Assembly: GCF_000313135.1 (NCBI RefSeq)
Contig: NW_004457329.1
Coordinates: forward strand, 122,180-186,179
Length of the DNA stretch: 64,000 nt
DNA from: Acanthamoeba castellanii str. Neff
Taxonomy: Eukaryota; Discosea; Longamoebia; Acanthamoebidae
Direction of reading: 5' to 3'
This document shows positions 1-64,000 of the stretch, piece after piece. The notes under the pieces are model-generated. The model did no database searches, was not told the origin of the DNA, and was given only the letters and a program-made list of their open reading frames with translations. How positions within the stretch are numbered: position 1 is the stretch's first letter; each line of letters opens with the position of its first letter. The translations under genes were made by a program, and so were the position numbers.

Positions 1-331
1 GCTGATCGCGTCGGCCGACACCTCGGTGGCCAAGGCCCGGCCCGAGCTGATCGTGTCCGTGGTCGAGCTCGTGCGCCGCCTCACCAACGGCCGCACCAAA
101 GGTACCACTCCCATGCGCTGCTGGGCCGCTCGGGGCGATCGAATGTGTACTCACTGTGGGCTGCATGCAGTGCTGGTCGGTGCGGGCGTCAAGGACCAGC
201 ACGACGTGCGGGCGGCGTTGCGGCTGGGCGCACACGGCGTCGGTGCCGCGTCAGGCTTCGTTCGTGCGGCGCAACCGTCCGACGTCCTGCTCGACCTCCT
301 CACCGGCTTCTCCGTCACCACCGAGCCTTAG
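1..331 (+). CDS. Archaeal-type triosephosphate isomerase, 3' end
   Basis: Only the C-terminal part is in the window; the frame is open from base 2. An intron of 69 bases (102-170, GT...CAG) removes an otherwise unrelated stretch and joins RRLTNGRTK to VLVGAGVK. The joined protein has the order seen at the C-terminus of archaeal triosephosphate isomerases: a KARPE segment, then VLVGAGVKDQHDVRAALRLG, then GVGAASGFVRA. The GAG(V/I) and ASG(V/F)VKA-like loops form the phosphate-binding end of the barrel in that family. The enzyme interconverts dihydroxyacetone phosphate and glyceraldehyde-3-phosphate. The ordinary eukaryotic enzyme has a different sequence here, so this may be an acquired extra copy. 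Another phosphate-binding TIM-barrel enzyme is possible because only about 85 residues are visible. Confidence 0.6.
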   Translation, partial: LIASADTSVAKARPELIVSVVELVRRLTNGRTKGTTPMRCWAARGDRMCTHCGLHAVLVGAGVKDQHDVRAALRLGAHGVGAASGFVRAAQPSDVLLDLLTGFSVTTEP

Positions 332-409
332 CATAAATCATAGCTTAGCTGTGAATGGATAGATTCTGTAAGAAGTGTCTCAAGAAGGGGGGAGGGGGTG
401 AAGTGGTGC

Positions 410-2323
410 TTAATGCAGATCTTCGACGTGGAGCTTGAGGCCGGCGGCCTGAAGGCGCTGGACGAGCTGAGAGCCGAGCGCCGAAGCCGGGGTGAGGATG
501 CCGCCGGAGCCCACGGCCGGGTTGACGGGCAGCTCGCCGCGGGAGCTGAGTTCGGCAAGCGCAATACCCACCTCGGAGAGCATGACGGCGGTCTCGGTGT
601 AGCCCGGGTCCCTGCCCGACACCACAGCCTTCACCATCTTGGGCCTGCCCTCGGCCTGTGCGTCGCGAGGTGGTGCGCGGCGCGCGTCAATGTCGTCGCG
701 AGGAGGTGTAGTCACACTGTGCCGTACCTGCTCCTCGCTCTTGCTGTAGTCCACCTGACCGTAGAGCTCGTACCTGAAGTTGCTCTTGGCCCTCTTCTCC
801 TCACTGCCGCCGCGCAACGGTGAGCCAACTCGTTTTGTGTGGTATATATTTGCTTATTTATTCTGTCCATAGTAGTTATGAGACGGCAAGGGGCGTGGAG
901 AGGGCGTGGCGTACCTGGGACCTTCGCCAGGGGCAGGCAGGAGCTTCTTCAGCACGTGCTCCCTGGTGAAACGGACCCGGAGCATGATGCCGAAGATGAA
1001 CAGGGCCACGGTGAACAGGATGGCCATCAACAATCCTGAGAGGAGGGACGCGAGTAAGCTCGTAAGCGCCAGATCACTCGCGGAGCAACAGAGGAGAGAG
1101 AGAGAGAACCCTTCGCCTTGGCGTATTCGTTATAGTGGAAGTTGGGGCCATAGGCGTCGCCCAGAAGAGCGTTCGAGCGGCGCACAACGCGGGTGTTGAC
1201 CAGGGCCATGATGAAGAAGTTGGTCCAAGTCCTGCAGGCACCACGAACAGAACCACTCGTCGAGTGAACATCACTTCCCCCCCCCCCGGTGCACGAAGAG
1301 AAAACGGCTGCAGAGCACGCACTTGGTGACGGGGTGGTAGAAGGGAAGGAAGTGGTCCTTGTCGAGAGGCGTGACGCGGAGGGAGGACCACTGGCCGCGT
1401 GGGTTGAGCAGAAACGGGAACCGCGTGTTGCCTCCGCCCGAGCCCTGGCTCGCCATCTCCATCATCGACGCCGCGGTGCCGCCACTTAACCCACCGTTGA
1501 GCCTCACCAGGGCCTCCACCGCGCCCAGCTGTGCTCCGTACTTCTGCACTCCGCACGCACCCACTCACCGTCAGACCACCACCGCACTAGCCACGAACGG
1601 GACGTGTGCCCACGGGAGGCGTGCCTTGGCCACGTAGTCGGCCAGCATAAACGTTCCTATGTCAGCGGGAATGGAGTCGAAGCTGTACAGAGGGGTACGG
1701 GGGTAGAGTTGTCAGCAGGGAAATGCCGCCCGAGTGGGCGTGTAGCGCGTGGCTGTGCGTACCCGGACATGGGCACGATGCACACGCCCTTCTCCTTGGC
1801 CTCTGCGTGGTACTTGTCGATGAGACTCCTTACCCAAGGCCTTTAGTCGCGCCACAAAGAGCCACGACAGTTGTGTTGTCTCGTATGATTAGTCAAATCT
1901 CTCAATCCTGGGTGAGTGGAAGACCCAGAGGAAACGTCAAGTGGGAAGGGCAAGGTACGCTTCGCCAGTGATGTCTGCATAGTGGGTGCCAACCTTGACG
2001 CAGGCGGCGACGAGCGCCGTGCCGTACTTGGTGAAGGGACCCACAGTGCTTATCACAGCTCTGGTCGTACGCGCCACCGCCTCCATGTCGGCCGCGTTAG
2101 TCGAGTCGCCCGTGACCACTCCCACCTCGTCGAGCTCACCGTGGGTGGCCTCCAGCCCGCGCTTGACCTCAGCCAGTCGTGCGGCACTGCGGCCGCCCAC
2201 GGCCCAGCGCAGGCCAGCAGCTTTGGCGCGCCCCGCCATGTACTGCGCTACCAGCCGGCCTGTGAACCCGGTCGCGCCCCACACAAGCACGTCGTACTCC
2301 CTCTCTTCTTGCTTGTGCGCCAT
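410..2323 (-). CDS. Saccharopine dehydrogenase-like oxidoreductase (SCCPDH family)
   Basis: The ATG at 2323 opens MAHKQEEREYDVLVWGATGFTG, a Rossmann NAD(P)-binding start with the GATGFTG loop typical of SCCPDH and trans-acting enoyl reductases. The first exon ends near 1959 after HYADITGEA. Further exons give VRSLIDKYHAEAKEKGV (about 1760-1850), FDSIPADIGTFMLADYV (1615-1675), TRFPFLLNPRGQW (about 1330-1530) and GPNFHYNEYAKAKG (about 1110-1210). Then comes a hydrophobic helix LLMAILFTVALFIFGIML (about 970-1030), and the last exons end in DPGYTETAVMLSEVGIALAE and a TPASALGSQLVQRL tail. The order and the single membrane segment before the C-terminal region match family members associated with lipid droplets or membranes. 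The substrate is unknown. Roughly eight exons are needed; some junctions are approximate. Confidence 0.85.
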
Positions 2324-2582
2324 CGCCTGGTGTTCTCGTTGTGCCTGAAAGTACGGTAATGGACTATTTTGTTCGTGGAGACATCTTGTCATAGGTTTGG
2401 TCGATATGGAGCATTTCCCCATTTTCAGACTGAGCGAGAAGGGTTGGTGGAGCATTTCCAGCACAGATTGAAGAAAATGGCCGGAAATCCTGGGCCCAGG
2501 CCTTTTTTCCTCGCAGCGATCAAAAGTATTGTTGTTGGTGTATTGCGTCATACGAGTCACCCGACATGTTCTCCTGTTTGCT

Positions 2583-5500
2583 TCATGTTGGGGAGGACCG
2601 CGCTATTTGTCCCTTTTTGCTGAGATCCTGCAGCTCCTTCAGCACCTCGTCCAACGTCGCCATCATGCTCTCCTGCAACACCAACCCATCGTGGTCAGCA
2701 TTCCTCCTGTTCGCGGCATGGCGACGTGTTTCAGGAGAGGAATGTACCTGGGATTCTCTTCGCCTAAGCTCAAGTTCGGAGCGCGCAGACAGAGGCGTCA
2801 TCACAACTAGCGTCGGTTCGGATTCGGTCCGTCGTATCTCGTTGGAGATGCTCCCGTAGTTCTGCTGCAGGTAGTAGTACACCGCTTCCAGGTGCGCCCG
2901 CGTTGCAGGCGCTATCGAGGTCCATCGCCCACTCTCCGTTTCGTTCTCCTGGTCCTTCTCCTGCTCGTTCGCCACCGCGTGCGTGGTGAGCAGTTGGCAT
3001 GTGCTGCGCAGATGTGCGAGAAGTGTCGCGTACCACTAAGCTATCGAAGAACGAATGCATCTTGTCGAGGTTGCTCTCAATGAAGACATTGGAGCATTTC
3101 ATGTACTCCTCCTTCTGTTCAAAATAGGCCTCATTGGCCAAATTCTGGAGCACCTTCGCGATCAGCACCAGCCGCCGCCGACTCTTGCTCTCGAGCTTCT
3201 GGTCGATCAACCCGAACGCGTCGGGCGTCACCAGGGAGGGGCACAGCCACCTGAGGGACCATCATAACAGGTGGTGCATCGATCGATCAGCTGAGACGCC
3301 CACCACGACGAGAGGGAAAACCGGTGGAGGGGAGTACCTGAGGAAGAAGAAGCTGCCCACCACTTTGTATCTGCTGTCCGGAAATCGGTGCTGGACCGAC
3401 TCGAACAGGCATCTGCTCACCTCCTTGAAAGCACTGCGTGGAGGGGAGGCGACAGCAACAACAAGATTGCTGAGTTCTGCCATCTATCGAGAGTGCAGAG
3501 AGTGATGGGTTTGAGAGTCTTACTAGTGGAGCTCGTCGAGCGAGCCGATGATCGAGTCGAAGAACTGCTGTGCCGTGCCCAGCAATCGGCCCTGGTTTAC
3601 TTCCAACTCGTCAGGCGGCACAGTGCGCGGATTGATCTGCCATGCCACAGCAAACCAAAAAGGTCAATTTCTCCATTCGAATGTGGCAGGATGGCCAGAA
3701 GCACGAACCTCGAGATCGAACTCGGGCACGAGGACCTGTGCAAGAAGCGGCTGCAGGTGCTTGTGGAGGAAGGGACGCCCGATGAGCTTGGAGAAGATCG
3801 ACATCATTCGACTGCTGAGCGACTCGTCTCGGAATAGCAGGTTCTCGCTGGCTGCGCACCATAAACCAAACACAAAGGCCAGTAAACAAGCTGCCTAATG
3901 TGTGCTGGAGGGTCGGCGGGTTACCTGTGTTCTCCACTTCCATGTGGATCATGTATCGCAGCAAGCCCAGCAGGAGGCCGTTCTGGTTGAAGATGTGGAC
4001 GAGCGCCGAGGCGATGTCGCCTTGGTTCAGCCGATCGCTCGTAGAATAGGAGCTCTCGGTCTGTAGCCGCGACCGTCCCATCATGGCGCTGAATATGGAT
4101 CGCACCAGCAGGAAATCGCTGCACAAAAGCTGTGGCCCACGATTGCGTGCGTGCGTGCGTGCGATTAGAAAACGTAACTGATTTCTAATATGCATGGGGA
4201 GGAGGCGTACAGCTTCAAGCTTCTTGAAGGCGGAGATGTCATTGTTGGGGATATAGTGAAGCGTGAGGTTGATCTGGCCCTTCTCGCTACCCAACAGGCC
4301 ACGCTTGAATTTGAATGTGCACGGCTTCGGCTTGCCAGTATTGTAAGACGTTATGTTCTCCACCACTACCTGTTCCCGTTCTCATTGGTCAGCACTGTGG
4401 ATGACCACAACGATGGCACACAGGACAAAGGTGAGGAGCTGACCTTAGCCAAGCGCTGTGGAGCTGTCGAATCTGCTACGATCCACAGCTCCACGTTGAG
4501 TGTGTTGTCTAGCGAATCGGACCATACGGCGCTGCACAAGAAATGAGTGTCCTTGTGAGATACGCGAGGGAGGTTAAACAGACCGAGGGGGTACCACGTA
4601 CAACTCGCACTCTTCGTTCCATTCCGGCTTGGCAAACGAGCTGCTGAGTGTCTTCTGCAGCCCGAGACTCATTTCGCAGTAGTAGTTATTTGCGCCTGGT
4701 GCGTGTAGTAGATGGCGATTAGGTCAGACAAGCAACGTTAGTGCGTGTGTTTCGATATAGGTGCGTACCAAGCTTCTTCCCGAGCTCCTCCGCCGATATG
4801 AGCTTCACAAAGAGCCGACCAACCGCGGCCTTCTGTGTCCCTCCGAAATCATCCTGGGCGCACGATGGTTGGTACTCAAGTACGCAAGGCGGTAGAGAGG
4901 GGAGAGAGGAGCGTACTCGCAGACAGAAGAAGACTTTTCGGTCCTTGAATTGTTGGGCTCCCTCGGCGTCGATGAAGGAGAAGTAGTTGGCCGCCATCAA
5001 CCGCTTGCCCAGCTCCACGCCCTCTCTCCGGCTCTTGATGGGCAGGTGCGTCATCATCCAGTCTACCACATCCGAACCTGACAGATGTAGTCGCCGGCGA
5101 CACAGTGTCAGCTCAATGCTCAATGCTCAGCCAGATAACCAAAAGAGGTAAGTTACCTGTGAAGCACTTGTAGTACACCTTGTTTTTGTGTCGCCTCTCC
5201 CGCAGGGTGATTCCCGACTCGGGGTGGAAGAGTTGCTCGCTCACCTCGTAGAGCTGGCCCTCACCGAGCTCGCCGCAGAAGTTGTGCACCTGGCTGTCCG
5301 ACGTCGAGCGTCGGCCCAGGTTGTGGCTGTCCCTCTTGTACCTCTTCTCGCCCACCGCGGGTTCCACATCCTTTTCCAGTTCCGATTATCAGTCAACGCG
5401 CAAGAGGCGATGATTGGTAAGCACATCACACGAAACAACCACACGAAGGTGAGTGCGTACTTTGATCTTCCACAGGACCGAGTTGTCGTGGAACTCCTTG

Positions 5501-7088
5501 CTGTTGTGCAGCGGAAGGAGGTAGCCTCTGCTGGCCATCTTCCTGCATAGGACCACGCCGGCCTCCCTGGCCTGCACCGTGCGGGACTTGACCATCCAAC
5601 TCACCGCATCCGAAGCTGTTGGGATCGGGAATTCGTGAGTCGGGCGCTCTTGTAGATCAGAGGCCGCAATCGAAGCGCGCGCGGAGAGGTGCTGGTGGAT
5701 AGGCACCAAAGAACACTTTAGACTTGAGGACGGAGTTGTTGTGATTGATACCCGAGCCCACCATCAACTCGAAGATCTCTGTTTGGTTTGGTGTAATGTG
5801 ATTAGTCAAAGCAAACGGTATGCGCATGACATTCTCGAGTTGGAGAACCAGTTGCACCTTTACAGATGATTTCTTCCAAAGCCAGCTCTTGGCTTGCGGA
5901 GGAGTCGCCATCGGTGGGGATCGGGCACGACATGCTGCGGTTCCGCGCCGGAAGGGAATTGCTGCGCGACCGCCCGAAGTCCGGCACATTGCCACATCCT
6001 ACACCCCGACCAACCTTGGTCAGTCCAATAGTCCATCGGCTCGTCGTCTTGGAGCAGAGGGCATTGGGAAGTGGTGGAAAGAGAAGGCTGGGCGAACCGT
6101 CGCTGTGCTCTATGCCGGAGCCGGGGTAGTGGAGGGGCGACAGGTAGCCGCGTTGGTCGCCGGACGGAGAGAGGCAGGGTGCGGCGGTGCCGCTCCTGGA
6201 GCTGGAGCTGTTTTTGTCGGTGAGGACGAAGGAGGGGATGGAGGGGAGCGTGGGCGTGCTCTCGGCCTTGGGCTTCTTCTTGAAGAGCATGTCGAAGGTG
6301 TCACCGAGGTTCATCCGCTCCTTGCCCTTGCCACCCATAATGGCTCGCCGTACACTGCTGCCTCCGTAGTGGTGCGGCTGTGCCAGTCCCACCGACGAGG
6401 CGGAGGAGGCAAAGGGGCCAATAGTTGCCGCGTGCTCCGCGCTATGGTGCACGGCCGACGCGCTGAAGCTTCTGATGTCCCGGTGGCCCGCAGCCACGCC
6501 GCCTACGGCCAAGCCACCCTCGCCGCCGACCAGTCCGAGCCCGCTTCGATCCCGCCCGCCTCCCATCCCCAGCAGGGTGCCGTTGGGGCCGCGCTGGAAC
6601 CCGACGATGTTCTCCGACGCGCTGCGGTGGCGCGGCATGGGTGAGGGATCCCGCGAGATCCACTTGTTGAGGATGCTTTTCCGCTTCTTGTCGTTCTCCT
6701 GGCCGCCGCCTCGCTCCCGCCGGCCGCCGATGACGATACCGCTGTCGCTTCGCTCTAGATTCGATACCTCCGGTTCTACTTCGGCCTCGGCACCGTTCAC
6801 CACCACCTGCCTGGCGATTTCCGATCCGCTGCGGCGCAAATCGATCATCTCGCCTTCCTCCTCTCCGGTTTCTCCTTCCTGCCCTCCGATCACCATCGAT
6901 CCCTCTTCAACTTCCATTGCTTCGTCTCCTCTTCCTTCATCCTCGACCTTGTTGTCTTCTACCGCCACTTCTTCGTTTCGCTGCTCCCCATCATCTGAAG
7001 GCATTGCCTTACCGCCCTTCTTGTTCCTCCTCCTTCGCCTGCCCTTCCCAGTTCGCTTGTTCGCTGGCGCCTCGCCGGTTTCTTCCAT
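2583..7088 (-). CDS. DEP-C2-RasGAP multidomain signalling protein
   Basis: The ATG at 7088 begins a charged, low-complexity N-terminus of about 400 residues (MEETGEAPANKRTGKGRRRR..., many Ser/Pro/Gly). DEP domains follow: one around 5470-5620 (SDAVSWMVKSRTVQAREAG) and a clear second at 4920-5080 (GSDVVDWMMTHLPIKSRREG ... KDRKVFFCLR). A C2-like domain starts with VGRLFVKLISAEELGKKL (about 4770-4840) and runs through 4260-4570. The RasGAP domain covers about 2830-4110. It has ENLLFRDESLSSRM, where the Arg fits the arginine finger, then GSFFFLR, LVTPDAFGLIDQ, and the signature RRRLVLIAKVLQNLANEAYF. RasGAPs stimulate GTP hydrolysis by Ras; C2 and DEP domains usually bring such proteins to membranes. 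More than ten short introns interrupt it. Domain identities are strong; exact exon joins in the DEP region are approximate. Confidence 0.85.
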
Positions 7089-7688
7089 GTTCGTTCTGTA
7101 CTACGTCGTCGTTGGGCTGCGCTTTATACTCGCTTGCTCATTGATGCCTCAGTTGCCTTTTCGTCCACGTTCGGGTGTCGTCTATTGATTGCCAATTCCT
7201 CACTTTCGAAAGCGCGATGCTGGCCGGTCTAGAGAGACGTAGAGGAGGAAATCCGGTCAGTTCGTGGGTTATCTCTCGCAAGGCAATAGATGAATCTCAG
7301 CTTCTTTCCAACTGCTCCTCACACCTCTCTCGCCAGTTGAGGCCCTCTCCAGAATATCGTGTTGTTGCCGCTACGCAACTTGTTACCAAATAAGGAAGGC
7401 CGCACTATTTGAGCACAACACGCGCCACCTCCAAATTGGGATTTGTCAAAAAACAAAAACGGCAGTGCACTGCAACGCCAGTACCTTGAGCCCGGCTGGA
7501 CATGCTTGCATACTGCTCGCCCACACGGTGCAGGAGAACTCGAGACCCCTGCGCACGGGTAGCACACAACCACTCCACTTTCGACGACCAAGCCAGCACT
7601 TGTCGAGAGTCAGCCCAAGTTGTGCCCACTGACCGAAACAAACGGAGGTATACTCACAGCAAAAAACTGTACAAGAGCGCCGGAAGAA
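7089..7688. other. Intergenic, no gene recognised
   Basis: This stretch lies between the start of the RasGAP gene and the stop of the F-box/fascin gene, both on the minus strand. It should hold the RasGAP promoter and the downstream gene's 3' end. Short open frames on both strands show no family resemblance or splice pattern. I see no RNA gene. Confidence 0.5.
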
Positions 7689-10600
7689 TCACTTGTAGCT
7701 GACTTGGAACTTCTGGCGCGGCCCGATGTCGTCGGACGCGGCGCTCACCCGCCCGTCGGGCTCGATCGTGAGGTACTTGCCCGTGTAGTAGCTCTTGAAG
7801 GCGAACGTCTTTCGGTCCTGTCGCTCCCGCCGGAAGATCCGCTCCTCGTCGAAGAACGAGTACGCAGAGTCGAAGTAGAAGTAGATCGACGAGTACGGAG
7901 TGATGAGCGGCGGCAGCGTCTCGTTGAAGGTGGCGGTCAGGGAGGAGGCGATGCTCGTCGAGAACGACGTGATGGACTCTGTGAATGAGGGCGACGTGGG
8001 CGGCAGCATGAAGCGCGATGCCTGTTGTTGTGGCGACAAGGACGATGTGGCCGAGGACACCCGCAGAGACGTAGTCGGGAACGACGCTGATGTAGACGCG
8101 CTACTCTGTGTCGAGACGTAGGTCGACATGGAGGGCGAAGAGGGCGGCTCGTCGCAGACCGTGAGATCGCCGTTGAGATTGACCTTGATGTTCCTCCCGC
8201 TTCCGGCAGCCCGGAGGACGAACAGCTCCTCGATCCAGTCGATCCGTTCCATGACGAAAAGACCCTTGGAGTTGGTGACGGAACCGACGTTGGTGCCCAT
8301 CTCCTTGGCCTTGACCTTGTTCCGCTCCATCAGAGCGGCCAGGTCGTCCTCGCCGTCGGCACCTGGCGCGGGGGCCTCGTCCACGTAGAGCATACTCTGT
8401 CCACACTGCAGTGTAGCCTGTTTCCGCCAATCGATCTTCCTCTTCACCGCCTCATCCGTGGGTGAGGCATCACTACCTTGCGCTGTCGCGTCGGCCACAC
8501 GGTCTTTCGTCGCCTCCACCGGTGCTGCGTCGCCCTTGGATTCTTCTTCTTCTCCCTCATCCTCGGCCAGCAGCTTCCGCAGTTCCTCTTTCTCTTGCGC
8601 GTCGACGACAATGTCGGTAATGCTGAAGAGAGCCTCTACTCCGCCTCCCGCCTTGGCTTTCAGTTCCGCATCGCTCTCTCGTCTGACAGCCGGTTGCTGA
8701 GTTTTGGCCTTGCTGCCATCCTCCTCGGCCTCCACGAGCAGCGTCTTTGCCTTCCGCCCACTAAGACGCCCGCGCTGATCCTCGGCCGCTTTCCTCTCCT
8801 GCGCCCATTCTTTCATGTCTTGGAGAAGTACGGCACCTGGATTGAGCGCAACACACGATAACGACTGACGATCAGCACTGAGGCCCTGTCATGCGCTGCG
8901 CTGCAAGCACATCTACCTGAGTCGTTCAACGATGCGGGCGGCGGAGCATAGGTCCAGGTGAAGTTGAGATAGTTGTTGAGGGTGAGCTTCCTTGCTCCTT
9001 TCCGCCACCACTTGCTCCAGAAATTGGTCTCGATGAATCGGAGGAACGGCTCCACATAGATGATGGGCTGAATGCGAGGACCTGGTGCGGCGGTGGCATG
9101 TGAGAAATCGCCACCTGGCTGGCATGCACTGGTGTTTGAGCGGTACCATTGGCGAAAAGTGGGCACACTCCGTCCCAATTGAGGCAGTGCCGTAGCACGT
9201 CATCCAACTGCACATGGCCCTGCGACAGTAAAACGCTAGCGTCAGAATGAAGGGCCGCCGAGAGAATAAGGTTCACGGTATCTCCGGACGTACCGTGGAG
9301 AGGGTTTGAAGGCCCGGCATGGTCATCTTGTTCATTTCAGTGGCCTGCGATATGTCGACCAGAAACGAGTGAGTGCAACCTGGGTGACCCAGGCCAAATG
9401 AACATTGGGGAAAGGGTCGAACCGCCTCAACGCGGAGCACAAAGTCGATGCTGATGTGGCCAAACTCATTAGACGCGAAGACGACCGTGATGATGTCTTC
9501 CCTGCAGAGTGTTGCGTGCGCGTGAGTGTGGCGGTCATCGAAATAGGCGTGGGGCTGGTACATACTTTCCCTTCATAGATGGAGGAATTTGGAGGATCCA
9601 AGGGTCCCACGAGAGCCACTTGTCCACAAGCCTGAGCGTAATTGTCAGTGTGGCACGTGGAGATGACCAGGTTAAGCTTATCAGCTAGAGCTTCATGCAC
9701 CGGTCCAGGGGGGCATCACTTACCTCTCGCCCTCCATTTCCATCTTCTGCCCGGTCTCCTTGGACACACCGGCCTTCTCGCTGAGGGCACCAACCTTGCG
9801 AATAAGGACCTTGATCTTCTTCTTCCTCTGCATGCTGATGTCCTTTCGCACTTCGTCGAAGGGCGTGCCACACAACAGCGACTTGAGCTTGACCTCGAAG
9901 TAGATGCTCTTTCGCACCAAGATAGCATTACGCATCTCGTGCAGGGCTGTTGTGCATGGGGAAAAAAAACAACAAATACGACATTAACACGACGCCCCGT
10001 TCTTCCGGTCACTGAGCGCGACGTACCTCGGCCTCTGTGCGTTGGCGGGAAGCGAGGAACGGTGGGCACGGCCTCCGAAGCTCCGTCCATCTCCGTCGAT
10101 GCGCCGTATTCCGCCCTGAATAAGCACACGTAAACCGGTTGTCGAGGAAGCTGGGAGTGTATGCTCACTGTGAGTGTTGGATACCCTTTGTTCCAAAGCT
10201 CCTCGTTAAGGGACTTGACTCGCCAGTTCTTGCACACTGCACCAACTCGAAGCAGGCTGCACAGACCAAAGAGGGAGTCGTGAGATAAAAGCAACTCTGC
10301 TGAGCGCCCAGGTCCAAAGCAGAGTACCTAAAGAGATCCAAATGCGAAAAGATGACCAGCGCCGGGCCGTCGCCTACAACCTCAAGAGGATCAACTGCAC
10401 ATGCGATTGGGGGCGCTTGAGAATAGGGCTCGAGAAGAAGACTAAGCAGCAAAGGCAGGAGGTACCCAAGAAGTACGGTGTGGAGTTGTACTCGTTCTTG
10501 GCCTTGTCAAAGCGCCGAAGATAGCTTTGGACCAGCTTCTCGCTGCTTGCCAGCGCAGTTGAACGATGCTCAGAGACCTACAATGCACACACCACCAAGA

Positions 10601-12107
10601 ACATGTTGAGTTAGCATTGTGTGAGAGCCATGCTTGCAACGCAACAAGAGTTGCCAGACCTGGGTGTCCATGATAAATGCCAACAGAGAACGCTTTTCCT
10701 CCCAGGTGCTCGAGTCGTAGATTGACGTCTCCAGGCACGCCACCGCAAGCCGGCCGTAGTAATCTGTTTACGCTATTGCTTAGAACTCCAGACACGTGAT
10801 CACCAGTGGTAGGAGAGATGCCAGCGTACCTGGGTTAACGTGATTGAAGAACACGAGCTTGTCGTGCATGAAGTAGCTTTCAGCCAATTGGAGGATTAAC
10901 CGTTGCATATACACGTAGGTGACCACGCCCAGACTATCAGGAAGCATGAAGAGGAGCATTAGCACAGTGAAGCACAGCCATCTGGTGGTTGTGCAGTCTG
11001 CGAAACTCACCTCACGATGGCCGCCGTCCAGAAAGGGAGGTAGAGTTTGCCCATGCTCGTGAGGGCCAGCTTGCGCATGACGTTGTCGTAGTCGAAGCGC
11101 TCGACAAAGAAGTCCTCCGCGAACTTTTGGGCAGGTCTTTCGGCCACGCCCCACGAGCTCATGATTACGACCACCAGTTCTCGCAGCACTTCCTGCGGCA
11201 TGGAGGTGGTAAGGAATGGAAAACACGAGGGGTGAGATGTTGAGAGGGAAAAGTACCCGCAGCTCCTTCTGCAGCGCTTCGGCGTTGTTTTTTTCTCGTT
11301 GTCCGTAGGCGGTGATCTGTTGCAGGACCTTATCGTAGTTGTCCTTGGTGAAGATCTTCTCCTTGAACCGCTCAAATTGCTCCTTCCTCAAATACTGCAA
11401 TTCATGAGAAGCCGACCATTGAAGAAGGAGGTCAGTCAAGCGTGTGCGTGTGAATGATTCCTTGTTGCGTGCAGTAGCACGTACCGTGTTGTTCTGAACA
11501 TCTTCGTCTACAAGAAGAGCTAAATGAGCAGCTGCAGAGGGCATGGAAAGGCAAAGGCAGAGCACATACCGAGGTAGCCCAGCGTGAAGTCCTGCAAGGT
11601 GTTCCGTACGGCAGTAAGCGCTGGATGGCGCGCGTAGAGGAGCAGCTTGTAGCTGCGTACGATCGAGCCACACGTGTAGCGGGTGAAGTCGGTCCACAGC
11701 AGCCCATTGCTGTGCCACGTATACCTCTTCAGCGCTGCCCACAAGCGATTAGAAGAAGATGCAAAACACTGCTTAATAAGATTAAATAAATAAATAAAAG
11801 TAGAAGTGGCTACCATCTTCCTGCAGGCAGGAGATGAGCTCCTTGGTGGCCTCGACAGACGATATGTGCAGGTGATGCAGCGGCTCATCAGCCGCCGTAA
11901 TCACAGCGACGTCGTGTTCTGGTGTCTGCGTCTCGGCTTGACTGGACGAATGCTGCTCATTGCGAAACGGATTCGGCACTTCCTCCTGTTCGCGGCCTTG
12001 TGAACGGCAGCCCCATGGTGCCAAGCAAGAAGCGAGGGCGTACGCACCTCGTCCGGTGGGAAGAGAAAGGCGTCGATCGCCTCAAAACCCGGATTAGGCT
12101 TGAACAT
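7689..12107 (-). CDS. F-box protein with C-terminal fascin-like beta-trefoil segment
   Basis: The ATG at 12107 opens MFKPNPGFEAIDAFLFPPDE; an intron follows, then exons down to 7689. The N-terminal half (about 10470-11960) is a long alpha-helical region I do not recognise, with LRKEQFERFKEKIFTKDNYD and KFAEDFFVERFDYDNVMRKL. An intron ending near 10403 joins NEYNSTPYFL to VDPLEVVGDGPALVIFSHLDLF. With the next exon, LLRVGAVCKNWRVKSLNEEL, this makes an F-box (about 10210-10400). The C-terminal exon (7689-8816) is acidic and Ser-rich, then ends in a fascin-like strand pattern, FKSYYTGKYLTIEPDGRVS. F-box proteins recruit substrates to SCF ubiquitin ligases. A fascin-like trefoil could bind actin or a cytoskeletal substrate, but that is inference. 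The single-gene reading depends on the intron near 10403-10472; two adjacent genes is the alternative. Confidence 0.65.
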
Positions 12108-12273
12108 GGCCCGAATTCTGATTTGATCCCTCGATTGGAATCCTTTTCCTTCGCTAGTTTTGTTTTAATTTATTTTCCCCTTTGTATCCTTAAGGAGGCG
12201 GAGATCAAATTAATGAATCGACAAAAGCACGACACGAAACTCAACACGCATAAAACTTGAGGAAGAGAGAACT

Positions 12274-13421
12274 ATGCACTGGTCGTCGGCGACGTATGAG
12301 GGCACCAAGCCCCCGGGGGTGCGGTCGCATACCACCACGCGCGTGGGATCGAAGCTGTTCGTGATAGGGGGTTCGGCGTCGGACGACTCCTTCAACAACG
12401 TGACGGTTTTCGACGCGGATACGTTCTTCTGGTACAAGCCAGAGGTGCGGGGCTCGGCCGAGTTCGGACCCCACCGAGCCCATTCGGCCACTCTGGTCCA
12501 GAACGGCTGCGACATCTTCGTCTTCGGGGGCGGCGACGGCCCGAACTACTTCGACACGCTCTTTATTTTGAACACCAAGACCATGGCCTGGTCGCAGCCC
12601 AAAGTTACCGGCACCGGTACTCCCTCCCCCCTAATGCGATTTAGGAGGGAAAAGGATGATCGAATGAATATACCCCCCCCCGCACGTACTAAAAGCGGCG
12701 ACACTGCGCACGCAGGGCCGGGGCCGCGACGTGCGCACTCGGCGACACTTGTCGGCAAGGACCTGTACATCTTTGGCGGTGGCGACGGACGCAAGGCGCT
12801 CAACGACATTTTCATTCTCGGTACCTTCCACTCCACTTACTCCTTGTGGGCTTGCTGCCGTCGGCAAGCGCGGCGCGACCCCTTTTTTTTGGAGGAGTGT
12901 GTGGAATAACTGAACGATGCCGTTCTATCACAGACACGGACCTCTTGGCGTGGCGGAACTGTGAGGTCAAGGGGGACGTCCCTCCGCCCAGGGGCTATCA
13001 CGCGTCGTGTCTGCTCGACAACAACAAGATACTGGTCTACGGAGGCTCCGACGGCCAGGAGTGCTTCAGCGACGTGGCCATTTTCGACACGGTGTCGTCG
13101 ACATGGAGCAAGCAGAAGGTGATCAACCCCAAGCCTCGTCTCGGTCACACTGTCAGCGCCATCGGCAACACCGTCTTCGCGTTCGGAGGCCACAACGGCA
13201 CCGACTACGTCAACGAGCTCGACGTGCTCAGCGTGCGGGGTCAGGAATGGACGTCCCTGCCGCACACCGGCACGTCGCCTCAGCCCAGAGGCTACCACAC
13301 CGCCACCTACTACGACTCGCGCCTGTTCGTCTACGGCGGCTTCGACAACAGCAAGTGCTTCGACGAGATCACCGTGCTCGATCTGAGTATCTACGCCTAC
13401 TTCGGCCTCGGCGAGAAGTAG
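12274..13421 (+). CDS. Kelch-repeat beta-propeller protein
   Basis: Three exons, 12274-12616, 12716-12820 and 12934-13421, join in phase through introns with GT...CAG ends. The protein is about 311 residues and almost wholly kelch repeats. Each has the double glycine and spaced Tyr/Trp, for example KLFVIGGSASDD, DIFVFGGGDGPNYF, DLYIFGGGDGRKAL, KILVYGGSDGQECF, TVFAFGGHNGTDYV and RLFVYGGFDNSKCF. Six repeats fit one propeller, which is usually a protein-interaction platform. No BTB, F-box or other effector domain is seen, so its partners cannot be predicted. Close relatives are kelch proteins of the RABEPK/leucine-zipper-like type. The first ATG after the divergent intergenic gap was taken as the start. 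Confidence 0.88.
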
Positions 13422-14091
13422 GTCTTCCTCCTCCCTTTTCACCAACCGCCTACCCCATAGAGACCCCCCTTTACCAACATGCAACATTGTTTCCTCTGTA
13501 CAATCGAGCTACCCCTTTACGCTTCAAATAAAGTCACGCTCGCAGCTGTATTCTACGACCCCTTCGCCTTCTTCCTGTTGCGTCCGTGGGGGACACAGAA
13601 AAGGCGCAGCAAAAGCCTTTTTCAGGCCGAAAATCGAACCAAAATCTACCCAGGAGCAGAGCCACAACAGCATCGATCGCATCTGTGGTACGGTTACCGT
13701 TACGCACCCTGCGCAGCCATCTTCATCCGTTCTTCGCTTCCCTCCACTTGGAGCCAACAACTCGCGACCTCCATCGATTCGAATGGGCATCGCAAAGAAA
13801 ATTAAGCTTGTGGCGCAACCTCTCGAAGCATCTTATTGTTCGCTCGACCTCGCGAAGTTATCGATCGCTAGCTGATGACGATGGATAATTTTGGGAGTTA
13901 CATCAGTCAGTTACATCAGCCTCATCTGCGCGCTTCTATCAAGCATCTCCACCATCTCCGCGCCTCCCCAACTAACATTTCGACAGATCAGTCCTTCCTT
14001 TCATTTCCAGTACAGGTAGGTTTTCATCGCAACTGCCCTTCTTGCGCAACAGCAGCCAACTAACTGTTCCTGCACATCAGATTTGGCCGCA
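13422..14091. other. Intergenic region with a probable 5'-UTR intron
   Basis: No coding region is recognised. Near the 3' end, a GTAGGT donor (about 14014) and a CACATCAG acceptor (about 14080) with a branch-like CTAAC between them fit a 5'-UTR intron of the downstream CCCH gene, ending about a dozen bases before its ATG. Confidence 0.35.
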
Positions 14092-15418
14092 ATGGAGAAC
14101 AAGAAGACAGAGGACTGCTACTTTTTCCTCAATGGTTACTGCAGCAAGGTACGCCAACGCACGCAGAGACAGATGACCAGAGGATTATGATCCTAAACGT
14201 TGCGGTCAATTCTAGGGCAACGGATGCGAATTCAGACATCTGGAGGGGGTGAAGGATCGTCCCATCTGCACTAATTGGTTGCTCGAGAAATGCAACGACC
14301 CCGACTGCACCGACCGGCACCCCACTCTCCCGCGCCAGGTACGGGACTGAACTCTTTGTGCTGATCCTCGGTTTAGCGCTTGGCCTGCAGCTCGAGCTCA
14401 CGTGAGTTTCCGTACGCTCTTGGTTCAACGTTGCGTTCATTAGAAGGACGGTTCGCGCACGTTGTGCTTCTACAACCAAGCCTGCACGAGGCCCGATTGC
14501 CCTTTCTTCCACGTGGGCACCACTGCGTCGCCCGCCACGCCCCGACCCGACCAGGAGTCAGAGCTCACGGCCGGACTCACACCGCGTGAGGCCAGCAAGA
14601 CCACCTCCATCACCACCAGCCCCACTGCGACCATCTCGCCGGTCATGAAGACTGCAGCGGGCGCACGGCTCGCTTCGGGACCCGTCAGACCACCTCGCAA
14701 GAGGGGCACGGCCTTGCCAGATCTGCCCCCTCGAGATCGGGTAACGGCTGTTGGAGAGACCGGCAACGGAGCGAAGGACAGCGCCGCGGCGCCCAAGCAG
14801 AGCTTCGTCAAGTCCTTCGAGGAGATCTTGAAGGAGAAGGAGGACCAGGAGAAGGGCATCAAGCCCTCCGAACCGAGGCAGTCCCGGACCGAGGCCGTCG
14901 ACAATGTCCGCAACAAGCGAGCCCCAGCGACGCAACAGCAGCAGCAGCCCGAGAAGGCCCGGCCAGCCAGGTCGGAGCGACCCCAGCTGCCGCAGATGAG
15001 CTCCCAGCGAACATCGACCAACGACCAGGCGCCGAGAGGCGGCGAGGCCAACGGCAGGCAGCGACCAGCTCGCCAGCAGAAGAACTCTGCAGGCTCCCCA
15101 TCCCAGGCCCCCGCGGCGAGACCCAGCTTCGGGGTGAAGAGTCTCGACGAGCTCATGCGCGAGGGAGCGATTAAGCAGGCAACAGCAAGTGCTGCTGGTG
15201 CCAAGGAAGGAGGCGTCAAGCGTCCCCGAGAGGAGAGCGCCGCCACGACCAAGGCCCTGCCGCAGCCGCAGCAGAAGCAGCAGAAACCCGAGCCGGTCGC
15301 GAGCACCAACGAAGACGATGACTTCGAGAAGGAGCTGGAGGAGATCGGCATCGACGACATCAACGGCGCCGCCGAGCCTTTCGACGATGCCGAACTCGAC
15401 GAGCTTCTCGCCGAGTGA
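14092..15418 (+). CDS. CCCH zinc-finger protein, ZC3H11-like
   Basis: Three exons, 14092-14148, 14216-14338 and 14444-15418, join in phase. The N-terminus carries three consecutive CCCH fingers: CYFFLNGYCSKGNGCEFRH (C-x7-C-x5-C-x3-H), CTNWLLEKCNDPDCTDRH (C-x7-C-x4-C-x3-H) and CFYNQACTRPDCPFFH (C-x5-C-x4-C-x3-H). This arrangement at the extreme N-terminus is that of ZC3H11A, an mRNA-export-linked RNA-binding protein. The rest is disordered, rich in Gln, Pro, Ala and charge. It contains two similar motifs, SFVKSFEEILKEKE and SFGVKSLDELMREG, that resemble the short helical repeats of ZC3H11 proteins. The C-terminus is acidic (EDDDFEKELEEIGIDDI). A nuclear mRNA-processing or export role is inferred. 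Confidence 0.82.
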
Positions 15419-15554
15419 CCCAACAGTTAACTGCGTGTGGTGGGTGAGAGCGACACAAGCCATAAAACTGTTCTTTGAGGGCCAACACGCGTTGCGCTTC
15501 TTCTTGGCCAGAATTTTCTCGCGACGACCGTGGGAGGATGTGAATGGGAGCGAT

Positions 15555-15824
15555 TTATCCAGATTTCCAAAGAAGGAAGGCGATGTCGTCGATGTAGAAG
15601 TAGATGAAGCCGTTGGTCTCGTGGGTGACGAAGGATCCGAAGCTCTTGCCCACGATGCAGTGCCACGTAGGGCTGTATCTCTTGTCGAATGTCTGCTTCA
15701 CATGCTTGGCAATGTCACGTTCGAGCTTGTGCTCGGCCAGGGCTTCCTTGGCAACTTTTACTGCCTCGTCCTTGATCTCTTGGCCCATGTCGAGCGCCTT
15801 CACCACGATCTTGCCAGTCGCCAT
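15555..15824 (-). CDS. Dynein light chain LC8 (DYNLL type)
   Basis: A single-exon frame of 89 residues, MATGKIVVKALDMGQEIKDE to LLWKSG, matches LC8 along its whole length. It includes the nearly invariant FDKRYSPTWHCIVGKSFGSF and THETNGFIYFYI segments that build the dimer interface and peptide-binding groove. LC8 is a dimeric hub protein that binds short linear motifs in dynein intermediate chain, myosin V and many other partners. It lies on the opposite strand between the CCCH protein and the SPAG7 homologue, 100 bases before the latter's start, so the two may share a divergent promoter. Confidence 0.95.
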   Translation of the reverse strand: MATGKIVVKALDMGQEIKDEAVKVAKEALAEHKLERDIAKHVKQTFDKRYSPTWHCIVGKSFGSFVTHETNGFIYFYIDDIAFLLWKSG

Positions 15825-15924
15825 CTTGTCTTCTGTTGTGTTGGGAAAAGAAAAAAAAGAAAATAAAAATCGACAAAGAAATCACAAGCCTGCCGGCTCG
15901 TGCGAAACAACATAGCGCCACACG

Positions 15925-17149
15925 ATGGATCTGCTCGATAGCATTCTCACGTCAATGGATAAGACGGCAACCCAACGGGCTGCTGCGAGCAGCAAGCAAG
16001 AAAGAGGTATTTTAATTCAACGAGAAAATCAGCTCATTATTATGATTTGAATCGAACAAATTCTCCACTGCGCAGAGGAGCGAGCACGGTTGCAGAGGCA
16101 AAAGAAAGCGGAGCAGGAGGCGCTTGTCAAATGGCGAGCGCAGACGGAAGATCAGATGCAGCGGTTTACCGAGGACGAAGCACGGAAGAAACTTATCTTC
16201 CCACCACTTCCCAAGCACTACCGCCAAGTCCTGTACGTTCCGCCTCTTCTTGAAGCAGAGACAGTGCAGACAGCATTGGGTTCCCTTGCAGCACGTTTTC
16301 CTTTTGTGCTTGTTGCTGCTCAAGCCGAACATATACCCAACCAGACACGAGATAGCCGAGAGTCACGAGCTGGCGAGCCACTCCTTTGGCAAGGAAGAAG
16401 AGCTGCCGGGGCGGTACTCAGTGGTATTCAAGAAGGACGTAGCACCATCGCCAGATGAGATCAGCGTCATCGCCTCGGTAGACCTTTCTCCCTCGCATGG
16501 CCTTGTTTATGCGAGTATGCCCGCGTTTACCATTCGGGCTTGGTGCTGCAATCACATGCTTACCCTGCTCCGTGCGGCAGCAAGTGGGAGAGGGGACAAC
16601 TGAGATAGACCTGGAGCAGATTCTCGAGAACTCCAAGGCCGAGGCTGAAGAGCGCAAAGCAGAGGTAGGGCGGTCCTTCCCTCCCCTCACTCAAACAAGA
16701 AACCCAAGCGCTAATGATGTATCTCTCTCTCTCTGTTAATCAAGTTGGAGCGAAAGAAAGTGGAGCTGGCCAAGCGAAAGAGTGCTGCGAAAGATACACC
16801 AACGTCTCCTCTTCCTTCGGCAGCTTCGCCCCAGAAGAACTACAGGGATGCAGGGGCGTACGCTCGTGTGCTCCAGGTAAGCGATCTTTACCGCTGTGAC
16901 GTGCCTCCACGCTGCATGTGCGAACAGCTGTCGCCCTCGTGCACTTGTACTTATCAATGGTTTCAGGGATCGAACTCCTTGTTCGTGCTGAACACACAAA
17001 AGAGGGATAGGCGAACGATTGAAGAGATTCAAAAGGACATGAAGACCATCAAGAGACCGCGCACAGAAGGAGAGGAAGGAGACGAACGGGAAGAGGCCAA
17101 AGACGAAGAAGAACACCAAGACCGCGAAGACGGTGCTGGCGATGAATAA
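15925..17149 (+). CDS. SPAG7-like R3H-domain protein
   Basis: Exon 1 (15925-16005) encodes MDLLDSILTSMDK, matching the conserved start of SPAG7. Spliced exons then give a charged coiled region, LVKWRAQTEDQMQRFTEDE, and an R3H-type domain with IAESHELASHSFG and RYSVVFKKDVAPSPDEI. A coil follows (EQILENSKAEAEERKAELER), then YRDAGAYARVL and QKRDRRTIEEIQKDMKTIKR, the hallmark C-terminal motif of SPAG7. The tail is acidic and ends at 17149. R3H domains bind single-stranded nucleic acid; SPAG7 is a conserved nuclear protein that may act in RNA metabolism. Five or six exons are needed and the joins near 16200-16360 and 16475-16590 are in phase. Confidence 0.88.
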
Positions 17150-17394
17150 GGAGATGCCTGACGGGTGGTATTCACAACTACGTTCAACACTAAAGACAGT
17201 CTTCATCAAAACCGTGGCTTACTTTTTGCGCATTCTTTTTTCTGGTTCCCGCTGGCCTGTGGGCCTGGGTTCAGTGGCGAATTTTGAGCCCCGTGAAAAA
17301 TAACTATCGTCGGATTCTGCAAGTATCGACAGCGCGATTGCGGCACCACCCCAGACTACACCACAGCGTTGTTCTTACTCTGCCCGGCAGACCG

Positions 17395-20293
17395 ATGGAC
17401 TGGGACACGGTCAAAGAGGAGGAGGAAGCGGAGGGGCTTGATCTCGACACGTTCGATTTCGGCAGCGTTCTAGATGGAACATCATCCTTGCATGGATCTG
17501 ATTTCGAAATTCCAATCCGGTCGGGTCTCGACGACATGATGAGCACCAGCGACCATATCGCCCAACTCCAGCAGCAACAGCTCCAGCAGCAACAGCAGCA
17601 GCGCAATCTCCAGTCACAGATGGCCTTCATCGAGGACGCACTAGCCACTCATCCCTTCTTCGCCAATTCACAGCAGCAACTGCACAACCCCTATCAGCAC
17701 CAGCCTCAATTCCAGCTTCCACCAATTACGTCCCCAGCACCCACGCCCTCAGCCTTATCTGGGTCTAGCCTGCACTTCCCCTTGCCCGAGATTCAGATCT
17801 CTGAATTCCCATCCGAACGGCCATCTGTCGGCTCAGCCTCACAATCGCCCTATTTCGGATCGTTCTCCTCGTCGCCCACGGGCTCGAGTCTGACCTCCTT
17901 TTTCGCCACGACCCTATCCGGCTCGGGAGAGTTGCCGACCGTCGTGCAACGCTCCTCTCCCACAAGCTCTGGCTACACGTCTCCCCTCTCCCTCTCCGGC
18001 CAGATGCACGCTTTCAGCATGAGCGTGGCTTCGGGCACCCTGGCTTCGTCCGGCTCGGCCGTCTCGGGCTCCGGACCCGTCGCGGTGCCACCGCCCTCTT
18101 CCTCCTCGGCCTCCAACAACAAGCGCAAGAAGCCGCTCAAGAAGAAGCAGGCCTCGCTTCCCAACATCCTGCCGGCGCCCACCGCGCCCGCGACCACCAG
18201 CGGCGGCGGGCCACTGTCACTCTCGACGTCGCCCACCTCCTCGTCCTCGTTCCCGCAGATCATGTCGATCCACCTGTCCCCTATCACGTCACTTCCTTCG
18301 TCTCCCAACGCCCAGCCCTACTCGCCTCCGGGCCATTCCCCGCCTTCTTCGCCTCGCAGCTCGCCTCCTCCACCCTTCGCCGCCGGGGCGACCTGGGTAG
18401 CCGATATCAAGCCAAGTGTCACTCTTCCTGGCCTCGGACAGGGTCCCAAGATTATGTACCCCACCCAGCCAACCGCCTCGCCCAGCCCTGCTCACGTACA
18501 GGCACCCGACTCACCGATCTCTATTCCTCCCCTTTAGCAAGGTGCTGTACGACGAAGTGATATTCTCGGCGGCCAAGACTCCCACCAAGGTCACCCTGAT
18601 GTGTACTCCCACCGGGTATGAAACCATCCTTCGTCTTCCCTTGCGTACACGTGTCGCGACGCACAGCGTTTCCTCTGCCGTACTCGCTCCGTCTTCGCAC
18701 TAATGCCAACGCTGCCGCGCCCAGGTTGAGGCCACTGTCTGTTGAGTGCCTCATCAACAGGTCGAACCTCCCGCAGCCCGTCGTTGTTCAGCCAACCCAG
18801 ATCTCGATTCACGACGATTCCAACGACCAGCGGTACGATTTGCTTCGCCACGCCTCCCCCCCACAACAGCCAATGTACATTCGAACCGACTGGGCGGGCT
18901 GTGCTGACACGCTCAATGTGCTGTGTGATTACAACAGACTGACGCCCACGTGTACTATTATCGAGTGCCACTTCCCCTTCCCCACCGTCATGAAGACTTG
19001 CGTCGGCGGCGTGAAGGTGGCCAACGTGCAGTTCCGGCTCTTCCATGCTCCTCCCGCTCCAAGCGCCCCGGTTCTCCTCGGTCCGTTATCTTCTCTCTCG
19101 CTCGTTTTCTCCCTGTTCTCGCTCTGCCGTTTCTCATCGTGATCAATCGTGGATGCGTGATTGCAGATGCCTTCTACAAGGACGGAGAGATGCGCCACCT
19201 GCCCATGGTCGCCTATCCGCACACCAAGGCCAAGATCCAGTGTTGGGCCATCATCATCTGGTACGCCGACAAAGGACCCGAGTACGAACAGCTCACCTGG
19301 GCCGAGTTGGCGAAGCGCTTTGCCTACTTCTACACGCGCCAATTAAACGAGACCATGCATCCTCAGTCCCTTCGCTTCCTTGGCGAGAAGCTGGGTATCC
19401 ACACTCCCCCCCCCGTTAAGCAAGACGTCGACGTCAATGCCAGTGAATGAAACAACTAACAACCATGTTTGCTTTTCTTGACCCGCAGGCGTACCCAATG
19501 CTGGCAAGGAGAGCAGCAAAGACGAGATCGTTACATTCGAAACCTACATGCAGACTCGAGTTGGCCATTGGCTCTACAACGCCGTGCAGGCCATCAAATC
19601 CGTAACCCTCCCTAATCACAGTGTCGCGCTCCCTTGGACCCCTGGCTGATACCTCTGTCTTCTTCTTCTTCTCGTGCAGTACCATGATCTATGGAAGAAC
19701 TACTCCCTGCGCATGTTCCTCACACACAAGGACGCCGTGATACTTCTCAAGCAGATGGGCGCCAAGCCGGGTGCGTCTCACACACTCCTCGAGATAACGC
19801 GTTGCTCAGCTCATGGGCTAACGTGATGATTGGTTCGTGTTACACAGGCGACTTCCTCTTCCGCATCCCCTCGCAGCTGGCCGAAGAGGACACGAAGGCG
19901 TTCAAGACGCGTTCGCCCTCCTCCACGCTCGTCTTCACCTACGTGCAGAAGGTGGACGATGAGCTCAAGTTTGCGAAGGTCGACGTCAACGACAAGGTTC
20001 GCGAAGATCCCAAGTTCGTTCACCAGAAAAAGGTTCGTCCCCCAACCACGGCGTCAGGTAGCACGTGCCATGCAGGTGAGGAGGAAGGGTCTCATCATCA
20101 TCATCACCATCGTCATCTTCATGCCCCCCTGCAGGAGTTGGTGAACGTGCTATGCCTAAACGAGAAGGGGGAGATGATTTTGAGACACAAGATGGACTGC
20201 GCCTTCAACGAGAAACAGAAGAGGAAGGAGCACGTAGGCAAGAGCAGCGTCAAGAGCAGCGGCGACGACGGCGACGAATATGAGACCTACTGA
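17395..20293 (+). CDS. STAT-family transcription factor
   Basis: The first ATG in frame (17395) opens MDWDTVKEEEEAEGLDL. The N-terminal 350 residues are low complexity: a Gln-rich run at 17570-17610, then Ser/Pro/Thr-rich sequence with a basic NNKRKKPLKKKQ patch. An intron at 18456-18537 joins GPKI to IKVLYDEVIFSAAKTP. Exons from 18538 to 19430 resemble the STAT DNA-binding and linker regions, including KIQCWAIIIWYAD, which matches the NAWASIIWYN block of metazoan STATs. Then HWLYNAVQAIKSYHDLW and LLKQMGAKPGDFLFRI lead into the SH2 domain; FLFR supplies the phosphotyrosine-binding Arg. The protein ends DDGDEYETY, so a tyrosine is the last residue. STATs dimerise by SH2-phosphotyrosine contact, enter the nucleus and regulate genes. 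Dictyostelium STATs share the Gln-rich N-terminus. Confidence 0.8.
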
Positions 20294-20433
20294 GTGGGGG
20301 ATGGGCGAGTGAGTGACCGTTCCCACGTGTACAGCGGACCTTCAGCTGCCCCTCTTCTCTTTTGTAATTGTTTTGTTTGGATTTAGAAAATCTATTTTGT
20401 AAAACCTGTTTTTCACCACACGAGCAGGAGGAC

Positions 20434-21651
20434 ATGCGCACCACTGGCCGCGCTGATGACCCAGACCCTCATCGTCAGCACTATGCCGTGGCCGGGGCAG
20501 AGGTGGTGGCGGTGCAACGCGAGGAGCGACAGTCAGAGGCGGTGGAGGTGAGCAGCACTTGTCGAGGAAGTGGCAGCCACTGGTGGGGGGCGACGGGAGA
20601 TGGGGGCAGCTACGGCGCGGTGATGATGATGATGCCGGGGGAGAGGCTGGGCGAAGCGGGCACAGTGGTGTTGAGCGGCCCTGACCACCCCTTGTTCCTG
20701 TTCAACTGCGACCCGGAGGATGTGTGGCACCGGGACCTACGCACGAGCGGTGCCATGAAGTCCTTCCTTCACGCCTACCAACAGCTTGGGGTGCTCCTTC
20801 CCGACCACACGCGCCCACGAGGCTCGAGAGAGCACGTACGCTCACCAAGCTTCGTTTCGTGTGCATCAGGTGCCGAGGACGATCCTGGTTCTGAGCGAGC
20901 TACCGCTGGATGAGACACGACACAGCACCGTGGCACACATGTACGCCCCGCCCCTTTCGTCCTTGCCTTATCCTTCGCCAGCAGATCCCTGGTTCTCAAA
21001 GGAGAAGGCACTGCACAGGCTGCGGCCTTTCGCGCAGGGCAGCCTCGACTTCCAGGTGGTGAGCCAGGTAAGCACACTCGGGCTCGAGTGGCGTCATGGC
21101 GTCCTGTGATTGATTTCCACACAAGGTGTACGACGACGGGAGGGTGGACGCTGATGCTCCGCTCACTGGCGAGACGTTGGGAGACAACACCAAGCCCTTT
21201 CCCTGGCCCGACGACACATTCGACTTGGTGCTGGGAAGAGGGGTAAACAAACTTTCATCTCCTGGTCACGTCGGCCCCTTTTATGCTCATCTCTCGTACT
21301 TTCTTCGCCTCCAGGTGGTATGCTTGTGTGAGATCAACAAGGCGGGCGGGCCTTGTGGCGTGCCCTGCAATCTGGTGCCGTTCATGACGGAGGTAGCTCG
21401 AGTCCTGCGAAGGTACGATGATGGCTCTCGCACGTGAGGACCGAGTGATGGGTCCTGATCAGGCGATGATGCGCAGGTCGAGCCCAGGGAGGCCACCGCA
21501 CCAAGCGCTGCTCCACGGGGACAAGGCAGGTGGCACCGAGCGCTGTCTGGCGCTTTGGCGAGAGGCGGCTCGAGCCCTTCCTCCCCACATTCTAGTGACG
21601 CCGCTCATCTACGAGAATCGCTTGCGAGGCATTCGGATCGTCAAGGTGTAG
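20434..21651 (+). CDS. Putative SAM-dependent methyltransferase-like protein
   Basis: The ATG at 20434 starts a variable region with a run of four Met (about 20622-20633). Introns at about 20836-20870, 20941-20990, 21070-21125, 21243-21315 and 21413-21477 join exons in phase. The core has PRTILVLSELPLDETRHST, then GDNTKPFPWPDDTFDLVLGRG, then FMTEVARVLRR. The pattern PxPDDxFDLV followed by a glycine turn and an E-(x)-ARVLR helix is that of motifs II and III of class I methyltransferases. Motif I, the SAM-binding glycine loop, is not obvious, so function is uncertain. The C-terminal exon (from about 21478) ends LIYENRLRGIRIVKV. I do not recognise a specific substrate. Confidence 0.5.
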
Positions 21652-21874
21652 GCGGGAGGGGAGGGATGTACATAGGAAAACATAAGAAGAAAACGTTTGG
21701 TGGAGAGGACCAGGTGCTTGTAGAAGTAGAGATGTACAAAGGAAAGACGGACGCGCGCTTTGTCCAAATAAATTGGTCGGCCTCGCGTGGGTTGGCGATG
21801 GCCGCCGTGGCTACCGGCCGGCCCACTACTACCCGCCGAATATGAGGAGGAGGAAGAAGCGGGTGGCGGAGTGC

Positions 21875-24103
21875 TCAGTGCCCGTCGTTCTGCCTCTTGC
21901 TGAACTCGCTGCCGGCAACGCCCAAGTGGAGGATCCTGTCGCCCGTCTGGTTGACCGGATTGACGTTCTTGCCGATCACGATGCCTGTGTGTGTTCACCA
22001 AGAATCAGAGCGCAGTTCGGCACGCAAGAGCACACGGCATGGGCAATATGGTACCGTCCTCCGGGGCATAATACTTCTTGACGATGTCGCCAAAGATGTT
22101 CTTCACGACAGCAATGAGCTGATCTTTTCGCACCCAGGTATTGATCTCGGGCCGCACCTCTGTCCCCCGAGCAAGGTCAGGCAAAGAGAGCAGCACAGCC
22201 GTGATATTGGGATTGAGACGAACCCAACAGGCCACCGACGTCGGTGAAGAGCCAGTAGGAGGAACTGCAGATGGCGGGCTCGTACTCCCTCTCAGGTTCG
22301 TCGTGCGAAATCATGTTGAGGAAACCCAGAATGTTGTCCACACCGATCAACGCGCTCTTGATGTACCTGCAGGCAAACGTAAAATACAATAGATGAGCCT
22401 CGAGGTGCGTCACACTTCCACTGAGGGCCGTGTGAGCAGACCGGGTGGCGGGGAAGAGGTACCTCAGCTGGAAGGTGTGGGGATTTCCGATCTCGACGGT
22501 GATGGCGTTGATGCCGAGCTGCGCCGCCGCACCTCGCAATGAGCCGTCGGGACCCGTGTTGCTAATGGCCAAAGGGGGAGAATGTGAGAAAAGATGGCGC
22601 ATGTGGCGTCGGGGGGTGGGGGGGGGCCATGTAACGCACTGCACGATAATCTGCGGGTGTTGGAGGAAGGCCATTCGCCTGGTCATGGGGTCGTTCATGT
22701 CCGCACGCACGTAAAACGAATTGACACGCCCAAAGGACGCCGTGTGCAGATCTGTGCATGGCATATACGATCAGGCCATGCACTCAAAGGCAGTACCACG
22801 GCACGCATGACCCGGCCTCGACATGACGTACCAATGAGGTACTCGAACTTCTTGACGATGTTGTGGAGGAAGCGGTTGGCGAAGATCTTGCTGCAGTTGG
22901 GCGCCCCCGAACCAGGGAACACGCGGTTCAGGTCTGCTCCGTCGCTGAACCCACGAGAGTTGTTGATGTAGCCTGTTTGGTGTTTGGTTGTGTCGTGCTT
23001 GTGAGCTCGTCGGTGAAGACCATTCGAGCGAGAAAGCAAGGGGAGGAATACCGAGGGTGTTGACGACAGGGATGGCGACAAGAGTGCCGCACAGAGTGCT
23101 GCAGTCTATTTCCTGGAACAGGCGATGGATAAGAGGGATGCCGTTCAGCTCATTACCGTGCACCGCCGCCGTAATGCCCACGACCGGTCCCGTGAACGCG
23201 CCACAAGCCACCTGCGTTTGATAGAATCGAGAGAGAGAGAGAGATGCTCGTCACTCTGCTCCTAAGAGATGAGAGAAGAAGAAGAAGTACCATGACCGGG
23301 ATCTCGATCGGTCGGGCCATCGAATCCTGCACGAGGGTGACCCACAGGCGCGTGATGCTATCTCGGGGGAGGGCGGCGAGATCGAGGTCTTCGCCGACAT
23401 GCAGCTCTGTCCGGTTGAGGGCCGACTTGATCCGTGGCTCTGCCGACTTGTCAGTCAGCTCGTTGGCCTGCTGGATTTTCTGTGGTGGTGTGCAAGCAAC
23501 GCAGCCGCATGGGCCACAGCGAGATAGCGTTAAGAAAAAAATAAATAAAAATAAATCTAAGCCGGACAGAAAGGAGTGAGGAAGGGAGCGTACGGTGGCG
23601 ATTTGATTGAATTTGGCGGGCTTCTTGGAGAGGTAGAAGTCCTTGGTGCTGTAGACGGCTTTGAGACCCTTGGCCCAGGGCACGTTGCCCTTACCCAGCA
23701 GCTTCTCGGTCTTTTTGATGAGCTTCTGGAAGCCCGTCGCGTTGAGGCCTCCAAACTCTTGGAGGTAGAAGATGGACTGCGAGCACACCAGAACGTCGTT
23801 CCTGAGGACGGACAGCGAGTCAGGCGTGAGGGCGCTCTTCTTCTCCCGGTACTTTTCCCTGAGCTTCTTGAGCTCCTGATTGACCTGCTCCTCGAGCACC
23901 AGGTAGGCTGCATTCACGCGAATAACTTCCGCTTCGATGGCAGCGATGAATTGCTTCTCTGTCTCAGCGTACTCGGGCGCCTTACCCTCGGGCGACACCA
24001 ATCGGGCTAAATCCTTGAGCAGATGCACAAGTTGCTTGTAGTGGATGTACGATTCCCTCCATTCCTCCGATTGCTTCAGCAAGAGTTGCTTTCCGAACTT
24101 CAT
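21875..24103 (-). CDS. SPX domain fused to aspartoacylase/succinylglutamate desuccinylase-type zinc hydrolase
   Basis: The ATG at 24103 opens MKFGKQLLLKQSEEWRESYI, the canonical SPX start. The SPX domain continues in one exon to about 23596, with YLVLEEQVNQELKKLREKY and GFQKLIKKTEKLLGK. A phase-0 intron then joins FNQIAT to KIQQANELTDKSAEPRIKSA. The C-terminal part is an AstE/AspA-type zinc hydrolase: GITAAVHGNELNGIPL gives the HxxE metal ligands, GFSDGADLNRVFPG is the substrate-carboxylate signature, and YLIDLHTASFGR supplies the third ligand His. The stop is at 21875-21877. SPX domains sense inositol pyrophosphates and so report phosphate status; the hydrolase family cleaves N-acyl amino acids. 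Control of the hydrolase by inositol pyrophosphate is inference. About ten exons; all joins examined are in phase. Confidence 0.85.
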
Positions 24104-24434
24104 CTCTCTTGTTGCTGCCGTGGTTTTACCGAGTGTGCTGATGGCCAGGTCACAGGGCACAGGTCAGCCGAAGGTCCCACCAGCACACCTGTCATTCCTC
24201 AAATGTCGCTCCAGTGTGTGCTGCACTGGGCCGATCGAGCCAGGTATTTGAGGTATGGCAAGTGCCCTCCAGCGCAATGCCCCCGAAATCAGGCGGAGGA
24301 TCCGGTGACAGGTGTGGGGTTGTGGCGAAGCTCCTTCCAAACCGGGTTTTTGACCGGTTTTGCCCTGGTGTGGTCGTTCGCGCTACTGATTTCTCCTTCT
24401 CGAAGGCAAAGTGGCGACGTACGATCCTTGCACG
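24104..24434. promoter_or_regulatory. Divergent promoter region with AACCGGTT-type inverted repeat
   Basis: This 331-base gap separates divergently transcribed genes, so it should carry both promoters. At 24339-24360 a perfect 7-base inverted repeat, AAACCGG and CCGGTTT, is separated by eight bases. CCGGTT half-sites are the kind recognised by CP2/Grainyhead-family factors, but no factor can be assigned from sequence alone. Confidence 0.3.
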
Positions 24435-26758
24435 ATGGAGACGCCCAAGGATGTTGTTGAGAACAAGTCCGAGGCGGAGCCGACAGTCGCTAAGCCACAC
24501 ACCAAGAAGGCCAAGTACGCCGTGGTGGTCAGGCAGGGCTCCTTCGAGGTTGACAAGCATTTCTACACCAAAGTGCTCAAGTGCGCTCCCACAAGATGCC
24601 TTGCCTTGGTTAATTCTTGTGCCGCACACTCGCGTCTCACTCGTGCACGATCTTTCGCTGTAACGTTACCACAGTGCTCAGATTCATCCTCTGGTGGCGC
24701 ATTTCATGAGAATGGACAACGAACGGATCATTTCGCGCTACACCCATCTGTACCCCACCGTAGATCGTAAGGCTCTGGAAGTACAGCCCCACCTGCTTGG
24801 GGCTCCAAGTGAGAAAGTGAGAATGGCGCTGCTCACGATTTTTGATACTCTGCAGGAGTTGCTCGCCTACAAGCCCTCGTTCTTCAGATGGTCTGGCGCT
24901 GATCTGTTCAACGTGACCGAGGCCAAAGGGTACCCTAGCCACACCTTAAGATCTGTCCTTGTGGAAATCGCGATTTTTAATTCAACATCCTGATCGCAGA
25001 GGGCGCAAGATGGTGGTCATCGAGACCAACAGTTGTCCTTCTGGTCAAAAATCCTTCCCTCTCCTCAATGAGGGTGAGGAGAAGAACGGCTACCAGTATC
25101 TCATCGATTACACCTTCAAGCCCTACCTGGAGGAATGCGAAGCCAATGGCAAAATGATTGAGGGAGCTCTTGCTGTGGTTTTCGACAAGGTACTCTCGGC
25201 TTCAGGCACAAGCCCTCCTGTGGTCTCTCAACGTGAGTGTGTTTACCACAGAATGAAACTGAGGCTGCCGGGTATGCCGCGTGCTTGGCTGACTCCTTCA
25301 ATGAGGAAGTGCTGCTGGTGGAGACCCACGACCATGAAGAGGAAACCAACGTCCGGTGGACCTCCGATTGGGTTCTCGAGGCCAGGACCTCCGATGGCCA
25401 GTGGCGTCGCATCCGTGCCGCCTTCCGCTACGTTACGCAGAAGCCCTGGAGCCGGTACCTCTCCTGTGCTATGCTATGCTGGGAGATCTACGACCGAGCT
25501 CTCACGATTTCTCCAGGCTCCCTGTGGCAGGTGCCAAGACTCTCATTCTCAACCCTGTGGTGGCTTGTCTTGCTGGCGGCCGTAACAAGCTCGTCGCCGC
25601 CAAGGCCTACGACTTCTTCAACGCCGAGTTTGAGCCCAAGGGTACGCATACATTGATCGCGCCCTTTGAGGAATTTCGCCCTCGCTCATGCGAGTGTATT
25701 GACAACATTGTGTCGCCCTTTGGTTCACAGGCCTGGGCATTCGCGTTCCCGAAACTAGGGAGGACGTGGCCAAGGACGAAATCCCTCTGTGGGTCAAGTC
25801 CATGGGTGATCACGCTGTCGTCAAGGTGCCCTACTCCAACGCTGGCCAGGGGTACATTCGTCCGTGGCACGGGTAGGCTTTAATCGGGACAAAGGCTAAC
25901 TCGACAATTGTTCGCTTCTGCAGCGTCTACACGATCACATCTAAGCAGGAGCTGGAGGAGCTCATGAAGGAGCTCAACCAACAAGGCGCTTATGAGCAGT
26001 ACATCGTGCAAAGCCTGATCGGAAACTACTCGTGGAGCTCTGTCACACGCCATGGCCAATACTTCCACGTTGGCACGGTGCGTTCGGCGTCCTTTTCTCT
26101 TAAAAGGCCACTTGGGCCGAGGACCTTTGCTGATTCGGTTCTAGTGCAGATTCCGGACAAGAACAAGAACATCTACTGCGCGGACATTCGCTTGATGGTG
26201 CACTACAGCTACATCCACAAGTCCTTCCGTCCCCTCGCTATCTACTCTCGGCGAGCCCGCAAGCCCTTGCCCCAGGTACGGCCAGCCATATGGCTTATGC
26301 CCTCGCGAGCTGTGGTTATTGAATGCTTTCTTGCTCTCCTTCCATCAAATCTCTTCAGAACCTGAGCCCCGGCGAGACCTCTTGGGACTATCTCGGTACC
26401 AACCTGTCGTTCAAGCTCGACGACGACACCTGGAGCACGGAGACGAACCGACTGCTGCTTATGGACACGCGCGACTTCAACCGTCTCGGCGTCGGCACCG
26501 ACGATCTCATCGACGCTTACATCCAGGTACCCAGCGCCACACCACTCGCTTTACTCACCACTTCGACTCACCATCGTGAGAATCGATTCTCCTCAGACTG
26601 TGCTGGCCACGGTGGCAATCGACAAGCTTGCCAGGAAGCTGATGCACGTCAACGCCGAGGGGCAAATGGAGTTCAACCACTCCCTCTTCCTGTCGCTCAA
26701 CAAGGACCCGGTCCTCCACGGCGAGATCCTCGACCCTTCGCACCCGCAGTCCCAGTAA
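24435..26758 (+). CDS. ATP-grasp-like enzyme of unknown substrate
   Basis: The first ATG, at 24435, opens [16 protein letters not shown]. Spliced exons give [20 protein letters not shown], then [17 protein letters not shown], then [18 protein letters not shown] (from about 25007). Next come a central block, [20 protein letters not shown], and [20 protein letters not shown], which fits the ATP-binding strand and glycine loop of ATP-grasp ligases. [19 protein letters not shown] fits their metal-binding region. The protein ends at 26758. At least nine exons are required. ATP-grasp enzymes join a carboxylate to an amine or thiol by way of an acyl phosphate. I recognise the fold pattern but not the substrate; the [11 protein letters not shown] segment may be a family-specific active-site motif. 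Confidence 0.6.
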
Positions 26759-26946
26759 GAGGCTGCCAGCGGCCATTTTCGCCACACGAAGATCGTCCTC
26801 CCTCGTGTTTCTGCCAGTTGGAGGTTCGTGGCCCAATACTAGACACTGCCTGTTTTATTAGCCATGCTGCTCTCTCCATTGGGGGGGGGGGTTCGCCGAC
26901 GGTCTCCGTGTTGAGTGTAATTGCCCCACGTTAGCTCGAGCTGGCT

Positions 26947-28234
26947 TCACTTCATGAGCCTTTCGAGAGATTCTGCCGCCGTGCCGCCGAGTCCCATGTG
27001 CCGCACCCACGCCTTCTCCACCTGCTCCACGATCACTGCCGCGACGTCACGACAGGCGAACCAAAGTCAGCTTTGGTGGCGGAGAGTCAAGACAGCCGAC
27101 GGATGCACAGTACTGGGGAAGCGCGGATCGTTGAGGCACATGCTGAGGTAGAACTCAAAGTTGCCCTCGGTGATCTCGATGTCTTCGGCGTCCGTAGCGA
27201 CTGCGTTGGACGGAGCAGACGTGGTGCCGAAGTTGAAGAAGCCCGCGGACGTCGCGGCGGGCGTTGCCGCGGTAGAAGAGCGGACCGGTGCGGAGCTTAA
27301 CGTCGCCCTGAGCCCTAAGCTGGAGGACGTAGCAGGAGCGCTGGATGAAGTGGACGAGGAGCTGCTCGCTGCAGAATAGGCCGCGTCGACCATGATGGGT
27401 TGTGGGGGGAAGGAGTAGTTCGGTGTGGAGGCAGCTGGGGCAGGGCCTACTCGCTGAGGGGAGATGGGCGCCCCAGCGAACGGAAGAACAGCGGCTGGAG
27501 GAGGGTCTGGGATGTGAGAGCGAGGAAGCAGAGTGAAGACCTCAGCCTGGGCGCTGGCTGGCTCCGGTGGGCTACTCTCAACCTGAGAGCATTGAGTCTG
27601 AAGCAGCTACTCAGCTCCGGCTCACAAGAGGTGTGCGGAACTGGACGGTATTGCACGTACCATCTCTTCTTCCTCGACGTCCATCTGTGAGCTCGGAAGC
27701 TGGGTGTCGGTTGGGATGTCAAGCACAGACCCTTGGCTCTGCAGGCCTCTGCCGTGGCGCCATTCGAATGCTCCCGAGTCTGTCATGAGCCGTTGGCATT
27801 CGTTGACCTCGGTTGGGGTGTTGAATCGGAGCAGAAACTCCCTCGCGTCGCTCACCTGTTGAGAGGCGCCACCAACGTTGAGAGAAGGTAAGCTGCAGCC
27901 AAGGACATTTTCGAACCGAACGTTCAAGGCTTTGATGTGCCTTGCAGTACATGCTGGCCTTGACGACCTGCATCACCGGCTTGCTTCCTTCCCTGGAGAG
28001 CTCGATGCTCTCCTATGAACATGTAGCGCGAGATGCCTAAGCGCCACTTCACGCAGGCAGTCCACTTCCTCTATCGCTACGCACCAACAGTCTCGTCGTA
28101 CTGCACGTAGCGTCGCTCGGGAGCACCACGGAGAGCAGGTGCGGAGAGATGCACAGGAGCGCTTTCTTCTTGGAGGTGACCCACCTACATCCTTTTACTC
28201 TGCACGAGTAGCTCACGTTCCACGACTTGGTCAT
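26947..28234 (-). CDS. Unidentified protein, possibly REC114-like
   Basis: The gene is multi-exon; the start at 28234 (MTKSWNVSYS) is tentative. Exons give ESIELSREGSKPVMQVVKA (about 27970-28010), IKALNVRFENVLGCSLPSL and SDAREFLLRFNTPTEVNECQ (about 27800-27860). The last of these has the hydrophobic strand plus helix of a PH-like domain C-terminus. A Ser/Thr/Ala-rich linker covers about 27210-27510. The end is conserved-looking: FEFYLSMCLNDPRFP spliced to MIVEQVEKAWVRHMGLG, stop at 26947. A PH-like N-terminus, a disordered middle and a short C-terminal helix pair resemble REC114 proteins of meiotic double-strand-break formation. The similarity is weak and by eye only. Exon joins near 27960 and 28060 are uncertain. 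Confidence 0.4.
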
Positions 28235-28350
28235 GTCTTTGTGCTTCCTTTGCGTCTTCTACAGCAAGCAGCCTTGGATGCGCTACGTTTTGCTTCGGTC
28301 TGTTCCACAACTTTTTCGAAACTGTTCCGTTTCGTGTTTTGTCGCTTTTT

Positions 28351-30239
28351 TTATTCCAATAACAGCGTTTCCGCCATTGCACCTGCCCGCTCGGCCTCCG
28401 CCTCCGCCTCGGCCAGGGCCTGAAGCTCGAAGGTACGCTCAATCCACGACGTGTCCCACTCGTCGTTCGTCCACCCGCATAGCTCCCGGTGGAGGACGCT
28501 CGTCCAGTTCCGCACAAACGCCTCGACAGCGGCGCGGCAAAGGCCACCGTCCGAGACAGCCCCTACCGATGTGGCCATCGCCGAGACCCTCGCCCCGGAG
28601 TACCACGAGCAGTGCTGTAGCATCCCCAGGCGAAGCTTGCGCTCAACGACTTCGATCAGGTCTGGTGGTTGCACGCCACGCTCGCCCCGAGCGCCGACAG
28701 TGGCGAGGGCGCGGTCGATCCGGTTCACGCACACCACGGCCGCGAGAGCGGCCGCATGGGCTTCGCCGGCGACGCCGTGGAACAGCTTGTAGATGGCCTC
28801 GAGTCTGCCAAACGCCTCATCTGTCACTTCCAACATGGCCCGGCCCACAAAGGGCGCGAAGTCCTCCGCGTCGACCACGAACATCACGCCGTCGACCGAG
28901 GCGCCATTGAACAGCTTGCCCTGCCATCCTGCCATTACAACCGTCCAATCAGCCAAGTCTGGTTTGGGAGAAGGCGGAGATGATGATGGCCGCGCACCGT
29001 GGGCACGCTTGACCTCGAGGAGGACGACCCGCACGCCCCAGACCTCGACCACGATCACGTTGACCGGGCGCGCTTCGTTCACCTGATCCTGCTGGTCGTG
29101 GGCAAGAAGGGCGCGAAGGATGGAGGACTTGCCGCTCGACCTCGTGCCCGTCACCACCACACGCACGATCCTGCTCGGGTCTGGCCACTGTTCGGCATCG
29201 CCTTTCCCTTCCCCTTCCACCGCCTCTCCATTCTCCGGCGCATCTCGTCGCGGCCGCGGATCGCATCCGTGCAGCCATCGATGGCGAAGGATGTAGTGGT
29301 CCTTGAACACCTTGGCCCATGGCACCTGCCAACAACAACAACAACAGAAGAGAGAGCAATGAACAACGGCTAGGGGTTGATGTCATCGATTGTCGTCAGT
29401 CTTGATGGCGCACCTCATCCACGACACCAGAAGAAGAAGAAGAAGTTAGTCGTGGCCGCTTGGACGCCCTGCTGCCATTCACGCCGCCCTCTTCGTGGCG
29501 CGGTGACGATGATGATGATGATGGCGGCGAGGCGGTGAGGCTGAGCACGTAGTCGTGCAACCACCCTGGGTCCTCATCGTTCTCATCCGGCAGATTCTCT
29601 GCACTGGCCTCGTCATAGTCGCTGTGGTCTTCCTGCAGGAGCAGTTCAAACAGCGTACGCCATTGCCCCGCGCTGTTGGCGAAGCGGAAGCGGAACGCAG
29701 GGTGATCCGGATCGGCGTACGTGAGGGTGGGGGCACTGCAGGCGGGTGCACCACCAGAACCACTCGTCGATGGGCGCGTGGTCGGGGCTGGGGCACCACA
29801 GGTTCTCCATCACCTGGCCCTCGAGCGAACCGCACACGTACCACCGCACACAACGCACACCACACACGCCACACATGGGGTGTGAGTCCAACCCTGTGCA
29901 GCACACGACATGTATGTCCTTGCACGATGCCACACGCCGCAATACGAACCCGGGGGAGTGCTGGGGCACAAGCGCGCACGACGGCAGCGGCCGCGCATCC
30001 AAACTCCGACTCGAAGATGCTCTCCCAGAGGCTTCTGTCCAGAGCTTTGGGGGGGGGGGCACATGCAACCTCCTCCTTTGGCCCGGGTCCGGGGATGTGA
30101 GGGAGGTTTGTTGGGGGGGGGGCAAGATACCGAGGCGGCGCCAGCGGGAACAAACAAGCGTGGCCTTGAAGAGAACATTCCATGGCAGCAAACCCAAGAT
30201 GCGCAGTTCCACCTCCTCTGGCAGCTCCACCTCTACCAT
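28351..30239 (-). CDS. F-box protein fused to a P-loop GTPase-like domain
   Basis: The ATG at 30239 opens MVEVELPEEVELRILGLLPW, continuing into FKATLVCSRWRRLG, a clear F-box. An exon then gives LDRSLWESIFESEFG. A large exon (about 29410-29730) holds HPAFRFRFANSAGQWRTLFE and a Ser-rich stretch. A phase-0 intron ending near 29325 joins to PWAKVFKDHYILRHRWLHG, the Trp/Arg-rich element that often follows an F-box. The C-terminal domain is GTPase-like: VVVTGTRSSGKSSIL is a Walker A/G1 loop, VDGVMFVVDAEDF resembles the Arf/Ras core strand, VVCVNRID is G4-like and ARVSAMATS is G5-like. The G3 DxxG motif is not evident. SCF ubiquitin ligases use F-box proteins as substrate receptors. Exon limits between 29730 and 30080 are not resolved. 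Confidence 0.7.
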
Positions 30240-31948
<1,709 letters not shown>

Positions 31949-32048
31949 GCGAGCACCTTCGCTGGTGTTGGTAAACACACTGTAGTAAATACAAACCCGT
32001 CTGCGCTCAGGCGCGTCCACCAAACACTTCTTTGTCTCTTTGCGCTCT

Positions 32049-32172
32049 TCATTCTTTCACCTCTTTCTTCGCTTTGGCTCTGTGGCCGCAAGCTTGCCGT
32101 AGCTTATCGCGGGCCAGGACTCTCAGTTCCTCTTCCCAGTCAAGCTTCTTCTGCTTGTCCAGCTCGTGATGC
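32049..32172 (-). other. Coding-like tail with no assignable gene
   Basis: On the minus strand, about 40 codons read ELDKQKKLDWEEELRVLARD, then a basic end AKAKKEVKE before a TGA at 32049-32051. Charge pattern and codon use look coding. A TAA closes the frame a few codons upstream and no Met or clear acceptor is visible. It may be a terminal exon of an undetected gene, or a relic. I assign no function. Confidence 0.25.
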
Positions 32173-32257
32173 CCAACTTAGAGGGGTGCGTGATGGCCGG
32201 CAAATGGCAGAGCAGCGTTTCAAATGTGGGGAACTGATGGAAGAAGAGCGTACCAAT

Positions 32258-32458
32258 GGATACGGCCATACTGTGGGTTCGATCCCCACACTGGCCATTC
32301 CTATTGGCAGCAATTCAACCGGACAAGAAGACGGAAGGAGAGAGGTTGACGATGTAGTCAGGAGCAGGTGCGCAACCAGTCCGCCTCATTCGCTGTTCTG
32401 TCCAGGCGGTGTTAGTACTGGGGTGGGCGACCACCCGGGAATCCACCGTGCCGTATCC
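32258..32458 (+). pseudogene. 5S rRNA-like locus with replaced interior (probable 5S pseudogene)
   Basis: The 3' part, 32402-32458, matches the 3' half of eukaryotic 5S rRNA, with GTTAGTACTGGGGTGGG followed by GACCACC and GGGAATCC, and corresponds to helices IV and V. The 5' end, GGATACGGCCATACTG at 32258-32273, matches the start of Acanthamoeba 5S as I remember it. The ends pair perfectly over eight bases (32258-32265 with 32451-32458), which is helix I, and four T follow (32459-32462) as a Pol III stop. The total is 201 bases instead of about 119. The middle (32274-32401) lacks the usual GAACAGCGAAGTTAAGC region with box A and helices II/III. So the gene is broken, or is a 5S-derived RNA. 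Confidence 0.7.
32273..32289 (+). other. tRNA T-arm-like hairpin with Pol III B-box
   Basis: GTGGG, loop TTCGATC, CCCAC forms a perfect T-arm with a B-box match (GGTTCGATCCC). It lies at the 5' edge of the replaced interior of the 5S-like locus. Seven bases after it (ACTGGCC) pair six of seven with GGCCGGC at 32195-32201, and an A-box-like TGGCAGAGCAGC is at 32205-32216. No convincing D or anticodon arm forms, so this is not called as a tRNA gene. Confidence 0.4.
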
Positions 32459-32525
32459 TTTTGCTTGCTTGGGCTTGTTCTTCATTCATTACACATTGAG
32501 CGCGTTTAGAGCACAACTAGTTGGC

Positions 32526-34388
32526 TTAGAGGTCGAGGTAGCGACACACAATGTCGTAGTAGATGTCCACGGTGGAGCCCAGAGATGCTACTTCAACCCA
32601 CTCTGTTCGCGGATTGAAGTGAAGCGTGAGCAAAGGCAGTGGAAACAAGCGCGTTGTCACAGCGCAGCTGGTACCGTTGGGCGCATGAGGGGCGCCGCCT
32701 TTGGGTCCAAAGCCACAGATGGTGGGAATGCCCTTCTCGATCAGCATGTAGCCCTCATTGGCCGGCCCACATCCACCCACCTGAAGTCAGCACGGTGACA
32801 TGGGCGATCAGCAGCCATCGCGGGCAGCCCCATGATGGGCGTTCTGTTGTGCGAGGAAGTGACGTACGTCTGGGGTCTCGTTGAGAACTTTCTCGACCGC
32901 TTTGACGCATGAGGTGGCCAGCGGATGGTCCTTGGGAATGAAGACTGCGGGCAGGCGCGCCTTGATCTTCATGGCGCCGTTCAGCTTATCGCTGCCAATC
33001 TTGGCGTTACGCTCCTGCCGGCGCCCACACGCACACGTAAGCAGGTGATCGGACATAAACGAGAAGGAGCCTTTCGTACCGTGATGACGTCACTGATGAT
33101 CTTCTCGACAGTGGCGATGATGTTCTCGACGTTGGTGTCCGGCATGGGGCGCATGTCGACGAGCGTCTGCGCATAGTTGGGGACCTGACACGAGCGACGG
33201 TGACACGCGTAAGTTTGATATTCATGATGACGCTGCGTCTACACTCTCTGGCGATACGTACCACACTCTCGTAGGTGCCGCCGCTGATCAACGTGCCGGG
33301 TGTGCAGACAAAGTTGAGGCCGGGGAAGCTGTCGTGCTCGTCCAAGGGCCATTCGTGCTTCTCCATGCGCGACAAGATGTCCACAAGAGCCATCGTTGCA
33401 TTCGCACCCTTGATGCCCTTCGTCCATTCGCTGCTTCCTGTTACGTGACCCCCCGGTGGTGCTGAGCTGTGGGTACCCAAGACGCACCACGCCCCATCAT
33501 CGCCACGTACCAACATGCACCGGTTCGCCGTGCACTTCGATCGTGAAGCGCAGAAGGCCTAACGCAACAGGGTCAATGTCTGCATGGGTGTGGTAGATGG
33601 GGGAGGGAGGCTTCGGTACCCCGGTGCCCGATAGTGACCCGCGTGCCGGGGTAGCCGTAGATGGCGCCCTTGCCGCCCACGAGATTCTCGTCGAGCAGGT
33701 ACCGCATGCCGATCTTGCTGCACGCACCGCTCTCCTCATCGGCGACTATGGCCAGTTGCACCTTGCCCAGCTTCCTGTACCGATCGTCCGACTTGGCGAT
33801 CGTGTCGGCCAGCCGCTTGAGCGTGTACAGGCCACACACTGGCCGGCCCCGCCACGTCGTCAATAGAAAGCACTCGGCTGTGTCTGCCTGTGGGTGGTGT
33901 ACCCATTCCGGCCTTGTTGTCGCACGCGCCGCGAGCGTAGAGGATGCCATCCTCCACGACCCCCGCGAATGGTGGGTGTTTCCACAGCTCCTCTTGGCCG
34001 GTGCCCACTGCATAGCGTAGTCCCACCACCATCGCTGTCAGCAGGAGGAGGCGCTGGGCCAAGGGCCAAGCATACACGCACCGGTGTCAGAGTGGGCGAT
34101 GAAGAGGAAGCTGGGCTCGCCTTCACCCACTGACACGACCAGGTTGGGTCGCTCCTCCTGCACAGTTAGGAGGATATGAAGCTTAGTACAACCTTTCAGT
34201 ACGCAGTAGGGAGGGTTGTGGGGGAGTTGTACGTCGAGCGAGTGGAGGGTGTGGTCGAGACCGAGGCGCTGAGCCTCCCGAGCGAGGGCTAAGACGGTGG
34301 CCTTCTCGGTGTGGACGCCGTTCACAGAGGGTGCCTGCACCAGCGTCTGCAGCACCCCCACCATCTCTGCCACCAGCTGCTGCTCCAT
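32526..34388 (-). CDS. M20-family metallopeptidase (ArgE/DapE/CPG2-like)
   Basis: The ATG at 34388 opens MEQQLVAEMVGVLQTLVQAP. Exons give PSFLFIAHSDT (first metal His and catalytic Asp), GILYARGACDNKAG (bridging Asp), IVADEESGACSKIG (the Glu-Glu catalytic and metal pair) and FTIEVHGEPVHVG (start of the dimerisation domain). SGGTYESVVPNYAQTLVDMR and CGPANEGYMLIEKGIPT follow. PHAPN, with the last metal-binding His, then joins across an intron (about 32600-32680) to EWVEVASLGSTVDIYYDIV. All M20 active-site residues are visible. The family removes acyl or C-terminal amino-acid groups from small peptides and amides; the exact substrate is not predictable. No signal peptide is seen, so a cytosolic dipeptidase or deacylase role is inferred. 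About ten exons. Confidence 0.9.
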
Positions 34389-34496
34389 GCTTCGTGTTTA
34401 TAGTTACATTACTACCTTCTTGTTTCTCATTATAAAATAATTTAAAATGAAGCTAAAATAATTAAATCACCGGTTCTGTGTTATTCGTTCGGCAAG
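34389..34496. promoter_or_regulatory. Short divergent promoter between M20 peptidase and PIN-LRR gene
   Basis: Only 108 bases separate two divergently read start codons, so both promoters must lie here or within the transcribed regions. The sequence is AT-rich compared with its neighbours, with TTATAAAATAATTTAAAAT at 34430-34448, which could serve as a TATA region in either direction. Confidence 0.4.
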
Positions 34497-37400
34497 ATGG
34501 AAGAGGGGTATGAGCAGCATGCGGCACCCTATGTTCGCTTGCCGCTGGCTGCGGTGCACAAATGCGGGGAAGCCGTCATCCGGGGGGCGCATCTCACATC
34601 TGCTCGCTTTCCCGACCCTGCCACCATCCTGCGCGAAGCCATCTCCCTCTTCTCCCTCCTGCCGGCTCCAATCACCGCAGTGGATGAAAGCCTTAAGCAC
34701 GAAGATGACGATCAGGAGGCCCTGCAGGTGCTGGAGGAGGTAGTCAAGAGGGCACACGACACCTTCATCGAGCTCGTGTGGAGCCAGCAGGCCTACAGCT
34801 CCTTCTGGTCGCCCCACCCGAGCCAAGCCGGCGGCGGTGGCACAGCTTCGCAGCGCTCGACCAAGCAGGCGGCCAGCTACTTCCGCCGCGACCCGTGGCC
34901 GCTGCTGCGCGCCCACTTCGTCGCCCGCATGGCTCGCACCCCCATTCCCGCTGCCGCCGCGACCGTCAACGGCGAGAAGGGCCTCGTGCTCTGCCTCGAC
35001 CTCGAGGGCCTGTGGAAGCTCCTCGTGGAGGAGGTATGCATTCTCACTCTCCGCGCGTGTCGTGCGTGTGTCGGCGCGCGCTGACGGCTTCACGGTCGCA
35101 CTGCAGTACTGGTGGCGGTGGTTTGCGTCGGTTTCGGCGGAAGATGCGGGCTCGGCCTCGCAGCCGGCCTCCCCGCGACATTCGGTGCCGAGCTCGCCGG
35201 TGCCGTCATCACCCGCCACCGCCGGAGGTCACTCGCTACGCACCTCCACCGGTGGCGGCTGCGGGCATCCGCCTTCCTGCGTGTGCTTCAACCTCTCCTC
35301 CCTCTCCTCCACATCTTCTTCTCCCCGCGGTTGGCATCTGGGTGGCATGAACCGGACCAGGTAACACCACGCGCCACGCACACGACGCACACGACGCACA
35401 CGACGCACACGACGCACACGACGCACACGACGCACACGACGCACACGACACACACGACACACACGACACGTGCGATCCTCTGTACCAACTGATGATTGGG
35501 TTGGTTGTTGTGCCAGGCATTCGTTCACGTGCTTCCTCCTCTTTGGCACGCTATGGGCGCGAGAGCTGGCCCCGTTCCTCAGCCCCTCCCACCTGCAGAA
35601 GGGGGCCGTCGCGCCGGGCGACCACTTCCTCCTGATCGACGTCGACAACTGCGCCAAAGTGCTTGTAAGGTCCCTTCTCCTCTTGTGCGTGCCGCACCAA
35701 AGTTGTGTGCGCACACGTGTGTCGTCGCTGACGCCTGTTTTGTTATTTTTATTTTTTTATTTTTTATTTAATAGGACTTTGTGGAGAGCAGCGTGCCGTC
35801 GCACGTGAAGATCTATGGCTTCTGTGGCGCGGGCTATTCGCAGGGCTCGGCCTCGCCCGCGTTTCACCGCCTGACGGAGAAGGGGATCATGCACCTCATC
35901 CCGTGCCCCGTGGGCACCAGCTCCCCGGGGAGCGACGACGAGCGGTCGGCGGCGGAGCGGAGCGTGGGCGGGCGGGCGATGGCGGACTTCTTCAACGCGT
36001 TCTACGACAACGGATGCGATCGCAAGTACAAGAACGCGGCGGACTACCTCCTGAGCATGTTCGCCGGCGTCATCCACGTCCTGTTCCCCATGGACGTGCC
36101 CATCTGGATCCTCTCCCACGACGACGGGTGCGACGCACAGCGCACAGCGCACAGCGCACAGCGCACAGCGCACAGCGCGCAGCGCACACAACACAGTTCA
36201 CTCACGATGATCTCTGCGGGCTGACAGACTCGAGAACACGGCGGAAGCTGTGTGGTGCCGCGGGCGGGAGGCCGGTCGGGTGCCCACGAAACACATCACC
36301 GACCACTCCCTGTGGACCATCGTGCGACACGACGCCCTGCTCCGCTCGGCCCCGCTGCATCCGCCGATGGTGCCGTCGTCTGGCCCGAGCCATGCGGCCG
36401 CCGCCGCCGCGTACGTGGATGGCTACGGCGAGGGGTTCCTCGGCTGGGGCCTCAGCGAAGAGGCCACATTCGGCCGGGGCGGCAGCCTCACGGGCTTCAT
36501 GGACAACGCGTGGACCAATCACTACGACGTCGCCATACGCCGCGTAGTGCCCCGCGCCCAGTACGACGCCCTCTTCCCAGCCGCGCCACCAGCAACAGGG
36601 ACAACGATCGCAGTGTTGCCGATGACCGCGTCGATGTCGGCCGATCCGGCCCAGGAACTCAGCATCGGGACAAACACGCGCAAGCGACGCCAGCGGGAGG
36701 ACGAAGCGGCGGATCGTGCGCAGATCAAGGAGCGCAACGGCCATTCACCGCCCAAGGAAAAGCGGCACAGGGAGAACGATGACGAAGGCGATGCCGACCA
36801 GGGCGCGTCGCAGCGGCCGCAGGTCGAGCAGCAGCACATCAGCTTCGGGGAGCGGGTGAGCGTGCAGTGGAACGGCAGCAGGTACGAGCGGTCGGTGCTC
36901 AAGAAGGACCACGTGATCACCCGCGCCGGGGACACCAAGGACCCGCTCCCGCACCACGTCGTGCCCGCCATCTCCCTGCCCGCGAGCGGCCACGTCAACC
37001 TCACCCTGCGCGGCCACCGCTTCAGCAGCAAGGGCATCGCCCTCCTGGGCGAGGTGCTCTCGTACGTCTCCACCCACCCGCCAATCCTATGATTAACATT
37101 AAGTAATTAATGAATGAGTACCCAATGGCGGGTGGTGGAACCAGGGTGCCGTCGGTGGTGGTCAAGTCGCTCGACCTGCGCGGCAACCGCCTCGGGGACG
37201 GCGGGATCGACCGACTCGCCGATCTGCTGTGCACCGGAGCGCTCGGGCGGCAGCTGACCTCGCTTGACATCCGCGGCAACGAAATCGACGACCGAGGTTC
37301 GCTCTCCTCTCTCTACCCTTCATTCTTGATTGCTGGTTCGGTTGAGTGACGCGCGCTTGTGCCCCACACACTCACTCACACGTGTACAGGAACGGTGGAC

Positions 37401-40351
37401 CTGGCGCGGTTCCTCGCCACAACGGACACCTTGCGCTACTTCGACCTCCGATGGAACAAGGTGGGCGTGGTCGGCGCTCGCGCCGTGGCGCAGGCCCTGG
37501 CCCACAATACCAGCGTGGGCATCGTCAACCTGCGCGAGAACAGGTGCCAGGCCCTCGCCCCCGGCCTCTGTGCGCCCGCTCGCTGACTCGCAGCCTTTTA
37601 ACCACGTTACATTCCCTGAATTCCTCGCGCCCAGGCTGGGCATGGACGGCGTGATGACGCTCGCCGACTTCCTGCTCACCAACCGGTCGGTGTACAGCCT
37701 CGACCTGCGGGCCAACATCAGTCCGCCCACGGAGATGAACTACCGCATCGGCGAGAGCGGCGATGAGGCGATCAAGTACCTGGGCGCCCTGCTCAAGCTC
37801 AACTCCACCGTCACCCATCTCGACCTGTGCTCCAACAGCATCGGTAATCCGCTCTCTCTCTCTCTCTCTTTCTTCGGCGACTTGTCAGCGAACTTTGGCT
37901 CAATGAATTGTGTGCATGTGTGCATGTGTGCGTGTGCGTCGTCTATCGCGTGAGCAGGGTCGGAGGGGGCGATGGCGTTGGCCAGCGCGTTGGAGTTCCG
38001 GTCGTCGCTGTACATTCTCCACCTGGACTTCAACAAGATCGACTTCGCGGGCGTGCGGGCGCTCGGCCGATCGCTTCTCGTCAACCAGAGGTGCGTGCTG
38101 CGAATGGCGCCTCCTTCGCCTTTCTCCCATCTCGTCACTGCACTGGAGGTCTTTTCTTCGCCCTCCAAATGAACTTCTCATCTCCGTGCGCCATCACGCC
38201 ACCGCAGTCTGCTCGTGTTGACGCTCGCGCACAATTTCCTCGAAGACGACGCTGTCTGTGCGCTCGCCAAGGCGCTCGCCACCAACGCAACGCTCACCAA
38301 GCTCGACCTCCAAAAGGTGCGCCGCCTTGAGCAGACCTTTACACTGCTGAGCCCGCTGTTGTGCTTACCCCCCCCCCACGATTAGAATCACGTATCGAAC
38401 AAGGGGGCGAGCGCGCTGGCGGAGGCGCTGAAGACGAACCAGACACTCACCGAGCTGTACTTGAGCTACAACGGCGTGGGCGACGCCGGGGCCTATCGCC
38501 TCGCCGACGCGCTCAAGCACAACGACGGCCTTCTTAGCCTGGAGCTTGAGAACAACAAGATCACCTCGCGGTGCGCTCCGCACACTCGACACACACACAC
38601 AAACACAGCGTTACAGTCCTGACTCGTGGGACATGTGCGTTTATCTACACAGTGGCGGGAAGGCGTTTGCATCGATGCTGGCGAGAAATACGACGCTGCG
38701 GTTCTTCAACCTGTCGGGCAACCTCATCACTGACGAGGGCCTCACAGCCATCTCGCGCGCCCTGATGAGCAACCGGGCCTCTTCCCTACTCGACCTACAA
38801 GTTTCTGGTACGTGGCTGTGTGTATGTGCGTGTTGCGTGTTGCGTGTGTGACTAACATGAGAACGGCACACAGGTGTTGATGGGCGAGACGAGTGCTGGG
38901 ACGTGCTGCGTGAGATGTTGCGGCACAACCGCCGCCTGCTCCGCTTGGACGTCTCCAGCAACCCGCTCTACCACCCGCTGTGCGGACGCCGCCCCGCGCG
39001 GTTTGCAGTGCGGGACTCCTCGCCCGACGACGACGAGGCGCTGCGCAGTCGGTGGAAAGACAAGCGCAGCTTCCTGCGTTCGTCCGGCGGCAGCGGCGCG
39101 GTGGTGCCTCTGCTGGCCATATCGCCACCGTCGCCGGCTTCCGTGCAGGCCGGCGGTCTGATGAGCCCGCCGCAGTCTGCGCCGGCGCGCAATCGCTACC
39201 AGGCCGACGGCGGCAACCGCCACCAGGTCGATACGACGAACGCTCGACATCCGCACCACCACCATCAGTATCATCCGCACAACCGCCTGCGCAACACGTT
39301 CCTCTTGGAGTGGCTGCAGCTCGAGCCCGTGGCCGCGCAGGCCGACGAGGTGAGCGCGGCCATCGCCGAGCGATCGTCGCACATCGAACTGCTGTGCGAA
39401 GAGGAGGACAGCGAAGAGGACGACGATGACGGGGACGAGAGGGCGAGTAGGGGTCCCTACAACATCTGCCGCATACTCGAGGAGAACACGTCGCTCGTGT
39501 GGCTGGTGATGGCCAACGCCAACCTGCACATGAACTCCGCCGCTGCCGCCGCGAGCAAGCCCAAGCCCCGCGGCAAGCGCGGACGCCGGCTCGCGCGCAA
39601 GGCCGCCCGGGAACGCCTGGAAACAGTCGACAGCAACCAAGACGAAGTGCGGGAGGACAAAGAGGAGGAAGAGGAGACCTTCACCATGGACGAGGAGTTG
39701 ATCACGGATGAGGACGGGGAGGACCAGGACGCTGTGAAGCGCACGACGCAGAGCTATCGCTTCATGCGTTCGCTGTCGCGGGCGCTGGCGCGCAACGGCA
39801 ACCTGACGAGCCTCGACCTGTCGTGGAATCGACTGGACGCGGCCACGATCGCGCCGCTCGCCGAGGCGCTCGACAACCGGCGGCAGGCCAACGCCGGCCT
39901 CAGCCTTCTCACCACGCTCGTGCTCCGCGGGAACCGCCTGCAGGACGAAGGCGTCGCCGTGCTCGCCCGCAGTCTCCTCAACAACTGCACCGTCACCACG
40001 CTCAACCTCGATACCAACCGCATCACAGATGAGGTGCGTGCGTGTGTCGTGTGTGTCGTGTGTCGTGTCGTGCGCTAACGGACGGGTGTGTAGGGCATCA
40101 AAGCGGTGGAGGACTTGGTGGCGGGCAACGAGGTACTGGCGTTCTTGTCTCTGGTGAGCAACGGCATCAAGGGCGAGGGGCTGCTGGCGCTCGGGGCGGC
40201 CCTGCGACACAACCGATCCATCGTGAAGCTCTCCCTCGAGCGCAACCCGCTGGAGCGGGAGGCCGTCGCCGCCTTCTGGCAGCTCCTCGCCTCCGTCAAC
40301 CTCCAGCGAGGACCCACCAGCGACGTCGAGTTCGTCAACATTGGCATCTGA
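34497..40351 (+). CDS. PIN/NYN-like domain plus ribonuclease-inhibitor-type LRR protein
   Basis: The ATG at 34497 starts an N-terminal region of unknown fold. A PIN/NYN-like domain follows at about 35610-36260: DHFLLIDVDNCAKVL and SHVKIYGFCGAGYSQGSAS, then YKNAADYLLSMFAGVI and VPIWILSHDDG. Its acidic residues sit where these nucleases bind metal. A linker with a basic patch (RKRRQREDEAADRAQIKERN) leads to about 16-18 leucine-rich repeats of the 28-residue RI/NLR type from 37020 to 40330. Examples are SLDLRGNRLGDGGI, KLDLQKNHVSNKGA, FFNLSGNLITDEGL and TLNLDTNRITDEGI. An insertion at 38990-39760 is disordered with His- and Glu-rich runs. More than a dozen introns occur, several full of simple repeats. 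One gene is the simplest reading because no stop separates the parts, but two fused predictions cannot be excluded. Confidence 0.6.
35376..35469 (+). repeat. Intronic minisatellite, 9-base unit
   Basis: About ten imperfect copies of ACACGACGC lie inside an intron of the PIN-LRR gene. The last copies change to ACACGACAC. Because the unit is a multiple of three, an open frame runs through it on the minus strand, but that is an artefact. Confidence 0.9.
36134..36188 (+). repeat. Intronic minisatellite, 7-base unit
   Basis: Seven to eight copies of GCACAGC, imperfect at the 3' end, lie in the intron directly after the SHDDG codons of the PIN-like domain. Confidence 0.88.
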
Positions 40352-40455
40352 TGATGGTGAGAGGAGCCGTCTGAATTTTATTTTTATTTTTTCTAATTGG
40401 GGAGAAGAGAGTGCAGCGCCGTGTGGTGGTGGATCCAGCGCAGGTCGCAAGTCGC

Positions 40456-42811
40456 CTAGTAGTCCTTGTCGTGCTGGAGGGGCGCGTCGGTGTGCTTCTC
40501 GTGCACGAGCTGCACTCTGCCGGAGGGGTCCTTGCTCTTGCCCCACGTGGGGATCCACTTCTCGACCGTCTTCTGAGCGCTCTCGCCCTGCACAATGTCA
40601 CACGGTCAGCCTGCTGAATGCACACACACACACACACACACCGCACTCACATGAGCTTGCTTGGTGTCGGGGGAGCAGTACGTGGAAGAGGGACTCGAAG
40701 ATCTTCCTGAAGAGGTAGGCCTCCTTGGTGTCGGGGGTGTTGTAGGGGAACTTGGCGGCAGCGCTCGCCAGCTCCTCGTCGGTCACCTGCTTCTCGGCGT
40801 AGTCCTTGAGGCCGTCGATCCAGCCGTAACCCACGCCGTCACTGCGCACGAGTGGGTTTAGCCAGGGCTCGACACACACGACACACACGACAAAAATCGC
40901 AGCGCAAGAGGGTTGTGAGAGATGACGGTACCTGAACTGCTCCTTCTGCCTCCAGAGGATGCTGTCGGGCAGGTAGGGCTTCTCGGGCGTGTCGAAAGCC
41001 TTGCGGAGCACGTGCTTCTCCATCTTGCCCTCGGCGTAGACCTTGTCCTCGGGCCGGATGTTCATGGCCACGTCCAGGAACTCCTTGTCCAGGAACGGCA
41101 CCCGCACCTCGAGGCCCCAGGCCATCGTCGACTTGTTGGCCCGCAGCAGATCAAAGTAGTGCAGGTTCTTGACGCGCCGGAGGGCCTCCTGGTGGAACTC
41201 GGCCGGCGACGGCGCGTTGTGGAAGTAGAGGTACCCGCCAAACACCTCGTCGGCGCCCTCGCCCGAGAGCACCATCTTGACGCCCATGGCCTTGATCTTC
41301 CGCGCCAAAAAGTACATCGGCGTGCTGGCCCGGATGCTCGTCACGTCGTACGTCTCCAGATGCCAGATCACATCGGCCAACGCATCAATGCCCTGTGCAC
41401 CAAGCATCATCAGCTCGTTGGCGTGTCGTGTGCGTGTGCGTGTGCGTGTGCGTGTGCGTGTGCGTGTGCGTGTGCGTGTGCGTGTGCGTGTGCGTGTAAG
41501 AAAGTGGATGCAAGAGGTACCTCCTGGACGGTGAAGTTGAACTCGTGGTGGATGGTGCCGAGGAACGTGGCGGCCTCGCGGGCGGCCTTGAGATCGGGCG
41601 AGTTGGGGAGGCCGATGCTGAACGAGTGGATCTGGGGCCACCAGGCCTTCTCCTTCTCCTCCTCCTCCACCCGCATCGCGGCGTGGCGCGACGCGATCGC
41701 GCCCACCAGCGACGAGTCGAGCCCGCCCGAGATCAGCACGCCGTAGGGCACGTCGGTCATGAGGCGCTTCACCACGGCCTTCTCCAGGCTCTCGCGCAGC
41801 ACCGTGAGGTCGGCCGCGCCCTGCGGGACGTAGGCGGGGGTCCACCAGGAGGGCTCGTAGTAGCGCTTGAAGCCCGTCTCGGGCGTGTAGTAGTGGCCCG
41901 GCGGGAAGGCCTCGTACCGCTCGCAGTCGTCCATGAGCGACTTGAGCTCCGACGCCACCCACACCGACCCGTCCTTGTGCCACCCGATGTACAGGCTCGT
42001 GATGCCCAGCGGATCACGCGCCACCAGGTACGTGTCCTACGTTTACATTACATTACATTCATGTATATATATTTAGTATTAACACACGACTCAGCCGCAC
42101 ACACAGCGAGCTTGAGCACACGACACGACCAACCACCGACACACGACACAGCACCAACACACGTGAGAGTGATGTACCTTGACGCTGTCGGTGAGGACGA
42201 AGGAGAACATGCCGTCCAGGCGGCCACATGCCTCGGCGCCAAACTGCTCCCACTGTGGCACATATTCATATTTATGATGAATATATAAATATATAAATAT
42301 ATATGTAAATATAATATCACGATGTAGGCTGGTTGCGTAAGCGAGAGAGCACGCGCTGGTGGTGGAGAAGGAGAAGGAGAGAGAGAGGGAGACGCACCAG
42401 TGGGATGATGACCTCGCAGTCGGAGGCGGTCTTGAACTGGTAGTCCTTGAAGAGGGACTGACGCAGGGCCTTGTGGTTGTAGATCTCGCCGTTGACGGTG
42501 AGGGCGATGGTGCCGGTCTGGTTGTAGAGCGGCTGGGCACCGCTCACCGGGTCCACGATACCGAGACGCTCGTGGCACAGCACGCGCTTGTGGTCCACAT
42601 AGATGCCGTTCCAGTCAGGGCCACGATGGCGAATTCTGTGCGAGATTGAGTGCAGATCGCGCGCGTGTGGTGAGATTCGAGAGGGGGCAGTCGGACACAT
42701 CGTGACGAAAGCCACCGGTGGATTGACGTACCGCTTCGACAGGCCGAGTGCCTTCTTGCGGAGGGTCTCCGTGTCCTCCTTGCTGCCCAAAATAGCGAAG
42801 ATTCCGCACAT
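40456..42811 (-). CDS. Asparagine synthetase (glutamine-hydrolysing)
   Basis: The ATG at 42811 opens [17 protein letters not shown], so Cys2 is the glutaminase nucleophile. The N-terminal Ntn domain continues with [40 protein letters not shown] and SDCEVIIPL. The synthetase domain has the PP-loop [19 protein letters not shown], then [42 protein letters not shown] and [13 protein letters not shown]. The last exon (from about 40590) ends [17 protein letters not shown] and stops at 40456. The enzyme makes asparagine from aspartate, glutamine and ATP in the cytosol. About eight exons; the intron at about 41410-41520 carries a long hexamer repeat. All catalytic motifs are intact. Confidence 0.96.
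41429..41497 (+). repeat. Intronic hexamer repeat (TGCGTG)n
   Basis: About eleven tandem copies of TGCGTG lie inside an intron of the asparagine synthetase gene, next to the splice site that precedes [13 protein letters not shown]. On the minus strand they would encode an Ala-His run if retained. Confidence 0.92.
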
Positions 42812-43161
42812 CTTTGTGTGTAGTCTGGAAGTGAGAGTGTTGTTGGTGGCTGGTTTTGTTTGTGCACTTTTGGGCCAAACCAACAGGTTGAGGTGGGCGC
42901 CCTAAAAGGGAGTGGCACCTGTTGAGTCCGAAAGTCCACCGGTCACTTCACGCTTTGTGTTCTGGCCATTTTCCCCGTACGCAAGACCGAACTCCACCTT
43001 GGGCTGTTGGGACAGCTGGCAAGCAGCAAGACCTTCATAGCGTGACAGTGGATGGATGGAGCGATGGAGCGTTGCGATGAATGCAGGCTGTCTTTGTGGT
43101 TAAAAAAAAGGGCCGGATATGTACAACGATTTGTGATTTCCATCCTTAGGAAGGGCACCAC
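42812..43161. other. Intergenic, no gene recognised
   Basis: This 350-base gap lies between the asparagine synthetase start and the PAM16 stop, both minus strand. It should hold the asparagine synthetase promoter. No conserved coding signal or RNA gene is visible. Confidence 0.5.
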
Positions 43162-43677
43162 TTAGGCTTGCCGTGTGACCTTGGCCATCTCGGCCTCCAG
43201 CGCCTCCTTGGCGCGCACCACCTTGGACTGCAAGTAGAAGGATCCTCCGTTCGCAGGATCGTTGGCCTTGAACATTTTCTCATATTTCTACGAAATGAGC
43301 AAGAGTGTCAGCGAGAGGCGGTGGCACAAAAGAGATGAGTGGTGGAAAGTGCGCACCTGCAGGACTTCCTTCATCTCGCACTGTGGTCGCAGCCCCAAGA
43401 TCTTTTGCGCCTCCTGAACACTCAACATACGGCCGGCAGCACCTTGCGCCGCTTCTGCAATAAATTGAGATTAAATTAAATTTGTGGGATGCAAAGATGA
43501 CGAAAAAGAGAAGCGATTGCGTACTGATGCTCGCTTGCCGCCACGCATCGACAAAGGCCTTACCGAAGATGGTGCTGCCCGAGACAAAAAGATTGATGAT
43601 TAATCTTGTCGCCGCCTGCACAGAGTAGAAGGTGAATACGGTGCTATGACGCAAGCAAAGAAAGCCAGACGAACCAT
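43162..43677 (-). CDS. Mitochondrial import motor subunit PAM16/TIM16
   Basis: A first exon holding only the ATG (43677-43675), followed by an intron to about 43617, gives [20 protein letters not shown], which matches the PAM16 N-terminus. Further exons give FVDAWRQAS, then [19 protein letters not shown] and [20 protein letters not shown], ending [21 protein letters not shown]. This is a degenerate J-domain without the HPD tripeptide, as in PAM16, where it pairs with and restrains PAM18 at the TIM23 channel so that mitochondrial Hsp70 can be controlled. The protein is about 110 residues, a normal length. The one-codon first exon is inferred from the match; an alternative start is MRHSTVF at 43654. 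Confidence 0.85.
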
Positions 43678-43928
43678 GGGTGGTGTATTGTAGAAAAGAG
43701 AAAGGTGTCGTTGACCGATGCGTTCAAGATTCCTGTCGTGAACGACGATCCACCACGCCTTCTCTTTGTGGCTTGCCGTGTCTTCCTGGTACTAATAACT
43801 CCGCATTTCCCGGAGCTTTGCCACCGGAAATCTCCAGCGCTGGTACGCGATTTTTCTAGTGTAGGCCACAAAAGGAAAGAGGTGATGAAGCTGTTGCTTG
43901 TGCTGTACAACGACTGCAAGTGCTCTAG

Positions 43929-46139
43929 CTACCGCAGGGCGTCTTGCTCCTTCTTGAGGTCATCGAGAAGGTGGTAGAAGACGTCGAAATGCTTGATCCG
44001 GATCTTGAGCTTGTTGTTGACCTTCCGCAGCTTGATGTCGTGGGTGAGCCCCACGTTGAAGGTGTAGATGGCACACTCGGCGCTGGTGGCGTAGGCCACG
44101 TCCGTAGCGCTCACGTTGCCCACGCCCGCCCGCACGATGTTGACCTTGGGTCCGCCTTGGCTCGACAGCTCGTTGCAGGCATCGACCAGCGTGTACAGCG
44201 ACCCGAGGTTGTCTGCCTTCAGCACCACGTTCACCACCGGCTCCTCTTCCTCCTCGTAGGGTACGGTCGCCTTTTCATCCTCATCCTCTTCCTCTTCTTC
44301 ATCGTCGCCTTCTTCTTCTTCTTCTCCTTCGTTTGTCTGTTCGTCGGTGTCCTCTGCGCTGTGTGCCGACTCTCGGTGAATGGAGTTGATGAGAGCCTGA
44401 TCGTACTTGCCCTCGGTGCCCTGGAAGTCGGTCACCAGATTGCGGAACTCGACCACTTGCTCGGCCTTGTCGCGCGAGACGACGAACAGGTCATCGCCCG
44501 GCGAGGGGAGCGTGCCGCGGTAGAGGCCCACGATCTCGACGGGGTCGCCGGGCATGGCCCTCTCCACCTGTTTCCGGTCCTCGTCGAAGATGGCGCGCAC
44601 GCGGCCGGCTTGGTAGCCCACGACAAAGTGCTGGCCCACCTCGAGCACGCCGCAGTGCACGATGACCTTGAGCACGCGCCCGCGCGAGCCGTCCTCGCTC
44701 CACACCTCCACCACCGTGGCCTCAGGCGGGCACGTCGTGTCCTCCCACAGGTTCATCTCCCGGCAAGTGTTGGCCAGCGTCGACACGAGCACGTCCAGGT
44801 TGCGTCGCTCCTTGGCCGAGATCTCCACGACGGCCCTGACGTTGGACGGCGGCGCAGTTGAGCTATTGGTGGCGGCTGTGCCGCTGGGCGAGGGCACCCA
44901 TCCCAATCGCTCGAGCCTCCGCTTGATCTTCGAGGTGTCGACCGGGAGGTCGATCTTATTGAGCGCGATCACCACTGGCAGTTCGGATTCCAGCGCCAGG
45001 TCGTAGGACTCCTTGGTCTGCGGCTTGATGCCCTCGTCGCAGGCGATGATCAGCACCACCATGTCCGACAGGTACGCCCCGTTCGACCGCATCCGAAAGA
45101 ATGCTCTGTCGTCGCCATGTGAAGCGGCACACCACAGTCCCCCCCGTTTGTCAATATACCGTATGGCCAGGAACCACGCGAGGCGGGGAAGTAGTACTTG
45201 TGGCCGGGCGTGTCCAAAAATGTGATGGCCTTGCCGTGGTTCGACTCCTCGCCAGGCTGCTGTTGCTGTTGTAGGAATTGAGACACGCGGACCTTGAAGG
45301 CGCTCAGCCTCTGTGTGATCCCTCCCGCCTCCCGCGCGGCCACGTTGGTGTTCCGGAGTGCGTCCAGGAGCGTCGTCTTGCCGTGGTCCACATGGCCCAT
45401 CACCGACACAATCCCTAAATTGAAGATCAACAAGCACAGATCGGGTTAGGCGCTCGCTGATGCCGTGGTGTGTTTGGGTCGGCGAGGGAGCCAGGCACCT
45501 GGTCGCAGGACCATTCCCTTGCCGATGACTTGACCGGCCGGGCCGGCCTTGCGCCGCTCGCGGTGGGAAACGGCGTCGCGCCGCAGGTCAGGGTCGTCGA
45601 ACACAGGCTCGATGCCGATGCTCTCCGCGAACTGTGAGGTTGCTTCCCACGAAAAGATCAGGTCCTTGGGCGTCTTGAAGCGCAATCTGAGCGTCAGACG
45701 CGTATGTGAGGAATGTAAGTGATAATGGTGCGACGTGCGAAAGAAGGTAATGCTTGTGGGCAGAGGCTACGCCTACCCTTCGGATGTAAGCCGTCGTGTG
45801 ATGTCCTTGAGATTGATTCCCAGCTTCTTGGCCAGTTCTCGTGCTCGAATGAAGGGCGGAAGCTTGGCCTCCTTCACGATCTTCTCTCTGCCCTCCACCA
45901 GTGGGTGCCACACCATCAGCTGCCTGCGTGCGACTCGCCTAAAGGCAAGCGGGTGATGGCTCGCACCTTGGGTGGAAGAGGCGCACGGAGGGCGTAGAGT
46001 ACGGCCGGATGCCCACCGTGTCGGCCAACGGCTGGATACAGCTAAGAGCGCGACTGCCGGTCCATCTTCCCGCAGCTGTTGTGGCGGGAAATGAAGACCA
46101 TGCACGTCGCCCCCCGCCACTCCAGCATCCTGCCCGCAT
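43929..46139 (-). CDS. Mitochondrial translation initiation factor IF-2
   Basis: The proposed start at 46139 opens [20 protein letters not shown], an Arg/Ala/Ser-rich leader suited to mitochondrial targeting. Next come [20 protein letters not shown] and [17 protein letters not shown], usual before the IF-2 G domain. The GTPase has [20 protein letters not shown] (G1), [13 protein letters not shown] (switch I), [11 protein letters not shown] (G3) and [12 protein letters not shown] (G4). Domain II follows with [20 protein letters not shown], then domain III/IV to [13 protein letters not shown], stop at 43929. The factor places initiator tRNA on the mitochondrial small subunit. An acidic insertion of about 35 residues (44247-44351) sits between domains II and III and is unusual. 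Four exons are evident. Confidence 0.92.
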
Positions 46140-46349
46140 CTGTGATGACGATGGAGAATTGCCATAATTACATAATGATTAATAAATGAAAAATCATGAC
46201 GAGGAGCCTGCGAATAGAGCACAAACCATGTTTGTAGGCAAGGGCACCAACGCGACCCGGCCGTGATTTGTGATTTTGATTAAATTTGTGCCCTTGGAGA
46301 TCTTGGCGCGAAAAACAAAGAGGAAAATCTAAAACCAAGAAAAAGGAAG

Positions 46350-48256
46350 ATGGAGGCGACAGAAGCATCGCCCTCTGGACCGGCGCGCAGGGGTGGATTT
46401 AGGCCGAACCTTGCAGGGCGCGGTGGTCGCAAGCCAGTCCCCCTGGGTCAGCCTGGAGCGCCTTCATCTGCGCTGCCAATTCTTCAGACCGATCTGATAT
46501 CAGTAGGTAAGGCTTTTTGATTCAAACGCTCTTGCGTTCGCAATTCTTGGCTGGTGCTTGAATTCTCAATGCGTCCATCTGGATCAAGGCAAACGCAAGG
46601 ACACGGGCAAAGAGAAAGATGACGAGCCAGATGACCGTGATGAAGAGGAAGCCACCCCAACCACACCTCAGAAGAAGCCCAGGCTCGACACATCCACCTC
46701 ATCGCTCACCACCCCAACCAGCAGCGGACCGAGCCCCATCGTCAGCGCCCGAGCCAGCCGAGCGGCTTCGGCAGTGCCATCCTCCCCGTCGGCCTCGCCC
46801 TCCAGCAGCACCGGCGGGCCACCGCCCATCAGGGCCAAGCGAGCCAGCACCCTCAAGGACGTCGTGCGCGCCAACAGCGGCACGCCCATGGCTCCCACCG
46901 GCTCCGAAGAGCAGGTGCGCAGCATCAACCGGCCAGCGCCGCGAGAAGAAACGTACGTTTGCTGTTCTGCTTTCGCTCTGCATGAACGCCACGAGCACCG
47001 GTGAAAAACTGGCACTGACACTCGCGTGTGGCACGCGCACAGGGCGACTGCGGCTGCCCCACGGCAGGCCATGGGTCCGCAGGTGACCATCGATCCCGAG
47101 ACGGGAGAAATCGTGATCGACCAGCAGGCACGTCCACACCAACTCATTCACTCGTTTCGCCGGCCTCTCGAGAGAGGGAGTGCTCATCACCACCCGCCCG
47201 TGGTCTTCTTTTTTTTTCTTCGCAGAGTCTGCTGGTGAACACGACCCAGAGGGACGAGAGCGTGAACTACTCGTACACGTACGAGGACCAGGAATCAAAG
47301 AACACCAACTTTCAGCGACATAGGAGGAAGAACCAGCGCAACAAGTGGACCCGAGAGCAAACCGACGCCTTCTACAACGTACACATCTCTCACTACCACT
47401 CCCTCTGTTTCGTCGTTGTTGATCGCTCGTGCAGCTGACTGACCCGTGTGTGTGTTGTGTGTGTGCGGGCGTGTGTGTGTGTGTGTGTGGGCGTGTGTGT
47501 GCGTGTGTGTGTGTGCGTGTGTGTGTTGAGAGCAGGCGCTGCGTCGGTATGGCACGGACTTCACGCTCATCCAGCTGCTGTTCCCCGACCGTTCACGCGA
47601 CCAAATTCGCAACAAGTTCAAGAAGGAGGAGAAGGAAAACGGTCCTCGGATCGACCTCGCGCTCCGAAGTCGTCTTCCCATCGGTATGCCCTCCTTCGCT
47701 TCTCTTCTCTTCTACTCTTTCGGCACTGCGTTGGTTGATGCTCACTCGCCCGCGGCGCGCGTCACAGAGGAAAACGAGCACAGGCTGTTGGCGGACAGGG
47801 CAAAGGCGATCGCGGAGCAGGAGAAACGCGCCCGCGAGCTCAAGGAGAATGGAGAGTCCGACATCCCGGCGCCCGCACCGGCGGCCCAACCGGCAGCGCG
47901 CAAAGGCCCGAGCGTCATCGCACCAGCGATCGGGCGGCCAACCGAAACCGCCGCTGATGGCGGCGCGGAGGCGGCAGCCGATGTGGCTCCCGTAGCACCA
48001 AAGACCACCATCGGACCCAACGGGGAGATTATCATGGACAGGTCCGAATACGAAGCCCAGCACCGGTACGGCCAAGCCCAGCACACTACACACGACAGTT
48101 CTGCACCACGCCCGTGCGCGCCGAATGACACTTTCTCGTAAATGCATGTGTGTACACAGATACGATGACGACGAGGTCTATGACGCCGGCGGGTATGACG
48201 ACGATGGTGACGACTACGGCTACACAGGCGGTAACGACGATCACGACGACTACTAA
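46350..48256 (+). CDS. TFIIIB subunit B'' (BDP1-like)
   Basis: The ATG at 46350 opens MEATEASPSGPARRGGFRPN. A Ser/Pro-rich region with DKDRDEE-type acidic patches follows, then VTIDPETGEIVIDQQ. The spliced exons at about 47225-47690 give NYSYTYEDQESKNTNFQRHR, then KWTREQTDAFYNALRRYGTD and FTLIQLLFPDRSRDQIRNKF. This is the SANT domain and flanking long-helix region diagnostic of BDP1. The C-terminus (PNGEIIMDRSEYEAQHRY) ends in an Asp/Tyr/Gly tail. BDP1 joins TBP and BRF to recruit RNA polymerase III to tRNA and 5S genes. Introns at about 47378-47535 and 47680-47767 are rich in TG repeats or pyrimidines. Confidence 0.9.
47437..47528 (+). repeat. Intronic TG-rich simple repeat
   Basis: A run of TG dinucleotides with interspersed GCG fills the intron that splits the BDP1 SANT domain and ends just before the AG acceptor at about 47535. 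Confidence 0.9.
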
Positions 48257-48316
48257 ATATATTTGTTCTAAATCGATTGTTTTTTGTTCGGCGCCGTGCG
48301 GCGGGCGTGGCCGGCT

Positions 48317-51300
48317 TCACCTCTCCTGCTTCCCGGCCTTGCCGTCGCCCTTCTTCTTCCCCTTGCCACCGCCTTCGAGCTGGGACTCGAACTTCTTCTC
48401 GAGCTCCTGGCGGTTGAGCTTGGCCGTGGCCGTCACCAGCCCGTTCTCGGGCGTCCACGGCTCCGGATCGAGAATCACACGCCCGATCCGCTCCACCTTG
48501 GACAACTGTGTTGTGTGTGGTGTGTGGTGTGTGTTGTGTGTGGCGTGGTGCGTTACGGATATCTCTCCAGTGGAAGAAAGAGAGAGCGTACACTGTTCTT
48601 CTTGGCGATGGCCTCGAACTCCTTCTTGAAGGCGTCCTCGTCGTCACCGGCCTTCTTGGACGGCTGCACGACGGCGATGAGTACGTTCTCCTCCGTGTCG
48701 GCGTGGATCATGACGTTCTCCACCAGGCTGCTCTCCTTGTACAGCGTCTCCAGCTTCTCCAACCTGGTTGGGTGTGAATCGCGGTGAGTGGGCCCATCAT
48801 GGGGGTCGCGCAAAGAAGAGCGAGCGAGCGGTACGTACGCGATGTATTCGCCGGACGAGAGCTTGACGAGATTCTTCTTCCGGTCGACGATGTACAGGCG
48901 GCCGTCGATCCAACGACCGATGTCGCCCGTCGAGAACCAACCGTTCTTGAAGTCCTCCTTACTGATGGACGAAAGAGAGCGCGCGTTGACGACGCGTGAG
49001 CACGCACGCGCACGTCGAACAACAGTCGTCTTGGGAGGCGGGGCGTACGTCTTATCGTCGAGCTTGAGGTAGCCGCGCGACACGTTGGGCCCGCGGATAA
49101 GGATTTCGCCAGCAGGTCCCTCCTCGTCGTCCGTGGTGTAGCCCATCTTCGGCGCGTCGACGAGCTTGATCTCTGCGAACGTTGAGCACAACACGCGCCC
49201 GGGTCAGACCACCGGTTGCTACGCACGAAAAACAGGAAGAGCCCTCACAGCACGAGACGCACCGCAACACATGTTGGGACGGCCCACGTTGGAGAAGGTC
49301 GGGTCGTCGTAGGCCTGCAGCGTTCCCGCTCCCGCGGTTTCGGTGAGCGCTGGGCACCATACAAACAAACTCACGGTCAGTGGTGCGCAACGGAGCAAAG
49401 ATCGACGACTTGTCACGGTTGAGAGCTGGCCATCGTACCATAACCCTGCACGACCTGAACCCCAAAGCACCTGAAAGAGCCATGTGGCTCGCGTGAGTGA
49501 CGACAGAGCTTAGCGCTGAAAGCTGAAAGGGAGCGAGCGAGCGAGGTGTCTGCGTACGCGCGGAGGAACATCTGGTTGTTCTTGGACAGGGGCGCAGCGC
49601 CAGAGGCCACGAAATTGAGTTTGCCGCCCAGCTCCTGCTTCACCTTCCTGAACGCCAGCTGGTCCAGGAACGGGACGTTGGCTGCCAACATTCCACGACC
49701 CGGCGCGAGCGGGTAAGTGGGTGGGGTTCAAAGCGCAGCTAATGAGTGCCAAAAGCCACAAGACGGTGACGGGCGTACTGCTGTACTCGATGAGCTTGCT
49801 CCTGAAGGCGTAGGCCAGGCGGAAGAGGTACTTGGCGAAGAGGCCCTGCTTGTTGACCTGGGCCTCGACGGTCTTCCTGATGCGCTCGAACACCTCCGGC
49901 ACGCCGGCCATGATGGTCGGCTGCAGCTCCTTGGCGTCGCCCTTGCAGTTCTTCATGCTGCTGTCCGTCAGCGAGCGCGGGTTCTGTGCTCGCCCATCAC
50001 ACAACCAACCCAACCAACCCAAGCACCGTCAGACCCACATGCGCCGCATCGGTATCCTCCGTCCCAGGGTGGCGTACGCCGTAGCCAATCGGAATGCCCA
50101 GGTAGATGGCGAATTGCTCCACGGTGAACTCCAGGACGTGCGCCAGGGGCAGGCTGGACCCATAGAATCACGACACGCACGCTGAGCACAGCACATGAAT
50201 GGAGGCGGTGGTGATGGCGGCGGCGGTGGTGAGCGTACTAGGCCAGGTATTTATCGATGGTGGGGTCGAAGCTGCCCTCGAGATCGGAGGCATAGCCCGC
50301 CACCGAGGCAACAAAGTTGGCATGAGAAAGCAGGACGCCCTGCAGGTCGCACGCCAGTGAGTGCCTGTGCCTCGTGGGCGCACTTGACACCACACTAAGA
50401 AGGTCACGAACCTTGGGCGTGCCCGTGGCCCCGCTCGTGTACATGACCAGCGCAATGTCGTCGGGGCTGGGGTCCTCCACCGCTTCGCTCATGTTGTACT
50501 TGCCCTGTTGATGGGCCGCACGCCATTGTTGGATTGGACTAGAGTGGCGGGGAATGGGGTGAGAGCGCGCGCATGTACGATCTTGATGAGCTTGTCGAAG
50601 GTGAGGACGCGGGTCTCGATGTCGACGGCCTTCTGGACCCGCTTGGTGAGGGCCTGCTCGAGCTCCTTCATCTCCTGCTCATCCGGTTCGCCTACGTAGA
50701 ACACGTACTGGAGCGTTTCGCACTTCTTGAGGCTCTTCAGCACCTGGACGCGCGTAAAGTGCTCGCTCATGAGCAAGCGGCACATGATCCAAAACACACA
50801 CACACAACACGGTGAGGAGTAGGGCGAGAGTACAGTCTTGAAGAGGGAGGCGTGAGTGAAGAGGGCTCGGCTCTCGGTCTGGGAGAGCGCGTGCGAGAGG
50901 CCCTTCTTGCCTAGACTGGCGTAGGCCGTGGCCACCGGCAGTTGCTGTGGAAGCAGGCGTGGGCCATCAGCTGCCACTCCATGCACGTGTCCAGGAAGAG
51001 GCACACCGATTCACGCTGTGTCGTGTCGTGTCGTTGGTCGTGTCGTGTCGTGCACTTAGAGTCAAGTGTGAGCGAAGAGCAATGAAAGAGCTCGTGACGT
51101 ACGGGTCTGATGCCGAGGGCGAGAATGCCGCACGAGAGCTGCTTGACCTGGGTGAGGACTTGGCTGTAGGTGAGCCACTCGTAGGGGCTCTTCTCGTAGA
51201 GCGTCCACTCCCTCTCCTCGCCATTGATGACCTTCTTTTGCCTGTGCTCCTTGATCAACTTCCTCTGCCCTAGCGCACGCGCACCCTTGTGCTTGTCCGC

Positions 51301-51784
51301 CGCGTACCTAGTTGCGCCAAACCCATCAGACAAACCGACACGACACACGCACACACGACACACACGACACACACGACACAGGATGGAGACGTACAGGAGG
51401 AGGTCTTTGAGGGTGCTGATGTCTTTGTTGGGCGAGCAGAGGAGGCCCTTGAGGTCGCCCTCCTTCACGCTCACGGACTCGCGGTCGATGCCGTACGAGT
51501 CGAGCACCGCGCTCGGCGCCGCGGCGCGCCACACGGGGTAGTCGTCGTTGTCGCGGCCACGCTCACGGCGTGCATGTGCGACTCGGCCTTCTGCGATTTG
51601 AGCAGTCGCCAGAGGGCGTGGCGCCCTTGGGCACGTGGCGGTAGATGAGGAGGCCCATGATGGCCGCGACGATGAGCATGCCCGAAGTGCGTACGAAAAG
51701 CATCCACAGGATTGAGGAGGTCAGGGACTCTGGCTCGGGCTCGTGCCCAGTCTCTGGCGAGTGGTCTTCAAAGAGACGCGACAT
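48317..51784 (-). CDS. Long-chain acyl-CoA synthetase (ACSL type)
   Basis: The ATG at 51784 opens MSRLFEDHSPETGHEPEPES, followed by one membrane helix, LWMLFVRTSGMLIVAAIMGLL, which would anchor the enzyme with its catalytic part in the cytosol. Exons then give YEWLTYSQVLTQVKQLSCGI, VCLFLDTCMEWQLMAHACF, the AMP-forming P-loop DIALVMYTSGATGTPKGVLL, YLPLAHVLEFTVEQFA and LNFVASGAAPLSKNNQMFLR. The adenylate motif VVQGYGMTETAG, STGDIGRWIDGRLYIVDRKK and LVKLSSGEYIALEKLE follow, ending with Lys-rich KGKKKGDGKAGKQER at 48317. It activates long-chain fatty acids with ATP and CoA. The usual P-loop TSGTTGxPKG has Ala for the second Thr here (TSGATGTPKG), a substitution tolerated in the family. About twelve exons. 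Confidence 0.93.
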
Positions 51785-52471
51785 GTCACAATCGTTTCGA
51801 CAGATGGAAAAGATTAGGCGTTGCTGAAGGGACTAGCGTTGTGGGTGGTTCGTTTGTTTGAAGGAATGGCCTCTGCCAGCAACGCGCACATGATTCCCCC
51901 CCCCTCCCGCACAGTGACTTTCATCCATGATCGGCCTCTTCCGTTTGTAGTTCTTCTGATTCCCGCCAGACTTGCTGGAATGCATGGTATGCTCGGATTT
52001 ATGATCTATTTATTTAGAATTATTTAGAGACCCTTGTGCCTGCAATACTGACATATATCCACTGTAAACACAAGCATTCCTACATCCACTTTATGATACA
52101 CCACATCTTCCAAACATAACCCATACAAAAAACAAAACCATCTTATCTCACACACTGGCCACAGGGCACACTTACACATGTGTATGGCTAGGGCCATGGT
52201 GTGCATGTTGTTTTGGGCTCCTTGCCAGCTTGTGTGGGGTGTGCTGTGCACATGAAAGAGCCCCATTACCATGAAACAGAAGAAGCGTTGGGTGGGGAAG
52301 AAGGGCACTGACCTCAGCAGCTAGCAGGATTGGAGACCAAAAGGCGAGCACCTTTTTTCGCCCCAGATACGAGGAGATCATGAGGGTTTGGGGTGAGGCG
52401 AAAAAGAAAACTGCTGGTGGTCTGCATCTTTCGTTTTTCCCTTTTTTTTTTTGATCTCAACGATCACAACA
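51785..52471. other. AT-richer intergenic region, no gene recognised
   Basis: This 687-base divergent region lies between the acyl-CoA synthetase and the tandem-UBC gene. It contains ATTTATTTAGAATTATTTAG (about 52003-52024) and a T run before the UBC start (52441-52452). A minus-strand open stretch at 52024-52308 has no recognisable homology. It is the most AT-rich gap of its size here. Confidence 0.45.
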
Positions 52472-54401
52472 ATGCAGAAGGACACGCGAACGACTGCGCA
52501 CGGCAGGATTCAGAAGGATCTGCGTGAAGTAAATGACAAGCTAAATCCTGATAGTCCTCCGATTTTTGCTCTGCCTGTTGGCGATTCGCTGGACCATGTT
52601 GATGCGCTCATCATGGGACCGCCCGAGACGCCGTACTCGTTCGGCTTCTTTAGATTTGGTGCGGCACTCCATCTTCCCAGCTGCTTTTTCTCCAAATTGA
52701 CTTTCCATCGTCGTGCAGACATGCAGTTCCCTTCCACCTACCCCAACACGCCGCCCAAGGTCCTCATGTACGAGCTGCACCTGCTCTACGCAGCCATCTT
52801 TGCGCGCACTCATCCCTGTGTGTGGCTTTCCGCAATCTAGCACCACGACCAACGGCGGGCGCACCAGATTCAACCCGAATCTGTACGCAGGAGGGAAAGG
52901 TATTCATCCATGCCAACGCAGCACAGTTCACAGGAGCTATGGCCTCACCACCTTCATCCGCGCAGTGTGCCTTAGCATCCTGGGCACCTGGTCAGGCGAG
53001 TCCGAGGACGAGTGGCGGTCCTCGTACTCCATCAACTACGTACTGAGCGCCATCCAGAGCCTGATCATGACGGCCAAGCCTTATCACAACGAACCTGGCT
53101 ACGAAGAGGTAACACGCTTGCTCTTGCTCCCTCTGCTGACTGCTGAAGTGCAGTGCTGACCCACCTTACATCTTGGCCAGGGAGGAGAGCATGACAACCC
53201 TGAGGAGATCAACGCTTACTCGGACAAGATCACCCACGAGGTGATGCGAATTGCCGTCTGCGGCATGGTGGAGGACGCCATCCTCGGCAGGAACGAACGT
53301 ATATGTCCACATCACGTCGCTGTTGCCTTTTACCATTTGTTGACCTGACCACCCCTCCTTCGCTTTGTTCAATGGACAGCCTGGAATGAGCTGATCAAGC
53401 ACCAGTTCCTGCTTTGGTTCGACAACTACCTCAGCACCGCAGAGCGGGAGCTTGCTCGAGGGCTCGAGGGCCAAGAGTTCCGCCCTATGCCCTTTGAGGT
53501 ACGCTCTCTACATGCCTTTGCGCCGTAACGAGCGTGACCAAGAGGCTCACGCTCATCCGCCTTCTCTTCTCACAGTTTGACGGCAACACCGCTGCGGGCA
53601 AGTACAACTACACCAACATCATCGCGCGGCTCAAGGATCTCAAATCCAGGATCGATCGAGAGACCGAGGAATGGAAGGAAAAGGGCAAAGGTACAAAAAA
53701 CGGCGCATGTGTCCACTTCACTTCCGCTTGAGTCGAGCTGACCGTGGCTTGGCGCGATGGCACGCAGTCTTCACCAAGAAGGAGACTGGCTGGAAGTACT
53801 ATCAGCTCATGGAAGAGGCCGAGAAGTTCAAATCGGGCAAGGTGACGCTCGAGGGCGTGAGCGCTGCACCCGTGGAAGATGACAACCTCTACCACTGGCA
53901 GGCCTCCATCTTCGGTCCCGACGGCTCTCCATGGGAAGGTGTGTACCTCTCGCCCACTTTCACTTGCCTCTTGCGCACCAAGGGCTGACACATCCCAATT
54001 CCCCTGACCATTGACCAGGCGGCTTCTACAACGTGGACATCATCTTCAGCGAAGATGAAGCCCCACCTCGCGTCCGCTTCATCACTGAGATGTTCCACCC
54101 TCATGGTACGTTCAAGACCCTGGCTCTCTTCCTCGCTCCTGGATGACACCAACACACCTATGCTGCAGTGACGAGCGACGGCATCCCGTTCTACCTGGTC
54201 GCACCGGCCAGACGAGGCCTGGTAGCGACCATTCTCACGGCCATCATCAAGCTGCTCAAGGCCAATCCCAACCCAAGCCCTGCCACGTGGGCCAACGTCC
54301 AAGCGGCCAAGATGTACTTCTCCAACGACGATGAGGTCAAGAAGGAGTACCGGAAGAAGGTCGCTCGCCTCGTCAGGAAGAGTGTCGAGGGTGACGAATA
54401 A
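52472..54401 (+). CDS. Tandem UBC (E2-like) protein: UBE2Z-like domain plus Cys-less UBC
   Basis: The ATG at 52472 opens [20 protein letters not shown]. The first UBC domain has [34 protein letters not shown] and, across an intron, [20 protein letters not shown], with the catalytic Cys in the HPN-like context. [20 protein letters not shown] and [10 protein letters not shown] follow. This resembles UBE2Z/UBE2O-type E2s. A helical linker leads to a second UBC domain (about 53765-54400): [39 protein letters not shown] and [15 protein letters not shown]. Where an active E2 has DGxICLD, this copy has DGIPFYL, so the catalytic Cys is missing and the domain is UEV-like. It likely conjugates ubiquitin or a ubiquitin-like protein through domain 1, with domain 2 as a binding module. 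About ten exons. Confidence 0.82.
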
Positions 54402-54928
54402 GCCAGTGCACGACACCGCACCATTGCGTACGCAAGTGCACAACATGCGAGGGCCTGGCTTCGACGTAGAAAACACGAACGATTAACACAACCAACCCAC
54501 CCACCCACCGGTGTGTGCTCTTCACTCTGCGTCCCTCCCATTTGCTGGGCAGTTCGTCGTCTTCGCTTTTCCTTCCGCCTCTGACCACCAACGTTCCCTG
54601 TCCGCGGAAAAGGCGCGCCGGAGCTATCGCCGATGGAAAAGTGCGGGCCGGGACCTGTGGGACGCGATGGTGCTGCGCGTCCGGAAGGCGTAGGCCAGTG
54701 GTAGAAAGTACGCCATCTGCCTCATCCGCACGTTTCAGTGACTGGGGGAGTTGCGTTACACTCCTATTTATTTAGTTTTCAACTCAGGCCGGTTTATACT
54801 CTTCATACCCATCTTCTGCAATCTTCTGGGCGAGGCCTTGTAGCGACCTGCTCAGGTGGTGGGCCTCTGCTACTTGCACACACGGAGACGGAGGAAGCAA
54901 CAACCACGTCAACCACCGCCACGACGAC
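54402..54928. other. Intergenic, promoter of the trifunctional enzyme
   Basis: Nothing coding is recognised. Two convergent signals cannot be separated by eye. Repeated CAACCCACCC runs lie near 54489-54509, and TATTTATTTAG at 54765-54775 is a candidate promoter element about 155 bases before the next ATG. Confidence 0.4.
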
Positions 54929-57900
54929 ATGGCATCCCGAGTTTCCGGCCGGATGAGGAAGATTTCGGATGAGACCCAGCAGATGGTGAATGCATGGCTG
55001 TCGGTGGATTGGGACCCGGAGAGCCGCGAGCACGTCAAGGGGCTGGTGGCGGCGGGCAAAGAGGAGGAGCTCGTGGCGCACCTCGGCCGACGCATCTCCT
55101 TCGGCACGGCCGGCCTGCGCGGCAAGATGAAGTGGGGGTTCGCCTTCATGAACGCCGTGACCGTCACCCAGGCCTCGCAGGGCCTCTGCGCCTACCTCCG
55201 CACGGTCCACCCGTGCCTGACAGACCTCAGGGAGCGGGGCGTCATCGTCGGACACGACGGCCGCTACAACTCTCGCATGTTCGCACGCCTCACCGCCGCC
55301 GTATTCCTCTCGCGCAAGATTAAGGTCCGTCTTTGATTGCTTCTCCTCATTCTTCCCGATTTCGATCGCTCTCTCAAATGGACGGCTTTGTAATGATTAC
55401 CCAAATCTTTTGCGCGAAAGCACCAGAGATGACTAAACACAAAACGGAACGCAATGATTTATTTATTTTTTTCTTCTGATATTTTGATACACATTAATAA
55501 GTTAATAAATAATTCTAAAATCAAATGTGACACGCGCGCAGGTGCACCTGTTCAGGGACGACGTGCCGACGCCGTTGGTGGCGTTTGGCGTGCGCCACCT
55601 CAAGTGTGCGGCGGGCGTGATGGTGACGGCCTCGCACAACCCGAAGGAGGACAACGGCTACAAGGTCTACTGGGCCAACAGCGCGCAGATCACCGCCCCG
55701 CACGACGCGCAGATCGCGCGGGCGATCGAGGCCAACTTCAGCATCTGGGACCGAATGCCCGACGACAAGGCCATCGATGAGCACCCCCTGTGTCTCGACC
55801 CCACCACCGACGTGTGCGCGGCCTACCTCGCCGCCGCCCGGCACTGGAGCTTCCGCACTCCGCAGCAGAACGCCGCCGCGCAGCTCCGCGTGGTCTACAC
55901 CGCCATGCACGGCGTCGGCGGGCAGAGCGTGGAGCGCATCTTCGACGCGTTCGGCCTGCCGCCGGTCATCGCCGTGCGCGAGCAGCACGACCCCGACCCC
56001 GACTTCACCACGGTCGAGTTCCCCAACCCGGAGGAGGCCAACGGGTGCAGCCTGCGGCTGGCCATGTCCACGGCCGACCGCGAGGGCGCGCCGCTCATTC
56101 TGGCCAACGACCCCGACGCCGACCGGCTGGCCGTGGCCGAGCGGCAGCGGGACTCGGGCGAGTGGCGCATCCTCGACGGCAACGAGATCGCGCTGCTGCT
56201 GGCCGACTGGCTGTGGCGCAACTACACCGAGCGCCACCCGGAGGTGGACCGCGCCAAGATCGTGATGCTCAACAGCACGGTCTCGTCGAAGGCCCTGGCG
56301 GCGATGGCGGCGAAGGAGGGCTTCCACTACCGCGAGACGCTGACCGGGTTCAAGTGGCTGGGCAACCTGGCCGACGAGCTCGTCCGCGCGGGCTACACGT
56401 TCCTCTTCGCCTACGAGGTCGAGATCGGCTTCATGATCGGCGACATGAGCCTCGACACCGACGGCGTGCGCGCCGCGCCCGTGTTCGTCGAGATGGCCAA
56501 CCACCTCTACGAGCGCGGCCTCACCCTCTCCGACCACCTCGACAATCTCTACCACAAGGTGACCACCCCCTCTTCGCTCTTGCTCTTCGTTCTTCGTTCT
56601 TCGCTCTTTTCGTTAATCAACCCTAAACATCAACATTTCAGTATGGCTATTACAAGATGGCGGTGGGGTACTACTTCTGCCACGACCCGAGGCTGATGGA
56701 CCAGATCTTCAACGAGATCCGCAACGACGGCCTCTACATCAGCACCTGCGGCGACCACAAGGTCCAGTACGTGCGCGACCTCACCACCGGGTTCGACAAC
56801 AGCCAGCCCCACAACCGGGCCGTGCTCCCGGTGTCGAGCGCGGCCCACATGATCACCTTCACCTTCGAGAACGAGTGCGTAGCCACCTTCCGGGGCAGCG
56901 GCACCGAGCCCAAGCTCAAGTACTACATCGAGGTGGCCAACGCCTCCAATGAGCAGCTCGCCACCGACCTCCTCGATAGCATGAAGCAGGAGATCATCGA
57001 TCGATTCCTGCAGCCCAGCCAAAACGGGCTCCGCCCGCCCGCCGCGGCCGAGGACGCGCACAACAGCCCCCACAACAGCGGCAACAGCCCCGAGCAGATG
57101 GCCCCGGCCCGCATCGCGCGCGACGTGATCCACAAGGAGATCCAGGCGCTGCAGAACCTGGAGGCCACCCTGGGCCGCGACTTTGAGAAGGTGGTGGAGA
57201 TCATCGAGAGCCGCGGCTCCGGGCGCGTCATCTTCACCGGCGTCGGCAAGTCAGGTACCGACCAACCCCCGGTGTGTGTGTGTTGTGTGTGTGTGTGGCC
57301 TGACGCTTGCGGTTTGCCATTCGATCGATAGGCATCATCGCACAGAAGATCAGCGCGTCGTTCTCGTCGCTGGGCATCTCGTCGTTCTTCGTGCACGCCA
57401 CTGAGGCGGCCCACGGCGATCTGGGTGTCATCACCGCCGAGGACGTCATCATCGCCATCTCCAACTCGGGCAACACGCCCGAGCTCATCTTCATCATCCC
57501 CTCTCTGCGGGTACCTTCCTCTTCATGCACTGGCACCGTATCCGTCGTGTTGTGCTAACCAGCGATCTCACACGCACGCACACACGCACACGCACACACA
57601 CGCACACACACACACACAGGTGCTGGCGGGAAAGATCATCGGCATCACGAGCAACAAGGACAGCCTGCTGGCGCGGTACTCGGACGCGTCGATCATCACG
57701 GGCAAGATCATGGAGGCCGACCAGCACAAGATCGCGCCCACGGCGAGCACCATCGTGTGCCTGGCCATCGGCGACGCGCTGGCCGTCACCCTCTCGGCCC
57801 GCATGAAGTTCACTCTGCCCGAGTTCGGCCTCCGGCACCCGGGCGGGGTGCTGGGCGAGAAGGTGCTGGGCAAGGTATTCCAGGAATTCGCGATGAAGGG

Positions 57901-59481
57901 CCAGGGCCGCTTCCTGCGCTTCTGGAAGCGCATGACCAACGAGGAGCGCGACAAGCTGCGGCGCGACTTTGAGCGCATCGACCTGGCCGAGCTGAGCCGG
58001 ATCTACCTCCAGTGCCGATCGAAGGCCGAGAAGGGCGCGATCGACCCGCACTCGCTCGAGCCGCTGCCATCACACACGTGGGTGAAGCTGCACGAGAGCG
58101 ACCCGGCGGCGGTGGCGGCCTGGCGAGACGCCGGCCTGCGCGCCCTCCGCGAGGGCAAGATCGGGGTGGTGCTCATGGCCGGCGGGCAGGCCACGCGGCT
58201 CGGCATGACCATGCCCAAGGGCTTCCTCGACCTCAACCTGCCCTCGCACAAGTCCCTCTACCAGCTCCACGCCGAGAAGCTGCTGCGGCTGCAGGACGAG
58301 GTCCGGCAGACGTTCGGCGGCGGCGGCGGCGACGAGGAGGTGCAGCAGCAGCAGCAGCAGATCCAGATCCCGTTCTACGTGATGACGAGCCCCGAGGCGC
58401 TGCAGCAGACGCACCAGTTCTTCATCAAGCACCAGTTCTTCGGGCTGTGCCCCAAGCAGGTCTTCTTCTTCAAGCAGCGGTCGCTCCCGTGCGTGGCGCC
58501 CTCGGGCGAGATCATCATGGACACCAAGTGCTCCGTCGTCTTCTCGCCCGACGGCCACGGCGGCCTCTTCGTCGCGCTCAAGGACGCTAAGGCATACGAG
58601 GTTCGTGCCACACACAAACACACACACACACACACACACAACACGCCCTCGCTAATACGCGTGTGCGCACACACACCGCAGGACATGAAGCGACGAGGGG
58701 TGGAGTACGTCTTCGCGTTCGGCGTCGACAACCCGCTCTGCGAGGTGGCCGATCCGGCCTACATGGGCTACTGCATCCAGCGCAACGTCAAGATGGGCTA
58801 CAAGGTCGTCGACCGGCGAGGTACCTACACCACCCTCCACGTGGTGTGTCGTTGGTCGTTGTCGTCGCTCATATGTTTGATTGTTTGGTGCGAACAGATC
58901 CGCAGGAGACGGCGGGCGTGGTGTGCGTGCGGGACGGGGTGATCAACTGCGTGGAGTACTCGGAGCTGCCCGAGTCGGTGGCTGAGCTGCGGGACGAGCA
59001 GTCGGGTGAGCTGGTCTACAACGCGGCCAACATGCTCAACCTGTTCTTCACCCTGCGGTTCATGCGCAAGATCGCCGACAACCCGTCGCTCATGGAGTAC
59101 CACCTGGCCAAGAAGCGGATCCCGTTCGTCAACGACAACGGCGTGCGGACCGAGCCGCTCGTGCCCAACGGGTGGAAGTTCGAGAAGTACCTGGTCGACT
59201 GCACGCCCTACGCCAACAACTCGGTGGCCGTCATGTTCGTGAAGCGGGAGGAAGAGTTCGCTCCCATCAAGAACGGCTGGAACAGCGAGGTCGATTCGCC
59301 CCGATCGGCGCGACGCCTGTTGGCCGCCCACTACCGACGACGCATCGAGCGCGCCGGCGGCAAGCTCGCGGCCGACGACCCGGACAAGATGGTCGAGGTC
59401 TCGCCGCTCGTCACCGACCGCAAGCTCGCGCAGCTCCTCCAGGACAAGCACCTCGTCACCGGCCCCGCCGTCCTCCAATAG
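54929..59481 (+). CDS. Trifunctional fusion: PGM2-type sugar-phosphate mutase, KdsD-like SIS isomerase, UAP-type pyrophosphorylase
   Basis: Domain 1 (about 54929-57040) is a PGM2-type phosphopentomutase/phosphoglucomutase. It has FGTAGLRGKMKWG, catalytic-Ser TASHNPKEDNGYKVYW, metal loop LANDPDADRLAVAE, FAYEVEIGFMIG and phosphate loop FRGSGTEPKLKYY. Domain 2 (about 57100-57880) is a SIS isomerase: VIFTGVGKSGIIAQKI, EAAHGDLGVI, IAISNSGNTPE, APTASTIVCLAIGDALAV and FGLRHPGGVLGEK, the pattern of arabinose-5-phosphate isomerase KdsD without its CBS pair. Domain 3 (about 57960-59481) is UAP-like: VVLMAGGQATRLG, MPKGFLDLNLPSHKSLYQ, FSPDGHGGLF, FGVDNPLCEVADPAYMGY and CVEYSELPE. Domains 1 and 2 share one exon (about 56642-57253) and domains 2 and 3 another (57620-58600), so the fusion is not an exon-prediction artefact. 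The first intron is 55325-55541. The protein should be cytosolic. Confidence 0.92.
57573..57619 (+). repeat. Intronic CA-rich simple repeat
   Basis: CACACG/CA repeats fill the intron that splits the SIS domain and end at the AG before VLAGKIIGITSNKD. Confidence 0.9.
58607..58641 (+). repeat. Intronic CA repeat
   Basis: A CACACA run lies in the intron between KDAKAYE and DMKRRGVEYVF of the UAP-like domain. Confidence 0.88.
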
Positions 59482-59529
59482 AGCAGAGAGCAATTATTTA
59501 TCAATTTTGTCAATCCCAGGCGACCTGTG

Positions 59530-61248
59530 TCAAGAACGTGCGAGGGCGAAGGAGTGACAGCCACCGCAGCAAACGTCAATCATGACATCGGAGGAGGAGG
59601 AGGAGGCTGGGGTGGGCGAATGCCGGTCGTGCTCATGGCCTACGCCGAGGTTGCCATGCTCGTTCCATCCCCAGCTGAACAGCTGCCCGCCGGCCAGCAG
59701 GAGCGTGTGTTCACATCCGCACACGATCTTGTCGATGGGGGCGTCGTTCCACGCTTCAGAGGGAATGCGCGTCGGTCGTGGTCGGTCCGTCGTGTCGCCC
59801 AGGCCCAGCTGCCCGTAGTTGTTCCTTCCCAACCCGAAGAGGCTGCTCCCATCATCTACATCACGACGCATTCCATGAGAGATGATGTAGACAACAAGGT
59901 GGTGGTCGTACCTGCGACGATCAGTGTGAAGCTCCAGCCGCACACGATTTTGCTGACCTTGTTGGCCGGGACATCGACCGGTTGCGGGGTGGAGTGGCAC
60001 GTCTCGCCTCGCCTGTGCCGCGTGCCCCTGATGATCATCCGCGGCTTCGGCTTGCTGCTGCTGGTCGGCGGCACGCCGCCTGCTGCGCCTTGGCCAGGCG
60101 AGGCAACAGTAGACGTGGTTGGTCGAGTGGTGGCCTGGTGGGGTGACTGCGCTGAGTCTGCGCCAATTCCAAGCTGGCCGTGCGAGTTATCGCCCCAGGC
60201 AAACACGGACCCCTCATCTACGCGCAGGCCATGACCTTAGTACCCGCTGCAGGTCGACTGTGATTGAAGGGGATTGAGGGGGAAGGAGGGGTACGCACCT
60301 GTAAGGCACACGGTGTGCTTTTGCCCGCACGCCACCTGCGCTACGCGTAGGCGCGATTCAGCCAAATGGGCGACCAGGGTCGGAGTGGAACGCGTGGCCA
60401 GGTCGCCATGTCCGAGCTCTCCGAACTTGCCATGCCCCAACGTCAGCAGGTGTCCCTCCTCTGCGTGCATGTGGCGTGTGCGGTGGTGCGTGCGTGCGTG
60501 CGTGTGGCGTGTGCGGTGGTCAGCAAGCGCACGATGGGGATCGATCGGGCAGAGGCGGCGCACGTGTGACGAGAGCGGAATGGCGCATGCCCGCAGCGAT
60601 GCACGTCACCACGATCGAGCTATGGAGCCCTGCCATGGGCGCAGGAACCAGCCTGCGCTTCACCAACTGCTGCTGCGACCGCGCCGCTTCCTCCTCAGTC
60701 CCAGCTGCATCCTCCTCTTCGTAGAGGCACCCCATCTGGTTGAAGCCAGACGAGCCCCAACATAGCACCTTGCCGCTCGCTGCAGTGACTACTGTGAGCA
60801 CCACCAGCAGGCCTGGGTAGAACGGTCGAGGAATAGAAGTTGCGCGCACCGGCCAAGGCGAGCGAGTGGCTCCACCCGGCGGCCACCTGGACCACTGTCT
60901 CTGGTAGCACTACGCGCTGGGGCGTGGGCTGGTCACGGCAGGGTGCCCCGAGCCCAAGCCGTCCGTCATCGCCGCAGCCCCACGCCCACACGTCGCCCTC
61001 ATCTGTGCGCTCGCGCAGTGTGAGGCCAGCACCACCAGGGGTCCTTAAGCGTCAGCTTGAAGTGGTCGGAGGCCCGTACGGGTGAGTCCCAGGGTGTGGG
61101 TGGGGCCGCCCACCAGGGTCCGCAGCTGCCCAGCGCCCGTTGGGAGCGGAGGAAGCCGGCACGGCAGGGAATGGTCTGCAGTGGTGCCCAGGCCAAGTTG
61201 CCCGCTGCCTCCGCTGCCCCACGCCCACCAGCTGCCCCCGTGCTCCAT
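59530..61248 (-). CDS. RCC1-repeat beta-propeller protein
   Basis: The ATG at 61248 opens MEHGGSWWAWGSGGSGQLGL. Exons give successive RCC1 repeats with the W-G-x-G-x-x-G-Q-L-G core and a C-x-x-x-H-(S/T) turn: DVWAWGCGDDGRLGLGA, KVLCWGSSGFNQMGC, LLTLGHGKFGELGHGD, SVFAWGDNSHGQLGIGAD, SSLFGLGRNNYGQLGLGD and QLFSWGWNEHGNLGVGH. Turns such as AAGWSHSLALAG, ACGQKHTVCLT and CGCEHTLLLAG follow each. The protein ends HSFALARS, stop at 59530. Six or seven repeats make one propeller without other domains. RCC1-like proteins include the Ran exchange factor and SERGEF; nothing here marks it as Ran-specific. It is convergent with the trifunctional gene, with 48 bases between their stop codons. Confidence 0.87.
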
Positions 61249-61347
61249 CTTCTTTGCGCCAGGCGACTCTGTTATTTCTTTTTTGCAATTTCCTTTCCTT
61301 TGTTGCCTTTTTCTGTACAATATTTATTTGGATAATGACGCGCAAGA

Positions 61348-63489
61348 TCACTGTACGCCGACCAGCTTGATGGTAAAGGCGGTCTGGACCTGAAGGAGCG
61401 GAGGCAGATGGGCGATTTCGGGCAGGACGATGGCGAGGGTGTTGCCGTTCAGCTTCCACGCGAGGTTGCCACGGTAGCCCAGCAACTGGGCCACCATGTT
61501 GGGCGACTGCGGCACGACCTGGGTCAGGCGCAGTACGCTCTCCGCGGGCCACGCGTAGAAGATGGCGTAGGCCGTGCTGTTCGACCACTTGGGCGCCGTG
61601 TACCAGACCGAGGAGGCCGTATCGTTTTGTGACCTCCACGGCTTGGTCGCGTAGATGGCCTCGCCGTTGAAGTCCAGCCAGGTCCCGATCTGCAGCAGGC
61701 GCTCCTCGTAGACCGGCGTGATGATTCCGTCACTTCGAGGGTGCGTCGGGTCAGTACGAAGCCCACCAAGCCACACAGGAGGGCAAGGGGAGCAAACCTG
61801 GTGGGACCCACGTTGAGCAGGAAGTTTCCGTTGCAGGCGACGGTGGAGATCAGCTCCTGCAAGAGCTGGTCGATGGTCTGGTAGTCGCCGATGCCTCCAT
61901 TGCGCGCATAGCCCCTGTGTGTGTATGTGTTGTGTGTGTGTGTGTGAAGCTTAATGGTGAGACACCTTCGCTTCGCTTCAAGCCCAGTCTGCTGCGTGGT
62001 GGTTGGTGTGCAGTCAGTACCAGGTGCGGGAGTCGATGGTGAAGCAGTTCTCCCACTTGTGCTCCTGCAGCACGCCCGGGTTGTAGCGATCCGTGCAGGT
62101 CCAGTAGCCACCGTGCTTGCAGCTGTCGTCCTTGCCCCATCTGTCGTTGGTCACCACCGTGTCGCGGACCGGGCTGTCGTTGTAGAGCCATGCCAGGAAC
62201 TCCTTCGACTTCCAATAGGTGTCGTACATCTCCCAGTCGCCATCGGCCCAGATCTTGAACGCGAGCCGATGAAGCATCACGTTCAGACCAAGGCCTGTAG
62301 AAGTGGTGGTGGGGTTGAGTGCGGTGCGTACGATTTCGGGCTTGTAACGGTTTACGATGTCGTGCAGCTGGGGCTGTAGGATGGTGTCCACGTAGACCGT
62401 GGTGCTGCCGTTGTTGCTCCTGTCCGTCACATAGAGGGGATTGAACCACTCAAAAAGGCTGTGCCACAGACGCTGCGTTAGACAGCGTCCGGGGTCCCTC
62501 TAAAGTGTCACAGTTACCTGTGGTAGAGCCCCATCCGCAGGCCGGCTGCCCTCACGGCCTCAGTCACGAGGCCGACGTTGTCCTGGCCGGGACCTGTGCA
62601 AGCACTCAAGCAACAAATGACCGTCAGCGGCCGGTCGCTGACGGTCATTTGTTACCTCACGAGGAATCGCAAAGGAATGCAGTGACACGTACCGACATCG
62701 GCGCTGTTCCAGTTCCAGGATTGAGGCGACGGCCAATTGGTGAAGCCCTCGTGGTGCTGCACCGCGCACCGGTTTGAGGCATGAGAACAACTAAAGGAAC
62801 GAACTGGGGAGTCCAGGTGCGATGGACTGACGGAAGGAAATGCACCTTGCTGGTGAGCACCACATACTTGGCGCCGCTCTTCTTGAAGAGGTTGGCCCAC
62901 CTGGCCGCGTCGAAGAGCTCAGCACTGAACCCCTTCGCAAAGTCTGTGCGTGGACCGGTCACCCATCAGACCAGCTGCTCCAGCCAAGGTCGAAACTGAA
63001 ACCACAAGCTCCCACCACCCAGCACGTACCGGCGTACTTAAAGTTAGGGCCGTACGTCTTGTTGTGGAACGCTTGGATGCACCCGTTGCCGGCGCCCGTC
63101 TCCAGTCCATTCCTGACCACCTTCCGCCGTAAGTTGTGGGGTCACAGCACACCACGCGAGAGGCAGAAATAAAAGGAAAAATAAGGAGGAGGGTCACGCA
63201 CCAGTACCACTCGGCAGCCACGCCACCGCACGAGTAGCTGGGCACGCTGAACACGCCCCAGTGGATGAAGATGCCAAACTTGGAGTCGTCGTACCTGGAG
63301 TAGCGAGCAGCAGAACAGAGGCGTATGGGTACATACCGCATATGAAGCAGGGTTGTGTGCAAGAGAGCGTGTGTACCAGGAGGGTAAGGGGCGGGCGTCG
63401 AGGGAGCCCCAGGTCGGTTGGTACCGCGCCAAACACACCAGAGGCAGACCTACGGTGACCAGCACCACCAGCAAGCGCCACGACGCCAT
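61348..63489 (-). CDS. Secreted/lysosomal alpha-L-fucosidase (GH29)
   Basis: The ATG at 63489 opens [21 protein letters not shown], a clear signal peptide, so the enzyme enters the secretory pathway. The exons give [60 protein letters not shown] and [17 protein letters not shown]. The active-site block [18 protein letters not shown] carries the nucleophile Asp, followed by [36 protein letters not shown] precedes the C-terminal beta-sandwich, ending FTIKLVGVQ at 61348. These match human FUCA1 closely in order and spacing. GH29 enzymes remove alpha-linked fucose from glycans with retention of configuration; in an amoeba this probably serves digestion of ingested glycoconjugates. About nine exons. 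A TG repeat lies in the intron at about 61915-61945. Confidence 0.94.
61915..61946 (+). repeat. Intronic TG repeat
   Basis: A TGTGTG run interrupted by one TA and one TTG lies in an intron of the alpha-L-fucosidase gene. Confidence 0.85.
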
Positions 63490-63527
63490 GAGCGGTCCCT
63501 TCTTGTCTTTTCGAAAACAGAGAAATA

Positions 63528-63630
63528 GGGGCGTCAAGGACTTGAACCCTGGGAGTACGAGGAGCCAGACACGGGAGTCGAACCCGTGACCGGCCCATTC
63601 CCTGTAGACCGTCAACAATCGACCCACCCC
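63528..63630 (-). other. tRNA-like element with two T-arm-like hairpins
   Basis: Read on the minus strand, a 6-base stem CACGGG/CCCGTG closes a TTCGACT loop (63570-63588) and matches a Pol III B-box. A second hairpin, CAGGG, TTCAAGT, CCTTG (63535-63551), follows. The outer ends GGGGTGG (63624-63630) and ACGCCCC (63528-63534) pair six of seven. No standard D and anticodon arms form and position 33 is not U, so I do not call a tRNA gene. It sits just upstream of the fucosidase ATG. Confidence 0.3.
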
Positions 63631-63745
63631 TGCTCCTGCGTGCAACTAAGAGGAGGAAAGATGGGAGGCCCAACGTCTTTCTGCGAAGAAGACAAGCTGG
63701 GGTTTTGCCGTTCAGTTATTGAATGATCGGCAACGAAACTTGTTG

Positions 63746-64000
63746 ATGGAGAGGAGAGGAGAGGATGGGGCTGAGCTGCTGCCCCGGTGGGCCGAGGAGG
63801 AGCGGCGGGTGCAGGGACGATACAGCGCGCTACGGCGGCGCAGGAGGGTGGACCGGCTGGTGGGGCTGAGCGCAGAGGTCATCGGGCGGCACCTGGACGA
63901 CGTGGAGAGCTTCGAGGGGGTGGGCGAGGAGCTGGTGATGCTCGTATGGCTCCACTTCCTCCACCAACCCCGCCACCCTCCGATCATCATGAAGATGAAA
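63746..64000 (+). CDS. Unidentified gene, 5' end only
   Basis: An open frame from the ATG at 63746 runs to the window edge without a stop, encoding MERRGEDGAELLPRWAEEER, an Arg-rich stretch, then RLVGLSAEVIGRHLDDVES and GVGEELVMLVWLHFLHQ. The pattern of a conserved-looking helix, a central ESFEGVGEEL and a hydrophobic helix recalls the N-terminal segment of Rad7/AMN1-like leucine-rich-repeat proteins, which precedes the repeats. No repeat is visible yet. The true start could be another ATG upstream, and the end lies outside the window. Confidence 0.4.
   Translation, partial: MERRGEDGAELLPRWAEEERRVQGRYSALRRRRRVDRLVGLSAEVIGRHLDDVESFEGVGEELVMLVWLHFLHQPRHPPIIMKMK

Follow-up and report, generated by a model that had tools for sequence, protein, structure and literature searches.

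What could a cell make with a phosphosugar mutase, a phosphosugar isomerase and a nucleotide-sugar pyrophosphorylase placed on a single polypeptide chain? This question is posed by a gene of Acanthamoeba castellanii str. Neff at positions 54929 to 59481 (forward strand) of the window, the whole stretch of 64,000 nucleotides that was analysed, in which a first-pass annotation had seen a PGM2-type mutase, a KdsD-like isomerase and a UAP-type pyrophosphorylase. The origin of D-arabinose in eukaryotes is still debated, and fused enzymes of this kind could, acting in sequence, lead from a common pentose phosphate to activated D-arabinose. According to Iljazi et al. 2024 (PMC11301363), how eukaryotes get from glucose to D-arabinose is unknown and the prokaryotic D-arabinose-forming enzymes have no evident counterparts among eukaryotic proteins; these authors propose GFAT as the isomerase. 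Since plants, too, have the Kdo pathway with its API according to PMC9614988, to say "none" for eukaryotes would be too strong.

One reading frame with three complete enzyme domains

Seven exons across 54929-59481 (+) splice into 3909 nt, a frame of 1302 residues with a single terminal stop; the six introns are all of the GT-AG type and measure 77-217 nt. Exon/intron borders were placed by eye with the help of the open frame and of homology, and the start codon is the first ATG downstream of an upstream in-frame stop. Exon 1 (54929..55324; residues 1-132) encodes the start of the PGM2-type mutase, as judged from the spliced translation and the Pfam PGM_PMM_I match, and exon 2 (55542..56558; residues 133-471) contributes the mutase motifs TASHNP (161-166) and DPDADR (322-327) and the sugar loop YEVEIG (423-428). 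Exon 3 (56642..57254; residues 472-676) holds the end of the mutase with GSGTEPK (556-562), a linker at roughly 600-627 and the start of the SIS domain with GVGKSG (671-676), whose core (HATEAAHGDLG, 697-707; SNSGNTPE, 719-726) lies in exon 4 (57332..57510; residues 676-735). The remainder of the SIS domain (MEAD; HPGG, 808-811) shares exon 5 (57620..58600; residues 736-1062) with the first half of the UAP-type domain (GGQATRLGMTMPK, 923-935; PDGHGG, 1045-1050), which continues through exon 6 (58682..58820; residues 1063-1109) to its C terminus in exon 7 (58898..59481; residues 1109-1302 and the stop), where the sugar pocket (E1128, Y1129, N1153, L1157, Y1206, V1208, K1233) is found.

GSGTEPK and GVGKSG are thus encoded by the same exon, as are HPGG and the UAP motif, so that both junctions fall inside single, uninterrupted exons and the fusion is independent of intron prediction. 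Pfam places PGM_PMM_I/II/III within residues 56-472, SIS at 664-791 and UDPGP at 870-1234 (E values from 4.6e-10 to 1.9e-38). The order, coordinates, three families and exon-internal junctions proposed in the first-pass annotation are borne out by these data: one open frame carries three complete domains, with the catalytic motifs kept in each and with pocket changes in the first and the third.

That annotation knew of no enzyme with the PGM-SIS-UDPGP order, and neither our architecture search of proteins nor the literature searched for the architecture or for the isomerase yielded a second case or a published description. The SIS-UAP junction recurs in one frame in the metagenome protein P0122, which is 84% identical over half of the query. 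Scans of viral contigs with a few short peptide patterns gave no relatives. In the neighbourhoods of 80 bacterial SIS loci, we never saw all three genes together; UAP-type genes were present at 0/80 and PGM-type genes at 3/80 (L036, L039, L103). By eye, L036 and L039 resemble loci for the uptake or use of sugars, each with a gene similar to ribokinase, and the mutase of L039 looks like GlmM.

Conserved catalytic motifs and altered sugar pockets

Beyond the first-pass annotation, the analysis shows that the catalytic motifs are retained in all three domains while the sugar pockets of the mutase and of the UAP-type domain differ. A comparison of the mutase with 41 genomes gave 13 full-length matches with E <= 1.2e-66, distributed over 11 genomes, followed by a next best match at 1.3e-22. 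We take this bacterial group to be PGM2-type by way of a human PGM2 sequence, to which the fusion mutase is 48.0% identical over 594 columns; the domain is therefore related over its full length, and more closely, to PGM2-type than to other mutases, as had been claimed. Its best NCBIfam model is Arch_GlmM, far below the cut-off of that model. Like human PGM2 and the bacterial enzymes, it keeps the catalytic serine, metal and phosphate loops (TASHNP, DPDADR, GSGTEPK). The sugar loop, in contrast, reads YEVEIG as opposed to FEEAIG in human PGM2 and xEES[YF]G in the bacterial proteins, so that the fusion carries EVE (V425, E426) in place of the EES/EEA of the PGM2 type. EES was found in P0001, a metagenomic protein, and in all ten bacterial relatives from which the loop was extracted (set aside were L121, from which no sequence was extracted, and two E <= 1.2e-66 matches without a locus). 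At 25 of the 94 mutase columns invariant in L111-L119 and P0001 the fusion departs, but many of these departures are shared with human PGM2, and the argument is therefore confined to loop positions 425-426. The PGM2 subfamily includes phosphopentomutases, and PGM2-type enzymes use several sugars, pentoses among them. The changed loop would say that the specificity differs; it would not point to arabinose as such.

The SIS domain is closest to single-domain phosphosugar isomerases, with structure matches to 5uqi (8.2e-46, the best, with query residues 23-209 of 218 aligned), 3etn (4.5e-36) and the arabinose-5-phosphate isomerase 2xhz (1.3e-31); the Pfam SIS match has an E value of 1e-20. Of the 45 columns that do not vary in an alignment of 14 relatives it departs from 1, and of the 40 that are conserved to at least 95% in 119 relatives again from 1, in keeping with the KdsD/GutQ/KpsF family. 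The best NCBIfam model is KdsD (1.4e-47), although the bit scores stay below the curated cut-offs (KdsD, 162.6 against 505; kpsF, 160.7 against 203.7; GutQ, 139.9 against 481). These matches stop at profile positions 159-206, ahead of the CBS part, and the Pfam search found no C-terminal CBS pair (PF00571) in the fusion; 29 of the 118 relatives listed (P0004-P0121) are likewise shorter than 230 aa. The domain shares GKSG, HGDLG, SNSG, EAD and HPGG with 5uqi, 3etn and the KdsD/GutQ family but is set between two other enzymes in a eukaryotic protein and has no CBS pair. The earlier label "KdsD-like" can stand: this is clearly a KdsD-type isomerase, with predicted Ru5P/A5P activity.

In the third domain, the UAP motif GGXXTXXGXXXPK, as given in the excerpted text of PMC9332809, is present as GGQATRLGMTMPK, and the catalytic positions G110, G111, R115, K122, D253, E303, Y304 and K407 are retained. 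In a tree of 124 rows with midpoint rooting, the domain falls within a UAP clade of 32 rows with fungi and animals as named members (support 0.984), and P0124 is its sister (support 0.997). Five N-acetyl contact positions are named for UAP in PMC3610160 (N223, E303, H331, F381, F383). Four of these are changed in the fusion (N223H, H331L, F381Y, F383V), which leaves only E303, and N/H/F/F stand at the four positions in 28/28 other clade rows compared, with P0122, P0124 and the genome's own stand-alone UAP set aside. V383 occurs in 0/120 homologs with a letter at that position. We rejected H223 alone as a mark of new specificity, because 77/121 homologs carry it; the unusual feature is the H/L/Y/V combination. 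With eukaryotic UAP1/AGX1 (1vm8, 1jv1, 8qh2), the domain has in common the motif, the catalytic positions and the clade, yet not the pocket. "UAP-type" holds for its descent but does not equal UDP-GlcNAc synthesis: given the altered N-acetyl pocket, we do not file the domain as a UDP-GlcNAc pyrophosphorylase, and it appears to be a UAP copy with a switched sugar.

A candidate route to UDP-D-arabinofuranose and its rivals

The reading that we favour, and to which we give slightly less than an even chance, is that of a three-step enzyme whose product is a UDP-pentofuranose, with UDP-D-arabinofuranose as the likeliest candidate. In this scheme, the SIS domain would convert D-ribulose-5-phosphate to D-arabinose-5-phosphate, the PGM2-type mutase would shift the phosphate to give D-arabinofuranose-1-phosphate, and the UAP-derived domain with its rebuilt N-acetyl pocket would join the latter with UTP to yield UDP-D-arabinofuranose. 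We infer all substrates, the reaction order, the product and any channelling. With a KdsD-type isomerase, a pentose-capable type of mutase and a re-pocketed uridylyltransferase on one chain, a defined route can be put to the test in a single protein. The gene may also help to account for the arabinose and pentose that have been described from glycans of amoebae. The phosphopentomutase of Bacillus cereus belongs to another family than the PGM2-type enzymes. In the excerpt of PMC11591822, it acts with API in an in vitro cascade from Ru5P through A5P to A1P. This cascade, the SIS matches, the PGM2-type mutase, the altered UAP pocket and the separate UAP and UDPGP genes may all be counted for the route. 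Counted against it are the failure to detect a phosphoacetylglucosamine mutase (AGM1) in the genome, the frequency of H223 among homologs, the departures of the stand-alone UAP itself (H at 327, N at 331), the bacterial neighbourhoods without the three genes, and SIS and mutase scores below the NCBIfam cut-offs, with Arch_GlmM as the best mutase model. The literature searched gave no UDP-D-arabinofuranose as a donor. KDO8P synthase was not found in the genome by a search that matched 9/14 prokaryotic control genomes (4 above cut-off), so that A5P has no evident Kdo outlet. The genome also contains a GFAT-like SIS fragment, and GFAT can form A5P as well (PMC11301363), which means that the route could do without a dedicated isomerase. 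That the protein is a trifunctional UDP-D-arabinofuranose synthase, which turns a pentose-phosphate intermediate into nucleotide-activated D-arabinofuranose and includes a dedicated eukaryotic arabinose-5-phosphate isomerase, is a tentative proposal, with odds well under even.

It is unlikely that the mutase, perhaps with the isomerase, instead supplies the third domain with Glc-1-P or some other plain hexose-1-P for UDP-glucose or a relative. The lost N-acetyl pocket would suit plain hexoses too, P0001 couples a UAP-type UDPGP (H223) with a PGM2-aligning mutase, and UGP/PGM fusions are known, for which the excerpted PMC2173943 proposes a UDP-glucose-type role in diatoms and oomycetes. However, three other contigs carry UDPGP matches that are much stronger and that we take to be UGPases, a PGM1-type gene is present on C130, a KdsD-type isomerase does not fit clearly into such a route, and the mutase loop departs from the EES of the bacterial relatives.

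Synthesis of UDP-GlcNAc, with the mutase acting on GlcNAc-6-P in place of a missing AGM1, the third domain on GlcNAc-1-P and the isomerase upstream or in a side role, is likewise unlikely. It draws on the position of the third domain inside the UAP clade and on the fact that AGM1 was not detected in the genome, so that the fusion mutase might supply GlcNAc-1-P. Two Pfam models gave no AGM1 match, but they gave none in prokaryotic controls either and alone show little; a human PGM3 sequence had its sole match in the active-site stretch of the fusion itself (E 0.014). The changed N-acetyl contacts, with V383 seen in none of the homologs, speak against this role, as does a separate UAP that keeps N223, F381 and F383.

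We consider it improbable that the domains are bundled without a linear route, for co-regulation or scaffolding or with another pentose (e.g., ribose) as substrate; homology alone gives the substrates and PGM2-type enzymes act on several sugars, but the SIS-UAP junction is preserved in the diverged P0122 and two of the three domains have pocket changes. That adjacent genes were read as one and are made as separate proteins is very improbable, for although the fusion is known here from genomic sequence alone, its junctions lie in uninterrupted exons, its sole stop is terminal and P0122 has the same SIS-UAP junction.

Comparison with other fused sugar-nucleotide enzymes

For the putative UDP-D-arabinofuranose enzyme, three systems offer points of comparison. 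CroV and Fadolivirus have a predicted Kdo route, and in crov265 an API-like domain is fused to Kdo-8P phosphatase (PMC9614988, in the portion available). Here, too, an API-like domain is joined to another sugar-metabolism enzyme, but the partners differ and the fusion's own genome has no detected KDO8P synthase. P0001 (UDPGP-PGM, 996 aa) likewise unites a UAP-type UDPGP with H at 223 and a PGM2-aligning mutase, for which Arch_GlmM is again the best NCBIfam model; in contrast to the fusion, it has the opposite order, no SIS domain, F381 and F383 kept and the EES sugar loop kept. The two-domain UGP/PGM fusions of diatoms and Phytophthora, as described in the excerpted text of PMC2173943, resemble our protein in that a UDP-sugar pyrophosphorylase and a phosphoglucomutase with consecutive reactions share one chain. 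They have no SIS domain and are named for a UDP-glucose pyrophosphorylase, whereas the Pfam order of the fusion sets it apart from this two-domain type: three domains, with PGM first, SIS between and a pyrophosphorylase of the UAP type.

Structure of the three-domain gene

Splicing and translation of positions 54929-59481 gave seven exons, six GT-AG introns and a 1302-residue frame whose sole stop is terminal. In this frame Pfam finds PGM_PMM I-III (within residues 56-472), SIS (residues 664-791) and UDPGP (residues 870-1234), which bears out the first-pass annotation of three domains in one reading frame. The SIS domain begins in exon 3, which also encodes the phosphate loop of the mutase, and exon 5 encodes both the HPGG motif of SIS and the signature of the pyrophosphorylase; since each junction lies inside one uninterrupted exon, as had been proposed, both are independent of intron calls. 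CA-rich short repeats occur in introns 4 (57511-57619) and 5 (58601-58681). The gene is flanked upstream by a weak ubiquitin-conjugating-enzyme match below the Pfam cut-off (53581-54401, plus strand) and downstream by RCC1 repeats on the opposite, minus strand (59856-60909).

The isomerase-domain search returned P0002 (178 aa; 83% over 64% of the query) and the pyrophosphorylase-domain search P0122 (339 aa; 84% over 50% of the query). Both derive from JGI data, each from one contig, and we infer that they lie on the same contig because both contigs have 16,429 bases. The resemblance of P0002 to the window ends at HPG; that of P0122 starts at GGVLGEKVLGKVFQEFAMKGQGRFLRFWK and continues in a single frame from the last part of SIS to the UAP domain. 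The SIS-UAP join is kept in this JGI relative (P0122).

The mutase and isomerase domains

Among 41 bacterial genomes, belonging to 41 of 80 loci with SIS isomerase genes, the mutase domain had 13 matches at E <= 1.2e-66, spread over 11 genomes, the next best reaching 1.3e-22, and it is 48.0% identical over 594 columns to human PGM2; both results support its assignment as PGM2-type. The top NCBIfam mutase model was Arch_GlmM (123.6 bits versus a cut-off of 439). The catalytic serine and the metal and phosphate loops are all kept. The sugar loop reads YEVEIG; it is EES[YF]G in P0001, a metagenome protein, and in all 10 bacterial relatives extracted, and EEAIG in human PGM2. When the genome carrying the window (38.4 Mb, 250 contigs, introns included) was searched with this domain, no second PGM2-type gene was found, only a fragment on contig C102 (E 0.096); the other mutase found there, on contig C130, is PGM1-type.

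The structures closest to the SIS domain were 5uqi (8.2e-46) and 3etn (4.5e-36), followed by the E. coli arabinose-5-phosphate isomerase 2xhz (1.3e-31). The NCBIfam models ranked KdsD (1.4e-47), kpsF and GutQ, all under their curated cut-offs. The KdsD-like label thus holds as to the top model, but the score is sub-threshold and the CBS part is missing. Of 45 columns invariant in 14 relatives the domain differs at one (G to A at 679), and of 40 that are at least 95% conserved in 119 it again differs at one (T to I at 780). In a tree of 121 sequences, built from the best matches alone, it clusters with P0002 (1.0) and P0003 (0.974). The latter, closest after P0002, comes from a eukaryotic transcriptome (EukProt) and is a KdsD-type SIS isomerase that stands alone. 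The other SIS match in the amoeba's own genome is a fragment with a GFAT signature. At two Gram-positive sugar-use loci (L036, L039; families assigned by eye) a single-domain KdsD-type isomerase adjoins a ribokinase-like gene, and an RbsD/FucU-like gene is also present.

The N-acetyl pocket of the pyrophosphorylase domain

Domain 3 matched UAP/AGX structures at 4e-95 to 8.6e-54, versus 6.4e-10 or weaker for UGPases and USP. In a tree of 124 rows it falls, next to its sister P0124, in a UAP clade of 32 rows; the members that carry names are fungal and animal. Its UAP-type designation is therefore upheld. P0124, a UAP-type EukProt protein with an N-terminal DUF4517 match, has part of the altered pocket (H223, L331, L383). 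With AGX numbering transferred from the 1vm8 alignment (offset 12), the catalytic positions are kept. Changing AGX1 at 381 and 383 reportedly changes its substrates.

The residues named as contacting the N-acetyl group are Asn223, Glu303, His331, Phe381 and Phe383 (PMC3610160), of which 381 and 383 have been mutated in AGX1 by others (PMC7276986). The fusion reads H, E, L, Y, V at these five positions and P0124 reads H, E, L, F, L, and 28 of 28 other clade rows have N, E, H, F, F. The own genome's stand-alone UAP on contig C235, assembled from hand-joined blocks, has N, E, N, F, F, with H, not N, at 327. P0122 carries H223 and does not extend to the remaining pocket positions. Outside the UAP clade H223 occurs in 75 of 92 rows, F383 in 92 of 92 and F381 in 91 of 92. 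Judged from the residues of all these groups, domain 3 appears to be a UAP copy with an N-acetyl pocket rebuilt stepwise.

A proposed route and its precedents

Read from sequence, the domains most likely serve a route from D-ribulose-5-P (Ru5P) to UDP-D-arabinofuranose (UDP-D-Araf), which they fit once arranged in metabolic order: the SIS domain would convert Ru5P to D-arabinose-5-P (A5P), the mutase A5P to D-arabinofuranose-1-P (Ara-1-P), and the UAP-derived domain Ara-1-P to UDP-D-Araf. The phosphopentomutase of Bacillus cereus belongs to a different mutase family. KDO8P synthase was not found in the own genome. An arabinose-5-phosphate isomerase and the B. cereus phosphopentomutase have been used in vitro for the same first two steps (PMC11591822). 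Across a set of glycoproteins from A. castellanii and giant viruses, arabinose is among the monosaccharides detected; it is described as already known from the glycans of amoebal hosts, and a pentose is reported on amoebal N-glycans, the D or L form being given for neither (PMC12866637).

Against the UDP-D-Araf reading counts that no phosphoacetylglucosamine mutase (AGM1) was found in the own genome, since UAP needs a source of GlcNAc-1-P. Neither PF21405 nor PF21404 detected it, though neither matched in control genomes either, and a human PGM3 query also failed to find it. The AGM1/PGM3 family is undetected even though the genome has a UAP gene as well as a GFAT-like fragment; strong UDPGP matches on C100, C148 and C152 were taken as UGPases. 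AGM1 may be absent from the assembly, may have escaped detection, or may have been replaced. The fusion mutase is thus a candidate GlcNAc-1-P maker, unless the assembly is incomplete or AGM1 escapes an exon-by-exon search.

In line with the first-pass remark that no described enzyme with this domain order was known, none was found in literature on the architecture, a eukaryotic isomerase and D-arabinofuranose, most subscription journals lying outside its scope. When residues 560-1300 were compared with about 5.8 billion proteins, scoring the 7995 candidates with the most words in common, no second PGM-SIS-UDPGP protein was found; the window's own protein was likewise not recovered, so near records may be missing or excluded and such proteins may yet occur elsewhere. 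The one protein returned at E <= 0.001 was P0001 (996 aa), a two-domain analogue of reversed order: unlike the fusion, it has a UAP-type UDPGP ahead of the mutase and no SIS domain. The nearest precedents are two-enzyme UGP/PGM fusions (PMC2173943) and, in giant viruses, arabinose-5-phosphate isomerase fusions with a predicted role in Kdo synthesis (PMC9614988). All three families are already known; what is new is their combination and the altered pockets.
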